A DNA stretch of 64,000 nucleotides from Desulfobacterium sp. Its GTDB lineage: Bacteria > Desulfobacterota > Desulfobacteria > Desulfobacterales > Desulfobacteraceae. Positions 1 to 64,000 of this stretch are shown here, piece after piece. Both the position numbers and the translations under genes were made by a program. Location: positions 1-64,000 of the forward strand of contig JAQYWC010000005.1 of assembly GCA_030145245.1 (NCBI GenBank). The letters run 5' to 3'. A model generated the notes under the pieces. That model did not search any database. It had not been told where the DNA came from and was given only the letters and a program-made list of their open reading frames with translations. How positions within the stretch are numbered: position 1 is the first letter of the stretch; each line of letters starts with the position of its first letter.

Positions 1-2542
1 CCTTGCCGTTGCCGTTATAGGTCAGGGTCAGGCACTGGCCCAGGGCATCGGTGATGGTGACCACGCGATCCGGATGGGCGGTGTCATATCCAAACAACAG
101 ATAGTTGCCATAGGCGTCCTGCTTGCAGGTCAGAAAACCGTTGGAGTTGAACACAAACTCTGTGTTGTTCCGGAACTTGATTTTATAATCCGTTCCATCC
201 TTTCTGGCCGTATAGGTGACGCCGGGAGCCGTATGGTAGGTGTTGTCCCCGTTGTGGACCAGGGTCTGCGGAGAGGAGTCGGCATCATAATAGATCAGGT
301 TCCCATTGGCCTGGGGGACCATGTGTTCCGCATGGTTCCAGGTCCAGCCGTAGCCAAAGGGGCCATTGTATATCAGCCGGCTTTTATAGGTTCTGGCAAC
401 GGACAGGGTCAGGCCCCTGGACGGGATGATGATATCGGGCAGTTCTTCGTGGTAAAACTCACCCGTGGCCATGTTGACCGGATCCCCCGCCGCGGATAGG
501 GCCGCAGAAAGCCAGCTGTTGTTGGATGCGGTGGTGGTATTATTCTCACTGTTCACATAGGTGTCGGTTACGGTCTGTTGGGCCGCAGGAGATATGACCG
601 GAGAGGTGTCATGGAATGCGGTGGTGGGAACGGTCGTAACAGATGGGATGACAGCGTCTGACGTTTTTCCCCCCTGAAACATATTAAACAGGTATGAATC
701 ACCGATCCTGCCATCGGGGTTATTTACCAGCATGACATAGCCGGTCATGCCTTCATATGTGACGTTTCTCAACGGTGCTGTTACCTGGCTGCCTTCATTG
801 AGCCGGTCAATCATATAGTCTATGATGGACGGGCGCAGGGCATTGGCCACAACACCATGGTCTGATTTAAGGGCCTCAAGCATGGGGATATCCGCACGTG
901 TCATGCTCTCGACATCAATGGCCGAATCTTCGTTTGCAACCATCAGGATTTTAATTGTGCTGGCACTTGGCGTATCCTGCCAGTCGTCAAAGATCATGCC
1001 TTCATTAAAAGAGCTGGCATACCCGGACAGCCATCGTGACAATTTATACACCGGATGTTCCCAGTCCATGGGTTCGAGCTGGTCCCCCTGTCTTTTATAA
1101 TATCCCGACGCCGACTGGGCATCGATATTCCACTGGGGATGAAACCAGAATTTGGATTCCTGGTCCGGTTCTATAGCTGACGTATCCATAAAGAGAAATG
1201 TTGGCGCAAGCGCACTCCACATGGTCCTGCCGTGCACCAGGCTGTCCATTCTTCCGGTGATCTGAAAATTACGGGACAAAAAGGTATCTGATACAATTTT
1301 ACCCATCCTGCCCAAAAGCTGTTCGCGATGATCCGGGTCCGAGATAAGGCCGGGATCGATGGTTGAATATTCTTCTTTAAGGCGCGCGATGGTGGCGGGA
1401 CTTGCAGCAACCGGATCAAGACCTATATGAACGAAGGTACCGGCATCCATGGCAGGCCGGTTAACCCGGTTGGCATACCCGCCACCGATATATGAGATAT
1501 AAAATCGCTCTGAAGCCAGCAGTCCGGGGTCTGATGCCCCTCCGCCCTGCACAACAATACCGTCTACTTTAATCCTTGGTTTGAGCGTCCCTGCAACATT
1601 TTTAAAATCAAGACAGAGTCTCTTGCCGGAAACCTGGGGCATGACGGCGGTATAGGACAGTAGAACTGTATCATTGCCATCTTTTTTAAAGGTAAAGGTG
1701 ATACTCTCCCGGTCGGAAGCAGGCACCTGGGCAAAGTTAACAATACCGGCATTCAATTGCATATCCGTTGGCAGTGTCGGTGCCAGTATGGACGGTTCAT
1801 GGGCTTTTACGGTTTCTTTATAGGCAATAGTCTGAAGGGTCTGGCCCGGATGATGAACGGAAAGGTACTCCTGAAGCTTTTCTTCATACAGTTCTGCGGC
1901 ATGTTTGGGCTTGTCTGTCAGCAGATAGGCATTAAAATCAAAATCAAGGCCCGTGGGAAGCTGGCTGCCGGTAAACAGATCAAGACCCGGCTCGATATGG
2001 TATTCTTTAAACCACGGCACCATGGGTATCCACTGCCCGGAGCTGTCATCCCCTGAACCGTTTCGATAGTTGCTGTGTTTTATCCAGGCCTCAACCCAGG
2101 CATAATCGGTCCCCTCATACCGGGCATACCGGGCAGGGATACCGGATATACGCAGAAGTGTGATCAGAAGAGAGCTGGTATCCCAATGATTGCCATGACC
2201 CGACAGATAGGTTGACTGGGCGCCCAGCCGGGATTTTGAATAAAACGGCCTGAATTTTACAGTAGTACCATCTTTGAATAGTGGTTTGGGGGATTCTATG
2301 TTTTCATAGACCCACTTGAACATTTTTACAGGGTCATGATCAAGATCAGCGGCAAGTGCTGTCAGTTCAGGTGTAAACTGACATTCCATTGTCTGGTCCG
2401 TATATTCCGGGCCGGGTACGGCGGCAGAGGATATCCCTGCAAAGGGAATAAGAAAGATTAAGATAAGCAGGCCGAGGACCCAATTCTTGGTTGAAGTCCC
2501 TGTTCCATCCGCATTTTCTGAATGATCTTTTATGTTTTTCAT
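1..2542 (-). CDS. RHS/YD-repeat protein with N-terminal transglutaminase-like region and DUF6531-like module (partial, C-terminus beyond left edge)
   Basis: Not in the ORF track because it is open at the window edge. Hand translation from ATG at 2542: signal-like N-terminus (WVLGLLILIFLIPFAGISSA), transglutaminase-like 'GNHWDTSSLLITLLRISGIPARYARYEGTDYAWVEAW', then 'DPVNMATGEFYHEELPDIIIPSRGLTLSVARTYKSR' (RHS N-terminal motif) and 'PDRVVTITDALGQCLTLTYNGNGK' (YD repeat). No in-frame stop seen in the part I checked (1-1080). Confidence 0.82.
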   Translation of the reverse strand, partial: MKNIKDHSENADGTGTSTKNWVLGLLILIFLIPFAGISSAAVPGPEYTDQTMECQFTPELTALAADLDHDPVKMFKWVYENIESPKPLFKDGTTVKFRPFYSKSRLGAQSTYLSGHGNHWDTSSLLITLLRISGIPARYARYEGTDYAWVEAWIKHSNYRNGSGDDSSGQWIPMVPWFKEYHIEPGLDLFTGSQLPTGLDFDFNAYLLTDKPKHAAELYEEKLQEYLSVHHPGQTLQTIAYKETVKAHEPSILAPTLPTDMQLNAGIVNFAQVPASDRESITFTFKKDGNDTVLLSYTAVMPQVSGKRLCLDFKNVAGTLKPRIKVDGIVVQGGGASDPGLLASERFYISYIGGGYANRVNRPAMDAGTFVHIGLDPVAASPATIARLKEEYSTIDPGLISDPDHREQLLGRMGKIVSDTFLSRNFQITGRMDSLVHGRTMWSALAPTFLFMDTSAIEPDQESKFWFHPQWNIDAQSASGYYKRQGDQLEPMDWEHPVYKLSRWLSGYASSFNEGMIFDDWQDTPSASTIKILMVANEDSAIDVESMTRADIPMLEALKSDHGVVANALRPSIIDYMIDRLNEGSQVTAPLRNVTYEGMTGYVMLVNNPDGRIGDSYLFNMFQGGKTSDAVIPSVTTVPTTAFHDTSPVISPAAQQTVTDTYVNSENNTTTASNNSWLSAALSAAGDPVNMATGEFYHEELPDIIIPSRGLTLSVARTYKSRLIYNGPFGYGWTWNHAEHMVPQANGNLIYYDADSSPQTLVHNGDNTYHTAPGVTYTARKDGTDYKIKFRNNTEFVFNSNGFLTCKQDAYGNYLLFGYDTAHPDRVVTITDALGQCLTLTYNGNGK

Positions 2543-4395
2543 TTGAGTAACGCCTCCAGGCATAAACCGGTAAGATACGGATCGTTTTCCCAACTGCCGT
2601 TCATGAGCTGCGTTGAAACCAGATACTGCCGGGCAGCAGCCTTGTCCGGAATAATGTCCGTCTGCCAGATCAGCATCCCTGCTGTATCGGTTATATTATT
2701 CTCAAATGATCCGTTTGCCTGTTGCAGGTTGGTCAGCCAGCCGGTGATTGAGGGTCCCGGCAGTGTGACACTGTATACGGCAGCGGAAACAAAAACACTG
2801 ATATCTTTTCCAGGAACCCAGCCGTATTTGGTATTTTCAGGCCCCTGTACCGGCCCCCAGGACTCAAGAACCAGTTTTCCCAGATCTGTCAATGGTGTTT
2901 CATCGGCATCTTTAAGATCAATGGACAGACAACCCAACGCTTTGGTCCCAAGAGCCGAATCAAGGGCATCCACCATGAACGAATGGTTTAGCCCCCAGCC
3001 ATAAATTTGAGCATTACGGATATAACTTTTGGAGATCAGGCGGTTAACGGCCTCATCAACATTTTGCCCATGGTTAAACAGGGTAAGAATTTTTCTTGAA
3101 AGATAATCCGTATTATCAGCCTTGCTGCCCCTTAAGTAAAACAGACCGTAATTCATCCCTGCATTTTGAACGTTGGCAAGCCTCAATCCATTCAATGCCT
3201 GACTGGTTGCAAGGATCTGTTTTCCGCCGGTATCCCAGGCCCCGTTCGGCTGCTGATTATTCTGAAGCCAGGCAGTGGCACGGACAGCCGCCTCTTCTTT
3301 TGTCAAAGACGGGGTTTGGGCGATTATGTCTGCTTGAACCAGATCGCAGATAACCGATTCGACACCATCCTTATCAATAAAGGTAACACCATAATAGTAA
3401 GTGCCGCCTTCAACCAGGTCAGCCAGATTGGTATAATTTGCGATATTGCCGGTGGTGCTGCCGATCTTAAGCCGTTTCGGAGGTGGATACCCATTTCTCT
3501 GGCTGTCTTTAAGGATGACTCTTTCAGCCATATTCATACACCGGTAAATATTGTAGCTTTGAGCGTCTGTTTGTTGGATCCAGGAGAGCAAAACCTGGTT
3601 CAGGGGTTGATTGAATATGGCATTTAAACCTGTAACAGGAACAATGGTATCATTGAACATAAAGTCAATTGACCGGGTTTCTTCCCTGTTTCCGGCAGTA
3701 TCAACAGAAAAAAACTGCAATCTTGTTGTTTTAGAAATGGAGATTCCTGAAACCTGTGATCCGCCTGACAGGGTATTCGCAGCTCCCACAAACGGGGGGT
3801 ACCCATCGGTTGAGTAATAAATAAGGGCTTCTTCTGAAGCAGTCAGGTTTATCGACAGAGGTGAAAAATATCTGCCGGAACTCATGTTCGCGGTTATAAC
3901 AGGCAGGGTGTTATCAACCCTGAATGAAACCGGATAGTTTAAAATATTCCCCACCTGATCTTCAAGTGTAACAGAAAAAGCATATGTTTTTTCCTGCGTT
4001 GGAGATATCACATGTTCAATTGTGGAACCGGTGACCAATGCGCTTGACGTGATATCTATATCTTCGTGATCACGGAGAACAACCGATTTGATGCCGGCCA
4101 GGTTATCGCCGAATGTTCCCAACAATGTTATGTCAGCGCCATTGACTGCTACAACAGAATTATTTAACGGATAAAAACTGATCATTGACGGTGGCTGGGT
4201 ATCCACAGACACCGTAACCTTCTGGTTGCTTGAACCGCCTTTTCCGGTCGCTGTTAAGGTGTATTCAGTTGTGACATCAGGGGTGACATCAATGTAAGTG
4301 ATTGCTGAAACATCACCGGGCCCGGGTTCAATGGTAATTGAATCTGCATACAGTACGTTCCAGGAAAGAGTGGCGGAGTTCAGCCCGTTCGTCAT
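2539..4395 (-). CDS. Secreted protein with Ig-like/Fn3-like domains and terpenoid-cyclase-like (alpha/alpha toroid) repeats
   Basis: 618-aa ORF; motifs 'AAVRATAWLQNNQQPNGAWDTGGKQILATSQALNGLR' and 'ITGWLTNLQQANGSFENN' resemble squalene-cyclase/prenyltransferase repeats; ATGA overlap with the downstream RHS gene. True 5' end probably lies in the 4419-4649 ORF (see findings). Confidence 0.7.
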   Translation of the reverse strand: MTNGLNSATLSWNVLYADSITIEPGPGDVSAITYIDVTPDVTTEYTLTATGKGGSSNQKVTVSVDTQPPSMISFYPLNNSVVAVNGADITLLGTFGDNLAGIKSVVLRDHEDIDITSSALVTGSTIEHVISPTQEKTYAFSVTLEDQVGNILNYPVSFRVDNTLPVITANMSSGRYFSPLSINLTASEEALIYYSTDGYPPFVGAANTLSGGSQVSGISISKTTRLQFFSVDTAGNREETRSIDFMFNDTIVPVTGLNAIFNQPLNQVLLSWIQQTDAQSYNIYRCMNMAERVILKDSQRNGYPPPKRLKIGSTTGNIANYTNLADLVEGGTYYYGVTFIDKDGVESVICDLVQADIIAQTPSLTKEEAAVRATAWLQNNQQPNGAWDTGGKQILATSQALNGLRLANVQNAGMNYGLFYLRGSKADNTDYLSRKILTLFNHGQNVDEAVNRLISKSYIRNAQIYGWGLNHSFMVDALDSALGTKALGCLSIDLKDADETPLTDLGKLVLESWGPVQGPENTKYGWVPGKDISVFVSAAVYSVTLPGPSITGWLTNLQQANGSFENNITDTAGMLIWQTDIIPDKAAARQYLVSTQLMNGSWENDPYLTGLCLEALLK

Positions 4396-4418
4396 TTCCG
4401 GGTTGGCCCCAAAGGTAA

Positions 4419-4649
4419 TCAGGGGAGCGGGAACAACAAGACAATCGGTTTTTCCAAATTGCCCGGCGAAATCAGAATAATCCTGGGCGAGGTATCCGGC
4501 AATTGATAAAAAAGGGATAGATCCAGCCCGTCAACATCCCCGTCATTATCAAGATCAAATGAACAGGGTTCTGATCCGCTTGCAATCTGAGCACAAATCA
4601 TTACCATCGTTACGATGACAATAGCCCATTTAAACTTAGATTGTTTCAT
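4419..4649 (-). CDS. Signal peptide plus dockerin-like calcium-binding repeat; probable N-terminal part of the 2539-4395 gene, out of frame
   Basis: MKQSKFKWAIVIVTMVMICAQIASGSEPCSFDLDNDGDVDGLDLSLF then diverges; the second half of the dockerin-like motif (LAQDYSDFAGQFGKTDC) is in the frame of the next ORF. Confidence 0.6.
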   Translation of the reverse strand: MKQSKFKWAIVIVTMVMICAQIASGSEPCSFDLDNDGDVDGLDLSLFYQLPDTSPRIILISPGNLEKPIVLLFPLP

Positions 4650-4909
4650 GGTATCTCCTGAATAAGCACAAGAAATGAAGCATATTATCGATTAAAATCA
4701 TATACTGAAACATTTTTAACAATAAAAGGCATGATGATAACGGATTGGGGGTCTAAAGCAGAGATCGGCGATACCGATCATAAACATCGCTTACTTACAT
4801 AAAGATTGCATTGCCAACAATACAAACTTCAATATAAGAAACCTCTTCCCCGAATGGATAGAACTATTTACTTTTGCTTTTGTCAAGTAGAATATGAAAT
4901 CATTAACCG

Positions 4910-7900
4910 GTGGAGAAAATCCAGGCGGTCATAAGGGGTTTATTCTTGAACCCATTGCCCATAGCTGCTACAATCCTTCGTTCACAAATCAATCCGGTAA
5001 GGGGAATAAAAAGGTTGGATACCCGGTTAAAGAAATACTTAAAATTCGTACTGATCACTTGTCTGGGATTTTTGCTTGCCCTTGTGGTGGCAACCGTTTC
5101 ATTGAGATTCTGGCTTGAAAGCGACCATGGCCGCCAAACCGTGCTGAACCTCATCAATCAGCGAATTCCGGGACGAATTCAGATGGACGGCATGGGCTTT
5201 TCCCTTTTTAAAGGAGAGATCCAAATCCATGGCCTTGGAATTCAAGGGCCGGGGGATGAAAAGGTTGTGGGGGTGGAAAAACTCCTGATCACCTTTGACC
5301 CTTCACGGCTGCGCCAATATGAACTTGCCCTTGGAAAGGTCCAAATCATTGCCCCGGATCTCCACCTGGTAAAGATAAAGAACGGAGAGTTAAATATCGC
5401 CGCCTGCTTCACGGATTCAGACAAGGAACCGGCACAATCCCCAAAACAGGAAGGCGCCCTGTTCCCTTTCAACATCATTCTCGACGCCCTGTCCGTGGAA
5501 AACGGCCGCCTTGTTCTTGAATTGGAACAAGAGCAGCTCACCCTGACCACAGGCGATATTGTTATCTCAGGATCAGGCAATCTTGCTGGTCAGATCCTTC
5601 GGCTCGATCTTGCCACCGGCCCGTCAACACTCATCGTAAAGGATAAAAGCCCTTTTGAAACCGACCGGCTGAACTTCTCCCTGGCCTATGAAAAGGGTTC
5701 CCTGACCCGGGTGGAGCTGGGCCTTGCTTCCCAACCGGCCCGGCTTGCCCTGAAAGGCTCGGTGGCTGACCTGCTCCAGGAGCCTGAAGCCGATCTTTTT
5801 CTGGAGATCCTGGCAGACCTTGGAAAAACACCCTCTCCCATCAGCGGAAAGGTCAACGCCAGGGCAAGCCTCAAGGGCACCCTGTCCCAGCCCCTGGCCA
5901 CCCTTACTCTCAATTATGCCGGCGGAAAAGAACCGTCAAGCCCCCTGGAGCAGGTCGATCTCCAATTGAGCCTGGAAAACAATATCCTTACCCTGAAGGA
6001 ATTAAAGGCAGCCCATGAAGGCGGCGAAATCACGGGCCAGGGGGATATCGATCTCACCCGGGCCTTTCCAAAGGGACTATTATCAGAGGAACGATATCTT
6101 GGGAAACTCTCCTGCTCTCTCGATTTCCAGGCTGACACCTTTCAACCTGGGATTCTTTTGGAGGAGTACGGACTGCCCGGCGTCCAGGGCATCTGCTCGT
6201 TCAAGGCCCGGCTCCACGGCAGCCCCGACAATCCTGAAGCCAGCCTTCAATTGACCGCAACGGATATGGGGTATGGAGACTTTCCCCCGGCCCGGGCCGA
6301 CCTGGATCTTTCCCTGGCGGAGGATCATCTTGAGATCAAACGCCTGGCACTCACCTCCCTGACCTCCAACCTGAATATCACGGGTGGGGTCAAGGTCATG
6401 GAAAAAGGAGCTCCCCTGCCCTACCAGAAAATGCCGGCAAGCCTTAAGCTGTCCTCAACCCGCCTGATCCTGGAAGATTTTCTCCCCAATGACCAGGGCC
6501 TGGGCGCAGAATTTGCCTTTGACGGGAATCTCACGGGCACCCTGGAGGCACCCAAAGCAATGCTCAACCTTACCGGGCAACAGCTCCGGGCAGCCGGGCA
6601 GACGGCATCGGCCCTGATCCTCAAGGCAAACCTGGACCATTCCGCCATGACCGGAGAACTCGCCCTCAAAGGTCTTGAGATCATGGGAAAGCCGTTCCGG
6701 GATATCACAGCAGACCTGGGCCTTGACCGGGGAATCGCCCGGGTCCGGGGAGACCTGGGCTTTGACCTGACCGGAAGCCTTGACACCGAATCCATGGATT
6801 TCACCACCGACCTGACCTTTGAGAAGACCGATCTTCTGCCCTGGCTCACCCTTGCCGGGGTCAGGGAACTTGAGGGCAATGTCAACGGGAAGATTCAAGC
6901 CAAGGGAAATATCCGGGATATGGAAAAGATACAGGGCCAGGCCGATATCGACGGGCTTTTCCTGGATTATAAGGGGGAATACAGCCTTGCTTGCCGGGAG
7001 CTCCGGGCCAGGATAAACGGCAGGGAGGTTGAACTCTTCCCCGCCACCCTGGATCTTCCCGGAGACGGCACCCTAACCCTTGGGGCTAAAGGCAGGATCG
7101 GTGACGAGATTAAAATCCAGGCCAAAGGCAAGGTTCCGGCCAGGGCTGCTGCCCTTTTCACGGATGGGGTTGCAGGACTTGAAGGCCACCTGACAACGGA
7201 CACCCTGGCCATCCTGGGAAAGGATATCAAAAAAAGCGCTGTCACAAGCAGGATAGAACTCCACAACCTGGGCATGGTCATTCCCCAGACAGGCCAGAAG
7301 ATCCATGGCATGAACGGGCTGATCAATGCCACCCCCGAACGGGTGGAGATCCCTTCCATCAAGGGCAAGCTCGATACCGGTGATTTTTCCCTGTCAGGTA
7401 ACATGGATCTCAAGGATTTTTCCCCGGACAGATTCCAGGCCAGTTTCCAGGGAACCGCCCTCCCTGTTGTGGTACCGGATGCCATGGAAGCCGTGGTTCA
7501 CACCGACCTGACCCTTGCCGGCAACCTGCAAGAATCATTGCTCCGTGGGAATGTCACCCTGGAATCAGGGGAATGGACACAGGATTTCAACCTGGAAAAA
7601 ACCGCACTGGAAAACCTGGCCGGGTTAACAAGAAAAGAGGCAGGCCCAACAGCCACGGACAATGGCAACAATCCGGCAGACACGGTCCGGCTTGATCTTG
7701 TGGTAAAAGCCAACACCCCCTTTGAGATAATCAACAACCTGGCCGATCTCGAGGTGAACCCGGATCTTACAATCAAAGGACGGGCAAGCCATCCCACGGT
7801 ATCCGGCCGGGCCACCCTCACCCCGGGCACCCTCACCTACCATGGCAAGGAGTTTGAACTCACCAAAGGCGTGGTTGACTTTACCAACCCCTACGGAATC

Positions 7901-8413
7901 GAGCCGGAACTGGATATTACGGCCGAACACCGCATCCGGGACTGGGATATCCAGCTCAGCATCACCGGAACACCGGAGAACCTGGTACTCACCCTGTCCT
8001 CCCAGCCCCGGGAGGAAGATGGGGACATCGTCTCCCTTCTTTTGACCGGCAAGACCACCAATGAACTGATCCGGTCCGAAGGCGGATCCACCACCTCCCC
8101 GGCCAGCCTCCTTGCCGGCATTGCCGCCTCCTCCGTTGCAGGAAGACTCAAGGAATCCACCGGCCTGGATATCCTGGAGGTGGAGCTAACTGACACCAAT
8201 GGCGACTCTGCCCTGGGGGACGTCAACCTCACCGTGGGCAAGGAGCTCACCGAAAACATGACCGTCACCTACGGCATGGAAACCAAAGAGGGGGACATGA
8301 TCCAAAAGACAACGACCAGTTACAAGCTATCGGACAAGATGTCCGTATCCGGCTTCCAGAATACGGAAGGCCACTACGGTGCCGAGATCCGGTATCGCCT
8401 GGAGTTCAAATGA
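4910..8413 (+). CDS. tamB: Translocation and assembly module protein TamB-like (AsmA/DUF490 family)
   Basis: 1167 aa, N-terminal TM segment, AsmA-like repeats, C-terminal 'VSGRATLTPGTLTYHGKEFELTKGVVDFTNPYGIEPELDITAEHRI...DIQLSITGTPENLVLTLSSQP'; followed by a BamA/TamA gene with ATGA overlap. Exact start uncertain. Confidence 0.85.
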   Translation: MEKIQAVIRGLFLNPLPIAATILRSQINPVRGIKRLDTRLKKYLKFVLITCLGFLLALVVATVSLRFWLESDHGRQTVLNLINQRIPGRIQMDGMGFSLFKGEIQIHGLGIQGPGDEKVVGVEKLLITFDPSRLRQYELALGKVQIIAPDLHLVKIKNGELNIAACFTDSDKEPAQSPKQEGALFPFNIILDALSVENGRLVLELEQEQLTLTTGDIVISGSGNLAGQILRLDLATGPSTLIVKDKSPFETDRLNFSLAYEKGSLTRVELGLASQPARLALKGSVADLLQEPEADLFLEILADLGKTPSPISGKVNARASLKGTLSQPLATLTLNYAGGKEPSSPLEQVDLQLSLENNILTLKELKAAHEGGEITGQGDIDLTRAFPKGLLSEERYLGKLSCSLDFQADTFQPGILLEEYGLPGVQGICSFKARLHGSPDNPEASLQLTATDMGYGDFPPARADLDLSLAEDHLEIKRLALTSLTSNLNITGGVKVMEKGAPLPYQKMPASLKLSSTRLILEDFLPNDQGLGAEFAFDGNLTGTLEAPKAMLNLTGQQLRAAGQTASALILKANLDHSAMTGELALKGLEIMGKPFRDITADLGLDRGIARVRGDLGFDLTGSLDTESMDFTTDLTFEKTDLLPWLTLAGVRELEGNVNGKIQAKGNIRDMEKIQGQADIDGLFLDYKGEYSLACRELRARINGREVELFPATLDLPGDGTLTLGAKGRIGDEIKIQAKGKVPARAAALFTDGVAGLEGHLTTDTLAILGKDIKKSAVTSRIELHNLGMVIPQTGQKIHGMNGLINATPERVEIPSIKGKLDTGDFSLSGNMDLKDFSPDRFQASFQGTALPVVVPDAMEAVVHTDLTLAGNLQESLLRGNVTLESGEWTQDFNLEKTALENLAGLTRKEAGPTATDNGNNPADTVRLDLVVKANTPFEIINNLADLEVNPDLTIKGRASHPTVSGRATLTPGTLTYHGKEFELTKGVVDFTNPYGIEPELDITAEHRIRDWDIQLSITGTPENLVLTLSSQPREEDGDIVSLLLTGKTTNELIRSEGGSTTSPASLLAGIAASSVAGRLKESTGLDILEVELTDTNGDSALGDVNLTVGKELTENMTVTYGMETKEGDMIQKTTTSYKLSDKMSVSGFQNTEGHYGAEIRYRLEFK

Positions 8414-10746
8414 AACAGATCCCCCCTGTTTTACTCTGTGCCCTGATTGCCTCATTCCTCTGGCTTTTGCCGGCGCCTGCCCCGGGTGAGGACCTGGAAC
8501 CCTGCCCGCCTGTGGGCAGGCTGGAGCTGTCCGGCAACCGTGCGTTTTCCGATATCAGGCTCAAACTGAGGACAAAAACCTGGTCAGCAACCCTCATGCC
8601 CGGAAAAAAAGAATGCCTCAACCGGGAATGGCTGAAAAAGGACAAACAGAACCTCATCTCCTTTTATCGCAACAAGGGGTTTGCCGATGTGACCATCACC
8701 CATGAAATCGTAAAACAGGAAAGGGGCGAAAACCAGACGTTACGCCTCATCATCCGGGAGGGCCTGGCGTACCGGCTCAGCTTCCAGGGGGCATCCTTTT
8801 ACTATTCCTGGCAGCTGGGAAAGGAGATCGACATCTTCGAAAAGGGAAACCTGGAGGACAGAGGCCTAAAAAAAGGGGCCAGGAACATCCGAAAACGCTA
8901 CCGATCCGCCGGTTTCAAGGATGCAAAAGTCACCTTCTCAAAAAAAAGAATCACGGAAAAAAAGAAGGATTTCTGGGAGGTCACATACCTCATCAAAGAA
9001 AATGTGAGGATGTGCGTCGCCGACATCGCCATCCAGGGCAACGCCCGGATTCCGGAAAGCGAGATCCAAAAGGTAATCCTCATATCGAAAAAGGGCCTGC
9101 TGAAACAGGGCGGGTTCAGCAGGAACACCCTGGACGAAGACATCAAGGCAATCAAACGGCTCTACCTCAGCCGGGGATTTAAAGATACAACGGTTAAAGA
9201 GCAAATAACCGTCCGGCAGGCCGAACCCGTGGAGGAAAAGCATCCCGAAAAGCTGGTCCGCATCAACCTCACGATCCGGGAAGGAGATCAAACCCTGGTA
9301 CGCACCTCAACGATCACCGGCCTTGACGGCCTTGCGGATGAAAAAGAGGTTATCCCACAACTTGCCCTCAGGCCGGGACAGCCGTTCAGGCAGTACATGG
9401 TCAGAAGCGATGAAAATGTAATTGCCTCCCTTGTATCGGCAAAGGGATATCCCCATGTGCTAGTCAAGGGCACGGCCGCAGCCACGGAAAGCGACCAGGC
9501 CGTGGCTCTTAACTTCCAGGTTGACAAAGGACCGTTCACCCGGGTGGGAAAGATCGTCTATACCGGCCAGACAAGGCTTAAGACAGATATCATGTCAGAT
9601 CTTCTCAAGATTACCCCCCATGAACCCTTTTCTCTGAAAGAGATCCTTGCCGCCGAAAAAAGGCTGAGGAAAATCAGGGCCGTCAAATCGGTCCGCATCC
9701 AGGCCCACGGACTGCAGGAAAAAACGGAATCAGCAGATCTTGAAGTGATCATTGAAGAGAAAAAGCCCTATTATATCGAGACCGCCCTGGGCCATGACAC
9801 CGAACGGCGCCTTTACCTCAATGCCGAAGCAGGGGACAACAACTACCTGGGCCGGGACATCAATGCCTGGATCCGGAGTGAAGTGAGCGGCATCGGTTTT
9901 GAAGGTGAGGCAGGAATCAAAGACCCCTTTTTCATGAAAACCGACATGACAGCTACAACCACCCTCTTTGTCCAGGACAAGGAAGAGGTGAACCAGGATT
10001 TCAGTGTCAAGGCGTGGGGGCTTTCAGGCAGCCTGACCAAACCCCTTCGGACCAATCTCAACGCAGGGGTCTCCCTGACCTACGAGAACCGGGTCCGGTC
10101 CGGTGACGAAGACGAATTAAGCGATTCAGATGATGCCTACAAGACCCGGAACATCCTCAAGACATCCCTCTCCCTGGCCTACGATACCAGGGATTCCGTG
10201 GTCAGGCCCAAATCCGGCCTGCTCTCCTCCCTGACAACGGATATCTACACGGGATTTGGCAACGACCTGGACAAATTCACCAAGTATACCCTGGATGTAA
10301 GAAAATACCACACCCCAGTGAACAGGCTCACCCTGGCCTTTCGCACCCGGCTCGGGTATATCCAGCCCTTTTCCTCATCAAGCACGGTTGCCGAAGACCG
10401 CCTCTTCTTTCTGGGCGGCACGACCGATGTCCGGGGATTCAAGGAGAACATGCTGGCCTATGACCCGGATATGGACCCGGCCGGCGGCAGGTCCATGATT
10501 TCAGCCAGCCTGGAGTCCCGCATCGCCCTCACGGACACCATTGAATTGATCCTGTTCTGGGACGGGGGCAGGCTCGGCCACCTGGAAGACAATGCCCTGG
10601 AACAGGGATTCCGCTCCTCCCTGGGAGGCGGTCTCAGCTATGTGACAGCCATCGGCCCCATCAGCCTCCTCTACGGCCACAAACTCGACCCAAAAGACGG
10701 GGAGAGCCGGGGGCAGGTCCATTTCTCCATCGGCTACACCTTTTAA
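8410..10746 (+). CDS. tamA: Outer-membrane assembly factor TamA/BamA-like (POTRA repeats plus surface antigen barrel)
   Basis: 778 aa; signal peptide, POTRA-like repeats, C-terminal 'FFLGGTTDVRGFKENML' and terminal aromatic 'FSIGYTF'. Confidence 0.88.
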   Translation: MKQIPPVLLCALIASFLWLLPAPAPGEDLEPCPPVGRLELSGNRAFSDIRLKLRTKTWSATLMPGKKECLNREWLKKDKQNLISFYRNKGFADVTITHEIVKQERGENQTLRLIIREGLAYRLSFQGASFYYSWQLGKEIDIFEKGNLEDRGLKKGARNIRKRYRSAGFKDAKVTFSKKRITEKKKDFWEVTYLIKENVRMCVADIAIQGNARIPESEIQKVILISKKGLLKQGGFSRNTLDEDIKAIKRLYLSRGFKDTTVKEQITVRQAEPVEEKHPEKLVRINLTIREGDQTLVRTSTITGLDGLADEKEVIPQLALRPGQPFRQYMVRSDENVIASLVSAKGYPHVLVKGTAAATESDQAVALNFQVDKGPFTRVGKIVYTGQTRLKTDIMSDLLKITPHEPFSLKEILAAEKRLRKIRAVKSVRIQAHGLQEKTESADLEVIIEEKKPYYIETALGHDTERRLYLNAEAGDNNYLGRDINAWIRSEVSGIGFEGEAGIKDPFFMKTDMTATTTLFVQDKEEVNQDFSVKAWGLSGSLTKPLRTNLNAGVSLTYENRVRSGDEDELSDSDDAYKTRNILKTSLSLAYDTRDSVVRPKSGLLSSLTTDIYTGFGNDLDKFTKYTLDVRKYHTPVNRLTLAFRTRLGYIQPFSSSSTVAEDRLFFLGGTTDVRGFKENMLAYDPDMDPAGGRSMISASLESRIALTDTIELILFWDGGRLGHLEDNALEQGFRSSLGGGLSYVTAIGPISLLYGHKLDPKDGESRGQVHFSIGYTF

Positions 10747-10972
10747 CCCCCTTCCAGCACCCATGATTTTAAGCGAACATCAATTTATTCTCAATTAAAC
10801 CATGTTCCTTTTTTGACTTATTTGTTAACTTTCTATTCATCCTTGAATGGCAATACACCTTGTGCCATACTATGTTTCAGTACATTGATGACAATTTTCC
10901 GATTTCTTTCAGCCCATACAACCATGACAGTTTAAGCGGTTCAAAGTATCCACAAAAACCAAGGAGGAAAGC

Positions 10973-11569
10973 ATGGAAAATGACAAATCGGAACCTGTAG
11001 AAAAGCCATCTCCAAACCAGACGGAAGACAGTTTAGATATGGGATTCTACCTGAAGGAGGGATTTAATATCGTAAAAGCCAATCCCGTCCCGTTTATTCT
11101 GGGCAACCTGGTTCTACTTATTATCAACAGCATCGCCATGGGCCTCCTGGTGGGCCCCTGGTATGCCGGAATGTATCATATGGTCCGAAAGGCGCGAAAC
11201 GGGGAGATCATTGAATTCGGTGACGCCTTCTGGGGGTTTAACAACTTTATTCCGATATTTGTAGCCGGGTTGATCTTTTCCTTTTGCGTGGGGATCGGGG
11301 CATGCCTTTGTCTCGTTCCCGGCCTGATTGGCGGGGGGATTCTTCTTTACCTGATACCGCTCGTGGCGTTTAAGGGTGAAGAACTGAGTTCCGCCGTCAC
11401 AAACAGCAAAAATGAGGCCATGAAGTCACTGGTAAGCCATACGCTGTTTTTCCTGCTGGCATCCATTGTCGCAAGTATCGGTTTTATTCTTTGCGGTGTC
11501 GGGGTTATTTTCACATTTCCGGTGGGAATCGCTGCCATGGCCGTTTGTTATGAAGACCGGCTCGGATAA
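10973..11569 (+). CDS. Hypothetical integral membrane protein
   Basis: 198 aa with several hydrophobic segments; AGGAGG-like RBS (ccaaggaggaaagcatg). Confidence 0.7.
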   Translation: MENDKSEPVEKPSPNQTEDSLDMGFYLKEGFNIVKANPVPFILGNLVLLIINSIAMGLLVGPWYAGMYHMVRKARNGEIIEFGDAFWGFNNFIPIFVAGLIFSFCVGIGACLCLVPGLIGGGILLYLIPLVAFKGEELSSAVTNSKNEAMKSLVSHTLFFLLASIVASIGFILCGVGVIFTFPVGIAAMAVCYEDRLG

Positions 11570-11972
11570 TAAAAAACGGCAACTCCTGGTAATCTGGCTG
11601 ACACTCCTTTCGATAATACTTGCAGTCTCAATGGTTCTTTCCCCTGAACTTTTTGTGGAAAGGTACACAGCCGCATCAGCAGGGGGTGTCTGCCTGTTTA
11701 AACGAATGACATCTGTCCCCTGCCCCCTCTGTGGGATGACCCGTGCTTTTGTATATGCCGGCCATTTGAAGATTGTTGAATCATTCTTTCATAATCCCGC
11801 CGGGCTGGTGCTGTTTCTTTATATGGTAATCTATATCGCCGCAGGCTGGTTCTATATCATTTTCAGGAAAGAACGGTTGCTATCATTTCTTGAATACCAA
11901 ATGCTTATCCCCATGACCCTTGTGATTGCCGGGTCATGGGTGGTCCTTCTCCATCTCTATCACGGTTCCTGA
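11550..11972 (+). CDS. DUF2752-like membrane protein
   Basis: Start chosen at MKTGSDNKK; 'CLFKRMTSVPCPLCGMTRAFVYAGHLKIVESFFHNPAGLVLFLYMVIY' matches the DUF2752 CPxCGxTRA motif. Confidence 0.75.
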   Translation: MKTGSDNKKRQLLVIWLTLLSIILAVSMVLSPELFVERYTAASAGGVCLFKRMTSVPCPLCGMTRAFVYAGHLKIVESFFHNPAGLVLFLYMVIYIAAGWFYIIFRKERLLSFLEYQMLIPMTLVIAGSWVVLLHLYHGS

Positions 11973-12722
11973 TCCGGGACCGATACACCGGCAAAAGAGA
12001 CGGAGCACCTTAAGTACCTGCTCACCCTTTTCAGCGTCCGGGGCAAAGGCAGCCCTTGAAATCTCCAGCTGGATCCAGGGCATGAACTGATGCTGGTGCC
12101 GGGTGATCCAGCCCCCGGCAAACGGCCGGTTGATCCGGACCTCACCTTTAAAATACCGTTCCATGCATTTCGCAAAGATCCGGGTCCAGGGGTCGGGGCA
12201 ACTGGTTCCAAAGGCATCCCCCAGACAGACATGGGGCCGCCTCTTGCCGGTGTCCGGTCCCAGGGGCGGCCCCGTTTCTGCCATGGTGTGACAGTCGATT
12301 CCCAGGATCACCCCCTGTCCGGCCAGCGCTTCCAACCGCCGGTGGTAGGGCCGGTGGTAATTTTGAATAAGGGCGCGCACCTGCTCCGGGGTGGGGGGAG
12401 CGCTGTAGATGGGCTCACCCCAGCAGGTGTGGGTCTTGACCACTCCGTCCTTTTTCATATCCTCCTCCCCCCGGTTCAGGTCCACATAGGCCCGGGCAAT
12501 CCTTGTGGTGACAAAATGCCGGACATGATCCCTGAGGCGTGTGTAAACAGCCTCAGCCCCCCCGTCTCCGTCAGCATAAATCTGAGCAGGTGTGAGCAAA
12601 TTCAAATGTTCCACCTCCGGGGGGACGCCTGTGCCTGCATGGGGAAGCGAGATCAGGAGAGGCAGGGGTTCCATGTCAGGGTCCTCCTGCGGATCCGTCC
12701 CGCCTGGGGTCGGCCACGCCAA
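11934..12722 (-). CDS. N-formylglutamate amidohydrolase family protein
   Basis: LLISLPHAGTGVPPEV...DLNRGEED...GIDCHTMAETGPPLG...NRPFAGGWITRHQHQ...WIQLEISR, characteristic of the family. The 3' end overlaps the convergent DUF2752 gene. Confidence 0.85.
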   Translation of the reverse strand: MAWPTPGGTDPQEDPDMEPLPLLISLPHAGTGVPPEVEHLNLLTPAQIYADGDGGAEAVYTRLRDHVRHFVTTRIARAYVDLNRGEEDMKKDGVVKTHTCWGEPIYSAPPTPEQVRALIQNYHRPYHRRLEALAGQGVILGIDCHTMAETGPPLGPDTGKRRPHVCLGDAFGTSCPDPWTRIFAKCMERYFKGEVRINRPFAGGWITRHQHQFMPWIQLEISRAAFAPDAEKGEQVLKVLRLFCRCIGPGSGTVIEMEKDHP

Positions 12723-14292
12723 GAAATTGCTTACCCTCCTTGATCACCAGCTGCACACTGCCCAGGTAAAAGGAGTAGGGATCCCGGTTGTTAACGGTAA
12801 AACCGTGGCGCCGGAGAAGCTCCGGCACATCATCCCGCATGCGGGTGGCCTCGAGTGAAACCTTTCCCTCGATGGAACAGTGCATGCGGGGAGCCTCCAC
12901 CGCATCAAACGGATCCGCCCCCTGCTCCAGGCGGAGGAGCACCATGAGAATGGCCGAGACGATCCGCTCCGATCCCGGGGACCCGATGGTCATCCAGGGT
13001 TGGGAGCCCTTGAACACGATGGTGGGGGCCACCGAGGCCCAGGGAACCGCCCCCGGCCTCAGGTAATAGGGATGGGTGATGTCCTGGTACTCAAATGCGC
13101 TCATGTAGTTGTTATAGAGGAACCCCAATTCCAGAGAGGTTGCAAAGGAGCCGTACACCCGCTCAATGGACTGGGTCAGGGAGACCACGTTCCCCTCTTT
13201 GTCCATCACCGACAGGTGGGTGGTTTCCCCGCTGGTCTTGATCCGGGTCTTGATCCGTTTGGCCACCCGCCGGGCGTAGTTCACATGGGTAATATCCTCC
13301 CCCAGCTCCATCTCCTGGGCAAATAAGGCGGGATCGTCAGGCCTGTCCGACCGATCAAGGTTGGCCTTCCGGATCACATGGGCCAGAAGGAGAATCCCCT
13401 GGGGAAGATTGGGATCCCGCCGGGTTGCCGGGAACTGCTCCAGAAGATTGAGGGCCTCGATAAGGGTCCTGCCCGCTCCGGGAGGCCCGAAGGTGAACAC
13501 CCGCTTGTTTCCAAAATGGGTGGCCAGGGGCCGGCGTTCCACGGGCCAGGGAATCTGGGCAAGATCGTCGTCCCGGATCAGCCCGTCGTTTTCCACCATG
13601 TCCCTGTGGATCGTGGCGGCGATCTCCCCCTGGTAGAAATCCTCCACCCCGGACCGTCCCAGATGTTCCAGGGTGTCTGCCAGAACCGGTTGTTTCAACA
13701 CCGAACCGATGGGGTATGGGGTCTTGCCCTTCTTTAGAAAAATTTTCCCTGCGGAATGGGCCCTGAGGTGCTTGAGTTCCCGCTTGGTGAGAAAATGCTG
13801 GAGGGGAGACACCCGGAATCCCTGCTGTGCCAGGCGCACGGCCGGAGCCAGAACCTCGGCCAGGGATTTGGTTCCGTAGTGTTTCAGGGCGTGCCCCAGG
13901 ACAGCGGGGGTGCTTGGAACGGTGGTCGCCCGATGGCCCCGGAGCTGCTCCCTCCGGTCCAGTTCCCCGGGGGGGGTCCGGTGGGGGGCCCGAGTTCCAC
14001 CGTCCAGGCAGAATTTCCTGCCGGATTCGGAAAGGTGAAGCAGCATCATGGTCTGTCCCCCCAGGCCCGAGGCAGCGGGTTCCACCACCCCCAGGGCAAA
14101 GGCCGACGCCACGGCCGCATCCACGGCATTGCCCCCGGACCGGAGCATCTCGGCTCCTGCTTCCGTGGCACGGTAGTGCTGGGTGGAGACCATGCCGCCG
14201 GTGGAGACCCCCACCCGCTGGGGATAAACCACCCGGTGATCTCCGGGATCCAGCAGATCCGTGTCCAGGGCTTTTCTTGAGTGTCTCTGCAT
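12676..14292 (-). CDS. Gamma-glutamyltranspeptidase family protein
   Basis: GGMVSTQHYRATEAGAEMLRSGGNAVDAAVASAFALGVVEPAASGLGGQTMML and catalytic region TTHLSVMDKEGNVVSLTQSIERVYGS; start re-set to MQRHSRK, leaving 2 nt between it and the upstream gene. Confidence 0.9.
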   Translation of the reverse strand: MQRHSRKALDTDLLDPGDHRVVYPQRVGVSTGGMVSTQHYRATEAGAEMLRSGGNAVDAAVASAFALGVVEPAASGLGGQTMMLLHLSESGRKFCLDGGTRAPHRTPPGELDRREQLRGHRATTVPSTPAVLGHALKHYGTKSLAEVLAPAVRLAQQGFRVSPLQHFLTKRELKHLRAHSAGKIFLKKGKTPYPIGSVLKQPVLADTLEHLGRSGVEDFYQGEIAATIHRDMVENDGLIRDDDLAQIPWPVERRPLATHFGNKRVFTFGPPGAGRTLIEALNLLEQFPATRRDPNLPQGILLLAHVIRKANLDRSDRPDDPALFAQEMELGEDITHVNYARRVAKRIKTRIKTSGETTHLSVMDKEGNVVSLTQSIERVYGSFATSLELGFLYNNYMSAFEYQDITHPYYLRPGAVPWASVAPTIVFKGSQPWMTIGSPGSERIVSAILMVLLRLEQGADPFDAVEAPRMHCSIEGKVSLEATRMRDDVPELLRRHGFTVNNRDPYSFYLGSVQLVIKEGKQFLGVADPRRDGSAGGP

Positions 14293-14294
14293 TA

Positions 14295-16448
14295 TTATTT
14301 CTCCGTCAGGATGAGCAGATACTGGGCCATGAGGAGGGTTCGCTGCACCAGGCTCATGCGGGATACCGCCTCCCGGGCCGTGTAAAGGTCCCTGGCCACG
14401 GGACCCAGGCCGCAAAGTACCGGAACCGGAGGCGTAACCAGGCCCGCCGAAGAGGGCCAGAGGGAGGTTTCCGTGGAAAGGGGAATGTCCCATTCAGCAG
14501 CCAGGGCCATGAGTTCATCGATCATATGTCCGTTGCCCCTTTGCTCCACCATGGGGGGGCGGTCCGACACCAGGGCCAGGTCCCAGCGGAGTCCCTCCCC
14601 TTTTAGAATCTGTTTCATGGCCCGCTCCAGCTCCCTCATTTTTTCCTGGGTGGGATAGGAGACCTGGAGGGTGACCCGTGCCCGGTGGGGAATTCTCTGG
14701 GGAAAGGCCTCGGTCCGGATATCCACGGCTGCCACCCCCAGCCGGTGTTTACGGTTACTCAGTTCGCTGACCTGGTCCAGCTTTTTGTAAAGCACCCGCA
14801 TCACCTCCCGCACCCGGCCGCCCTGTCCCAGCTTCAAGGATTTGCCCTCCACGGTAAGTCGGTAGTTTCGCTGGCCCCGGCGGGAAATGACGATCCGGTC
14901 TCCCAGGTTGCCGGAGTTGAGCACCATCACCCGGTCTACCTTTTCAGCAGCCCGGGTGATGATCTCAGCAGATTCCTCGCAGTCCCGTCCCTCGTCGGCA
15001 TAACAAACGACCCCCAGCCGGGAACTCTTGAATTTCCGAACATGCTTGAGTGCCCGGAGAACGTACTCCAGCTGCACCAGGGGGGCCCGGGATGAACCGA
15101 CCCCCTCCCCGAACAGCCACTCCGGGTCGCACCGGAATTGCTCGAGCCCCAGGTACGGGCTCACCGGTACATCCATATGGGAGATGAGCAAAGTGCCCCG
15201 GCTCATGCCCAGGGGGCTTTCCCAGGTCCATACGTCCCGGTGGTCGGTGAGCCCCTTAACCTGTTTCATGCCGATCTCACCCATGATTTTGTCCAGCTTG
15301 TTCGCGGCCATGCGCAGCCCCACGGGATCGTCCGACCGGGAGCTGATGTTGCTCCAGTCCTCCACCCTTTTTTCAAGCTGGTCCCGCCTTTCCGTGAGAA
15401 AGGCAAACACCCCCTGGCGGGGATCCCTGATCTTTTTGGAAATCTCGGGGGGATTGGGGGTTCCGAAATAGCGGGCTGAGGCCACCTCCACCATGCGGTT
15501 GGCAAGGGCGGTGAAATCCATGCCCATGGCCCCTGCGGCAGCCACATAGGAGCCGTGCTCGCCCAGGCTCGGCAAAGAATTGATCTCCAGCACAAAAAGG
15601 TTGCCCCCGGCATCCATCCGCATGTCCACACGGGCACAGTCATAGCAACCCAGGGCCTCAAAGGCCTTCCGGGCGATCTTCTGGGCTTTTTCAAACACGG
15701 CCTTGTCAATCCCGGCCGGGCAGACGATCCCGATATCCCGGCCGGACTGGTGCTTTTTGTCCTCCAAGGTGTAGACCTTCGGACCCGTATCCCCGAAAAT
15801 CAGTTCCGCCGGCAGAAAGGTTTCCAGGTTGCTCCCATTGCCCAGGAGCCCCACGTTGATCTCCCGCCCCTCAATATACCGTTCCACCAGCACGGCCTGG
15901 TCAAACTCCTTAAAAATGGTGGCTGCGGCCTCCTTGAGCTCTTCCGGGTTATTGACCACCTTAATGCCGAATGAGACCGCTTCGTTCTTGGGCTTCACAA
16001 TGAGGGGATAGTCCATCTCCGGCATCTGGGAATCCGGGTTGTTCAGTACCGCAAACTCCGGGGTGGGAATGCCGTTCTGCACAAACAACATCTTGGCCAC
16101 CACCTTGTCCAGGGCCAGGGAATGGGCCAGGGGACCGGAGCCCACATAGGGCACCCCCACCATCTCCAGAATGCTGGGAACATGGGTGTACCTGGCCTGC
16201 CCCTGGATCCCGTAGGAGAGGTTAAAGGCCATGCCAGGCCGTTCCCCCTTCAGGGCCCGGGGCATAAACTCCTCCAGCTTATCGATGAGGTCCTTGTCAC
16301 CCTCCATGGCCGTGGCATGGTGGCCCCCCTTTTTCAGTGCCGTAACAATACGCTTGATGGCTGCAAGGCCGTATTTTTCACGGTTGGGCAATCCGAACAG
16401 GTTGATCACTTTCTTTGATTCGCGGTTATAGATCACTGCTATTTTCAT
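14295..16448 (-). CDS. Fusion protein: D-Ala-D-Ala-ligase-like ATP-grasp domain plus M20-type peptidase-like domain
   Basis: MKIAVIYNRES...YPLIVKPKNEAVSFGIKVV...ALGCYDCARVDMRMDAGGNLFVLEINSLPSLGEHGSY (ATP-grasp), then RGTLLISHMDVPVSPYLG...GEGVGSSRAPLVQLEYVLRALK...DEGRDCEESAE (M20-like). Confidence 0.82.
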   Translation of the reverse strand: MKIAVIYNRESKKVINLFGLPNREKYGLAAIKRIVTALKKGGHHATAMEGDKDLIDKLEEFMPRALKGERPGMAFNLSYGIQGQARYTHVPSILEMVGVPYVGSGPLAHSLALDKVVAKMLFVQNGIPTPEFAVLNNPDSQMPEMDYPLIVKPKNEAVSFGIKVVNNPEELKEAAATIFKEFDQAVLVERYIEGREINVGLLGNGSNLETFLPAELIFGDTGPKVYTLEDKKHQSGRDIGIVCPAGIDKAVFEKAQKIARKAFEALGCYDCARVDMRMDAGGNLFVLEINSLPSLGEHGSYVAAAGAMGMDFTALANRMVEVASARYFGTPNPPEISKKIRDPRQGVFAFLTERRDQLEKRVEDWSNISSRSDDPVGLRMAANKLDKIMGEIGMKQVKGLTDHRDVWTWESPLGMSRGTLLISHMDVPVSPYLGLEQFRCDPEWLFGEGVGSSRAPLVQLEYVLRALKHVRKFKSSRLGVVCYADEGRDCEESAEIITRAAEKVDRVMVLNSGNLGDRIVISRRGQRNYRLTVEGKSLKLGQGGRVREVMRVLYKKLDQVSELSNRKHRLGVAAVDIRTEAFPQRIPHRARVTLQVSYPTQEKMRELERAMKQILKGEGLRWDLALVSDRPPMVEQRGNGHMIDELMALAAEWDIPLSTETSLWPSSAGLVTPPVPVLCGLGPVARDLYTAREAVSRMSLVQRTLLMAQYLLILTEK

Positions 16449-16588
16449 CTGTAAAGTCCTTGTATTGAACATTGGAATAAAAATAACCCGTGAAACCCGG
16501 GGTAAGATATCTGGCATCAGGATGTTGCGAAAAAACATTATACCACAGGGGACAGCCCTTTCAAGCTATTACAGCAATCTCTAGCTCT

Positions 16589-16645
16589 TCGCATATGAAT
16601 TGAGTCCATTCCTGTTAACATAGGTGCAGGTATCAATTCGAGTGC
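16589..16645 (+). repeat. Dispersed short inverted-repeat-like element, copy 1
   Basis: TCGCATATGAATTGAGTCCATT ... GCAGGTATCAATTCGAGTGC; related copy on the minus strand at 48409-48468. Confidence 0.55.
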
Positions 16646-16684
16646 AAACATCTATAATTGCGGACAACATGGCCTTTTCTTTTT

Positions 16685-16873
16685 CTAATTTCTTTTTTGA
16701 TGGCCGCAGGCGCAAACCCAGACACCAAGTTTCCGGTTCCGCTGCATCAGTTTCCGGCAGATGCAAACCTCGGAGATGCGTATCACCTCCCAGGCTTCAT
16801 CCTGGGACATCCCCTTCTGCTGCAGCTGGCCTGCCATGGCCTCAGCCTCTTTCCAGTCCGCCCGGTAAATCAC
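16685..16873 (-). CDS. Small hypothetical protein (GTG start), coupled to the upstream small ORF
   Basis: 62 aa; GTGA overlap with stop of 16870-17133; contains CxC and CxCGHQKR motifs. Confidence 0.35.
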   Translation of the reverse strand: MIYRADWKEAEAMAGQLQQKGMSQDEAWEVIRISEVCICRKLMQRNRKLGVWVCACGHQKRN

Positions 16874-17133
16874 CGTTCCACCCCCCTGATCTCTTTCATA
16901 TCCTCTAATGTCCGGGGGCCGTTGCTGAATCTATCCGACGTTGCACCACCACCATGGCCAAGGGCCATCCCGCGCTGGAACATGATCGAGGGTTTTATGG
17001 TCAGTTTAATCCTCTGGGAAGGACATGGATTGAGTTTATCGGTATTCAGGCAGACCTCTTTTCCTCCTAGGATTCCAAGGGTCAACCGGCCGCAGCCGGA
17101 ACATCTTCTGTCAAGTATTCCATATGATTTCAT
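16870..17133 (-). CDS. Small hypothetical protein with CSGCG motif
   Basis: 87 aa; RRCSGCGRLTLGILGGKEVCLNTD; overlaps the next small ORF by 4 nt. Confidence 0.35.
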   Translation of the reverse strand: MKSYGILDRRCSGCGRLTLGILGGKEVCLNTDKLNPCPSQRIKLTIKPSIMFQRGMALGHGGGATSDRFSNGPRTLEDMKEIRGVER

Positions 17134-17401
17134 GCAGACCTCCCGCTTCCTGACCTGGGCCTTGGAGCCTGGCTTATTTAACAGTTGCCGGTAGTTTCAA
17201 TACTGGAACAAATCGTTTCAACGCCTAGTAGTGTCATCGGTTCTTTCGCACGAAAACTTCACTGCACAGAATCTGACACCTGAAGAGCTGGGTCATCCAT
17301 CGCAACAAAGCCTTCCGCCCCATAACAATTCGCATTAAAATTACGAATCAATAATTTCATTTGACATTTAATTTAATATTTGGTTATCGTGTCGTTACGA
17401 T

Positions 17402-17413
17402 ATTGTCGACAAT
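17402..17413. promoter_or_regulatory. Candidate operator for the adjacent FadR/FCD-type GntR regulator
   Basis: Perfect palindrome ATTGTCGACAAT 66 nt before the regulator start; TTGT-N-ACAA layout; a TTGACA -35-like hexamer at 17361. Confidence 0.5.
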
Positions 17414-17479
17414 CGGCTGACGAAACGATCGTTCAGCGAACAAAACCGGCCATAAACGAACCATTCAAGCAAGATAGCA

Positions 17480-18154
17480 ATGGACGTGACCATGACTCAA
17501 ATCAAAAGTCATAATCTCAGTGAACAGATTGCTCAACATATTGGCGAAAAGATTATTCAACTTGAGATCAGGCCCGGCGAAAGAATCCTTGAGGCAAAAA
17601 TAGCCGAAGAGCTGGGGGTCAGCAGGAGCCCTGTGCGGGAAGCATTTCGGATATTGGAACGCTACCGGCTGGTGGAACTCACGCCCAGGAAAGGGGTTAA
17701 GGCCACTGAAATTACGGAAGATTATATTGAGTGCCTCTACGACATTTTAAAAGTCAATTTTGGGTTGATGGCAAGCCTGGCAGTAAAAAGAGCCGGAGAT
17801 GACCAGCGAAAAAGGGTGAAAGAGGTGCTGCAGCAGATCGAAGCCCAGGCCCGAAAAGGAAATGTCCGGAAATATTACAGCGGCATATTTGAGTTCGCAG
17901 CCATTGGAATGGCAGCATCCCAAAACCCTCTCCTGGAAAAGATGCTGCTCGATTTGTGGCCGAGCATCAGACGGATACAATTTGCTTCCCTCAGCATCAG
18001 GGCAGAGAAATTAAAGGAAAACGGTGCCTATTTCAAAAAAATGATCCTCTACCTGGAGCAGGACAATCCGGGCATGACAGAGAAAACCGTAAGGGAATAT
18101 GCTGAAAACGAAAAACAATTCGCCATTAACATCATCAAACAAGGACTCATATGA
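17480..18154 (+). CDS. GntR-family transcriptional regulator (FCD/FadR type)
   Basis: LSEQIAQHIGEKIIQLEIRPGERILEAKIAEELGVSRSPVREAFRILERYRLVELTPRKGVKA wHTH. Confidence 0.9.
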   Translation: MDVTMTQIKSHNLSEQIAQHIGEKIIQLEIRPGERILEAKIAEELGVSRSPVREAFRILERYRLVELTPRKGVKATEITEDYIECLYDILKVNFGLMASLAVKRAGDDQRKRVKEVLQQIEAQARKGNVRKYYSGIFEFAAIGMAASQNPLLEKMLLDLWPSIRRIQFASLSIRAEKLKENGAYFKKMILYLEQDNPGMTEKTVREYAENEKQFAINIIKQGLI

Positions 18155-19446
18155 AGGCATTAAAAGATCAGGAATATGATGCAATCGTTGTGGGGACAGG
18201 TCCTGGTGGGGCCACAGTTGCCAAGGAGCTTGCCCAGGGGAACCGATCCGTTTTAATGCTCGAATGGGGCAATAATGAACCGGTCAATGGCACAAAGGCC
18301 CAGACCTTACGCAATTTCGGGACACCCGGTAAAAGCGTTCTTTTCACCAATGAGATGCTGACAATGGTTCGGGGGATCACAACCGGGGGAAGCTCTGTTT
18401 ACTACTATGGTACGGTCTTTTATCCACCGGTTGAGATGCTGAAAAGATATAATATCCGGATTGAGGATGAGATTGAAGAAGTAAACAATGAATTACCCAT
18501 AGCCCCCCTGTCCGACAGAATAATGGGGCCCATGGCGAAACGGATCATGAACAGTGCCCGGGAACTTGGGTATGATTGGCAACGAGCACCCAAGTTTATG
18601 TACCAGGACAACTGCCGGCCGGAATGCGAAAAATGCGGTTATGGTTGCCCCCATGGCGCAAAATGGACCGCCAGGCATTTTGTTGAACAGGCCCGGAAGA
18701 ATGGTGCCCGCCTGATCAATGGCGCAAAAGTGACAACGGTTTTAACTGAAAACGGGAAAGCACAGGGTGTTATGTTCAGGCAGGGTCACGCCACCCATCG
18801 GGCGTTTGCCAAACAGGTGGTTTTAGCGGCCGGTGGGATTGGTTCTCCGCTCATTTTAAGGGCATCGGGTTACCCCACTGCCGGACGGGATCTCTTTTAT
18901 GATCCGTTGATCGCAGTCATGGGCACGGTATCAGATATTAAAGGAGGCAGGGAGATCCCAATGGCGTCCTGTGTCCACATGGAAGATGAGGGGTATGTCA
19001 TGTCAGATATGACACTCCCCCCAACCGTATATGGGGTTCTGACCGCCCAGGCGGGCCGGATCAATCAATTACTCAACCATCCCAAAACGTTAACCATCAT
19101 GGTAAAAGCAAAAGACAGTTTAGGCGGGCATTTGTCCAAATCAGGCGGGGTGCGCAAGCTTCTCTCCGATTCGGACAAGCAGAAGCTGACAAGGGGATAT
19201 AAAAGAGCCAGGCAGATTCTCAGAAATGCCGGGGCCGGGAATATCTTTAGAAGCCATTTCCTGGCTGCCCATCCGGGGGGTACTGTGAAAATCAACGAGC
19301 TGGTCAATTCAAATCTTGAAACAGAGATTGAAAATCTTTTTGTGTGCGATTGCTCCGTTATTCCCGAAGCCTGGGGCTTGCCGCCGACATTTACCCTTTT
19401 GTGCCTGGGCAAGCGGCTTGCAAAACATATGAACAAATCATCTTAA
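18151..19446 (+). CDS. GMC-type FAD-dependent oxidoreductase with Cys-rich motif
   Basis: DAIVVGTGPGGATVAKELA Rossmann motif; CRPECEKCGYGCPHGAKWTA; C-terminal HPGGTVKINELVNSNLETEIENLFVCDCSVIPEAWGLPPTFTLLCLGKRLA. Confidence 0.85.
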   Translation: MKALKDQEYDAIVVGTGPGGATVAKELAQGNRSVLMLEWGNNEPVNGTKAQTLRNFGTPGKSVLFTNEMLTMVRGITTGGSSVYYYGTVFYPPVEMLKRYNIRIEDEIEEVNNELPIAPLSDRIMGPMAKRIMNSARELGYDWQRAPKFMYQDNCRPECEKCGYGCPHGAKWTARHFVEQARKNGARLINGAKVTTVLTENGKAQGVMFRQGHATHRAFAKQVVLAAGGIGSPLILRASGYPTAGRDLFYDPLIAVMGTVSDIKGGREIPMASCVHMEDEGYVMSDMTLPPTVYGVLTAQAGRINQLLNHPKTLTIMVKAKDSLGGHLSKSGGVRKLLSDSDKQKLTRGYKRARQILRNAGAGNIFRSHFLAAHPGGTVKINELVNSNLETEIENLFVCDCSVIPEAWGLPPTFTLLCLGKRLAKHMNKSS

Positions 19447-19470
19447 AAATTAATACAGGAGATTTTTCCA

Positions 19471-20913
19471 ATGTCTGGCCTGCAATTTAAAAATGCGTCT
19501 TTTGCTGTTTTTGCCGCCGAAATCATGAAAACACGGGAAGCCAGAACCATTCTGGATTCCACGGTTTCAGATTTTTTTGGCAAATGGGATGGAAACGGTG
19601 ACCTCAAATCCCAATTTGCAAAGCATGCAAAACGGATCATTCAAAGACGGCTGACCCAATCGGAGGACAGACATAATAACCAGGAACTGATGGATCTTTT
19701 ACAACATCCTGAGGTAATGGAATACATAGGGAAAAAGCTGCCGGTATCAATGAACAGCCTGGTGGAAATTGTCCACCTGATGGCTGTTTCACTTGAGAAC
19801 TATCCTGAAGAGAAACAGCAGGAGTTTTTAAATGAAATATTTGCTTCAATCAATGCGGATAAGATCGCCGGAATACTGACCTCCCTGGCAGGAACAATTG
19901 ACACGATTCATAAGAACAATCCAACGATTATCGCAGATAACCTGGTTTCTATCCTGAGACAATTTTTAGAAAATATTGATCTGGGAGAGATAAAAAATCT
20001 GTCTGAGAATTCCAAAACCGATCTGAGAGCCCTTATTACCAGGGTCAACGATCTTTTATTCGAGTTTCCGGCAAAGCTGATCCTGATTCTCTCTTTTATT
20101 CCCGGAATATCAAATACCCTGCTGTTTTTTCTTGAGGATCTGGTCAAAAGATTCAACGCCCTGCCCGCGGATATCTTAACAGATTTGCTGATTTCTTTTT
20201 TTAAAGAGGTGGATGAAAAAACGGTGGGCAGGCTTTTAAACAACCTGGCCGAGTTGATACGGCAGGTTCATACCGGAAGCGCTTTGATCGGTGATCCGGG
20301 GTCTCCCAGGTTCTCAACCGAGTTTGCCCGTAAAACCGGGACGATCTTAAAAGAGATGGACCCTGAACTGCTTTTCAAAGCCGGCAATGCCCTGATTGAT
20401 GGGAAAGAGGCGTTGTTGAAATCACTGTATGATGCGGCCTGGGAAGATCCTGATTTTCCGGAACTTGCACTTAAACAGATGATGGCCACCAAAAACTCAA
20501 AAATCCGGGTGATACAGCAGAAAATTGAGCTGTTGGACGAACTCGGTGAAGAAAAGGCCGGTGCGGCAATCGCAGCCGCCGCTTCAGAATGGAATGCCGA
20601 CGGGTTTGCCGAATTAATTAATTCAGCCTGCAGCATGGCCAACCGGCTCCATCAATCTTCTCCGGATCTTTTAAATGGCTTTGTTACTGAATTTGTAGAT
20701 GCACTTGACCTGTATGAAATTGAGGAAAGCGTGACCTGGATCTCCCGTGATCTCACCGGGACGTTTAAACCGGTAATACAAACCGTGTTGCCCATTGTAG
20801 TCAAAGATCTGGTCGAATGCCTTGCATCGGGAAACAACGGCAATGAAGAACAGATCACCGCCATGCGGACAACCCTGCGCCGTTTTATAATGGATGAGGA
20901 AATTTACCCATGA
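19471..20913 (+). CDS. Hypothetical helical protein (480 aa), no family recognised
   Basis: Long ORF inside the operon, ATGA overlap with the next gene; all-helical appearance. Confidence 0.8.
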   Translation: MSGLQFKNASFAVFAAEIMKTREARTILDSTVSDFFGKWDGNGDLKSQFAKHAKRIIQRRLTQSEDRHNNQELMDLLQHPEVMEYIGKKLPVSMNSLVEIVHLMAVSLENYPEEKQQEFLNEIFASINADKIAGILTSLAGTIDTIHKNNPTIIADNLVSILRQFLENIDLGEIKNLSENSKTDLRALITRVNDLLFEFPAKLILILSFIPGISNTLLFFLEDLVKRFNALPADILTDLLISFFKEVDEKTVGRLLNNLAELIRQVHTGSALIGDPGSPRFSTEFARKTGTILKEMDPELLFKAGNALIDGKEALLKSLYDAAWEDPDFPELALKQMMATKNSKIRVIQQKIELLDELGEEKAGAAIAAAASEWNADGFAELINSACSMANRLHQSSPDLLNGFVTEFVDALDLYEIEESVTWISRDLTGTFKPVIQTVLPIVVKDLVECLASGNNGNEEQITAMRTTLRRFIMDEEIYP

Positions 20914-22064
20914 AAAATGTCTTTCAAGAGGCCGCCACCACCCTTGACATTCCCAGCGTTCAGGAATGGAAAAAAAAGGACAGGAAGGTTGTCGGATATA
21001 CCTGCTCATTCATGCCGGTTGAACCCTTTTACGCCGCAGGTATCCTTCCCCTGCGGCTCCGGGGGATAAATGCCACAAGCATGGAAATAGCAGATTCATA
21101 TTATGGCCCTTTTGTCTGCAGTTTTCCCAAAGCCCTGCTCCAGGTTGCCGGCACCGGGAAATATGGGTTCCTGGATGGAGTGGTCCTGTCAAACGGATGC
21201 GATACCCTGCGCAGGCTTGACGATTGCTGGCGGAAAATGGGCCAGGATATAAAAGGCTCTCTTCCCCCCTGGTTTCATTATCTTGATGTGCCCCATAAAC
21301 CCGACGGCCATGCCTTTGACTGGTATGTCAATCAGATCAAAAAAATGATGGCAGCCATTGAAAAACAGTTTGATGTAACCATTACCCAAGAGAAACTTTA
21401 CCACGCCATAAAGGAGCAGAACCGGGTACGCAGCCTGCTTTGGGAACTTGAGAAGCTGCGGCGAAAAGATGAGCTAAAAGTCACCGGATCGGAAGCCTAC
21501 ACCGCCATCATCGCCGGAACGGTCATGCCAAGGGATATTTATGCCGGCCACCTGTCTGATTTAATAGAAGATATTCAAAACAGAACGGTTGATGTTGCAG
21601 CCAACCGGAAAAGACTATTTCTGAGTGGCAGTGTGTGCGATGATTTTGATCTTATCCATCTGATAGAGCAATCAAATGCTATTGTTGCGGGCGAAAACCT
21701 CTGTTTCGGTGTCCGCAATGATGAAGACATTGTCAGTGAAACAGGAGACCCTGTTGCCGCCCTTGCAGCGAAGTATTTATCCGGTTCGGTCTGCCCCCGG
21801 ATGATGGGCTGGTACCAGGCAAGATCGGCCAGGCTCATGAACAGAATAAAAAATATCAATGTTGACGGCGTTATTTTGCAGAATATCCGGTTCTGCGATC
21901 TTCATGGTTCTGAAAACGGCCTTTTTGAACGTGATCTTGAGAAGAACAGGCTTCCGTCTTTACGAATCGAAAGGGAGTATGGTCCTTTGACTGAGAGCGG
22001 CAGACTGAGAATGAGGGTGGATGCCTTTATTGAACAGCTCTCATCAGGCAATCAAACAAGATAA
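20910..22064 (+). CDS. 2-hydroxyacyl-CoA dehydratase / benzoyl-CoA reductase (HgdB/BcrB) family subunit 1
   Basis: VVGYTCSFMPVEPFYAAGILPLRLRG...DGVVLSNGCDTLRRLDD; HgdB-like fold signature. Confidence 0.85.
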   Translation: MKNVFQEAATTLDIPSVQEWKKKDRKVVGYTCSFMPVEPFYAAGILPLRLRGINATSMEIADSYYGPFVCSFPKALLQVAGTGKYGFLDGVVLSNGCDTLRRLDDCWRKMGQDIKGSLPPWFHYLDVPHKPDGHAFDWYVNQIKKMMAAIEKQFDVTITQEKLYHAIKEQNRVRSLLWELEKLRRKDELKVTGSEAYTAIIAGTVMPRDIYAGHLSDLIEDIQNRTVDVAANRKRLFLSGSVCDDFDLIHLIEQSNAIVAGENLCFGVRNDEDIVSETGDPVAALAAKYLSGSVCPRMMGWYQARSARLMNRIKNINVDGVILQNIRFCDLHGSENGLFERDLEKNRLPSLRIEREYGPLTESGRLRMRVDAFIEQLSSGNQTR

Positions 22065-22073
22065 AGGTGGCCC

Positions 22074-23477
22074 ATGAGACCTGAACTGAAAGAGTACAAC
22101 CTGGACTGGCTTTTTGCTTCAACCTTTAATGTCTCAAAACATCTGTGCAACGCGACCCCCAAAGAGCTCAAATCCATGTTCAAGTATATACCCTACGTAA
22201 GAGGGCTGTTGGAGCCTTTACTCGCCACGGGTAAGCCTGCCATGACATTCCTTGATTTCTTTGGGGATTACTACACCGAAATCACCAATGCCAAGAAAAA
22301 TGGTAAAAAGGTGGTCATGACCACCTTCTGCTTTGATCCTTCCATTTTTTATGCCGTTGACAATGTGGTTCCCGTGACATTGGAGATCGGCACGGCCCTG
22401 ACATCCATGCTCTGGAAACGGGGATCAACCGATTTCATGGATTATTGCACTGAGATCGGGTTTTCGGAAACAGGGTGTTCCTCCCAAAGGGGGGCCATGG
22501 GCGCCTATCTTGCAGGCCTTGGTGCCGACATTGACCTGGTTGCCCTGAACATGGGCGGGGTGTGCGACACCAATTCCAACGCCTATGCTTTTGCGGCTCA
22601 ATATCTTAATGTTCCCTATTACGGGCTTGACTATCCTGCCAACCTCACGTCTGAAGATGTGCAGGAATACCATCATAAAGATTACAGGGCCCTGATCCGG
22701 TTTCTTGAAGAAAATACCGGGTGCAAGTTTGATATTGACCGGCTCAGGGAAGTTCTGGAGGAAAAGAGGAAACAGGATGATCTGATGAATGAGCTGGAGG
22801 AGATGCAGCGCCTTGTGCCCAACCCGGTTCCCGGGATTTATCATATCATGATCTACGCCGGCCGGTTCATCTTTTCCGGCAAAAAGAAATATACAAGGAT
22901 GCTGGGGGAGATGGTTGAGATTGTTCGCAAGAATGCTGAAGAGGGGCGTTCAGGACTGAAAAAAGGGATTGAGAAAAACAGAACCTTTCTTCTCTATATT
23001 GATAACTATGCCCTTGGCATATCAATGGTTGAGTGGTTTGAGAAAAAGGGGATATCCCATATGGGCAGTATTTTATCACGGACATTCACGGAGACCGCCC
23101 CCTATACCACAGGGATTCCCGGAACAACCTATCGCATCGATACCACCACCCTGGACACCATGATCGACACCATGGCGGATATCAATGCAAGAATGCCCAT
23201 GACCCGGACCATAAGAGGCCCCTACGATGCGCCGAACATGTGGCTGGAGGACAGCATCTCCCTTGCAAAAATATATAATGCGGACTGCTGTATTTACAAC
23301 GGGACTCCGGGGTGCAGGAACACATGGTCGAACATCAAACTGCTGACACGGGATCTTGAAGCCTTAGGGTTTCCCACCCATATTGCCTATGCAGACAGCT
23401 TTGACAGCCGGGTGGAGGCATGGGAAACAACTGAGACCCGGCTGGATGAATTTTATAAGATCAGGGGGTTGCTATGA
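22074..23477 (+). CDS. 2-hydroxyacyl-CoA dehydratase / benzoyl-CoA reductase (HgdB/BcrC) family subunit 2
   Basis: KKVVMTTFCFDPSIFYAVDNVVPVTLE...GFSETGCSSQRGAMGAYLAG...DADCCIYNGTPGCRNTWSNIKLLTRDLEALGFPT. Confidence 0.82.
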   Translation: MRPELKEYNLDWLFASTFNVSKHLCNATPKELKSMFKYIPYVRGLLEPLLATGKPAMTFLDFFGDYYTEITNAKKNGKKVVMTTFCFDPSIFYAVDNVVPVTLEIGTALTSMLWKRGSTDFMDYCTEIGFSETGCSSQRGAMGAYLAGLGADIDLVALNMGGVCDTNSNAYAFAAQYLNVPYYGLDYPANLTSEDVQEYHHKDYRALIRFLEENTGCKFDIDRLREVLEEKRKQDDLMNELEEMQRLVPNPVPGIYHIMIYAGRFIFSGKKKYTRMLGEMVEIVRKNAEEGRSGLKKGIEKNRTFLLYIDNYALGISMVEWFEKKGISHMGSILSRTFTETAPYTTGIPGTTYRIDTTTLDTMIDTMADINARMPMTRTIRGPYDAPNMWLEDSISLAKIYNADCCIYNGTPGCRNTWSNIKLLTRDLEALGFPTHIAYADSFDSRVEAWETTETRLDEFYKIRGLL

Positions 23478-24289
23478 GTATTGTTGCGGGATGCGATGTG
23501 GGGTCCCTCACCACCAAGGCCGTCATTATCAAAAACAAACGAGTCATGGATTCCGCGATTATCCGGTCCGGTCCGAAACCGGCGGAATCAGCTGCCAAAG
23601 TAATGGAAAAACTCTTTGATCAAACCGGAATATCCCAAAAGGAGATTGCCTGTTGCGTGGGCACCGGTTACGGCCGCGGGAAAATCCCGTTCATTGACCA
23701 TGCCGTCTCTGAGATCTCATGCCACGGCAAGGGGGCCCAATGGCTTGTTCCCACCGCCAGGACAATCATCGATATCGGGGGGCAGGATTGCAAGGTGATT
23801 AAACTTGATAAACAAGGCAACCTGTTAAAGTTTGTCACCAATGATAAATGTGCTTCCGGTACGGGCCGGTTTCTGGATGTCATGGCCAAGGTTATGAACA
23901 TGGAGGTTTCAGACCTCGGCAGATTATCGGCAAAATCAAGCGCCCCTGTCATCTTTGCCTCGGTCTGCACGGTCTGGGCCCAGGCCGACGTAATAAAGCA
24001 TATCAACTCCAGGCGTCCGGCGGAGGATATCTGTGCGGGCATCAATACCGCCATGGCCAACAGGGTTTCCATGCTGGCAAATACCTTAAAGATCGAAAAC
24101 GATCTCTGCATCACCGGTGGTGTGGCTAAAAATGACGGCGTGGTCAAGGCGTTGGCCAAAATTCTGGGCTGCAGAATTAAGCGCATCAAAAGAACAGATC
24201 CGCAACTGACCGGCGCTGTGGGCGCGGCCCTCTTTGCCCAGGAAAGGCAACAGGCTCTTTTTAATAATCCAAACCGGAGATACCTATGA
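23474..24289 (+). CDS. Acyl-CoA dehydratase activase (BadG/HgdC, ASKHA ATPase) 1
   Basis: GCDVGSLTTKAVII...GTGYGRGKIPF...DIGGQDCKVIKLD...FVTNDKCASGTGRFLDVMA...ITGGVAKNDGVV. Confidence 0.93.
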   Translation: MSIVAGCDVGSLTTKAVIIKNKRVMDSAIIRSGPKPAESAAKVMEKLFDQTGISQKEIACCVGTGYGRGKIPFIDHAVSEISCHGKGAQWLVPTARTIIDIGGQDCKVIKLDKQGNLLKFVTNDKCASGTGRFLDVMAKVMNMEVSDLGRLSAKSSAPVIFASVCTVWAQADVIKHINSRRPAEDICAGINTAMANRVSMLANTLKIENDLCITGGVAKNDGVVKALAKILGCRIKRIKRTDPQLTGAVGAALFAQERQQALFNNPNRRYL

Positions 24290-25062
24290 TAACAGCAGGC
24301 TGTGATGTGGGTTCCAGAACCGCAAAAGCTGTGATCCTTGAAAATAACAAAATACTGGCAAGTGCCGTGATCCCGGCAAAACTGGATCCCGTCCAATCCG
24401 CAGAAAGTGTGATCAAGATCGTACTTGAGCAGACGGATCTTTCCTTAAATAAGATAAAAAAAATAACAGGGACCGGATACGGCCAGCAGGAGATCCCCTT
24501 TGCCCACACGTGTGAATCCGAAATCGTCTGCCATGCCATGGGCGCATCCTGGAACATCCCCTCCGCCAGAATGATTGTCGATATCGGCGGCCAGGATTCA
24601 AAGGCAATCAAGATCGACAACACCGGCAGGGTCGTCCGCTATTCCTATAACGACAAGTGTGCCGCCGGCACAGGCCGGTTCCTTGAAATCATGGCAGATG
24701 CATTAAATGTTGAGCTGGATGAGATGGGCGAATGCGGCAAGTCCTACACAGAGGAGATCAGCATATCCAATCAGTGTGTGATCTTTGCTGAGACCGAAGT
24801 TGTTTCACTGATAAATGAGGGAAAGGAGGTGGCTGATATTTTAAATGCACTCCACTGCTCCTTAGGGAAACGGGTGGCCTCCCAGGCAAGAAGCCTGATC
24901 ATAGAAGAAGATGTGATCATGACAGGCGGTGTCGCCAAAAACATTGGTGTATTTGATGCCTTGTCCCAGGGACTGGGGGTCCAGGTAAAACCCCTTCAGG
25001 GCATTGACCCTCAAATTAACGGCGCCCTGGGTGCCGCGCTGATTGCGGCAAGTTCCCTATGA
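24286..25062 (+). CDS. Acyl-CoA dehydratase activase (BadG/HgdC, ASKHA ATPase) 2
   Basis: GCDVGSRTAKAVIL...GTGYGQQEIPF...DIGGQDSKAIKID...YSYNDKCAAGTGRFLEIMA...MTGGVAKNIGVF. Confidence 0.93.
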   Translation: MITAGCDVGSRTAKAVILENNKILASAVIPAKLDPVQSAESVIKIVLEQTDLSLNKIKKITGTGYGQQEIPFAHTCESEIVCHAMGASWNIPSARMIVDIGGQDSKAIKIDNTGRVVRYSYNDKCAAGTGRFLEIMADALNVELDEMGECGKSYTEEISISNQCVIFAETEVVSLINEGKEVADILNALHCSLGKRVASQARSLIIEEDVIMTGGVAKNIGVFDALSQGLGVQVKPLQGIDPQINGALGAALIAASSL

Positions 25063-25793
25063 AAATCTTCAATCAAATCATTGATGAGATAGCGACCTAT
25101 AAACACCATAAACAAAAGAGTACTTTATACCGGGAGTTTCAGGCAAACGCCGCCAGTACCTGGCCTGAAGCCGGGAAAAGAGATATCATCCTCATGCCTG
25201 ACCTTGCAGTGGAGTTAGGCAGCCCTGGAACCGCTTCCGTCTCATTTATGGTATGGACCGGGGATGGGACCCGCATCAATGATCAAAAGGTCACCCTCCT
25301 GGGACCGGACCTTACTGAAACGTCGGAAAAACAGATCCCTTTTGGCAAAATTGTCATGGCAGAAGTTGAAGGGTTTGATGAAAACAACGCTTTTGACCGG
25401 AACAGGGAGATATACCTGAAAAAATTTGACCTGTCTTTAAAAGGGTATATGCTGAGATCCGCGTCCCACTACATGGCGGAATGGAACCGGATCAGTAAAG
25501 CTGCGATCCAAAACGACTTTTCATTCAACCACCTGGGCAGCGCTCTGATCAGCGAGTACAAGAAAATCGATTATGTGAAATCGGTTGAGGTGATTTTTGT
25601 CACATCATCGGACGATGATGTAAACGAACTGTATAATATGGGAAAACGGTCCGCCCGCATGATCAGCGCCATGTCCAAAATGGTGAATGAGATGAGTTAT
25701 GACTGTTCAGCCTGTGATTATCAGGACCTGTGCCAGGAAGCCCTTGAACTACGCAAGTTAAGAACCCAATTGATGAAAAAGAACAGGAATTGA
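25059..25793 (+). CDS. CO dehydrogenase/acetyl-CoA synthase beta-subunit-related protein
   Basis: IILMPDLAVELGSPGTASVSFMVWTGDGTRINDQKVTLLGPDLTE...VEVIFVTSSDDDVNELYNMGKRSARMISAMSKMVNEMSYDCSACDYQDLCQEALELRKLR; stop/start overlap with both neighbours. Confidence 0.65.
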   Translation: MKIFNQIIDEIATYKHHKQKSTLYREFQANAASTWPEAGKRDIILMPDLAVELGSPGTASVSFMVWTGDGTRINDQKVTLLGPDLTETSEKQIPFGKIVMAEVEGFDENNAFDRNREIYLKKFDLSLKGYMLRSASHYMAEWNRISKAAIQNDFSFNHLGSALISEYKKIDYVKSVEVIFVTSSDDDVNELYNMGKRSARMISAMSKMVNEMSYDCSACDYQDLCQEALELRKLRTQLMKKNRN

Positions 25794-26563
25794 TCCATAT
25801 GCAGGAGAAACCGGTAATCATAGCGGTATGCGGCAAGGGAGGGGTCGGGAAAACCAGCATCAGCGCCCTTATGGTCAGGATGCTGTCCGAAGATCCTTCC
25901 AGAAAAATCCTGGCAATAGATGCTGATCCGGCAGTGGGGCTCTCCTTTCCCCTTGGCATTACGGTTAAAAAAACGGTTGATGATATCAGGAACGATCTAA
26001 TCAGGCGTCTTAAAAACGGTGAGGAATCAAACAAGGACGAGCTGATCAAATCCCTTGATTACGAGCTTTTCAGCGCCCTTGAAGAGAGGGAGAATCTCGC
26101 GTTCCTGGCCATCGGCAGACCCGAAGGCGATGGATGCTATTGCCAGGTCAACGCTCTTTTAAAGGATATCATCAGGGGGATTGCAGGCAATTTCGATTAT
26201 GTGATCATTGATGGGGAAGCAGGCGTTGAGCAGATCAGCCGGAGGGTCATGGAGATGGTGACCCATCTTCTGCTTGTCTCTGATGCCTCGTTAAAGGGGC
26301 GCACAATAGTTGAAACCATTAAACAGGTTGCCCGGGAAAAATGCGCCATCAATAGATCTGGCTTGATATTCAACAAAATGCGAAATCAGGAAGAGATTGA
26401 TGCGGTCCAAGCCAAAACCAAGCTTTTTACCTGTGGCGCAATCCTTGAGAATGATATGATCCGCAATTTCGATCGTGAAGGCCGAAGCTTTTTCGACCTT
26501 CACGACAACGACACCATCACCCAACTGAATACTGCAATAAAAACATTGCTTTCATCTGCTTAA
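25790..26563 (+). CDS. CooC/AcsF-type nickel-insertion (MinD-like) P-loop ATPase
   Basis: IIAVCGKGGVGKTSISALMVRML...ILAIDADPAVGLSFPLG...YVIIDGEAGVEQISRRVM. Confidence 0.85.
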   Translation: MIHMQEKPVIIAVCGKGGVGKTSISALMVRMLSEDPSRKILAIDADPAVGLSFPLGITVKKTVDDIRNDLIRRLKNGEESNKDELIKSLDYELFSALEERENLAFLAIGRPEGDGCYCQVNALLKDIIRGIAGNFDYVIIDGEAGVEQISRRVMEMVTHLLLVSDASLKGRTIVETIKQVAREKCAINRSGLIFNKMRNQEEIDAVQAKTKLFTCGAILENDMIRNFDREGRSFFDLHDNDTITQLNTAIKTLLSSA

Positions 26564-26608
26564 ACACGGCTCCATGTCATAGATTGTCACAAGTTTCCAC
26601 CACAAAGA

Positions 26609-27202
26609 TTACCCACTGGATGCCTCCCATTGCAGATATCTGTCCCGGGACCAGTTCTGGTATTTCATCAACTCCCAGTTTACTTCATGGAGATCAAAAT
26701 CTTCGCTGTCATAGTCACCGCCGGCCCATTCCATTAAATGTTCATGCTCTTCATGATCGGGATTATTCAACACTTTGCAGAATTCAAAATACCCCGGTAC
26801 TCCCCCCACATCCTCGGGCGGGCAGGCTCTGGCGCCATCAAGGACGACAATGTCGGAGTCCGATTCCGGATTGAGATAGCGGCTATCTTCAAGAACAACC
26901 TCATGTCCCCAGCTATCCCCAAAATCGTAGAAATAGCCGAATGTACGACCTTTCTGTTTAATCATATCGACAAGACGGTATTTTCCGCTCTCAAGACCAT
27001 CCTCTTTTGATTCCGGATAATCCGTGTACCGCTTCTTACCAATCGTGATTTCATGGAGATGGCTGTCGGTCCAGCCCATCACAATCTGGATCACATCATG
27101 CAGCCGGTCAAGGGTAATACTGGCCGGCACCACAAAACGCCGCCATATTTCAGGTTCAATATCGAGCAGTCTGATCTTCAGTAAATATGATCGTTCATCC
27201 AT
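26609..27202 (-). CDS. Plasmid pRiA4b ORF-3-like family protein
   Basis: LLKIRLLDIEPEIWRRFVVPASITLDRLHDVIQIVMGWTDSHLHEI...YDFGDSWGHEVVLE...CPPEDVGGVPGYFEF. Confidence 0.9.
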   Translation of the reverse strand: MDERSYLLKIRLLDIEPEIWRRFVVPASITLDRLHDVIQIVMGWTDSHLHEITIGKKRYTDYPESKEDGLESGKYRLVDMIKQKGRTFGYFYDFGDSWGHEVVLEDSRYLNPESDSDIVVLDGARACPPEDVGGVPGYFEFCKVLNNPDHEEHEHLMEWAGGDYDSEDFDLHEVNWELMKYQNWSRDRYLQWEASSG

Positions 27203-27359
27203 GGCACCCTCCCATTGAGCAATACTTTTTATCCAGTTACAAACAATTCAAGCCGGATCTCCCAGTCGCCGGTACGTCGGCCAGTATTCAATATAAAACA
27301 AAATTATTCAACATCTTTCCGTTCAAGCTGATTGAGAACCACCGAATGGCCCCTTTTTC

Positions 27360-28478
27360 TTACAAGCTCTCTTTCAATGCCATAATTCGATCATAGGATT
27401 GTTGAATTCTCTCTTTTGTAATTTTGCCTTCTTCAATGAGGTCGAGAATTATGTCAATTGTTTCCGGCACAATATTTTCGTTGTACGTTTTAATATTATT
27501 GGAAAAAACCAGCACATCACACCCCGCATTAATGGCCTTTTCAATGGCCTCTTTGGTCCCGAAATTTTCCTTTATGGCCCCCATCTCCATTGCATCGGAA
27601 ACGATTACCCCTGAAAAACCAAGCTCATCCCGCAATATTCCAGTGAGTATCTTTTCAGACAGAGTCGCGGGATAATCTGCATCCAAATTTTGATTAAATA
27701 CATGGGCACTCATTATCATCCGGCATTTTCCATTGTCAATTAACTGTCTGTATGGCTCAAGTTCTATTTCACTCCAGGTGTTTGTAACATCGGTCAGACC
27801 CAAATGGGAATCCGTTGAAGCACTGCCATGCCCTGGAAAATGTTTGCAGCAGCTGAGAATTCCAAGGTCTTCATGTTCATCAATAAATATTCCCCCATGG
27901 AAGGCAACCCGGTCAGGATCGTCTGAAAAACTTCTCCCAAGGGCTCCAATTGCCGGGCTGTCGGGATTTATATTGACATCGACCACAGGCGCAAAGTTGA
28001 TGTTAATCCCCATCTCCTTCAAGGTGGATGCCATTATTGAAGCCTGGGAACGTGTTGTGTCCTCACTGTTGAGTTGACCAAGGGATTGGGCCGATACTGA
28101 AGCCGGAAAGCCATAGCGCTCTTTTAACCGGTCAACAACCCCACCCTCCTGATCTATGGCCACAAACAGCTTTTCTTTGCAATGGGTTTTCAAATCGCTT
28201 ACTAATTGTTTCAATTGCTCAGGTGATTCAATATTTCGGGGACGAGACTTGGAGGGGCCATCCTTTTCATATAAAATAACACCTCCCAGGTTAAAGTTCT
28301 CCAGATCTGATACAATATGATGATCAAAGGAGATCGATGTCCCCCTGAAACCGACCAGCAGCATCTGACCGATTTGATCTTCCATATCAACCGCCTGGTG
28401 ATCGTTATCCTTATTACAACCTGCAACAAACGAAACAATAATCAATAAAAAGGAACACCACTTTAAGTATTTATTCAT
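27360..28478 (-). CDS. Beta-N-acetylhexosaminidase-like GH3 lipoprotein
   Basis: Lipobox FVAGC; DQEGGVVDRLKERYGFPASVSAQSLG...CKHFPGHGSASTDSHLGLTDV...GVIVSDAMEMGAI (GH3/NagZ signature). Confidence 0.9.
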   Translation of the reverse strand: MNKYLKWCSFLLIIVSFVAGCNKDNDHQAVDMEDQIGQMLLVGFRGTSISFDHHIVSDLENFNLGGVILYEKDGPSKSRPRNIESPEQLKQLVSDLKTHCKEKLFVAIDQEGGVVDRLKERYGFPASVSAQSLGQLNSEDTTRSQASIMASTLKEMGININFAPVVDVNINPDSPAIGALGRSFSDDPDRVAFHGGIFIDEHEDLGILSCCKHFPGHGSASTDSHLGLTDVTNTWSEIELEPYRQLIDNGKCRMIMSAHVFNQNLDADYPATLSEKILTGILRDELGFSGVIVSDAMEMGAIKENFGTKEAIEKAINAGCDVLVFSNNIKTYNENIVPETIDIILDLIEEGKITKERIQQSYDRIMALKESL

Positions 28479-28543
28479 AACCCTGCTTTATTCCATTCAA
28501 TTATAAACAATGGGACCTCACCACAGCCGTTATTCATTCTCCC

Positions 28544-28917
28544 CTACCCCACTTCTGAAGTTGCCCACTGGCGGAACTGGGTGGCTCGAACCGAATTGAC
28601 CCGGTAACCCACCGATATGATGGCGTCGAGATTGTAGAATTTTGTGTTGTAGTTTTTCCCCTCGGCGGCAGTTATTCGGAATTTCCGAATAACTGGTTCT
28701 TCCTCAAGCTCTCCGCCTGCGAAAATATTCTTCAGATGCTCAATGATGGTTGGTACCGTGACATCAAAGAGCTGTGCCATCAGTTTCTGGGTCAACCAAA
28801 CGGTCTCATTCTCAAACCGTGCCTCAATGCTCTGTTGCCCGCCTGCCCGGTAAAGATCAGAAACTCAGCCGTGCTGTTGCGGATCAGTTGCTTTCCTTTA
28901 TTTATATCCTGCTTCAT
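28544..28917 (-). pseudogene. RhuM/virulence-protein-family remnant (frameshifted and 3'-truncated)
   Basis: N-terminal MKQDINKGKQLIRNSTAEFLIFTGQAG in one frame, continuing as QSIEARFENETVWLTQKLMAQLFDVTVPTIIEHLKNIF...VIRKFRITAAEGKNYNTKFYNLDAIISVGYRVNSVRATQFRQWAT in another; stops just after RQWAT. Confidence 0.75.
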
Positions 28918-28962
28918 GGTTCATCCTCATATATCAAAATTCAATTTGATTTTTCTTCCTGC

Positions 28963-30345
28963 TCATTTCTTAGCCTTATATTTCGACCAGAAACTTCGCT
29001 TACGGCCATGTGCCTGATAAATCAAATCTTGATACGCTTCGTGATTATCAAAATTTTTCCATTGCTTTATAGAAACAGCCAGTTTGTCCAGCTTTTTAAG
29101 ATAACGGACGCCATGGTGATATGCCTTGGTGTAACCACGCTCAAGGATGGAATTCAACAGACTGCGGTAAATAAGAGTGGCTGCAAGATTTCGCTTTTCT
29201 GCTTCCATTGTTTCAGCCAGGTAAAGCATGCTTGAGTAAAAATCCCCGTCGAGCTTTTCTGCCCGTTTAAGAAGATATTCTTCCGTCTCATCTATTTTTC
29301 CGATTGAAATCAGGAATTCGGCGTCCGACTCACGCAATTCAGGTTTTTCAAGGATTTGAGCGACCTCTGTTGAAATAACCTCGTCCCGCCTGTCATTGCC
29401 AATGACATCCAAAAGTTCCTGAAGGGTTTCCGTGGAGCGGTATAATCTGAATGTTCGATACTGGAGTTCGGTCAGCTTCTTGTCGTCTCCCAGCCGTCTG
29501 TATATTTCAAGAAGCAACTTATCCCGCTCAGAAGCCTGATATGTTTCATCTTCAGGAATCTTGCCCAGCCACGAATAAGCGGTCTGAACATCTCCACTTT
29601 CCAGATAAACACGGGCAATATCAATGTGAGCCGCCGTTGACAGTTTTTCCCATGAAGCAATTCGGGATTGCTCAAAGAGCTTAGCATCCTTGATTTGGCG
29701 GGCAAGCGACTCTATCAACATCAAGTGGTGTCGCTTTTCGTACTCATCCGCTTCACCATCCGCAAGCTTTTGAAGCGCTGAGATCATGGTACGAATGGAT
29801 GGTTCAGGCAGGCACTCCCCGGCACAGTAAATAAGGGTATCCCGCACGCCATAGTCATCCTTCCGGTTCAGCTTGAGAATGGTAGCGGCGACTTTGTCTT
29901 TGTCTGGACAGCGTGAAGCATAATCCACAAACAACTCTTTGGCATCATACCGGAACACATCTCCAACATGACCGCTGGAATCATCGCAATGCCCCAGAAC
30001 TCCGTTGTCTGTTTCGTAAAAAGCAGCAACAAGCTCAACACCGGTAAGAGGATCGCTGACACCGGCCTTCAAACCCTGAAGTAATGCTTCCAGTTCCCTG
30101 GCAAATCCCGAGGATGCTCTCCAGCCAATGAAATGCTGTGACCGCCTCAGGCTGAATAGCTTTTCCTTAAACCGCTGGATATTTTCCCTGGGAGTCGCAA
30201 TCAACCTTTCAACCAGATCACCGGCCGCATCAGACTGCACGGCAAGTTCCAGCAATGCATCCGCCAGACGCTCCACCCCCAAACCCATCAGTTTTTGTTT
30301 TCGATCATTTTTCATCAGGCTAAAAACTCTCTCTCTCAAAAACAT
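28963..30345 (-). CDS. DUF6880-like protein of unknown function (TPR-like helical)
   Basis: 460-aa ORF, repeat-like helices, C-terminal YQDLIYQAHGRKRSFWSKYKAKK. Confidence 0.7.
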   Translation of the reverse strand: MFLRERVFSLMKNDRKQKLMGLGVERLADALLELAVQSDAAGDLVERLIATPRENIQRFKEKLFSLRRSQHFIGWRASSGFARELEALLQGLKAGVSDPLTGVELVAAFYETDNGVLGHCDDSSGHVGDVFRYDAKELFVDYASRCPDKDKVAATILKLNRKDDYGVRDTLIYCAGECLPEPSIRTMISALQKLADGEADEYEKRHHLMLIESLARQIKDAKLFEQSRIASWEKLSTAAHIDIARVYLESGDVQTAYSWLGKIPEDETYQASERDKLLLEIYRRLGDDKKLTELQYRTFRLYRSTETLQELLDVIGNDRRDEVISTEVAQILEKPELRESDAEFLISIGKIDETEEYLLKRAEKLDGDFYSSMLYLAETMEAEKRNLAATLIYRSLLNSILERGYTKAYHHGVRYLKKLDKLAVSIKQWKNFDNHEAYQDLIYQAHGRKRSFWSKYKAKK

Positions 30346-30551
30346 TCATCTTTTTTTGCCCAGTACCGCCTAACCTCATGTTTTCCCTCAGACCAAACTA
30401 TTAAAATTTTCTTAATAGTTGCCTCCGGAACCTGATAATCAACCAATTTGTTAACTCCCAGTTCATCGGTGGGTCCCCCCCCTTCCCGACACAGGGGGAC
30501 AATTAGGCAGACAGCATGACGTATACAAACACCCCTTTCAATATCAGAAAA

Positions 30552-30589
30552 CAAAAAAACCCGAAATCATTATGTAATGACTCGGGTTT
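30552..30589 (-). terminator. Rho-independent terminator downstream of tmRNA
   Basis: Minus strand AAACCCGAGTCATTACATAATGATTTCGGGTTTTTTT: stem-loop plus T tract. Confidence 0.8.
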
Positions 30590-30622
30590 ATAAGCTTAGT
30601 GGAACTAAGCTGGAATACAATT

Positions 30623-30980
30623 TGGTGGAGGTGCCGGGAATTGAACCCGGGTCCGAAAACAGTCAGCAATGGCATCTACATACTTATCCCGAAATTTAAA
30701 TTTTACTGGATAGTCTCCTCCGGGATGGATACGGACCAGTGTAGCCTGAATAATTTAACCTAAAAGGGCTCAGGCATCCCTTTTACGGCTGTCCCACATA
30801 GTCGACGCCCTTTACCGGAATCTGCAGGAAGAATCCCAGCAGGACGGAAGCCGCCTTAAGCAGCTACAGCGTAATTATAATCGTCTGCGATTACTTTTTT
30901 TTCCGCCAGTTTTACGAGTCGGCAGAAGCTCGATATGCAACCAAAAGCCTCGTAATCTCCGTCGAAGCCATTACACCCCC
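30623..30980 (-). ncRNA. ssrA: Transfer-messenger RNA (tmRNA)
   Basis: Minus strand begins GGGGGTGTAATGGCTTCGACGG and ends GGACCCGGGTTCAATTCCCGGCACCTCCACCA; tag ORF GCAGACGATTATAATTACGCTGTAGCTGCTTAA = ADDYNYAVAA*. Confidence 0.97.
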
Positions 30981-31047
30981 AAATTGTGAAAGAACAATAT
31001 GTGTTATATATACAGTGTCCACCATGCAAAGTCAATACCAGGGATCA

Positions 31048-31512
31048 TCAATCCTTATATTTTTTTCTTGCCCGGTCAAGTTCACGGTTCACGTCACGCT
31101 CCTTGATGGTCTCACGCTTGTCATAAAGCTTCTTACCCTTGGCCAGGGCGATCTGCACTTTGACCTTGCCGTTCTTGAAATAGACCTTCAGGGGAATGAT
31201 GGTGAATCCCCGCTCCTTTGTTTTTACAATGAGGCGCTTGATCTCGGAATTGTGGAGCAGAAGCTTTCGGGATCGAAGGGGATCGTGGTTGTCATAGTGG
31301 GCGAAGGTATAGGGGCTGATGTGGAGCTGCCGCAGGAACAACTCTCCGTTCTTGATCTCGGCATAGGAGTCCTTGATGGTGACCCTTCCTTCGCGGATGG
31401 ACTTCACTTCCGTGCCCTTGAGCACGATCCCGGCCTCCACCTCATCGGAGAGGTGGTAGTCGCGCCTCGCCTTTTTGTTGTTTGCTACGATCTTTATGTG
31501 TTCCGATTTCAT
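31048..31512 (-). CDS. smpB: SsrA-binding protein SmpB
   Basis: NNKKARRDYHLSDEVEAGIVLKGTEVKSIREGRVTIKDSYAEIKNGELFL; adjacent to ssrA. Confidence 0.97.
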   Translation of the reverse strand: MKSEHIKIVANNKKARRDYHLSDEVEAGIVLKGTEVKSIREGRVTIKDSYAEIKNGELFLRQLHISPYTFAHYDNHDPLRSRKLLLHNSEIKRLIVKTKERGFTIIPLKVYFKNGKVKVQIALAKGKKLYDKRETIKERDVNRELDRARKKYKD

Positions 31513-31530
31513 CTCTTGTACAACTCCAAC

Positions 31531-33306
31531 CTATTGCTGTTCATCCGAATCTTCCAAGGGAAGAATGTCCTTATAACGTGTCCTTACCAGGTCCGATATC
31601 TCCGAGACACTCCGCATTTTAAGGATCTGGTCCACAAGTTTTACCGTGTCCGCAGAATCAATCTTCCTGAGGACCTGCTTGACAATGGGAATGGAACCCG
31701 GATTCATGGAGAGCTCCTGGAGACCGAGCCCCATGAGCACGGGGATGTTGATGGGATCCCCTGCCATCTCTCCACACATCACCACATCCACCCCTGTCTT
31801 TTTGGCTGCGTCCATGATCATCTTGACCAGGCGGATCACGGCCGGATTAAAGGGATGATAAAGATGGGCCACCTGCCGGTTCCTCCGGTCAATGGCCATG
31901 GAGTACTGGATGAGATCGTTGGTTCCGATGCTGAAAAAATCCACATACTCCCCAAGCTCCTCGGCCATGATCACGGCGGACGGCACCTCGATCATGATGC
32001 CCAGGGGAATGTTCTTATTAAAGATCTTCTCCTCATCCTCAAGCTCCCACACGGCGGTCTCAATCACTTTCTTCACCTGGATGATCTCCTCAACACATGA
32101 GATCATGGGGATCAAAAGCTTGATATTGCCAAATGCCGCAGCCCTGAGGATCGCCTTTATCTGGGTGAGGAATATCTCCGGCCGGTTGAGACAGAACCGA
32201 ACAGCCCGCATTCCCAGGGCCGGGTTGGCCTCTTCCGCTGTTTGTGAATAGGGAAGGACCTTGTCCCCGTTGATGTCAAGGGTCCGGATGGTGACGGATT
32301 TGGGCGTCAGAAGCTCGACCAGCTCCTTGTACTTGTCAAACAGCTCCTCTTCGGTTGGGAACCGCTTGAGATCAAGATAGAGAAACTCCGTACGAAACAG
32401 GCCAACCCCGTCAGCGGCATTGTCCCGGACGGACACGACCTCTTCCAGAAGCTCGATGTTTGCCATGAGGCCCATGCGCTTACCGTCCAGGGTAACCGCA
32501 GGCAGATGGCTATCCCGGGCAATGACGGCCCGGTACTCTTCGTACCTGGCCCGGCGCTCCTCGTACTTGAACAGGGTGTCCTCATCGGGATTGATAATGA
32601 TAATCCCGTTGGAACCGTCCACAATGATGATGTCATCGTTGGCTACGAGCTGGGTGACCGTTCCAAGGCCCAGAACCGATGGAATGTCCAGGGACTTTGC
32701 AATGATGCCCGTATGGGAATCCCGGCCGCCACGGTCGGTGACAAAGCCCTTAATCCGCTCCAGCTGAATCTGGCTTGCGTCCGCCGGGGAGAGATCATGG
32801 GCAACAAGGATGACCCGCTTGTTGATGTCTGAAATTTTTATATCCTGGGCACCCACGAGATGGCGCATCACCTGCTCCGAGACCTGGACAATATCCGTAA
32901 CCCGGGACTGGAGATAGGGATCTTCCACCTTCTCGAACATGTTCTTTACCTGGCGGGACACCTTTTTCAGGGCCCACTCGGCATTCACCCGCTCTTTTTC
33001 GATGGTCTCGATGGTCTTGCCATAGAGCATCTTGTCCTTGAACAGCACCATGTGGGTCTCAAGGATGTTGAGCTGGGAACTCAGGTCATCGTTCAATGAT
33101 TCGATTATAGCGGCATGCTCGTCCTTTGCCTTTTTAACGGCGCTCTTGAACCGGTTGATCTCCGGCTGCACCCAGGAATCGGAAATAAAATACCGCTTGA
33201 TGATATCCACACCCTCACGGTCGACAATATAGGCCTTGCCTATACATATACCCGGAGATCCGCTGATTCCGTGGATTACCGTCTGGCTGGATTCTGACTC
33301 ACTCAT
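31531..33306 (-). CDS. ptsI: Phosphoenolpyruvate-protein phosphotransferase (Enzyme I)
   Basis: GFVTDRGGRDSHTGIIAKSLDIPSVLG, GLFRTEFLYL, MIEVPSAVIMAEEL, FSIGTNDLIQYSMAIDR, VVMCGEMAGDP. Confidence 0.96.
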   Translation of the reverse strand: MSESESSQTVIHGISGSPGICIGKAYIVDREGVDIIKRYFISDSWVQPEINRFKSAVKKAKDEHAAIIESLNDDLSSQLNILETHMVLFKDKMLYGKTIETIEKERVNAEWALKKVSRQVKNMFEKVEDPYLQSRVTDIVQVSEQVMRHLVGAQDIKISDINKRVILVAHDLSPADASQIQLERIKGFVTDRGGRDSHTGIIAKSLDIPSVLGLGTVTQLVANDDIIIVDGSNGIIIINPDEDTLFKYEERRARYEEYRAVIARDSHLPAVTLDGKRMGLMANIELLEEVVSVRDNAADGVGLFRTEFLYLDLKRFPTEEELFDKYKELVELLTPKSVTIRTLDINGDKVLPYSQTAEEANPALGMRAVRFCLNRPEIFLTQIKAILRAAAFGNIKLLIPMISCVEEIIQVKKVIETAVWELEDEEKIFNKNIPLGIMIEVPSAVIMAEELGEYVDFFSIGTNDLIQYSMAIDRRNRQVAHLYHPFNPAVIRLVKMIMDAAKKTGVDVVMCGEMAGDPINIPVLMGLGLQELSMNPGSIPIVKQVLRKIDSADTVKLVDQILKMRSVSEISDLVRTRYKDILPLEDSDEQQ

Positions 33307-33589
33307 CTACATCCTCTCCAAACCCCGTGTCAATAAGCTCCTTGATCGAATCAAGAATGGGGATGTCGTCCTCATTTTCTGTTTCCAGCAGAACCTCATA
33401 CCCCTTTGAGCAACCCAGGGAAAGGATGTCGATGATGCTTGATGCATCGGCGCGGTTCTCGCCATCCCCGATCCAGATGTCGCCATCGGCGTTCTGGGCC
33501 AGTTTTGCAATCATTGCTGCAGGCCTTGCATGCATCCCAAGTTGGTTAATGATGGTGGTTCTGCGTGATAAAATCTTATAGTCTACCAA
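33299..33589 (-). CDS. ptsH: Phosphocarrier protein HPr
   Basis: INQLGMHARPAAMIAKLAQNADGDIWIGDGENRADASSIIDILSLG; 8-nt overlap with ptsI. Confidence 0.93.
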   Translation of the reverse strand: MVDYKILSRRTTIINQLGMHARPAAMIAKLAQNADGDIWIGDGENRADASSIIDILSLGCSKGYEVLLETENEDDIPILDSIKELIDTGFGEDVDE

Positions 33590-33779
33590 TGGTTTAAATT
33601 TAGTTCCTTTATATATTATGTCCCGCGATCATACTTCTCCAGCGTCAAAAAGTCAATGGATTCTAGGAGCAAGCACCAAGGATGGGGGCAAGGAGACACT
33701 GGCCCATGGGGATAGAAGGGGGGGGAGAACAAAGCAAAAGTTCATCCCCCCCGCAGATTACGGCATCATCACTTTGGGA

Positions 33780-35150
33780 TCAGAACAATCCCAGGGAGTG
33801 GAGAAAAACAATGGCAATGCCAATGGGAGCAAGATACTTGGCCGCAAACATGAACGCCCCGATAAGGGGAACCGTAAGGCTTCCCTTGCAAGTCAGTTCA
33901 TCCTGGACACGGCGCCTCTTGAGAACCCATCCGACAAACAGCACGGAGATGGCTCCGCCGATGGGCATCTCCACGTTGGACACGGCAAAGTCGGCAAGAT
34001 CAAAGAAGTTTTTACCAAAAAAGGTGAGTTGCTCCTGGTACTCGCCCATGGAGAGAGAGCAGACCACTCCCACGGCTGAGATAAGTGCGGTGAGCAACAG
34101 GGTTGCCCGCTTCCTTGAGATGCCAAGGTCCTCGGACACATAGGCGACGCTCACCTCCAGCATGGAGATGGAGGAGGTCAGTGCAGCCACGGCCAGCAGC
34201 AGGAAAAAGAGCAGACAAAAGATGTAGCCGCCTGGCATCTGGGCAAAGACATTGGGCAGGGTCACAAAGACAAGGCCTGGTCCCTGGCCCGGTTCCACAC
34301 CAAAGGCAAACACGGCCGGAAAAATGGCAATGCCGGCAAGAAGGGCAATGACGGTATCGGCGATGCAGATCTGAACAGCAGTGGCAGCAAGGTTCTCCTT
34401 GGGATTGATATAGGAACCGTAGGTGATCATGGTTCCAACACCAAGGCTGAGGGTAAAGAAGGCGTGCCCCAGGGCGTCCAGCACCCCTCCCGCCGAGAGT
34501 TTTGAGAAATCAGGTTTAAAAAGAAAGGCAATGCCGCCCTCGGCCCCGGGAAGGGTGAGGGATCGAATGCACAAGAGCACGATGATGCCGAGCAGTATAG
34601 GCATCATCACCTTTGAAAACGCCTCGATGCCCTTTTTAACACCTGCATAGACAACCCCTGCGGTGATGGTCATGAAGATCAGCTGGCACACAATGGGCTC
34701 CACGGGGGAAACAATGAAGCTGCCGAACATCTCCCCCACCTGGGCAGGGCTCTTACCGGCAAAACTGTTGGATGCGGCCTTGACAATGTACTCCAGGGAC
34801 CAGCCGGCCACAACGCCGTAGAAGCTGAGCACCGTGGCGCTGCCGAACAGGGCGATGAACCCGCCAAAGAGCCAGGGACTCCGCTTCCCGGCCAAAGCCC
34901 GGAAGGAGGTGACAATGCTCCCCCCTCCCCTGCGGCCGATGATGAAATCGGATATCAGCACGGGCAGACCGATGAGGGCGATGCAGCAAAGATAAACGAT
35001 GATGAAGGCAGCGCCTCCGTTTTTACCGGTGATGTAGGGAAATTTCCAGATATTTCCGAGCCCGATGGCAGAGCCTGCAGCAACAGCGATGATTGACAAC
35101 CGGCCACTGAAAAGCGGCCGTTTCTGGTGTTCCCCTTGGTGTAAATCCAT
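33780..35150 (-). CDS. Sodium-dependent transporter, SNF/NSS family, paralog 1
   Basis: AAGSAIGLGNIWKFPYITGKNGGAAFIIVYLCCIALIGLPVL; about 12 TM segments. Confidence 0.93.
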   Translation of the reverse strand: MDLHQGEHQKRPLFSGRLSIIAVAAGSAIGLGNIWKFPYITGKNGGAAFIIVYLCCIALIGLPVLISDFIIGRRGGGSIVTSFRALAGKRSPWLFGGFIALFGSATVLSFYGVVAGWSLEYIVKAASNSFAGKSPAQVGEMFGSFIVSPVEPIVCQLIFMTITAGVVYAGVKKGIEAFSKVMMPILLGIIVLLCIRSLTLPGAEGGIAFLFKPDFSKLSAGGVLDALGHAFFTLSLGVGTMITYGSYINPKENLAATAVQICIADTVIALLAGIAIFPAVFAFGVEPGQGPGLVFVTLPNVFAQMPGGYIFCLLFFLLLAVAALTSSISMLEVSVAYVSEDLGISRKRATLLLTALISAVGVVCSLSMGEYQEQLTFFGKNFFDLADFAVSNVEMPIGGAISVLFVGWVLKRRRVQDELTCKGSLTVPLIGAFMFAAKYLAPIGIAIVFLHSLGLF

Positions 35151-35457
35151 GCGTGTTTCCTATCTAGTTGTTTTCCGGCATCCTTTACTCAACCCACTCC
35201 ACAGGGCCGCCATCGGCTCGGGATGCCAAAAAAAAACGACACCGACAAGCAAAACCCGAAAAGGCTTATACTACAGTATCGTTCTTATTGCAACCTGTTG
35301 AAATCATATCACCAAACTGAGATTTTGAAAAACGGGGGACAGAGTAAAGCCCCCCCTGGGGAATCGCCTTAGGGAATACACCCGTTATGGAAGGCTTTCA
35401 GACGATCATTTAACCCACGCCTGACAAGAATTACAGCCTATATGTCTATACAGAGGT

Positions 35458-36213
35458 CTATTTCCCGGGCCTGTACTCTCCAAGCTCAAGCTCCAGAACA
35501 TATTTGTCCCCCCTGCAATAGGAGTAGAGAAGCTCCACAGGGGTGTTATTCCTGTCAAAGGTGATGTTTTCCATGAGCAAACCTGCCGTTTTTTCAGGAA
35601 GATTGAACATGGTTGAGATTTTTTTATTCAGATTAACCGCCCTGATCACCTGGTGGGACTTGACCAGCTCTATCTTGAATTTATCGGTGATGACCCGGTA
35701 CAGGGATCCTGCAGCATCTTCGGCTGTAAGCCCCTTGAACATATTGTAGGGGAGATAGCTCTCCTCATAGATGAAAGGCGCACCGTCCCCGGTTCTCAGC
35801 CGTTTGAGCAGCACCACCCGTCGTTCGGCCCCCAGCAGCAGCCGGTCTGCGACCTCTTTGTCGGCAATGCCATGCTCCAGCTCTAGAACGATGGTCTTCT
35901 CCTCAAGGTTTGCCGAGCCGAAATAGTCTTTAAAACTTGCAATCTTATTGATGTCATGGCGAAGCTCAACCCCGGGGGAGTCCGTTACAAAGGAGCCGAC
36001 GCCCTTTACCTTCTTAAGCAGGCCTTTGGCAACAAGCTCAGAGATTGCCTGTCTCAAAGTATTTCTGTTGACACCGCACATCTTTGCCAACTCGACCTCG
36101 GACGGCAGTTTCTCCCCGGGCTTGAACCGACCGGTATCGATCAGTTCTGTCAACCACTGGCTTATCTGAAGATATTTCGGAACAGGATTATCAAGATTCA
36201 CAACATTCATCAC
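35458..36213 (-). CDS. GntR/UTRA (HutC-type) regulator, paralog 1
   Basis: PVPKYLQISQWLTELIDTGRFKPGEKLPSEVELAKMCGVNRNTLRQAISELVAKGLLKKVKGVGSFV. Confidence 0.92.
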   Translation of the reverse strand: MMNVVNLDNPVPKYLQISQWLTELIDTGRFKPGEKLPSEVELAKMCGVNRNTLRQAISELVAKGLLKKVKGVGSFVTDSPGVELRHDINKIASFKDYFGSANLEEKTIVLELEHGIADKEVADRLLLGAERRVVLLKRLRTGDGAPFIYEESYLPYNMFKGLTAEDAAGSLYRVITDKFKIELVKSHQVIRAVNLNKKISTMFNLPEKTAGLLMENITFDRNNTPVELLYSYCRGDKYVLELELGEYRPGK

Positions 36214-36562
36214 AACACCCTTGATTTAATAGACTTACACACCCATGGGTCTTTGGTTTATAAGCCTTTGATTGCCAATTAAAAACGAAAGGGATCCCAT
36301 AATCCCCCAGTCCCTGTCCCCCTAAAAGCCCGGCTCAAAGACAGTTACACATCCATACATCACAACTAAACAGAGATCAACAAAAAGATCATTAGAATAG
36401 AGGCCAAACCCGACGACACATGCCACGGTGTTAAAATCTTGATTCTGCGACAAGAACCGCTAATAGCAAGAAAGTTACAGATCCATGGAAGAGTGGGTGA
36501 ACCATTTTTTATCCAGACCACTGTTTTTTTTGTTGACAAAAAAGTGATAGCAAATTACACCT

Positions 36563-36578
36563 GTATAGAACTCTATAC
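36563..36578. promoter_or_regulatory. Palindromic candidate operator GTATAGAACTCTATAC, copy 1
   Basis: Perfect 6-bp inverted arms (GTATAG/CTATAC, 4-nt spacer); the same 16-mer occurs at 51325-51340 before the BMC operon, each next to a GntR/UTRA paralog. Confidence 0.75.
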
Positions 36579-37107
36579 TTAAACACTCGATTGTTATTTT
36601 AATCATTAACAAGGTGATTGTATGTTTTGGTTCAGAAAAAGACAACTTGTTATCCCCGGCACCATGAACTTTGAAAGAACAGCCCTGCCATGGGAATCTG
36701 AATCAGCAGCTTCGGCACATCGACCGTCCATGGACACAAACAGCGCATCCGCACCTTGTCACACAAACAATCGAACAATCCTTTCCCAAAGCTTCACTAA
36801 AATCCACCTTTCTATCAAACAATCCGGCCTGATGAAAGACAAAACCGGTTCGTTCCCCACAGGGAGCGCTGACAGAGGTGATGATTTTTGCAAATACGGA
36901 CTTGACCGGTATGCCGGGTTTATGACATCCGCGGGTTCAAAAGACCTGGCCCTGATGCGTTCTTCGCGCCCAGGGCCTATAACCGAGCTGGAAAATAAGC
37001 AGAGGGCAAGCTGAACCCAAAAAAAGAAAACGATTCATAACAGGGAAGAACCTTTGCTTAGAACCACTTTCTACAAAGCAACTTTTTTTTAAGGAGTACT
37101 AGGTACA

Positions 37108-39534
37108 ATGAAAGATCAAGCGCGAGTAGTTGTCATCGGAGGGGGTATTGTAGGTTGCTCTATCCTTTATCACCTGGCAAAAGCTGGATGGAAAGATGTT
37201 GTAATGGTCGAAAAGGGAGAGGTGACAAGCGGTGCCACCTGTATGGCAGCAGGACTCCTTACACAGTTCAACTCATCCCCCACCATGATGCGGATGAGAA
37301 AGTACAGTTCTGAGCTCTACGAGGAACTGGGTGCATATGAAAAGGTCGGAAGTCTCCGGATGGCCGCTACCAAAGAGCAGCACATGACCCTCCAGCGGGC
37401 CGTAAGTACTGCCAAGGGTGTGGGCCTGGATGTGGAGATGATCTCCCCCGAAGAAGCAATGAAAATCATGCCCTGGGCCAGCAGCGAGGATCTCTACAGC
37501 GCGGTTTACCTTCCCAACGACGGTCATATCGATCCCCACGGAACCACCTACGCCGTTGCAAAGGCTGCAAAGGACCTTGGTGCCGAGATCTACATCAAAA
37601 CAATGGTCACCGGCATTGAGCTTACGCCTGAGGGCGAGGTCGCCAAGGTCCTCACGGACAAGGGCGACATCAAGACCAACATCGTGATCAATGCAGCAGG
37701 TCTCTGGGGCAAGCAGGTTGCCGCCATGGTCGGCGTCAACGTTCCCTCAACCCCGGTGATCCACCAGCACCTTGCCCTCCAGGCCGTACCCGGCGCAGAA
37801 GTTCCGGACGGCGCCCCCTGCTTTCGTGATACGGACCGGCTCATTTACGGTCGTCCCGAACACGGCGGTATCCTGTTCGGCGGCTGGGAGATCAACCCGC
37901 CCTCCATCTGGGAGGACGGCGTACCCTGGAGCCACAGCGCCACCGAGGTTCAGTCTGACTTTGACCGCTACGAGCACCTGCTGGTCAACGCCATCAAGCG
38001 CTTTCCCTTTCTTGAAGATGCCGGCATTGAGCGCCTTGTGGCCCATCCCGACGCATTTACCCCGGATTCAAAGCCCCTTATCGGACCCTGGCCCACGGTC
38101 AAAGGCTTCTGGATGGCCTGCGGTCTCTCCATGGAGGGATTCGGTGGAGCCGGCGGTATTGGTAAGGCCCTTGCAGAGTGGATCATCGACGGCCAGACCG
38201 AGGTTGATCTCTTTGGCTACCATGCATGGCGGTTCGGCAAAAACTTCCAGGATCCCCACTATGCGGCATCCTGCGGCCGTGAGTGCTACAAGTACTACTA
38301 CTACACCAGATACCCCGGCGACGAAGACACTGAAATGCGTCCCAGGCGCATCACTCCCTTCAACTACAGGCTCCAGGATCTCGGTGCCGTATTTGGCAAA
38401 AAGAACGGATGGGAGCGGGTCAACTACGTGGACAAGGGCCAGCCCTGGCGCCGTGCCGGCGAGGATCAGCGTGAATACGGCGGATGGGTCAAGGCACCCA
38501 GCTTTGATACCATTGGCGAAGAGTGCAAGGCCTTCCGTGAGAGAATCGGCATGGTCGACATGACCGCATTCGGCAAGATCGAGTTCAAGGGACCCGGCGC
38601 CCTGCCCCTTCTCAACCGCATCGCCATCTCCGAGATGGACAAACCCGTTGGTTCCTGCATCTACACCCAGTTCTGCAGCCACACGGGCGGCATCCTTGCC
38701 GACGTGACCATCACCCGCCTGGGTGAGGATCACTACAGGCTTGTCACCGGTTCAGGATTCATTGACAACGATCTCGGCCACATCAAGAGCCAGGTTCGCA
38801 AGGATGACCCGGCGGTTGAGATCAGGGACGTTACCGACGAATACTCGGTCATCGGCTTCTGGGGCCCCCATGCAAGAAAAGCCCTTGAGAAGATCACCCA
38901 GGACGACGTATCCAACGACGGTCTTCCTTACATGACCGCCAAGATCATCACCATCAACGGTGTTGAGACACTGGCCCAGCGGGTCTCCTATGCAGGCGAG
39001 CTCGGATGGGAGTTCTACACCAAGGTGGACAAGTCCATCATTGTCTGGGACAACCTGTGGAGCGCCGGCCAGGAGTTCGACATTGCCGCCTGCGGTTACA
39101 AGTCCCTGAACTCCCTGCGGCTGGAAAAGGGTTACCTCTACTACAGCGACGACATCACCACCCTGGAAACTCCCTACGAAGCAGGCATCGGCTTCACAGT
39201 GTGCAAGACAAAAGAGTTCCTCGGCAGCGACGCACTTGCCAAGGCTAAGGAGAAAGGCTTCAGCCAGAAGCTCTGCACCATCACCATCGGTGACGAAGAG
39301 TGGCTGCCCCTCTACGGCGGAGAGGCCGTGGTCGTGGACGGCGAGGTTGTCAGCCGTCTCAGGGGAACAGGCTACGGCCACACCGTAAAGAAGAACATCG
39401 GTAATGTTTATCTTCCCCTGGCACTTGCCAAAGTGGGAACAGCCATTAACGTTGAAATATTCGGAGAGATGGTTCCGGCGGTTGTCGCAGCCAGGGTTCT
39501 CTGCGATCCCAAGGGAGAAAAACTGAGAAAATAA
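37108..39534 (+). CDS. Dimethylglycine/sarcosine dehydrogenase-like FAD oxidoreductase with C-terminal GcvT-like domain
   Basis: VVVIGGGIVGCSILYHLAKAGWKDVVMVEKGEVTSGATCMAAGLL; GcvT-like C-terminus (LGWEFYTKVDKSIIVWDNLW...YKSLNSLRLEKGYLYYSDDITTLETPYEAGIGF). Confidence 0.88.
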   Translation: MKDQARVVVIGGGIVGCSILYHLAKAGWKDVVMVEKGEVTSGATCMAAGLLTQFNSSPTMMRMRKYSSELYEELGAYEKVGSLRMAATKEQHMTLQRAVSTAKGVGLDVEMISPEEAMKIMPWASSEDLYSAVYLPNDGHIDPHGTTYAVAKAAKDLGAEIYIKTMVTGIELTPEGEVAKVLTDKGDIKTNIVINAAGLWGKQVAAMVGVNVPSTPVIHQHLALQAVPGAEVPDGAPCFRDTDRLIYGRPEHGGILFGGWEINPPSIWEDGVPWSHSATEVQSDFDRYEHLLVNAIKRFPFLEDAGIERLVAHPDAFTPDSKPLIGPWPTVKGFWMACGLSMEGFGGAGGIGKALAEWIIDGQTEVDLFGYHAWRFGKNFQDPHYAASCGRECYKYYYYTRYPGDEDTEMRPRRITPFNYRLQDLGAVFGKKNGWERVNYVDKGQPWRRAGEDQREYGGWVKAPSFDTIGEECKAFRERIGMVDMTAFGKIEFKGPGALPLLNRIAISEMDKPVGSCIYTQFCSHTGGILADVTITRLGEDHYRLVTGSGFIDNDLGHIKSQVRKDDPAVEIRDVTDEYSVIGFWGPHARKALEKITQDDVSNDGLPYMTAKIITINGVETLAQRVSYAGELGWEFYTKVDKSIIVWDNLWSAGQEFDIAACGYKSLNSLRLEKGYLYYSDDITTLETPYEAGIGFTVCKTKEFLGSDALAKAKEKGFSQKLCTITIGDEEWLPLYGGEAVVVDGEVVSRLRGTGYGHTVKKNIGNVYLPLALAKVGTAINVEIFGEMVPAVVAARVLCDPKGEKLRK

Positions 39535-39548
39535 TAACCTGAACGTTC

Positions 39549-39580
39549 TGCGGGGCGGCCCCTTTGGGGGTCGCCCCGCA
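39549..39580. other. Intergenic GC-rich hairpin between DMGDH-like and kinase genes
   Basis: TGCGGGGCGGCCCCTTTGGGGGTCGCCCCGCA; no following T tract. Confidence 0.6.
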
Positions 39581-39617
39581 ATTGATCATTTACAATCTAA
39601 AGGACAAGAGGCGGGAA

Positions 39618-40811
39618 ATGGACACCAGCAAAATGACATGTCTTGAAAAAATGGATTCAGCCAGAAGCTATGAACTGCTTGAGATCGCCCACAACCTGGG
39701 CAAGGTTGCCAAGGAGCTTAAAGCCACACTTGAAAAAGCCTTCTTGCGCGAGCAGATCATCGAAATTGTGGAGGGATCCTATGACATTGGCAGGGTGCTG
39801 GAGGCGTACGAAATATTTGGCGGTTACATCAACCGAAGCTTCGGTATCGTCACTGAAAAGGACGGGAAGAAACAGAACTATTTCTTGAGAAAATATAAAC
39901 GGGGAATCTCTGACAACGACATACTGTTCGAGCATGCCATGATCAGCCACTCCATCGCCCACGGGCTTACCATCTGCCCGGGCCTGATTCCCACCAAGGA
40001 GGCCGCAACCTTTGTGACTCCTGCAAACAGCCGCAGCAAGTTTGCCATCTACACCTTTCTCGAGGGCGAAGACAAGTACACCTGGGACAATCCCATCATG
40101 GAAGACGATGGATATAAAAGTTCCGCCCGGGTGCTTGCAACATTTCACAATTCGTCAAGGAATTTCGATCCCAAGGGACTGACCCGGGCCGAACCCAAAA
40201 TCCTTGACATGATTCCCACCTTCATCGACACCTTTACAGACTGTGCACAGCAAGAGCGAGAATCTAAGTTCCACGAGTACTACAAGGGTAAAATCGACAC
40301 CATCATATCCACGATCAAGGCAAACACCATACCCGAAGCCGATGTCGCAAAAATGCCCCTGAACCCCATCCATTGTGATTTTCATCCGGGAAACCTCAAA
40401 TTTAAAGACAACAAGGCTGTGGGTCTTTTCGACTTTGACTGGTCAAAGATAGACCTCCGCCTTTTTGAGATCTGCCTCTCCCTTATATATTGCACCAGTT
40501 GCTGGGACGAGGAGAACGACGGCACCATGCTGTTGGATAACATCAGGATATTCATGGCGTCTTACCAGGACACCCTGGCAGAACTGGGTGGACTTGCCCC
40601 CATGAACGAAACAGAGCTTGACAATTTTCCAACCATGATGGCCATGGCCAATTTTTATCTTTTAAACTGGGAGATCACCGCCTACTACGCAGAGGAGGAT
40701 CTAAACGACTACGAATACCTAGCATACGTAAAGCACAATGTCAGACTGTTGGAGTGGATAGAAGCAAATAAGGGGGAATTTGCAAAGATCGCTGATTCCC
40801 TGAGACCTTAA
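39618..40811 (+). CDS. Aminoglycoside phosphotransferase/choline-kinase-like (APH) small-molecule kinase
   Basis: HCDFHPGNLKF ... GLFDFDWSKIDLRLFEICLSL (Brenner and DFD-type motifs); start re-set to MDTSKM after a gaggcggg RBS. Confidence 0.8.
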   Translation: MDTSKMTCLEKMDSARSYELLEIAHNLGKVAKELKATLEKAFLREQIIEIVEGSYDIGRVLEAYEIFGGYINRSFGIVTEKDGKKQNYFLRKYKRGISDNDILFEHAMISHSIAHGLTICPGLIPTKEAATFVTPANSRSKFAIYTFLEGEDKYTWDNPIMEDDGYKSSARVLATFHNSSRNFDPKGLTRAEPKILDMIPTFIDTFTDCAQQERESKFHEYYKGKIDTIISTIKANTIPEADVAKMPLNPIHCDFHPGNLKFKDNKAVGLFDFDWSKIDLRLFEICLSLIYCTSCWDEENDGTMLLDNIRIFMASYQDTLAELGGLAPMNETELDNFPTMMAMANFYLLNWEITAYYAEEDLNDYEYLAYVKHNVRLLEWIEANKGEFAKIADSLRP

Positions 40812-40844
40812 GACCCAATAACCATTTAACAGAACAAGGAGCAG

Positions 40845-41840
40845 TTGATGACACAAGCACGAGCAGAAGACATGCAAACGGCACAGAAGCTTTCCCATGC
40901 CAAGAAAGGGCTTTTATTCGGGGTGCTCTCCGGAGCGACCTGGGGCCTTGACGGCGTTATCCTGGGAATGGCCCTGGCCATGGCACCTTTTACCGACGGC
41001 GTCAGCCTCTATGCAGGCGCAATGGCCGGCGCCTGTATGCATGACGGTTTCGCAGGTTTCTGGATATTCCTCTACAACCTGTTTACCGGTCGTTGGAAAG
41101 AGTACGGCAGGACCCTCAGAACCCGTCCGGGTATGATCGTCTGTATCGGAGCCCTGTTCGGCGGCCCCATTGGCATGACAGGCTACTTACTCGGCATCAA
41201 CATGGCAGGAGCGTCCTACTCCCTGGCCATCACCGCCATGTATCCCGCCATCGGCGCTATCCTTGCTGTGTTCATTCTCAAGGAAAAAATCACACCCAGG
41301 GTCTGGATGGGTATTGCCACCTGTATCTTCGGCGCTATCATCGTTGGCTGGACACCTCCGGACGGCGGCAACTATCCCAACTTCTACCTCGGACTTGCCT
41401 TCTCTTTGATGGCTACCTTTGGCTGGGGCATGGAAGGCGTACTTTCCACCTACGGCATGGACATGGCAGATCCTGACATCGCCATCGGTATCCGTGAAGC
41501 CACCTCCTTTGTTGTTTATCTTGTGGGCATTGTTCCCATTGTCGGCGGACTCACCATGTTCTGGGGTGCCTTTGCCCAGAACGCCGTATGGTTCATGGCC
41601 GCAGCCGGTCTTGCCGGCGGATTCTCCTATGTCATGTGGTACCGTGCCCTCAACACCACGGGTGTTGGCCGCGCCATGGCTTTGAACATCACCTATGCCC
41701 TCTGGGCCATCGTTTTCGGTTACTTCCTCACAGATCTCCAGCTGACTGCCAACCTCATCGGCGGCGCCTGCGTGATCACCTTTGGAACCATTCTTGTTGT
41801 GGCAAATCCCAAGGAACTTCTTAACCTGAGAGCTAACTAA
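40845..41840 (+). CDS. DMT/EamA-family transporter
   Basis: 331 aa, about 10 TM; ASYSLAITAMYPAIGAILAVFILKEKITPRVWMGIATCIFGAIIVG; RALNTTGVGRAMALNITYALWAIVFGYF. Confidence 0.85.
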   Translation: MMTQARAEDMQTAQKLSHAKKGLLFGVLSGATWGLDGVILGMALAMAPFTDGVSLYAGAMAGACMHDGFAGFWIFLYNLFTGRWKEYGRTLRTRPGMIVCIGALFGGPIGMTGYLLGINMAGASYSLAITAMYPAIGAILAVFILKEKITPRVWMGIATCIFGAIIVGWTPPDGGNYPNFYLGLAFSLMATFGWGMEGVLSTYGMDMADPDIAIGIREATSFVVYLVGIVPIVGGLTMFWGAFAQNAVWFMAAAGLAGGFSYVMWYRALNTTGVGRAMALNITYALWAIVFGYFLTDLQLTANLIGGACVITFGTILVVANPKELLNLRAN

Positions 41841-41866
41841 CCGAAACGAATTAAAGGAGAACGATC

Positions 41867-42160
41867 ATGGCATATACACTTCCAATGAGATTTAGAATTC
41901 TTCACATAATTTCCACGCACAAGGACATCAACCGCCAGGAGCTCATGAACGCCCTGCAACCCGAATACGGAACAGAAGGACAGTTCAAGGACTCCCTGGT
42001 GGAAACCCACCTGGCCTCCATGAGGGCCGTGGGCATGATCGAGGATACGGATATATCCGTCGATGCTTCAAACAACCTGATCCAGAGATTCAAGATAACC
42101 GAATACGGCCAAAGCCGTTTGGCATACCTGCCAAAGTCATGGAGTCAGGCGCACTCCTGA
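41867..42160 (+). CDS. Small winged-helix-like hypothetical protein
   Basis: 97 aa; RBS aaaggagaacgatcatg; FRILHIISTHKDINRQELMNAL...ITEYGQSRLAYL. Confidence 0.65.
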   Translation: MAYTLPMRFRILHIISTHKDINRQELMNALQPEYGTEGQFKDSLVETHLASMRAVGMIEDTDISVDASNNLIQRFKITEYGQSRLAYLPKSWSQAHS

Positions 42161-42173
42161 TTTTTAGGTCCCG

Positions 42174-42208
42174 CTTCAGGCCGGCCGGATACGCCGGCCG
42201 GTCTGAAG
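42174..42208. other. Intergenic GC-rich hairpin upstream of the MttB-like gene
   Basis: CTTCAGGCCGGCCGGATACGCCGGCCGGTCTGAAG; near-perfect stem. Confidence 0.65.
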
Positions 42209-42243
42209 GATTAAAAGTATCACGACAATAATAGGAACAGAAA

Positions 42244-43527
42244 ATGCTCATCAACATTGACAAATTGATCCAAGAAGCCCCTGCTGCACACAAAGCGGCG
42301 CTGGTAGAGGAATGGGAGACCTATAAAAGGGTCCAGGAGACCACCAAGGCAGTTCTGTCCGAAGTGGGTATCGAGACAAGAAACAAGGAAGTAATCGAGA
42401 TTCTCGAAGGAACCGGCCTTGCCGGATATGATGAGTCCACCTGCAGGATCCACCTCCTTCCCGACCTCATCGATATGGTGCTGGATTCGGCTCCCAAGAC
42501 ATATTCCGGAGACGAGGGCATGAACACCCTCGGCATCGGCGGCATCCCCCCCTTTCTCTACAGGGAAAGCGACGAGTTTCCCATGCCCGCCAGCTACGAA
42601 GATCTTGACCGCGTAATAAAAATGGTCGGCGAAAACCTTGACGTGGTTCGTTTCCTGAGCCAGCCGGTCAAGGTTCACAAGGGAGATGCCCTTAAGTGTA
42701 ACCAGATCATGGATCAACTTGACAACTGTATCAAGGTCACCGCCAGCTGCTACATGAGCGACGCAGATGCCGTGGAGTTTTTCAAGGGAAGGGATGACTG
42801 GCACGACTCGGTCTGCGGCCTCAAGTCCCCCTTGAGCTGCATGGACGACATGATGGACGCCCTGATCAAGTGCGCCCGGGTTGGCAACAACCTGAGAATG
42901 ACCACCATGGCACTGGCCGGCCGCACCGCACCCCAGACCCCCGAGGGGATCATGGTCGTCAACCAGGCCGAGGTGATGTTCATGCTGGCCGTTGCCCAGA
43001 CCGTCAATCCCGGCATGCTCTGCATGTTCGGCGGCATGCCCTGCCCCACAAGACCCGACGGAGAGCTTTCCTGTGCCAGCGACGGCATGAACATGCTCAA
43101 CACAGCCATTGCCCGGGCCAACATGTGGGTCACGGGGCTTCCCACGGTTCAGTCCGGCGGAAGCAGCGAGCAGAAAGTTCCCAACGACGAAGCAGTCAAA
43201 GAAGGCATCCGGGGCCGGACCCTCCAGTGCGATTTCGGGGTTCACAACTCCCGTCATTGCTTCGGCGTTCTGGACAACCTGAACTTCTTCAGTGAAGAGG
43301 CGTTCCTCAAGGATACCGAGGCCCAGCGCCAGTATGTCAAGGAGACCAAAGACAGGGAGTACGTTCTCAAACCCCTCTACATCCCCAGGGATGACAAGGC
43401 CTTTGACGTTATCCAGAATATCGGCAGCGGCGACTACCACGTGGATTACCACACCACAGCCAACATATCCGCTTTTGAGGATTGGGCTGCGGATGCACAA
43501 AGCAAGGGCGTTCTTCCTGAGAGATAA
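42244..43527 (+). CDS. Trimethylamine methyltransferase (MttB/COG5598)-like protein, non-pyrrolysine
   Basis: EVMFMLAVAQTVNPGMLCMFGGMPCPTRPDGELSCASDGMNMLNTAIARANMWVTGLPTVQSGGSSEQKVPNDEAVKEG; 427 aa continuous, terminates at TAA. Confidence 0.8.
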   Translation: MLINIDKLIQEAPAAHKAALVEEWETYKRVQETTKAVLSEVGIETRNKEVIEILEGTGLAGYDESTCRIHLLPDLIDMVLDSAPKTYSGDEGMNTLGIGGIPPFLYRESDEFPMPASYEDLDRVIKMVGENLDVVRFLSQPVKVHKGDALKCNQIMDQLDNCIKVTASCYMSDADAVEFFKGRDDWHDSVCGLKSPLSCMDDMMDALIKCARVGNNLRMTTMALAGRTAPQTPEGIMVVNQAEVMFMLAVAQTVNPGMLCMFGGMPCPTRPDGELSCASDGMNMLNTAIARANMWVTGLPTVQSGGSSEQKVPNDEAVKEGIRGRTLQCDFGVHNSRHCFGVLDNLNFFSEEAFLKDTEAQRQYVKETKDREYVLKPLYIPRDDKAFDVIQNIGSGDYHVDYHTTANISAFEDWAADAQSKGVLPER

Positions 43528-43560
43528 GAAGTAACCACCCTTGTATGGAAGCACCAGACG

Positions 43561-43594
43561 AAACCGCGGGAAGAGTTGCTCTTTTCGCGGTTTT
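43561..43594 (+). terminator. Hairpin with T-rich 3' end after the MttB-like gene
   Basis: AAACCGCGGGAAGAGTTGCTCTTTTCGCGGTTTT. Confidence 0.6.
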
Positions 43595-43638
43595 GTCTGT
43601 TTATGAACAAAGACCTTTATCAAGAAGAGAGGATACAC

Positions 43639-44259
43639 ATGCTGCTGAACTTTGATTACGACGGCGTGATCGTCGACTCCCTGGGCAATCTTCTGGACCT
43701 CACCATAAAGGCCCAGGAGCTCGTGGACGTTGGCAGGACACCCACCAGAAACGATTTTGCAACCCTTGAGGATATGACCTATGAGGAGCTTGCCCGGGTG
43801 ATCGAGATTCCGGCGGCCAAGGTTCCGGACTTCATCAAAACAGTGCGGAACCTTGAGCGCCGCCCCCCGGCGCCCACCTTCCTGTTTCCCGACATTTCAA
43901 CCGTGTTTGAACAACTGGCCCGGGATCACCAGATCGTGGTTATCACGGCAAGCACCACAGAAACGGTGACCCAGATCCTTAAAGAGAACGGACTTTCCAA
44001 AACAGTGACAAAGGTGATGGGCGGAGAACTCGGATTGTCAAAGGCCAAACGCATCGCCATGGCCCAATCCGATTTTAATTCAGACCCGGATGATACGGTG
44101 ATGGTCGGGGATGCCATCAGCGACATCCGCCAGGGAAAGCTTGCCAAAGTCAAGACCGTTGCCGTCACCTGGGGATTCCAGTCCCGAGAGCTGTTGATTG
44201 CTGAAAACCCGGACCACCTGGCAGACACCCCAACGGACCTGCTCACCCTTTTCAATTAA
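43639..44259 (+). CDS. HAD-superfamily phosphatase
   Basis: FDYDGVIVDS (motif I), VITAST (motif II), DTVMVGDAISDIRQGKLAKVKTVAVTWGFQ (motif IV); start re-set to MLLNFDYDG. Confidence 0.85.
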   Translation: MLLNFDYDGVIVDSLGNLLDLTIKAQELVDVGRTPTRNDFATLEDMTYEELARVIEIPAAKVPDFIKTVRNLERRPPAPTFLFPDISTVFEQLARDHQIVVITASTTETVTQILKENGLSKTVTKVMGGELGLSKAKRIAMAQSDFNSDPDDTVMVGDAISDIRQGKLAKVKTVAVTWGFQSRELLIAENPDHLADTPTDLLTLFN

Positions 44260-44279
44260 CACAACGGTGTCAGATGAAC

Positions 44280-44351
44280 GGGGTCAGGCTTAGCTTATTG
44301 ACACAAACATCGGTTTTCAAGGAATAACGACAATAAGCTAAGCCTGACCCC
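44280..44351. repeat. REP-like palindromic element GGGGTCAGGCTTAGCTTATT...AATAAGCTAAGCCTGACCCC
   Basis: 20-bp terminal inverted repeats; related elements at 52509-52579 and 59432-59516. Confidence 0.8.
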
Positions 44352-44536
44352 CTCGAAGCGAGCGAAGCAAATTCAGCCTACACTTCCCCCCCATCGAGGC
44401 GATGCCCCATCTATCAAATAAGCTAATAAGCTAAGCCTGACCCCCTCGAAGCGAGCGAAGCAAATTCAGCCTACACTTCCCCCCATCGAGGCGATGCCCC
44501 ATCTATCAAATAAGCTAATAAGCTAAGCCTGACCCC
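44332..44536. repeat. Tandem duplication: two units (93 and 92 bp) plus a 20-bp partial unit ending in the REP arm
   Basis: AATAAGCTAAGCCTGACCCCCTCGAAGCGAGCGAAGCAAATTCAGCCTACACTTCCCCC...ATCTATCAAATAAGCT repeated; units differ by one C. Confidence 0.9.
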
Positions 44537-44547
44537 AATTAGAACAA

Positions 44548-45972
44548 TTAGAAGATGCCAAGGGAGTGGAGAAAGACGATGGCAATGCCCATGGGGGCAA
44601 GATACTTGGCCGTGAACATGAACGCCCCCACAAAGGGGATCTTGCGCTTTCCCTTGCAGGTGAGCTCATCCTCTGTCTTGTGCCGTTTGAGCACCCATCC
44701 CACAAAGAGCACGGAGATGGCTCCGCCAATGGGCATCTCCACGTTGGACACGGCAAAATCGGCAAGGTCAAAGAAATTTTTACCAAAGAAGGTGAGCTGC
44801 TCCTGGTACTCGCCCATGGAGAGGGAACAGACCACTCCCACAGAAGCGATGAGCCCTGTGAGCAGCAGGGTTGCCCGCTGCCTGGACATTCCCAGATCCT
44901 CGGACACATAGGCCACGCTCACCTCCAGCATGGAGATGGATGAGGTCAGGGCTGCCACGGTCAGGAGCACAAAAAAGAGCACACAGAAAAAGTACCCGCC
45001 GGGCATCTGGGCAAAGAGATTAGGCAGGGTCACGAAAACCAGCCCCGGTCCCTGGCCGGGCTCCACCCCAAAGGCAAACACGGCCGGAAAGATGGCAATC
45101 CCCGCAAGCAGAGCAATGACGGTATCGGCAATGCAGATCTGCACGGCCGTGGTGGCAAGATCCTCCTCCTTGTCAATATAGGAGCCGTAGGTGATCATGG
45201 CACCCACCCCAAGGCTCAGGGTGAAGAAGGCGTGACCCAGGGCGTCCAGCACCCCGGCTGCCGAGAGCTTTGAGAAATCGGGCTTAAAGAGAAAGGCAAT
45301 GCCTGCCCCGGCACCGGGAAGGGTGAGGGACCGGATGCACAACAGCAGGATGATGCCCAGCAGCACCGGCATCATCATCTTTGAGAACGCCTCGATTCCT
45401 TTCTTGACCCCGGCATAGACCACCCCGGCTGTGATGGACATGAAGATCAGCTGGCACACAATGGGTTTCACAGGGGAAACAATGAAGCTGCCGAACATCT
45501 CCCCCACCTGGGCAGGACTTTTTCCGGCAAACCCGTTGGATGCGGCCTTGACAATGTACTCCAGGGACCAGCCCGCCACAACCCCGTAGAAACTGAGCAC
45601 GGTGGCGCTTCCGAACAGGGCGAGGAACCCGCCCAGGAGCCAGGGGCTCCGTTTCCCTGACAGGGACCGGAAGGAGCTGACAACGCTGCCCCCTCCCCTG
45701 CGGCCGATGATGAAATCGGATATGAGAACCGGCAGGCCGATGAGAGCGATGCAGCAGAGATAAACGATGATAAAGGCAGCACCGCCGTTCTTGCCCGTGA
45801 TGTAGGGAAATTTCCAGATGTTTCCAAGGCCGATGGCTGAGCCTGCGGCAACGGCGATAATTGACAACCGGCTGCTGAACATGGGCCGGTTTTGGGGTTT
45901 CCCCGTGGGTGAATCCATGATTTTGTCCTGTCTGTCTGTCTGTCTGTTTTCCGGTATCCTGCGATAAACCAT
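44548..45972 (-). CDS. Sodium-dependent transporter, SNF/NSS family, paralog 2
   Basis: Nearly collinear and highly similar to 33780-35150; starts at or downstream of MVYRRIPENR. Confidence 0.92.
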   Translation of the reverse strand: MVYRRIPENRQTDRQDKIMDSPTGKPQNRPMFSSRLSIIAVAAGSAIGLGNIWKFPYITGKNGGAAFIIVYLCCIALIGLPVLISDFIIGRRGGGSVVSSFRSLSGKRSPWLLGGFLALFGSATVLSFYGVVAGWSLEYIVKAASNGFAGKSPAQVGEMFGSFIVSPVKPIVCQLIFMSITAGVVYAGVKKGIEAFSKMMMPVLLGIILLLCIRSLTLPGAGAGIAFLFKPDFSKLSAAGVLDALGHAFFTLSLGVGAMITYGSYIDKEEDLATTAVQICIADTVIALLAGIAIFPAVFAFGVEPGQGPGLVFVTLPNLFAQMPGGYFFCVLFFVLLTVAALTSSISMLEVSVAYVSEDLGMSRQRATLLLTGLIASVGVVCSLSMGEYQEQLTFFGKNFFDLADFAVSNVEMPIGGAISVLFVGWVLKRHKTEDELTCKGKRKIPFVGAFMFTAKYLAPMGIAIVFLHSLGIF

Positions 45973-46138
45973 TTGCCCTGGTTGTTACCGGCTCGGGATA
46001 CCAAAAAAACGACGCCAACAATCATGTTCCAGGGAAAGGTTGTATACTATAAATCCGTTTTTTATGCAACCTGTTGAAATTGCGCGAACAAGCGCTGATG
46101 GGCATCTGACGGAGATCCTCCTGCTCCCGGACGCAAAA

Positions 46139-46170
46139 CGGCCGGTGGAGACGTTAATCTCCACCGGCCG
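46139..46170. other. Perfect 13-bp-arm hairpin
   Basis: CGGCCGGTGGAGA-CGTTAA-TCTCCACCGGCCG. Confidence 0.8.
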
Positions 46171-46339
46171 CTGCATTGGCAGGAATCGGACTACTGGGGG
46201 TTACGGGATCTTCAACTCAATTGCCGGTGACCCCTGCCAAAGTGTTACGGGTTATTCCAACCCGGACAAGCCGGAACCAAAGATTTTTCTGCTTCTCTTG
46301 CCAAAACGACACGGGAAGCAGAGCTAAGAAGCTAAAACA

Positions 46340-48355
46340 TCAGAGGGTTGCCTCATCAACGATTTCGGCCAGATCCCTGACCTCCATCTTGCTCTCCCTG
46401 CCGCTGTCCTTGATGCCGTCGCTGAGCATGGTGATACAGAAGGGACAGGCCGCGGAAACGATATCAGCCCCTGTGTCCATGGCCTCCAGGGCGCGCTCGT
46501 TGTTGATGCGCTTTCCAATGGTCTCTTCCATGAACATGCGGCCTCCGCCGGCGCCGCAGCACATGCCGTTGTCCCCGTGCTTCTCCATCTCAACCACCTT
46601 GGTGGCGTAGTTGACCTTTGAGAGCACTTCCCTTGGCGAGTCGTAGATGTTGTTCCACCGGCCAAGGTAGCAGGAGTCATGGAAGGTGATCTTTCCAAAA
46701 TCCTTGCCGCTGGTCTTGAGCCGTCCCTGGTTCAGGAGCTCAAGGATGAAATCCGTGTGGTGCACCACTTCATAGTCTGCGCCGAACTGGGGATACTCGT
46801 TCTTGATGGTGTTGAAACAGTGGGGGCAGCCCGTGAGGATCTTCTTGGGCTTGTACTGGTTGAGCACCTCCACGTTCTCCTGGATCATCATCTGGGCCAG
46901 GTATTCGTTTCCGCACCGCCTTGCCATGTCGCCGTTGCACCGTTCCTCATCACCGAGGATGGCAAAGTTGACGCCGGCCTTCTTGAGAATGCTCACAATG
47001 GCCCGGGAGGTCTTGATGCCCCGGTCGTCATAGGAGCCGGCACAACCGACAAAATAGAGAATGTCTGCATCCGGGTTGTCCCGCATCAGGGGAACGTCCA
47101 GATCCTTGCACCAGTTGGCCCGGGTGTCTGCGCTGAAGCCCCAGGGGTTGGACTGGTTTTCGAGATTGGTAAAGGTGTCCTGGAGCTCAGCCGGGAAATC
47201 CGCTTCCATGAGCACCTGGAATTTTCTGGCTTCCAGGATGATGTCAAGGTGCTGGATGTTGACGGGACAGATATCCTCGCATCCCCGGCAGGATGTACAG
47301 GACCACAGGGCTTCCTTGCTGATCCGTGCGCCCTCCTCCCCCACAAGCAGGGGAATGGTTTCCAGGTCACCGTCTTCGGCCATCAGGGTTTCGGCATGCT
47401 CGAACAGCTCCACCTTGGCCTCGTGGATCATCTCCTTGGGAGAAAGGGGTTTGCCGGTGAAATTGGCGGGACACCTTTCCTCGCAACGTCCGCACTCGGT
47501 GCAGGAGTAGAGATCGAGCACATGTTTCCAGTCGAACTCAGACACCTTGGAAAGTCCGAAGGTCTCTGCATCCTCGTCCTCGATGTCGGTCTTGATCATG
47601 GGTTTTTCAACATCAAGGGGCTTGTAGAAAACATTGGGAATGCCGGCCAGGAGATGAAGATGCTTGGAACCGGGAATGTAGATCATGAAACCCACGATGG
47701 TCAACATATGGATCCAGTAAGAAAGCTCAAGCCCAAAGGTCTTTGCCGACAGGGATAGGTCGCTGAGCCCGAACATGGAGGAAAGGATTGCGGAGAATGA
47801 AAAGCAGGCCCCGTAATCAAAACCATCGCTGGGCATGACCATGTGAAAGGCATTGTAAAAATGAAATGTGATGATGATGACCGAAGTAAAGAGGATGATG
47901 AACTTGGCATCATTCCCGTTGGTAAGGTAATCGGGTTTCACCACCAAACGCCGGTACAGGCCGTAGCCAAGCCCCATGAGAACAAAAAAGGCGAGCACAT
48001 CGGCCGCCGTGAGATACAACGTGAAGAACCCGGGAAACATATGGGCAACACTGAAGTGGGGGAAGATCCCCTGGACCATCAGCTCCAGGGAGTGGGGCTG
48101 GACCGCCAGGAATCCGAAAAAGATAAAGGTGTGGGCAATACCGGGCCACTTTTTACGTCTAACATTGGACTGGCCCAGGATATCGGAGACCAGAACCCTG
48201 ACCCGTTCGCCGATGCGGTCCGGCAGAATTTTTCTCTCTCCCCGCACCGATTGCATGATATTGACAAGCTTGCGTACCCGAATGTAAAAGTAGCGAAACC
48301 CGGCGGACAAAAGACACGCCATCAGTAAGGCTTTCACAATAGTATAGATTTCCAT
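46340..48355 (-). CDS. Membrane-bound Fe-S oxidoreductase (CCG domains, ETF-associated; DgcB/HdrD-like)
   Basis: N-terminal TM segments; CTECGRCEERCP and CTSCRGCEDICPVN ferredoxin motifs; CCG-domain motifs DSCYLGRWNNIYDSPR..CCGAGGGRMFMEE. Confidence 0.9.
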   Translation of the reverse strand: MEIYTIVKALLMACLLSAGFRYFYIRVRKLVNIMQSVRGERKILPDRIGERVRVLVSDILGQSNVRRKKWPGIAHTFIFFGFLAVQPHSLELMVQGIFPHFSVAHMFPGFFTLYLTAADVLAFFVLMGLGYGLYRRLVVKPDYLTNGNDAKFIILFTSVIIITFHFYNAFHMVMPSDGFDYGACFSFSAILSSMFGLSDLSLSAKTFGLELSYWIHMLTIVGFMIYIPGSKHLHLLAGIPNVFYKPLDVEKPMIKTDIEDEDAETFGLSKVSEFDWKHVLDLYSCTECGRCEERCPANFTGKPLSPKEMIHEAKVELFEHAETLMAEDGDLETIPLLVGEEGARISKEALWSCTSCRGCEDICPVNIQHLDIILEARKFQVLMEADFPAELQDTFTNLENQSNPWGFSADTRANWCKDLDVPLMRDNPDADILYFVGCAGSYDDRGIKTSRAIVSILKKAGVNFAILGDEERCNGDMARRCGNEYLAQMMIQENVEVLNQYKPKKILTGCPHCFNTIKNEYPQFGADYEVVHHTDFILELLNQGRLKTSGKDFGKITFHDSCYLGRWNNIYDSPREVLSKVNYATKVVEMEKHGDNGMCCGAGGGRMFMEETIGKRINNERALEAMDTGADIVSAACPFCITMLSDGIKDSGRESKMEVRDLAEIVDEATL

Positions 48356-48408
48356 CGCGTTTCCTAAAATTGGGTGAAAAATGACTGCATTTATCTACAT
48401 TCGCACTC

Positions 48409-48468
48409 GCACTCGAATTGAGACCTGTTTTGCCGATTGCAATAAAAATGGGCTCAATTCATATGCGA
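48409..48468 (-). repeat. Dispersed short inverted-repeat-like element, copy 2
   Basis: Minus strand TCGCATATGAATTGAGCCCATT...ACAGGTCTCAATTCGAGTGC; matches copy 1 at both ends. Confidence 0.55.
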
Positions 48469-48529
48469 GGCGTTATAAGGGGAGCAGCAGTAGCAAAAAT
48501 GCCGATCCCCTGCAATTATAAACCGGATC

Positions 48530-49477
48530 CTATTTTTTCAGGGCGGCGGTCAGGGCGGGAACCACCTCAAAGAGATCCCCTACGATGCCGTAGTCGCACT
48601 TGGTGAAAATGGGAGCATCCTTGTCATTGTTGATGGCCACGATCACTTTTGAAGTTTTCATGCCGGCAAAATGCTGAACCGAGCCGGAGAGTCCGCAACC
48701 GATATAGAGCTTGGGACTTACGATCTTGCCTGTCTGGCCCACCTGCATGGCATGGGAGGCAAAACCTGAATCAACGGCAACCCTTGAGGCACCCACAGCT
48801 CCGCCCATGGCGTTTGCGCACTCCTCCAGGATGGAGAAATTATCCTTGGAACCGATGGGCCGGCCGCCGGTGACAATAACGTTTGCCTCGGAAAGGTCCA
48901 CCTTGCCGGAATCGCTGGTCTTCACCTCTTTGATCACAAGCTTTCCATCGTCTGCCGCATCTGCTGTAAAGGCCTCAGCCGCGATGTCGCAGGGGGCCTC
49001 GGTCTCCTCGATGGCATTGGGACGGATGGCGCAGAGGAACAGGTCGCCGGAAAGCTTCAGGGTGGCTTCGGTCTTGCCTGCAAAATAGGTTTTGACACAG
49101 GTGCCGGCCTCAAGATCAACACCGATGCAGTCAAGGCCGAGACCGGAATTTGTTGCCGCGGCCATGCGTGCCAGCAGATCCTTGCCCCTGCTGCTGCTCA
49201 GGGCCAGGAGTGCGGTTATCTCAAAGTTTTTCATTGCAGCAACAAGGGACGCTGCCTGGAGATCGGGTTTCTTTGAAAAGTCACCGTCATTTGAACCGAC
49301 AGCGATCACTTTAGACACGCCATAGGTTTTCAGGTCGTCCTGAAAGGCGGTTGCATCTCCCTCGAGAACGAAGGCACAGATCTCGTTGCCTGCGCCCCTG
49401 GCTGCTGTGAGGACACCGAAATTGGCGGGTTTTACACTATTTTCGTTTGTTTCAATCAATACACCGATTCTTGCCAT
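48530..49477 (-). CDS. etfA: Electron transfer flavoprotein alpha subunit
   Basis: C-terminal VIVTGGRPIGSKDNFSILEECANAMGGAVGASRVAVDSGFASHAMQVGQTGKIVSPKLYIGCGLSGSVQHFAGMKTSKVIVAINNDKDAPIF. Confidence 0.95.
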   Translation of the reverse strand: MARIGVLIETNENSVKPANFGVLTAARGAGNEICAFVLEGDATAFQDDLKTYGVSKVIAVGSNDGDFSKKPDLQAASLVAAMKNFEITALLALSSSRGKDLLARMAAATNSGLGLDCIGVDLEAGTCVKTYFAGKTEATLKLSGDLFLCAIRPNAIEETEAPCDIAAEAFTADAADDGKLVIKEVKTSDSGKVDLSEANVIVTGGRPIGSKDNFSILEECANAMGGAVGASRVAVDSGFASHAMQVGQTGKIVSPKLYIGCGLSGSVQHFAGMKTSKVIVAINNDKDAPIFTKCDYGIVGDLFEVVPALTAALKK

Positions 49478-49633
49478 TGTTTTCTCCCGTATATGTCTGA
49501 CTATAGTGCCGGTCAAATGACATGATGCCGACCTTACCATTTTTTATAAGTATCGATATCAATTGGCCTGACCAGAGCAATAAATGACCTGGAATGATTT
49601 AATTGCCGAAAATTTGCAGAAAAAGGGGACAGC

Positions 49634-50401
49634 CTATTCCAAGACCTTGGCCTCGTCCCTGAGAAGTTTAACCAGCGTATCAACCGCTTCTGTCACTGAA
49701 CCTTCGAGCATCTTTGCGTTGGAGCGCTCGGGCACCTGCTCAAGAGCCACAAGTTCAACAAGTCCTGCCGCATCAACCTTGAGGCTGCCTGCATCAATCT
49801 CATTGACCGGTTTTTTCTTGGCTTTCATGATATCGGGAAGCTTGGGATACCTGACCTCGTTAAGGCCCTTGGTGGCACCCACAACACAGGGGGCGGTCAT
49901 CTCGATCACCTCACGCTCGCCACCACCGATCTCCCGCTCAACAACAACCTTTCCACCGGCATAGGAGAAACCCACAACCTCGGTGGCCACTGGCATTCCA
50001 AGGTTTGCGGCCAGGCGGTAGCAGGTCTGCATGCCTTCTGAGTCGGCAGCCTGTTTTCCGGCAAAGATCATGTCTGCGCCACCGTCATCTTCAATGGCCT
50101 TTTTCAGAATAAGGGCAGTCTCGTCGCTCTCCACAAACTGCTTGTCCGTCTTAATGAGAATTCCCCTGTCACCGCCAATGGCAAGGGCTGCCCGGACAGT
50201 GGTCATGGCACTTGCTTTACCGAGGGTGACAATAACAACCTCTCCACCCTCTTTTTTCACCAGCTGGCTTGCCTCTCCAATGGCATACTCGTCATAGGGG
50301 TTGACAATGAACTTAACAGATTCATCAAAACCGCTGCCACCAACAACTTTGATATTTGCTGCCGTATCAGGAACATGCTTTACACAAACATAAACTCTCA
50401 T
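49634..50401 (-). CDS. etfB: Electron transfer flavoprotein beta subunit
   Basis: MRVYVCVKHVPDTAANIKV...NPYDEYAIGEASQLVKKEGGEVVIVTLG...DMIFAGKQAADSEGMQT...PCVVGATKGLNEVRYPKLPDIMKAKKKP. Confidence 0.95.
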   Translation of the reverse strand: MRVYVCVKHVPDTAANIKVVGGSGFDESVKFIVNPYDEYAIGEASQLVKKEGGEVVIVTLGKASAMTTVRAALAIGGDRGILIKTDKQFVESDETALILKKAIEDDGGADMIFAGKQAADSEGMQTCYRLAANLGMPVATEVVGFSYAGGKVVVEREIGGGEREVIEMTAPCVVGATKGLNEVRYPKLPDIMKAKKKPVNEIDAGSLKVDAAGLVELVALEQVPERSNAKMLEGSVTEAVDTLVKLLRDEAKVLE

Positions 50402-50437
50402 TTTTCAATCCTTACCTTGCATGGTTATTGATTAATA

Positions 50438-50453
50438 GTGTACATGTCTATAC
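50438..50453. promoter_or_regulatory. Degenerate operator-like site upstream of etfB
   Basis: Minus strand GTATAGACATGTACAC versus GTATAGAACTCTATAC; about 36 nt before the etfB start. Shares ATGTCTATACAG with 35442-35453. Confidence 0.45.
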
Positions 50454-50497
50454 AGATATATCCACAAAAAATGCAGGCTTGTCAACCCAAAAAAACA

Positions 50498-51250
50498 TTA
50501 TTTTTTGGATCGATACTCACCAAGTTCCAGCTCCATTACATATTTATCCCCACGGGAGTAGGAAAAGAGCAGCTCCACCGGGGTATTATTCCTGTCATAG
50601 GTGATGTTCTCCATGAGCAGACCCGCCGCATTTTCCGGCAGATTAAACATGGTTGCAATCTTTTTGGAAAGATTGACGGCCCGGACCACCTGGTGGGAAC
50701 GGACAAGCTCGATGCCGAATTTTTCCGTGATGGCCCGGTAAAGGGAACCGGAGGCTTCCACCACAGTTAGATCCTTAAAGAGGTTATAGGGAAGATAACT
50801 CTCCTCATAAATAAAAGGGGCACCGTCCCCTGTCCTCAGGCGTTTCAGGAGGATCACCCGCCGTTCCGCCCCAAGAACCAGGCGTTCGGCAATATGCTTT
50901 TCCGCCACCATGGGCTCCATCTCAAGGACAATGGTCTTCTCCTCCAGGTTGGCGTTACCAAAATAATCCTTAAAGCTGGCTATCTTGCTGATGTCGTGGT
51001 GGAGTTCCACATAGGGAGATTCACTGACAAAGGAGCCGACACCCTTGACCTTCTTGAGGCGTCCTTCGGACACAAGCTCAGCAATGGCCTGCCTCAGGGT
51101 GTTTCGGTTAACATCACACATCCTTGACAGTTCCACCTCGGAAGGAAGCTTTTCTCCACCCTTAAATCGTCCTGATTCAATAAGCTCCTTGAGCCACTGG
51201 CTGATCTGCAGGTATTTTGGAACCGGATTTTCAAGATTAACTACTACCAT
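50498..51250 (-). CDS. GntR/UTRA (HutC-type) regulator, paralog 2
   Basis: NLENPVPKYLQISQWLKELIESGRFKGGEKLPSEVELSRMCDVNRNTLRQAIAELVSEGRLKKVKGVGSFV; strong similarity to 35458-36213. Confidence 0.92.
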   Translation of the reverse strand: MVVVNLENPVPKYLQISQWLKELIESGRFKGGEKLPSEVELSRMCDVNRNTLRQAIAELVSEGRLKKVKGVGSFVSESPYVELHHDISKIASFKDYFGNANLEEKTIVLEMEPMVAEKHIAERLVLGAERRVILLKRLRTGDGAPFIYEESYLPYNLFKDLTVVEASGSLYRAITEKFGIELVRSHQVVRAVNLSKKIATMFNLPENAAGLLMENITYDRNNTPVELLFSYSRGDKYVMELELGEYRSKK

Positions 51251-51324
51251 AATAAGATATCCTTTTTTACTGCGCGTCTGCCATAACTTTTTTATTGACA
51301 AAACTGCGTTATCAATTTATTCCT

Positions 51325-51340
51325 GTATAGAACTCTATAC
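51325..51340. promoter_or_regulatory. Palindromic candidate operator GTATAGAACTCTATAC, copy 2
   Basis: Identical to 36563-36578 (CCTGTATAGAACTCTATAC conserved), between GntR paralog 2 and the BMC operon. Confidence 0.75.
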
Positions 51341-51402
51341 GTAAATAATCAAGGTGTTTTTTTTAATCAACAGAACAAACCAATGGTTTTGACGGACGGA
51401 TT

Positions 51403-51705
51403 ATGGGAAACGTACTGATAGTTGACAGCAGCACCGGCTCATGCACCAAGGTGAGTGAGATCATCACCCACATGCAGCACAATGCCGTGGATGTTCATAC
51501 ACTGGAAAGCAGAATCCCGAAGGCCCGGTCCCGGGCCGAAGAACGCTCCCTCAAAACCCTGATGAAGGCGACCCACCGAAACATCAAACAGGCTTGCTCC
51601 TATCGAGTCTCGCCAGACCACGGCTGGGGTGGAACAACCAAAGCGTGGCATAGAATCTGCTTGTGTTGCTCTCCTGAACAACCCAAACCTCAAGATAAGG
51701 AGTAA
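51403..51705 (+). CDS. Small hypothetical protein at head of BMC operon; N-terminus resembles a response-regulator strand
   Basis: [24 protein letters not shown]...; stop 2 nt before eutS-like GTG start. Confidence 0.4.
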
Positions 51706-51707
51706 CC

Positions 51708-52052
51708 GTGGAAACAAAACAGAGAATGATCCAGGAGTATGTTCCGGGAAAGCAGTTGACCCTCCTCCACATCATTGCAAGTCCCCAGCAGACTATCCAT
51801 AAAAACCTGGGACTCGACGACTCCTGCGGCAACGCCCTCGGCATCCTGACCATCACCCCCGGGGAAGCTGTCATCATTGCTGCGGACGTTGCCACAAAAG
51901 CTGCCGGCGTTGACATAGGATTCCTTGACAGGTTCGGGGGGGCTCTGGTAATTACGGGCGATGTTTCAAGCGTCGAATCCTCCATGAACGAGGTACTCGC
52001 GGTGTTTGGCAATGTTTTAAAATTCAGTGTGGTGGAGATCACACGTTCATAG
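51708..52052 (+). CDS. eutS: BMC shell protein EutS-like
   Basis: [21 protein letters not shown]...[50 protein letters not shown] start. Confidence 0.93.
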
Positions 52053-52065
52053 AGGAGAGCGAAGA

Positions 52066-52488
52066 ATGAAAAAGACCATGCTCGTGGGCAAAACCGGCTG
52101 CGGCAAGACCACCCTGATCCAGGCCATCCAGGGAAGGACCATCACCTATAAAAAGACCCAGGCCGTGAGTTTTTGCGACGACATCATCGACACCCCGGGT
52201 GAATTTGTCGAGAACCGGCGCTTCTACTCAGCCCTCATGGCCACATCCACCCCCTGCGAGATCATCGGGCTTATCCAGGACGCCACGGCAAGCCACAGCA
52301 TCTTCCCCCCCAAATTCGGTTCCATGTTCAACAAACCCATCATCGGCGTGATCTCCAAGACCGATCGGGAGGGATGCAATATTGAAAGGGCTGAGAAGTT
52401 CCTCAAATGGGCCGGTGCCCAGGAGATCTTTCTCACAAGCTCAATTGACAACATCGGCATCAAGCCCCTGCTCGAGCACCTCAGCTAA
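52066..52488 (+). CDS. eutP: EutP/PduV-like GTPase-fold protein
   Basis: MLVGKTGCGKTTLIQAIQG...DTPGEFVENRRFYSALM. Confidence 0.92.
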   Translation: MKKTMLVGKTGCGKTTLIQAIQGRTITYKKTQAVSFCDDIIDTPGEFVENRRFYSALMATSTPCEIIGLIQDATASHSIFPPKFGSMFNKPIIGVISKTDREGCNIERAEKFLKWAGAQEIFLTSSIDNIGIKPLLEHLS

Positions 52489-52508
52489 TAACCGAGGGCA
52501 CGACAGCC

Positions 52509-52579
52509 GGGGTCAGGCTTTTTTTATTGCATCAAACTTAGCCACACTTTAACAAAACCAATAAAGAAAGCCTGACCCC
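52509..52579. repeat. REP-like palindromic element between eutP and eutB
   Basis: GGGGTCAGGCTTTTTTTATTG...CAATAAAGAAAGCCTGACCCC. Confidence 0.75.
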
Positions 52580-52835
52580 AAAGACTGGACAGATGTCCAC
52601 TTTTAGTGAACAAACCTTGAATTTTAAAGGAGAGGACAGACACACAGCCAAACAAATTTGCGCTTTTACCAGCAGTTCAACACCTTGTTTTCCCAGCACA
52701 ACCAAGCCCCGTGCCGGCAAAACAGCAATAAAGTACCGATTAACAGGCGCGTTGGCCGCAGAATTGCACAATAGACAAAAAAATCCAGATAAAGGTTTCA
52801 ATCGAGGATCAACAACAATTGAAGGAGTTATCTAA

Positions 52836-54200
52836 GTGAACCTACGAAGTAAGATCAACAACCAGATATTCACATTCAAATCCGTGACGGACGTGCTTGC
52901 CAAGGCAAACAACGAGAAATCCGGTGATGCCCTGGTGGGGCTTGCGGCCGAAACCGCAACCGAGCGGGTCGCAGCAAAGCTCTGTCTTTCCAAGCTTCAG
53001 CTCAAGGACATCTATGAAAACCCCGTGATCCCCTATGAAGAGGATGAGGTCACCCGGATCATCTATGATGATGTGAACACCGCCATTTATAAAAAGATCT
53101 GCAACTGGACCGTGTCTGAACTCAGGGAGTACATCCTGAGCAGCAAAAGCACCCAGAACGAACTGCTGAACATCTCCCGGGGCCTTACCAGCGAGATGAT
53201 CGCGGCGGTTGCCAAGCTCATGTCCTCCATGGATCTTGTCTACGCTTCCAAAAAAATCAAGGTGGCCGGCCATTGCAACACCACCATCGGCCTCCCCGGT
53301 ACCCTCTCCTTCCGAAACCAGCCCAACCACCCCACCGACAATGTGGAAGGTGTTCTTGCATCCCTGAAGGAAGGACTCTCCTTTGGATGCGGTGATGCCG
53401 TCCTGGGGCTCAACCCTGTTGAGGACAATGTGGAGAACTTCGAGCGGGTAATGATGGCCATTGTCGGCGTCAAAGAAAAATACGAAATCCCCACCCAGTG
53501 CTGCATCCTGGCCCACGTGACCACCCAGATGCAGGCCGCTAAAAACGGGGTGCCCGTGGATCTGATGTTCCAGAGCATCGCCGGCACCGAGAGTGCCAAC
53601 AAGGCCTTTGGCATCTCAGCCGCCATGCTCCAGGAAGCACGTGAGATCGCCCTCAAGCTCGGCACCTCCACCGGTCCCAACGTCATGTACTTTGAAACCG
53701 GCCAGGGATCTGAGATCAGCCTCGACTGCCACCACGGCGTGGACGAGATGACCCTGGAAGCAAGGACCTACGGTGTGGGCAGGCGTTACAGTCCCTTCAT
53801 GGTCAACAACGTGTCCGGCTTTATCGGACCAGAGACCATCTACACCGGCAAAGAGGTGCTCCGGGCCGACCTTGAAGACCTTTTCATGGGCAAGCTCCAC
53901 GGACTTCCCATGGGCATCGCCCCCTGCTACACCAACCACATGAAGGCGGACCAGGATGACCAGGAGATGGGCACCATGCTCTGCGCCATGGCCGGGGCCA
54001 ACTTCTTCATGGGCGTCAGCGGCGGTGACGACTGCATGCTCAACTACCAGGACACAAGCTTTCATGATGATGCAAGCATCCGGGAGATCCTCAGCCTGAG
54101 GCCGGCTCCTGAATTTGAGAAATGGCTTGAGAAGATGGGAATCATGGAGAACGGCAAGCTCACTGACAGAGCCGGTGATCCTTCAATATTTGACAAATAA
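52836..54200 (+). CDS. eutB: Ethanolamine ammonia-lyase large subunit
   Basis: Full-length collinear with EutB: NTTIGLPGTLSF, EGLSFGCGDAVLGLNPV, YFETGQGSEISLD, FIGPETIYTG, GGDDCMLNYQDTSFHD. Confidence 0.96.
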   Translation: MNLRSKINNQIFTFKSVTDVLAKANNEKSGDALVGLAAETATERVAAKLCLSKLQLKDIYENPVIPYEEDEVTRIIYDDVNTAIYKKICNWTVSELREYILSSKSTQNELLNISRGLTSEMIAAVAKLMSSMDLVYASKKIKVAGHCNTTIGLPGTLSFRNQPNHPTDNVEGVLASLKEGLSFGCGDAVLGLNPVEDNVENFERVMMAIVGVKEKYEIPTQCCILAHVTTQMQAAKNGVPVDLMFQSIAGTESANKAFGISAAMLQEAREIALKLGTSTGPNVMYFETGQGSEISLDCHHGVDEMTLEARTYGVGRRYSPFMVNNVSGFIGPETIYTGKEVLRADLEDLFMGKLHGLPMGIAPCYTNHMKADQDDQEMGTMLCAMAGANFFMGVSGGDDCMLNYQDTSFHDDASIREILSLRPAPEFEKWLEKMGIMENGKLTDRAGDPSIFDK

Positions 54201-54307
54201 CCGGCATGGCCGGAGCATGGTATTTGCGCTTCGGGCACAACGAAAAATGGAACTTCACCGATGACATCGTTTTAACCGGAGTTTCATAGAAAGGGGATTA
54301 GAAAAAC

Positions 54308-55201
54308 GTGGACAACCAAATAGAGAAGGACATCGTAGAGAGCGTACTTGCCAAGCTCCTGGAGCAGGGAATACTGAACCCGTCGGCCAAGGCAACACCT
54401 GCCACGGAAGCCGCCACCGGGAGCACCGTCGACACAGACAGCGAGCCTGTCACCCTGGAGCCCATGGACTTCATCGGCATCGAGAATCCCAACAACCTCG
54501 AAGCCCTGAAGGTGATGAGAAAATCCACACCTGCCAGGATCCTCATGGGACGGGCCGGAGCGCGTCAGAGAACTGCGTCCCTGCTCAACTTCCAGGCCGA
54601 CCATGCCGCTGCAGTGGATGCGGTTTTCAAGGATGTATCCGACGAGTTCCTTGCAGAGCACAACCTGTTCAAGGTCAGGACCATTGTCAAGGACAAGGAC
54701 GAGTATCTCATGAAACCCGAGCTTGGCAAGAAGCTCAGCGACGAGACAAAAAGGGAGATCCTGGACAAGGGTGATAAGGGCAAACAGGTCCAGATCATCG
54801 TTGTGGACGGGTTGAGTTCCACCTCCATCGAGGCCAACATTGCCGACGTCATGCCGGCCCTGATCCAGGGACTCGAGACCCAGGGCATCACCGTGGCAAA
54901 ACCCTTTTTCATCCAGTACGGCAGGGTCGGCGTCATGGACGAAGTGGCCCCACTCATGGCCTGTGACGTCATCGTTCAGTTCATCGGCGAGCGGCCCGGC
55001 CTCATCACGGCGGACAGCATGAGCGCTTACATGGCCTACCGTCCCGACCACAACACGGTTGAGGCGGAAAGAACGGTAATTTCAAACATCCACAGGGGCG
55101 GCACGCCCCCGGCAGAAGCGGGCGCCCACCTGGCAACCGTTGTTAAAAAGATGATCGACAACAAGGTCAGCGGCGTAAAGCTTGCCGAACTGATGAGATA
55201 A
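54308..55201 (+). CDS. eutC: Ethanolamine ammonia-lyase small subunit
   Basis: RKSTPARILMGRAGARQRTASLLNFQADHAAAVDAVF...IVVDGLSSTSIEANI...ERPGLITADSMSAYMAYRP. Confidence 0.96.
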   Translation: MDNQIEKDIVESVLAKLLEQGILNPSAKATPATEAATGSTVDTDSEPVTLEPMDFIGIENPNNLEALKVMRKSTPARILMGRAGARQRTASLLNFQADHAAAVDAVFKDVSDEFLAEHNLFKVRTIVKDKDEYLMKPELGKKLSDETKREILDKGDKGKQVQIIVVDGLSSTSIEANIADVMPALIQGLETQGITVAKPFFIQYGRVGVMDEVAPLMACDVIVQFIGERPGLITADSMSAYMAYRPDHNTVEAERTVISNIHRGGTPPAEAGAHLATVVKKMIDNKVSGVKLAELMR

Positions 55202-55213
55202 CCGGGAGCCACC

Positions 55214-56677
55214 GTGGGAACTTCTAACCTGGAAATAGTACAGAGCGTCGGCATCGACATCGGCACCTCCACGACCCAGTTTGTGGTGAGCCGGCTCACC
55301 GTGAAAAACGTGGCCCCGGGAAGCCTGGTCCCCAGGTTTGCCATCACGGACAAGGAGGTGCGGTACAAGAGCGACATCCACTTCACCCCCATCGACAGCA
55401 ACAACCGGGTGGATGCGGACAAGATCTTTGCCCTGATCCGGTCTGAGTTCAGCCGGGCCGGGGTAAGCCCGGAAACCATTGACACGGGCGCTGTGATCAT
55501 CACCGGCGAGACCGCCAAGAAGGAGAATGCCAGAAGCATCTCCGGCAAGGTGGCCGGTTTTGCCGGGGATTTTGTGGTGGCAACGGCCGGGGGCAAGCTT
55601 GAGTCCATCATCGCCGGCAAGGGTTCGGGCGCCTCGGATCTTTCCAGGCGCGACTATGCCACCGTTGCCAACATCGACATCGGCGGCGGAACGGCCAATG
55701 TGGGGATCTTCAAGAACGGCAAGGCCCTGGATTCCTGCTGCATCAACGTGGGCGGCAGGCTTCTCCAGGTGGATCAGTCCACGGGCCGGGTCATTAGCGT
55801 CAGCGAGCCCATGAAATCGATCCTGGAAGATATTGATCTCGGGCTCAGGCCGGGAGAACGGGTAAGCCTGGAGATCCTGGGCCGGATCTGCCGGCGCATG
55901 TCCATGGTGATCCTGGAGTGCCTGGGAACGGGTGAGCTGAGTGCCCTTGCGGAACAGCTCCTCATGACAGCGCCCCTGAGGCTGGACTATGACATCGACA
56001 GGGTCATGGTATCGGGCGGGGTGGCAGACCATGTCTATGCCCCCGCTTCTTCCATGGCCATCACCGATGCCACCCGGTACGGTGACATCGGTCCCCTTTT
56101 CGGCATGGAGTTAGCCCGGCTGTTCCAGGCAAGGAAGGTGCCCATGGCAGAGCCCACCGAGACCATCCGGGCCACGGTGATCGGTGCCGGGGCCCAGACC
56201 GTGGATGTCAGCGGCAGCACCATCCTTGCGGACGATGCAGTCCTTCCGTTCAAGAACATCCCGGTTGCAATCCCTTTTTCAGACACACTCCCTGGGGATG
56301 AAACCGCCATTGCAAAAGGGGTGGCCCAGAGCATCGACAACTTTTACGAGAATGATTCCCTGGACAAGATAGCCATCGGGCTCACCGGGAACCAATATCT
56401 TTCGTTCAAGGAGATCCAGGTCCTTGCCAGGGGGCTCTTAAAGGGGCTGGACCCGGTAATCCGGGCGGGTTTTCCCGTGATCATCGTGCTTGAGGCCGAC
56501 ATCGGAAAGGTGCTGGGCCAGAGCATGAAGGCGGTCAACGGCCAGATGAACATCGTCTGTGTGGACCAGCTGCTGGTCACAGAGGGCGACTATGTGGATA
56601 TCGGGAAATCCATTGCAGGGGGAACCGTGGTTCCCGTGGTGATCAAGTCTTTGGTGTTTGAGACAAAACAAATTTAA
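55214..56677 (+). CDS. eutA: Ethanolamine ammonia-lyase reactivating factor EutA
   Basis: SVGIDIGTSTTQFVVSRLTVKN...VITGETAKKENAR...NIDIGGGTANVGIFKNG; GTG start. Confidence 0.95.
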   Translation: MGTSNLEIVQSVGIDIGTSTTQFVVSRLTVKNVAPGSLVPRFAITDKEVRYKSDIHFTPIDSNNRVDADKIFALIRSEFSRAGVSPETIDTGAVIITGETAKKENARSISGKVAGFAGDFVVATAGGKLESIIAGKGSGASDLSRRDYATVANIDIGGGTANVGIFKNGKALDSCCINVGGRLLQVDQSTGRVISVSEPMKSILEDIDLGLRPGERVSLEILGRICRRMSMVILECLGTGELSALAEQLLMTAPLRLDYDIDRVMVSGGVADHVYAPASSMAITDATRYGDIGPLFGMELARLFQARKVPMAEPTETIRATVIGAGAQTVDVSGSTILADDAVLPFKNIPVAIPFSDTLPGDETAIAKGVAQSIDNFYENDSLDKIAIGLTGNQYLSFKEIQVLARGLLKGLDPVIRAGFPVIIVLEADIGKVLGQSMKAVNGQMNIVCVDQLLVTEGDYVDIGKSIAGGTVVPVVIKSLVFETKQI

Positions 56678-56750
56678 CGATTCGGTTTTTTGCACCGACA
56701 CCGGATGCCGGTTGCCTGTTGCAAAGAACCCTTAAATGGAGGCCAATATA

Positions 56751-57404
56751 ATGAAAGGCGACGCACTACGCGCACAAGTACTCAGTGTTAAACTCATACC
56801 CAATGTCAATCAGGCCATGGCTAAAGAGCTCAATCTTGAGGCCGGCCACAGAAGCATTGGTATCTTCACCTGTGACATTGACGATGTAGCCTATACAGCC
56901 CTGGATGACGCCACCAAAAAGGCCGTGGTTTCCGTGGCCTATGCAAAGTCATTCTACGGCGGAGCAGTCAACGCCAACACCAAACTTGCGGGTGAGTTCA
57001 TCGGGATTCTCTCCGGTCCCACCCCTGCCGAGGTCAAGAGCGGCCTGAATGCGGTCGTGGACTTCATGGAGGGCGATGCCGCCTTCTACTCGGTCAACGA
57101 AGACGATTCCATCTGCTACTATGCCCACTGCATCTCCAGAACCGGCACCTTTCTTTCAAAAGAGGCGGGCGTTGAGGAGGGCCAGGCCCTGGCCTATCTG
57201 ATTGCCCCTCCCATTGAAGCGATCTATGCCCTGGATGTTGCCATGAAAGCAGCCGACGTGGAGATGGCAGCCTTTTACGGCCCTCCCTCCGAGACCAACT
57301 TCGGCGGCGGTCTTCTCACCGGCAGCCAGTCTGCCTGCAAAGCGGCCTGTGATACCTTTGCAGACGGCGTCAAGTTCGTGGCTGAAAACCCCATGAGGTA
57401 CTAG
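56751..57404 (+). CDS. eutL: BMC shell protein EutL-like
   Basis: LRAQVLSVKLIPNVNQAMAKELNLEAGHRSIGIFTCDIDDVAYTALDDATKKAVVSVAYAKSFYGGA. Confidence 0.94.
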   Translation: MKGDALRAQVLSVKLIPNVNQAMAKELNLEAGHRSIGIFTCDIDDVAYTALDDATKKAVVSVAYAKSFYGGAVNANTKLAGEFIGILSGPTPAEVKSGLNAVVDFMEGDAAFYSVNEDDSICYYAHCISRTGTFLSKEAGVEEGQALAYLIAPPIEAIYALDVAMKAADVEMAAFYGPPSETNFGGGLLTGSQSACKAACDTFADGVKFVAENPMRY

Positions 57405-57405
57405 G

Positions 57406-57993
57406 ATGAGAGACACAGCCCTTGGAGTCATAGAAACCTTTGGATTTGTTCCGGCAGTGGAAGCTGCGGACACGGCCGTCAAGACTGCGGACGTGGAGAT
57501 CCAGGGGTGCGAGTACGTAGGGGCGGGACTGGTATCTGTACTCATGAACGGGGACGTAAGCTCGGTAAAGGCCGCTGTAGACGCCGGTAAAATGGCTGCC
57601 CAGCGGCTTGGGGAAGTGATCTCAACAACGGTGATCGCCCGGACAGCCGAAGGGCTTGAAACGATTCTCCTTGATGAAAAGGAATCGCCAAAGCAGCCTG
57701 AGCCTGAGCCACCGAAACCTGAGCCCCAACCTGAGCAGGCGGAGCAACCGGAGCAAAAACCTGTGGCAGGTCCGGAAAAAACGGATGCACCCGGCACAGG
57801 GGAGCAACCGGGTTCTGCCGCGCCGGCCCCGGCGTCCAGACAGCCTTCACTTGAAACAATGAGTGTAAAACGGTTGAGAAAGTTTGCACGGACCCTGGAC
57901 CCATTCTCCATTGCCAGGAAAAAGATAAAATTTGCCCGTAAGGACGAACTGGTCAAGGCCATTTCCGACCACTACAGGCAAAAAAAGGATTAA
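57406..57993 (+). CDS. BMC-H shell protein with long Pro/Glu-rich linker and basic C-terminal helical domain (EutK-like architecture)
   Basis: BMC domain ALGVIETFGFVPAVEAADTAVKTADVEIQG...; linker EPEPPKPEPQPEQAEQPEQ; tail MSVKRLRKFARTLDPFSIARKKIKFARKDELVKAISDHYRQKKD. Confidence 0.88.
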   Translation: MRDTALGVIETFGFVPAVEAADTAVKTADVEIQGCEYVGAGLVSVLMNGDVSSVKAAVDAGKMAAQRLGEVISTTVIARTAEGLETILLDEKESPKQPEPEPPKPEPQPEQAEQPEQKPVAGPEKTDAPGTGEQPGSAAPAPASRQPSLETMSVKRLRKFARTLDPFSIARKKIKFARKDELVKAISDHYRQKKD

Positions 57994-57996
57994 ACC

Positions 57997-59427
57997 ATGG
58001 TAGATACGGACCTATTATCCATCCAGGAAGCACGCTCCCTGGTCAGGTGCGCACGCACGGCCCTGGCCGAGTTTGCCAAGGCAGACCAGGAGCAGGTAGA
58101 CGACATCGTAGAAACCATTGCCAGCCGGGCGGCCTCCCAGGCCGAAGCCCTGGCAAAGCTGGCCGTGGAAGAGACAGGATTCGGAAAATGGGAGGACAAG
58201 AAGCAGAAGAACCTCCTTGCCAGTGAAATCGTGTGGAACCACATCAAACCCCTTAAGACCATCGGCCTGCTCAAGGAGGACAAAGAGAAACAGATCCTTG
58301 AGATCGCCACCCCTGCCGGGGTCATTGCCGGTTTGATTCCCTCCACCAACCCCACATCCACTGCAATATACAAGGTGATGATCGCCCTCAAGGCCGGGAA
58401 CGCCATCGTGTTCAGCCCCCACCCCAGCGCCCTTAAGTGCATCACCGCCACCATCACCATGATTCAGGAGGTGCTCAGGGAGAAAGGAATACCTGAAAAC
58501 CTTGTGAGCGTGATGAGCTACCCCACCATCGAGGGAACCGCTGAGCTCATGAAGGTCTCGGACCTCATCCTTGCCACAGGCGGCCCGGCCATGGTCAAGG
58601 CGGCATACAGCTCCGGCACCCCGGCCCTGGGGGTCGGTGCCGGCAACGTGCCTGTGTTTGTGGAGAGAACAGCCGACATAGAAGATGCCGTCACCAAGAT
58701 CATTGCCAGCAAAACCTTTGACAACGGCACCGTGTGCGCATCCGAGCAGGCCCTGATCACGGAAAAGGTCAGTGCGGCCAAGGTGAAAGCCTGCCTCATT
58801 GCCCAGGGCGGTTATTTCCTGGAAGGGGAAGAGCTCCAAAAGATCAAGGGTGTCATGGAACGGGGCGACGGCAGCATGAATCCTGCCATCGTGGGAAGGG
58901 ACGCCCAGACCATTGCCAGGATGGCCAAGATCGATATTCCGGCCAACACCCGGATCATGCTGAGCGAAGAAACAGAGGTCGGTCCCAAGGTTCCCTTTTC
59001 CAAGGAGAAACTCACCGCCCTCATGGCCTTCTATGTGGTGGAAGACTGGCAGGAGGCGTGCGAACTGTCCTTCAAGCTGCTCAAGAACGGGGGACTCGGC
59101 CACTCCCTTGCCATCCACTCCGGCAACAACCGGGTGATCCGGGAGTTTGCCATGAAAAAACCGGTCTCACGGCTTCTGGTGAACACGCCCGCAACCCACG
59201 GAGCGGTGGGCCTGAGCACCAACCTGTCCCCCTCCCTCACCCTTGGGTGCGGAGCCGTGGGCGGCAGCGCCACCTCGGACAACGTCGACACCCTTCACCT
59301 GTTCAACATCCGAAGGGTTGCCTATGGAGTGAACTCCATCGGCATCGATGCCCCCCCGGTACAGGAGGATGAAATCGATGTGAGGCTACTCACCGAAATG
59401 ATCATGGAGAGGTTAAAGGCCATCTGA
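57997..59427 (+). CDS. eutE: CoA-acylating acetaldehyde dehydrogenase
   Basis: [30 protein letters not shown]...[15 protein letters not shown]-terminal amphipathic extension. Confidence 0.95.
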
Positions 59428-59431
59428 AATT

Positions 59432-59516
59432 GGGGGTCAGGCTTAGCTTATTAGCTTATTCGCTTATTTTAGTTTGGGTCAGGTCTGGCTTATTCGCTTA
59501 TTTCAAACCTGGCCCC
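59432..59516. repeat. Degenerate REP-like element between eutE and eutM
   Basis: GGGGTCAGGCTTAGCTTATT ... TTTCAAACCTGGCCCC. Confidence 0.65.
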
Positions 59517-59659
59517 ATCAAAAATCCTTGTATTCACAGCAAAGTACGTGTAAAACATCATGTTCTTTACAATGAAGACAAATATGATGTTGAACAGCCG
59601 AAATTTAATAATGCAAATTCAACGCTGAACAGCAGAGAATCAATAACAGGAGAGACACT

Positions 59660-59938
59660 ATGTCATCAAGCGCATTGGGAATGATCGAGACAAAGGGACT
59701 GGTTGGAGCCATTGAAGCAGCGGACGCCATGGTAAAGGCGGCGAATGTCAAGCTCATCGGAAAGCAGCAGATAGGCGCAGGCCTTGTCACCGTCATGGTC
59801 AGGGGAGATGTGGGCGCTGTCAAGGCTGCCACTGATGCCGGAGCTGCCGCAGCCGAAAGAGTCGGGGAACTCGTCAGCATCCATGTCATTCCAAGACCCC
59901 ATTCAGACGTGGAATCCATCCTGACAGCAAAGGGATAA
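59660..59938 (+). CDS. eutM: BMC-H shell protein EutM/PduA-like
   Basis: [58 protein letters not shown]. Confidence 0.95.
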
Positions 59939-59944
59939 CCGGCC

Positions 59945-60745
59945 ATGAAAGTCATCACTGAATTGTTTCTGAGGGAGAGTTTCAAGACATCTGTTCCTGA
60001 ATCTTTCTACCTTGAAGAGGGTCAGATAATGACCCCTTCGGCGGCCCAGTTCCTGGGGGAGAAACAGGTGGCTTTGGTTCGGGCCGGTGAAAAAGCGCCC
60101 TCTCCTGCCCCAACGGAGCAGGAAGGGGCGGCTGGGGCGGCTGAAGCAACTGAAGCAAAAACCTCCCAGGACTCCCCGCCGGGCTATGAAACCCGGACCC
60201 GGTACAGATCGGCCAGCGACGGCGGCGTGTTTGAGAAGAAACCCGAGCACATGACCCAGCTCCACGGTAAGCTCCTCGTACCCAAGGACCACCCCAGGAT
60301 CTACCTCCGGGGCAAGCTCGACTCGCTCCAGAGTTTAACCCTCCTGCTCCAGCACGGGGCAGACCAGGCAGGGCTCACCGGCCTGGTTGAGGACCTGGGA
60401 GAGATTCTGACCTGGGAGCGGGAAATCCTGAAAGCCGAGGTGCTGGACCAGCCCCTTGAACAGGCAACCATCCTGGGCCTCACCGATCCCGAGCTCAGGG
60501 AACGCTCCCACAACCCCAAGAAGTTTTTCAAGACCGGGCATATCCTGCCGGCCCTTGGCATGGATCTGATGATCCTGAGGCTCAACAAGCTCAGGAGCGA
60601 GGTCCGGGAAGTTGAGCTTGCGGCGGTTAAAGCCTTTAAAGGAGAATTTCAGGTTGAAAAAACCGATATACTCCAGGGCCTGAACAGAATGAGCAGCGCA
60701 GTCTACATTATGATGCTTAAGTTTAAGGCAGGGTTATACAATTAA
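59945..60745 (+). CDS. eutT: EutT-like cob(I)alamin adenosyltransferase
   Basis: N-terminal FLRESF...TPSAAQFLGEKQV; DSLQSLTLLLQ; LNKLRSEVREVELAAVKAF; DILQGLNRMSSAVYIMMLKF, collinear with EutT. Confidence 0.85.
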   Translation: MKVITELFLRESFKTSVPESFYLEEGQIMTPSAAQFLGEKQVALVRAGEKAPSPAPTEQEGAAGAAEATEAKTSQDSPPGYETRTRYRSASDGGVFEKKPEHMTQLHGKLLVPKDHPRIYLRGKLDSLQSLTLLLQHGADQAGLTGLVEDLGEILTWEREILKAEVLDQPLEQATILGLTDPELRERSHNPKKFFKTGHILPALGMDLMILRLNKLRSEVREVELAAVKAFKGEFQVEKTDILQGLNRMSSAVYIMMLKFKAGLYN

Positions 60746-60757
60746 CGGAGTGCTTTC

Positions 60758-61429
60758 ATGGACAAAACCATAATAGAGAAAATTGTTGCCCGGGTACTGG
60801 CGGAGCTTGCAGCCAAGCCCACCGCCATTCCTGTGGAGCTCTCTGCCAGGCATGTCCATCTGGCCCAGGCCGATATAGACGCCCTCTTCGGCGGTCATCT
60901 GACCCCGGCCAAGGATCTTTCCCAGCCGGGCCAGTTTTTAAGCAAGGAGCGGGTCAGGCTCATCGGTCCCAAGGGGGTAATCGACAATGTCGCTGTTCTG
61001 GGACCGGCAAGACCCGAATCCCAGGTGGAGATATCCCTCACCGATGCCAGGATTCTCGGCATGGACACCCCGGTCCGCCAGTCCGGGGAGATCAAAGACA
61101 CCCCGGGGATTGTCCTTTCATCCCACAAGGGGATCGTGGGCCTGGAACAGGGAGTCATTGTGGCCGGCCGCCACATCCACATGCCCACAAAAGATGCAGC
61201 AGGATTCAACGTCAAAGACGGGGACCTGATCAAGGTACGCATGAACAGTTCAAGGCCCGTTATCATGGAGGATGTCCTGGTCCGGGTCAGCGACAGTTTC
61301 AACCTTGCCATGCACATCGATTTTGACGAGGGCAATGCCTGCGGATGGAAGCAGGGAGTGCCCGGCACCATCATAGCAAAGGTGCCCGGTACCATCGTAA
61401 CAAACCAGGAGAAAGCAGTTGAACTTTGA
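60758..61429 (+). CDS. pduL: PduL-type phosphotransacylase
   Basis: IPVELSARHVHLAQADIDALFG...LVIGPKG-like region, HMPTKDAAGFNVKDGD, AMHIDFDEGNACGW. Confidence 0.95.
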   Translation: MDKTIIEKIVARVLAELAAKPTAIPVELSARHVHLAQADIDALFGGHLTPAKDLSQPGQFLSKERVRLIGPKGVIDNVAVLGPARPESQVEISLTDARILGMDTPVRQSGEIKDTPGIVLSSHKGIVGLEQGVIVAGRHIHMPTKDAAGFNVKDGDLIKVRMNSSRPVIMEDVLVRVSDSFNLAMHIDFDEGNACGWKQGVPGTIIAKVPGTIVTNQEKAVEL

Positions 61430-62258
61430 AGAGATAGACCAGCAGATAGCAGACCTTGAGGCCTGCATAGACACAACGGTCAAGGTAAGCGCTGATGAGC
61501 CGCTCCTTGTTGGAGTGGACCTTGGAACCGCCTACATTGTCGTTGTGGTGTTAAACAGTGAGAAACAACCTGTGGCCTGTGCCATGGAGTTTGCCCAGGT
61601 GATCAAAGACGGCCTGGTGGTGGACTACATCGGTGCCAGCCGGATCGTCAGGAAACTTGTGGGACAACTGGAAGAGCGGCTGGGCAGAACCCTTGAGGAG
61701 GCTGCCATTGCGGTCCCCCCCGGAACCGGGGAGCGGGATTCCAAGACCCACTCCTATGTGGTGGAGGGGGCAGGCCTCACCGTCACCTCAATCCTTGACG
61801 AGCCCACGGCCGCCAATGCCGTACTCGGCATCGAGGACGGGGTGGTTGTGGACATCGGCGGCGGCACCACCGGGCTCTCGATAATTGAAAAGGGCAAAGT
61901 GGTATACGTGGCAGATGAAGCCACCGGCGGTACCCACCTGACCCTGGTCATGTCCGGAAACCACCGGGTGAGCTTTGAAGAGGCCGAAAATTTAAAAAAA
62001 GATCCGGCCCTCCAGGGGGAGACCCTGCTGGTGGTAACCCCGGTGATCCAGAAGATGGCCTCCATCGTCCGGAATCACATCCAGGGCAGGAAGGTCAATG
62101 GGGTCTATCTTGTAGGCGGCACCTGCTGCCTCAAGAACTTTGAGAAGGTGTTTGAGAAGGCCCTTGGTTTTAAAGTGTTTAAGCCGGCCAACCCATTTCT
62201 CGTAACCCCCCTTGGCATCGCCCTCAACTGCGGCAACCAGGAGACACCATGGAGCTAG
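61419..62258 (+). CDS. eutJ: EutJ-like Hsp70-fold chaperone
   Basis: VGVDLGTAYIVVVVLNSEKQPVAC...VEGAGLTVTSILDEPTAANAVLGIEDGVVVDIGGGTTGLSI; TTG start overlapping pduL. Confidence 0.93.
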   Translation: MNFEEIDQQIADLEACIDTTVKVSADEPLLVGVDLGTAYIVVVVLNSEKQPVACAMEFAQVIKDGLVVDYIGASRIVRKLVGQLEERLGRTLEEAAIAVPPGTGERDSKTHSYVVEGAGLTVTSILDEPTAANAVLGIEDGVVVDIGGGTTGLSIIEKGKVVYVADEATGGTHLTLVMSGNHRVSFEEAENLKKDPALQGETLLVVTPVIQKMASIVRNHIQGRKVNGVYLVGGTCCLKNFEKVFEKALGFKVFKPANPFLVTPLGIALNCGNQETPWS

Positions 62259-62857
62259 AAGCCCTGATCCAGAAGCTGACCCGGGAAGTTATCCAACAGC
62301 TGAACAGTGAAACAGCAACCAGGACTGATGCACCAAAGGAAACCGTCCTGATCTTTGGAAAAAGGGACGACACCTATACCGAGCCCCTTCTTTCACTTAT
62401 CAACAGCACAGCCCGCATCCTGTTTCTGGATGAGGAATGGAGGGACAAGGCCATAGACCGCCATGTCCTTCCCCTGCTCACCCTGGGCCAGATGGGAGAG
62501 CTCTCCCAGGGAATGGCCCGGGGACGGATAGGCGGTGAAGTACTGACCACGGTTCTTTCCGGCAAAACAGTTGAAGTGGTCCGGTACGGTTACACCTATT
62601 ATCAGGACACTGCTCCTGAAGCGCTGTTAAGGCTATACGAAGCCCAGAAGGAAACCCTGAAGGGATTCGGGATCAAGGAGTTTGAGCCCATGGGGCAAGA
62701 TCTCCTGCGATCCAGAAAACGACTGATAACTGAAACCGAGGTTCAAAAGGCCAGGGACAAGGGGGCGGTAACCCTCCAGGTTCCGGCGGACGCCTGGATA
62801 ACTCCCCTGGCCGCCGAGTTTGCCAGGGACAATTCAATTGAAATCCTGAAAAAATAA
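62249..62857 (+). CDS. BMC-associated protein of unknown function with encapsulation-peptide-like N-terminus
   Basis: N-terminal amphipathic MELEALIQKLTREVIQQL; located between eutJ and eutN. Confidence 0.75.
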   Translation: MELEALIQKLTREVIQQLNSETATRTDAPKETVLIFGKRDDTYTEPLLSLINSTARILFLDEEWRDKAIDRHVLPLLTLGQMGELSQGMARGRIGGEVLTTVLSGKTVEVVRYGYTYYQDTAPEALLRLYEAQKETLKGFGIKEFEPMGQDLLRSRKRLITETEVQKARDKGAVTLQVPADAWITPLAAEFARDNSIEILKK

Positions 62858-62867
62858 GGGTGGTTCA

Positions 62868-63143
62868 ATGATTATTTGCAAAGTATTAGGAAGTGTGTGG
62901 GCGACCCGCAAGGAAGATTCCCTCAACGGCATCAAACTGATGATCGTAAAACGATTGGATGTGTCCAACAACACCGAGACAGAGACGTTTGTGGCCGCCG
63001 ACTTTGTCGGGGCCGGTGTCGGAGACAGGGTTCTTGTGGCCACGGGCAGTTCAGCCAGGAACGCATGCGGTCAGGCCGATGCCCCCATTGATGCAACCAT
63101 CGTCGGCATCATCGATGAACTTGAAACAGGGGCGGACAATTAA
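62868..63143 (+). CDS. eutN: BMC vertex protein EutN/CcmL family
   Basis: MIICKVLGSVWATRKEDSLNGIKLMIV...AADFVGAGVGDRVLVATGSSARNACG...PIDATIVGIID. Confidence 0.95.
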   Translation: MIICKVLGSVWATRKEDSLNGIKLMIVKRLDVSNNTETETFVAADFVGAGVGDRVLVATGSSARNACGQADAPIDATIVGIIDELETGADN

Positions 63144-63692
63144 ATGAGCACCCTGGGTCTTGTAGAGACAAAAAGCATTGCCGCAGGCGTTCTGGTGGCG
63201 GATATCATGATGAAGCGGGCATCCGTGGAGCTTGTCAAGGCAACCACCATCTGCTCGGGGCGGTATATGATCCAGATTTCAGGCGAACGGGAAGAGGTCA
63301 AGACCTCGGTGGAGGCGGCACGGGAATCCGGCGTCGTCCTGGTCGGCACCTTTGTGATCTCCAACATAAGCCCGGAAGTGCTGTCGGCCATGAAACGCTC
63401 TCCCCTGGTGGCCAGAAACAATTCCCTGGCGGTTATTGAGTGCAAAACAGCCTCGGCCGGCATTGCCGCAGCCGATGCAGCCGTAAAAGAGTCAGGGGTG
63501 GAGCTGGCAAAACTTGTCACAGGCCAGGGAATCATGGGGAAATCCTACTTTGTCCTGGCAGGTGAGCTTACCGCGGTGGAAGCCGGCACCCGTGCCGCAG
63601 AGCTGAACCTTGGAAATAAACTCATCAATGCCGTTGTGATCCCGGCCCCCGACTTTTCTGTAATGAACGCTCTTATAAAGGTTGAAAGGTAA
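63144..63692 (+). CDS. Tandem-domain BMC-T shell protein, PduT-like
   Basis: Two BMC domains (ALGLVETKSIAAGV-like; NSLAVIECKTASAGIAAADAA); pore-region Cys37 in TTICSGRYMIQ. Confidence 0.9.
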   Translation: MSTLGLVETKSIAAGVLVADIMMKRASVELVKATTICSGRYMIQISGEREEVKTSVEAARESGVVLVGTFVISNISPEVLSAMKRSPLVARNNSLAVIECKTASAGIAAADAAVKESGVELAKLVTGQGIMGKSYFVLAGELTAVEAGTRAAELNLGNKLINAVVIPAPDFSVMNALIKVER

Positions 63693-63696
63693 AACT

Positions 63697-64000
63697 ATGG
63701 GTAAGACACTGATCAGATGCAACTGTATCGAGCAGCACATATGCCAGGAAAACAATGCCATCTATATGAACAACACCATGATCCTGACCTCTGAAGCCAA
63801 AGATTATCTCAGGAACAAGGGGATCGCCATTGTTTACGGGGAAAAACCGGCAGCCCCGGCTGTTGCCCCGGCCCAGCCCGCGGAAGCTGCAACACCCGCC
63901 CCGGCTCTTGAGCAGGGAGACCTTGAGCGGATCATGGCAACCGTGATCACCATCCTCAGGGACGAGTACCAGATAACAGATACAAATACACTGAGTGATC
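63697..64000 (+). CDS. BMC-associated protein, partial (runs off right edge)
   Basis: MGKTLIRCNCIEQHICQENNAIYMNNTMILTSEAKDYLRNKGIAIVYGE, Ala/Pro linker, then amphipathic helix LEQGDLERIMATVITILRDEYQ; open to the window end. Confidence 0.7.
   Translation, partial: MGKTLIRCNCIEQHICQENNAIYMNNTMILTSEAKDYLRNKGIAIVYGEKPAAPAVAPAQPAEAATPAPALEQGDLERIMATVITILRDEYQITDTNTLSD

Follow-up and report, generated by a model that had tools for sequence, protein, structure and literature searches.

A nine-gene operon in the window, the whole 64,000-nucleotide stretch of Desulfobacterium sp. DNA analyzed here, probably encodes a self-contained, ATP-driven reductase of very low potential, which has the layout of class I benzoyl-CoA reductases (BCR) and carries its own flavoenzyme, metal-handling pair, and regulator. 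The operon is conserved in many uncultured anaerobes and is apparently previously undescribed; no description of this nine-gene system was found in the open-access literature (subscription papers lay outside the search). An earlier note on this DNA had proposed that the genes encode an integrated low-potential reductase of the HgdB/BCR superfamily that is driven by ATP, and the separate clades of the HgdB-like pair and the co-occurring CooC/ACS-beta genes support that proposal. All nine open reading frames are present in the window and co-directional on the + strand, and the six 4-nt stop/start overlaps reported earlier are exact in the sequence; the remaining two junctions are gaps of 24 nt and 9 nt. 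The start that had been claimed, 17402, is the first base of a palindrome and not a gene start, since g1 starts at 17480. The features are as follows.

17402..17413, no strand, palindrome ATTGTCGACAAT, putative operator of g1 (recurrence upstream of operons)
17480..18154, + strand, g1, GntR-family regulator with an FCD domain (PF00392, 57.7 bits; PF07729, 45 bits)
18151..19446, + strand, g2, GMC-family FAD oxidoreductase (PF00732, 73 bits)
19471..20913, + strand, g3, all-helical protein of 480 aa, family unassigned, putative partner of g4/g5 (AF2 model)
20910..22064, + strand, g4, HgdB/BzdN-like, predicted [8Fe-9S] double-cubane subunit (PF06050, 272.7 bits)
22074..23477, + strand, g5, HgdB/BzdO-like active-site subunit, predicted [4Fe-4S] (PF06050, 160.5 bits)
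23474..24289, + strand, g6, ASKHA activase, BzdQ/HadI-like (TIGR00241, 245 bits)
24286..25062, + strand, g7, second ASKHA activase (TIGR00241, 226 bits)
25059..25793, + strand, g8, truncated ACS-beta (CdhC)-like protein (PF03598, 45 bits)
25790..26563, + strand, g9, CooC-type P-loop ATPase with a CxC motif (aligned rows)

The g9 start codon is a TTG at 25790, with an alternative ATG 9 nt further downstream. The family assignments made earlier are upheld by Pfam and NCBIfam (GntR/FCD, GMC, two HGD-D, two BcrAD_BadFG ATPases, a CdhC/ACS-beta part, and a CooC/MinD-type ATPase), except that g3 matches no family in either and has no sequence relative of known family. Of the neighbouring genes that were checked in the window, none is related to the operon (TamB, Omp85, gamma-glutamyltranspeptidase, ATP-grasp/M20, pRiA4 ORF3, GH3, and a PEP-utilising enzyme), and scans for sigma-70-type promoters and terminators gave nothing better than shuffled sequences.

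The unit g3-g4-g5-g6-g7-g8-g9 recurs, nearly invariant, in Desulfobacterota, Smithella-like genomes, Spirochaetes, and Bacillota metagenome-assembled genomes (MAGs). One scan of genome contigs yielded 14 loci with g5 relatives of 48 to 81% identity, labelled Desulfobacterales, Deltaproteobacteria, Smithella, Syntrophaceae, Spirochaetes, and Bacillota MAGs, and the set was then enlarged by whole-genome searches. The recurrent order is (GntR or TetR)-flavoenzyme-g3-g4-g5-g6-g7-g8-g9; since it is found in about 50 other loci, the arrangement is not due to chance. In those loci of the first two sets that could be tested, relatives were present for g4 in 39/40, g6 in 38/39, g7 in 31/35, g8 in 27/35, and g9 in 28/32, whereas the flavoenzyme position held a GMC protein in 21/31 and an acyl-CoA dehydrogenase pair in 4/31. 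The third set is mostly of the acyl-CoA dehydrogenase type, reading TetR-ACADa-ACADb-fam1-g3-g4-g5-g6-g7-g8-g9-flavodoxin/Fer4-second HgdB pair-activase, and in 12 of the 28 loci testable for it, CooC is followed by a second module (Hgd1b-Hgd2b-one activase). The conserved-neighbourhood check proposed earlier thus shows the gene set recurring as a unit, its CooC and ACS-beta-related partners included. The other tested members of the window's family have no close g5 relative; such a scattered distribution makes horizontal transfer likely. A survey of flanking genes for a pathway found nothing consistent across the loci; an AOR and a thioesterase lie beside three of them, and enoyl-CoA hydratase, PglZ, a histidine kinase, and others were also seen. 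Apparent gene fusions at L150 (open reading frames of 829 and 546 aa) were discarded as frame-extension artefacts of high-GC DNA.

A reductase core is well supported by the predicted cluster ligands and modelled folds of the HgdB-like pair, g4 and g5. In the class I enzyme Bzd, BzdN binds its double cubane through C36/73/100/263/293/327, and BzdO binds the active-site cluster through C95/128/380 (PMC11971306). All six BzdN cysteines align with C32/70/97/265/295/329 of g4, and the six are kept in the window's g4 and in 40 of 41 relatives labelled g4; the two that lack C106, a seventh cysteine specific to the g4 clade, may not be orthologues. In a profile alignment, C135, C164, and C414 of g5 match BzdO C95/C128/C380, and the position of the catalytic His131 is taken by Asn167. 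An extra cysteine of g5, C86, is invariant in 35 sequences and appears at the position of Trp46, likewise a catalytic residue of BzdO, in a stretch where the alignment is uncertain. Both replacements suggest that the chemistry of g5 probably differs from that of BCR. The AF2 model of g5 (pLDDT, 85; pTM, 0.89) has BzdO as its best Foldseek match, followed by HadB and DCCP. In the trees, g4 and g5 form clades of their own (support 99 and 100, respectively), apart from DCCP, the BCR/HAD rows, and the second-module HgdB pairs; several reference rows are long-branched, and the deeper order is unsure. The pair therefore does not sit in a clade of known substrate, a point on which the earlier note had made its proposal depend. 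Against the curated BCR models, g4 and g5 score 127.7 and 28.4 bits, far below the cut-offs of 421 and 486.

Both activases exceed the TIGR00241 (CoA_E_activ) cut-off of 125.4, and their cluster cysteines (C126 and C165 in g6, C125 and C164 in g7) are invariant in all aligned relatives. The earlier suggestion of one activase for each HgdB-like gene is not needed, because two activases with one pair is the Bzd/Mbd layout, in which two activase subunits serve one catalytic heterodimer (PDB 9gai; PMC11971306). Among known systems, the unit works most like the class I BCR (BzdNOPQ, MbdNOPQ), with which it has in common two HgdB-fold subunits, two activases, the BzdN double-cubane ligands in g4, and the BzdO [4Fe-4S] ligands in g5; some members of that class, e.g., MbdN, are themselves without all six double-cubane cysteines. 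It differs in the g5 residues described above and in that g3, g8, g9, and a flavoenzyme are built into the operon, and no aromatic-degradation genes were seen. The unit falls outside BCR by score, by clade, and at the His131/Trp46 positions, and it also falls outside HAD, DCCP, PlsA/Ger, and ACS.

The g4-g5 pair could instead be a dehydratase resembling the 2-hydroxyacyl-CoA dehydratases, in which one injected electron would be used catalytically and water eliminated from a 2-hydroxyacyl-type substrate made or used by the flavoenzyme. HadB is the best profile match of g5 as well as one of its best structural matches, the best PDB match of g6 is the HAD activator 4eht, and acyl-CoA dehydrogenases stand at the Smithella-like loci. 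The system of comparison, (R)-2-hydroxyisocaproyl-CoA dehydratase (HadBC/HadI), thus shares the g5 fold and the g6 activase; however, HadC is without two of the six double-cubane cysteines, whereas g4 keeps all six, as do BzdN and DCCP. In addition, HadBC has one activator, whereas BCR has two activases for each pair, as here, and the curated HadB and HadC models give 128.9 and 54.1 bits, far under their cut-offs of 700 and 750. We therefore consider a dehydratase unlikely and prefer the reductase.

The last two genes of the operon resemble genes of CODH/ACS and its maturation. g8 (244 aa) aligns with the middle region of acetyl-CoA synthase (ACS), and its C216/C219/C225, the counterparts of ACS C514/C517/C526, do not vary in any of the 41 aligned rows; the fourth A-cluster cysteine and the later Ni_d-binding cysteines of ACS are absent from these rows. 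Measured against the complete A-cluster of acetyl-CoA synthase CdhC/AcsB (four cysteines and the Ni_d site), g8 falls short with three cysteines. In each of the 41 aligned rows, g9 has the lysine of the P-loop signature and C116xC118; it agrees with CooC in its motifs and is 37 to 38% identical to the CooC of the genome's CODH/ACS locus, which lies on another contig (C26) and comprises its own ACS and CooC. Thus g8 and g9 are paralogous to the CODH/ACS genes that the genome itself carries, and g9 is encoded away from that locus. Among 243 genomes of the window's order, g5 is present in 39, a standalone g8 in about 41, and the two together in about 36 (counted from lists); this co-occurrence (Fisher P of ~5e-34) bears out the earlier view that the CooC and ACS-beta-related genes are true members of the system. 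The g8-g9 pair also adjoins other HgdB pairs (L116, L117, L122, L123, L131, and L133), and in the f67 genomes it stands at a separate locus beside a different HgdB pair. The conserved three-cysteine and CooC motifs and the separate CODH/ACS operon indicate that g8-g9 is a set of paralogues that has specialised in connection with HgdB-type systems, and we infer that it matures a metal site.

The nature of that site admits a second alternative, an ATP-driven reductase class in which the CooC-like ATPase and the miniature ACS-like scaffold would load a second metal, such as nickel, near the g5 [4Fe-4S] cluster at C86, or in which g8 itself would be catalytic. The invariance of C86, the CxC motif found in every CooC row, the three ACS A-cluster cysteines of g8, and the tight co-occurrence of g8 with g5 would all fit. 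A precedent for nickel chaperones within a reductase operon is the isoprene reductase IsrA (PMC10134865); its operon, isr of Acetobacterium wieringae, joins a low-potential reductase candidate (a putative isoprene reductase) with such chaperones, but the reductase there belongs to an FAD oxidoreductase family and the chaperones are HypA/HypB. However, g8 is without the fourth cluster cysteine and the Ni_d part, so that it does not support the nickel-containing enzyme envisaged earlier, and a role for g8-g9 in Fe-S clusters only fits equally well. Such a heterometal site is in our judgement quite improbable; if it were real, a single enzyme would combine BCR-type with ACS-type metal chemistry.

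A third alternative, which we regard as very improbable, is a lipid-ester reductase in which the operon would be the split-gene counterpart of PlsA/Ger. PlsA/Ger combines DUF2229, HGD-D, and two activase domains in one polypeptide, whereas the parts are encoded by separate genes here, yet the number of activase and HgdB-type parts is equal. Ger/PlsA is known from anaerobes, Desulfatibacillum among them (PMC13274423), which would suit this assignment, as would carotenoid- and linalool-type genes at two g8-containing loci; however, lipid genes are not consistently linked to the loci, and four DUF2229 PlsA-like proteins are already encoded elsewhere in the genome. Least probable is a DCCP-like system reducing small molecules in a protective or other role: g4 shares the six double-cubane cysteines of DCCP/DCCP-R and has double_cubane (NF040772, the DCCP equivalog) as its top NCBIfam match, but at 179.5 bits against a cut-off of 350, with two true DCCPs above that cut-off elsewhere in the genome (497 and 438 bits), a separate DCCP clade (support 99), and a presumably heterodimeric g4-g5 with extra subunits in place of a homodimer with one reductase.

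The third gene, g3, is an exclusive companion of g5. It is found in 37 of the 243 genomes, all of them among the 39 with g5, and it lies near g4/g5 in all 37 testable loci (37/37 in the first two sets). Its AF2 model is all helical (pLDDT, 81.6), and the comparison with the PDB returned no fold match.

The flavoenzyme position is exchangeable. g2 scores below every NCBIfam cut-off; it carries the motif C155-x3-C-x2-C-x3-C166, which is present in 25 of the 29 GMC proteins examined. The alcohol oxidation suggested for it earlier is a putative role. In Smithella-like relatives, GMC is absent and a conserved acyl-CoA dehydrogenase pair occupies its place; the best match of ACADb is cyclohexane-1-carbonyl-CoA dehydrogenase, at 98 bits, far below the cut-off. 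The statement that no acyl-CoA dehydrogenase lies nearby consequently holds for the genes checked in the window and fails for the Smithella-like relatives, so that acyl-CoA chemistry may apply. Our guess is that the exchange points to an accompanying two-electron step, whose substrate may be an alicyclic or bulky acyl compound. Together with the detached g8-g9 of the f67 genomes, the Smithella-like loci also indicate that neither g2 nor an adjacent g8-g9 is strictly obligatory.

That g1, g2, and g8-g9 belong with the core is most strongly indicated by ATTGTCGACAAT, which stands before operons, a detached g8-g9, and a detached GMC gene. The palindrome begins 78 nt ahead of the start codon (ATG) of g1, the GntR gene; the sequence is found once in the 6.4-Mb genome of the window, at 17402 to 17413, and a reversed control pattern has no occurrence in the same genome. 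It precedes the first gene of the operon in 13 loci, the window and 12 other non-duplicate ones (L041, L042, L043, L055, L096, L097, L098, L099, L102, L107, L113, and L129). L113 has a second copy 127 nt before its detached g8-g9 pair, and in G047, where GMC and GntR genes are on a separate contig (L172), the palindrome precedes the GMC gene. The remaining sites in relatives are mostly inside or near unrelated genes. The palindrome fits the operator form known for FadR-subfamily GntR regulators, relatives of g1 are present at many operon ends, and g1 (GntR/FCD) would control the unit through this operator.

In the reductase that we infer, g6 and g7 would pair as an activase dimer, with a [4Fe-4S] cluster bridging the two, and, upon ATP hydrolysis, drive electrons one at a time into the [8Fe-9S] double cubane of g4. 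From there, the electrons would be handed to the active-site [4Fe-4S] cluster of g5, where, if the reaction runs in the reductive direction, the substrate would be reduced; it is most likely an acyl-CoA or another acyl compound, hydrophobic and possibly alicyclic. The flavoenzyme (GMC here, the acyl-CoA dehydrogenase pair in Smithella-like relatives) would act on the same compound in a partner two-electron step, g8 and g9 may be a dedicated pair supplying or repairing a metal site, and g3 may be a helical subunit of the complex with a structural or substrate-binding role.

To our knowledge, very few known enzymes work at the low potentials that Birch-type reductions demand. A distinct family, shared widely and equipped with a metal-handling pair of its own, an exclusive subunit without a fold match (g3), and an exchangeable flavoenzyme, would extend Birch-type chemistry beyond aryl-CoA, and its gene set could be used to ask if dedicated maturation is required by double-cubane or active-site clusters.

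Within the operon copies, variation includes the HgdB/BzdO-like subunit gene g5, which is tandemly duplicated inside a single operon at five loci (L095, L114, L142, L143, and L147). At L046, L047, L049, L051, L096 to L099, L102, L104, L110, and other loci, g8-g9, the genes for the truncated ACS-beta (CdhC)-like protein and the CooC-type ATPase, are followed by a further module, Hgd1b-Hgd2b-actb, made up of another HgdB pair and a single activase; at L122, L123, L131, and L133, this module accompanies g8-g9, and both lie apart from the g4-g5 core pair.

The flanking genes are varied. Aldehyde ferredoxin oxidoreductase and thioesterase genes lie 3' of the operon at L101, L110, and L126, and a gene at 15652-18732 of L150, 3' of the operon copy there, encodes a glycyl radical enzyme that carries a long N-terminal extension. 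At L119 (296-2522), a TetR gene and two genes for carotenoid biosynthesis (PF04240) adjoin relatives of the activases g6 and g7 and of g8; at L117 (6145-7992), a linalool dehydratase/isomerase-domain gene adjoins an HgdB pair and g8 and g9 relatives. In the window itself, the minus-strand gene at 14298-16538 encodes an M20-type peptidase dimerisation domain fused with an ATP-grasp D-Ala ligase-like domain.

Elsewhere in the same genome, four PlsA/Ger-like proteins of ~1400 aa with DUF2229 are encoded on contigs C42, C68, C18, and C13 (L058 to L061), and two double-cubane cluster proteins, scoring above the curated cut-off, on C37 and C50 (L001, L002). The association of GMC-family oxidoreductases with HgdB recurs, since L057 (6949-12580) carries a cluster of a different kind, ordered HgdB-GMC-HgdB-activase-activase.
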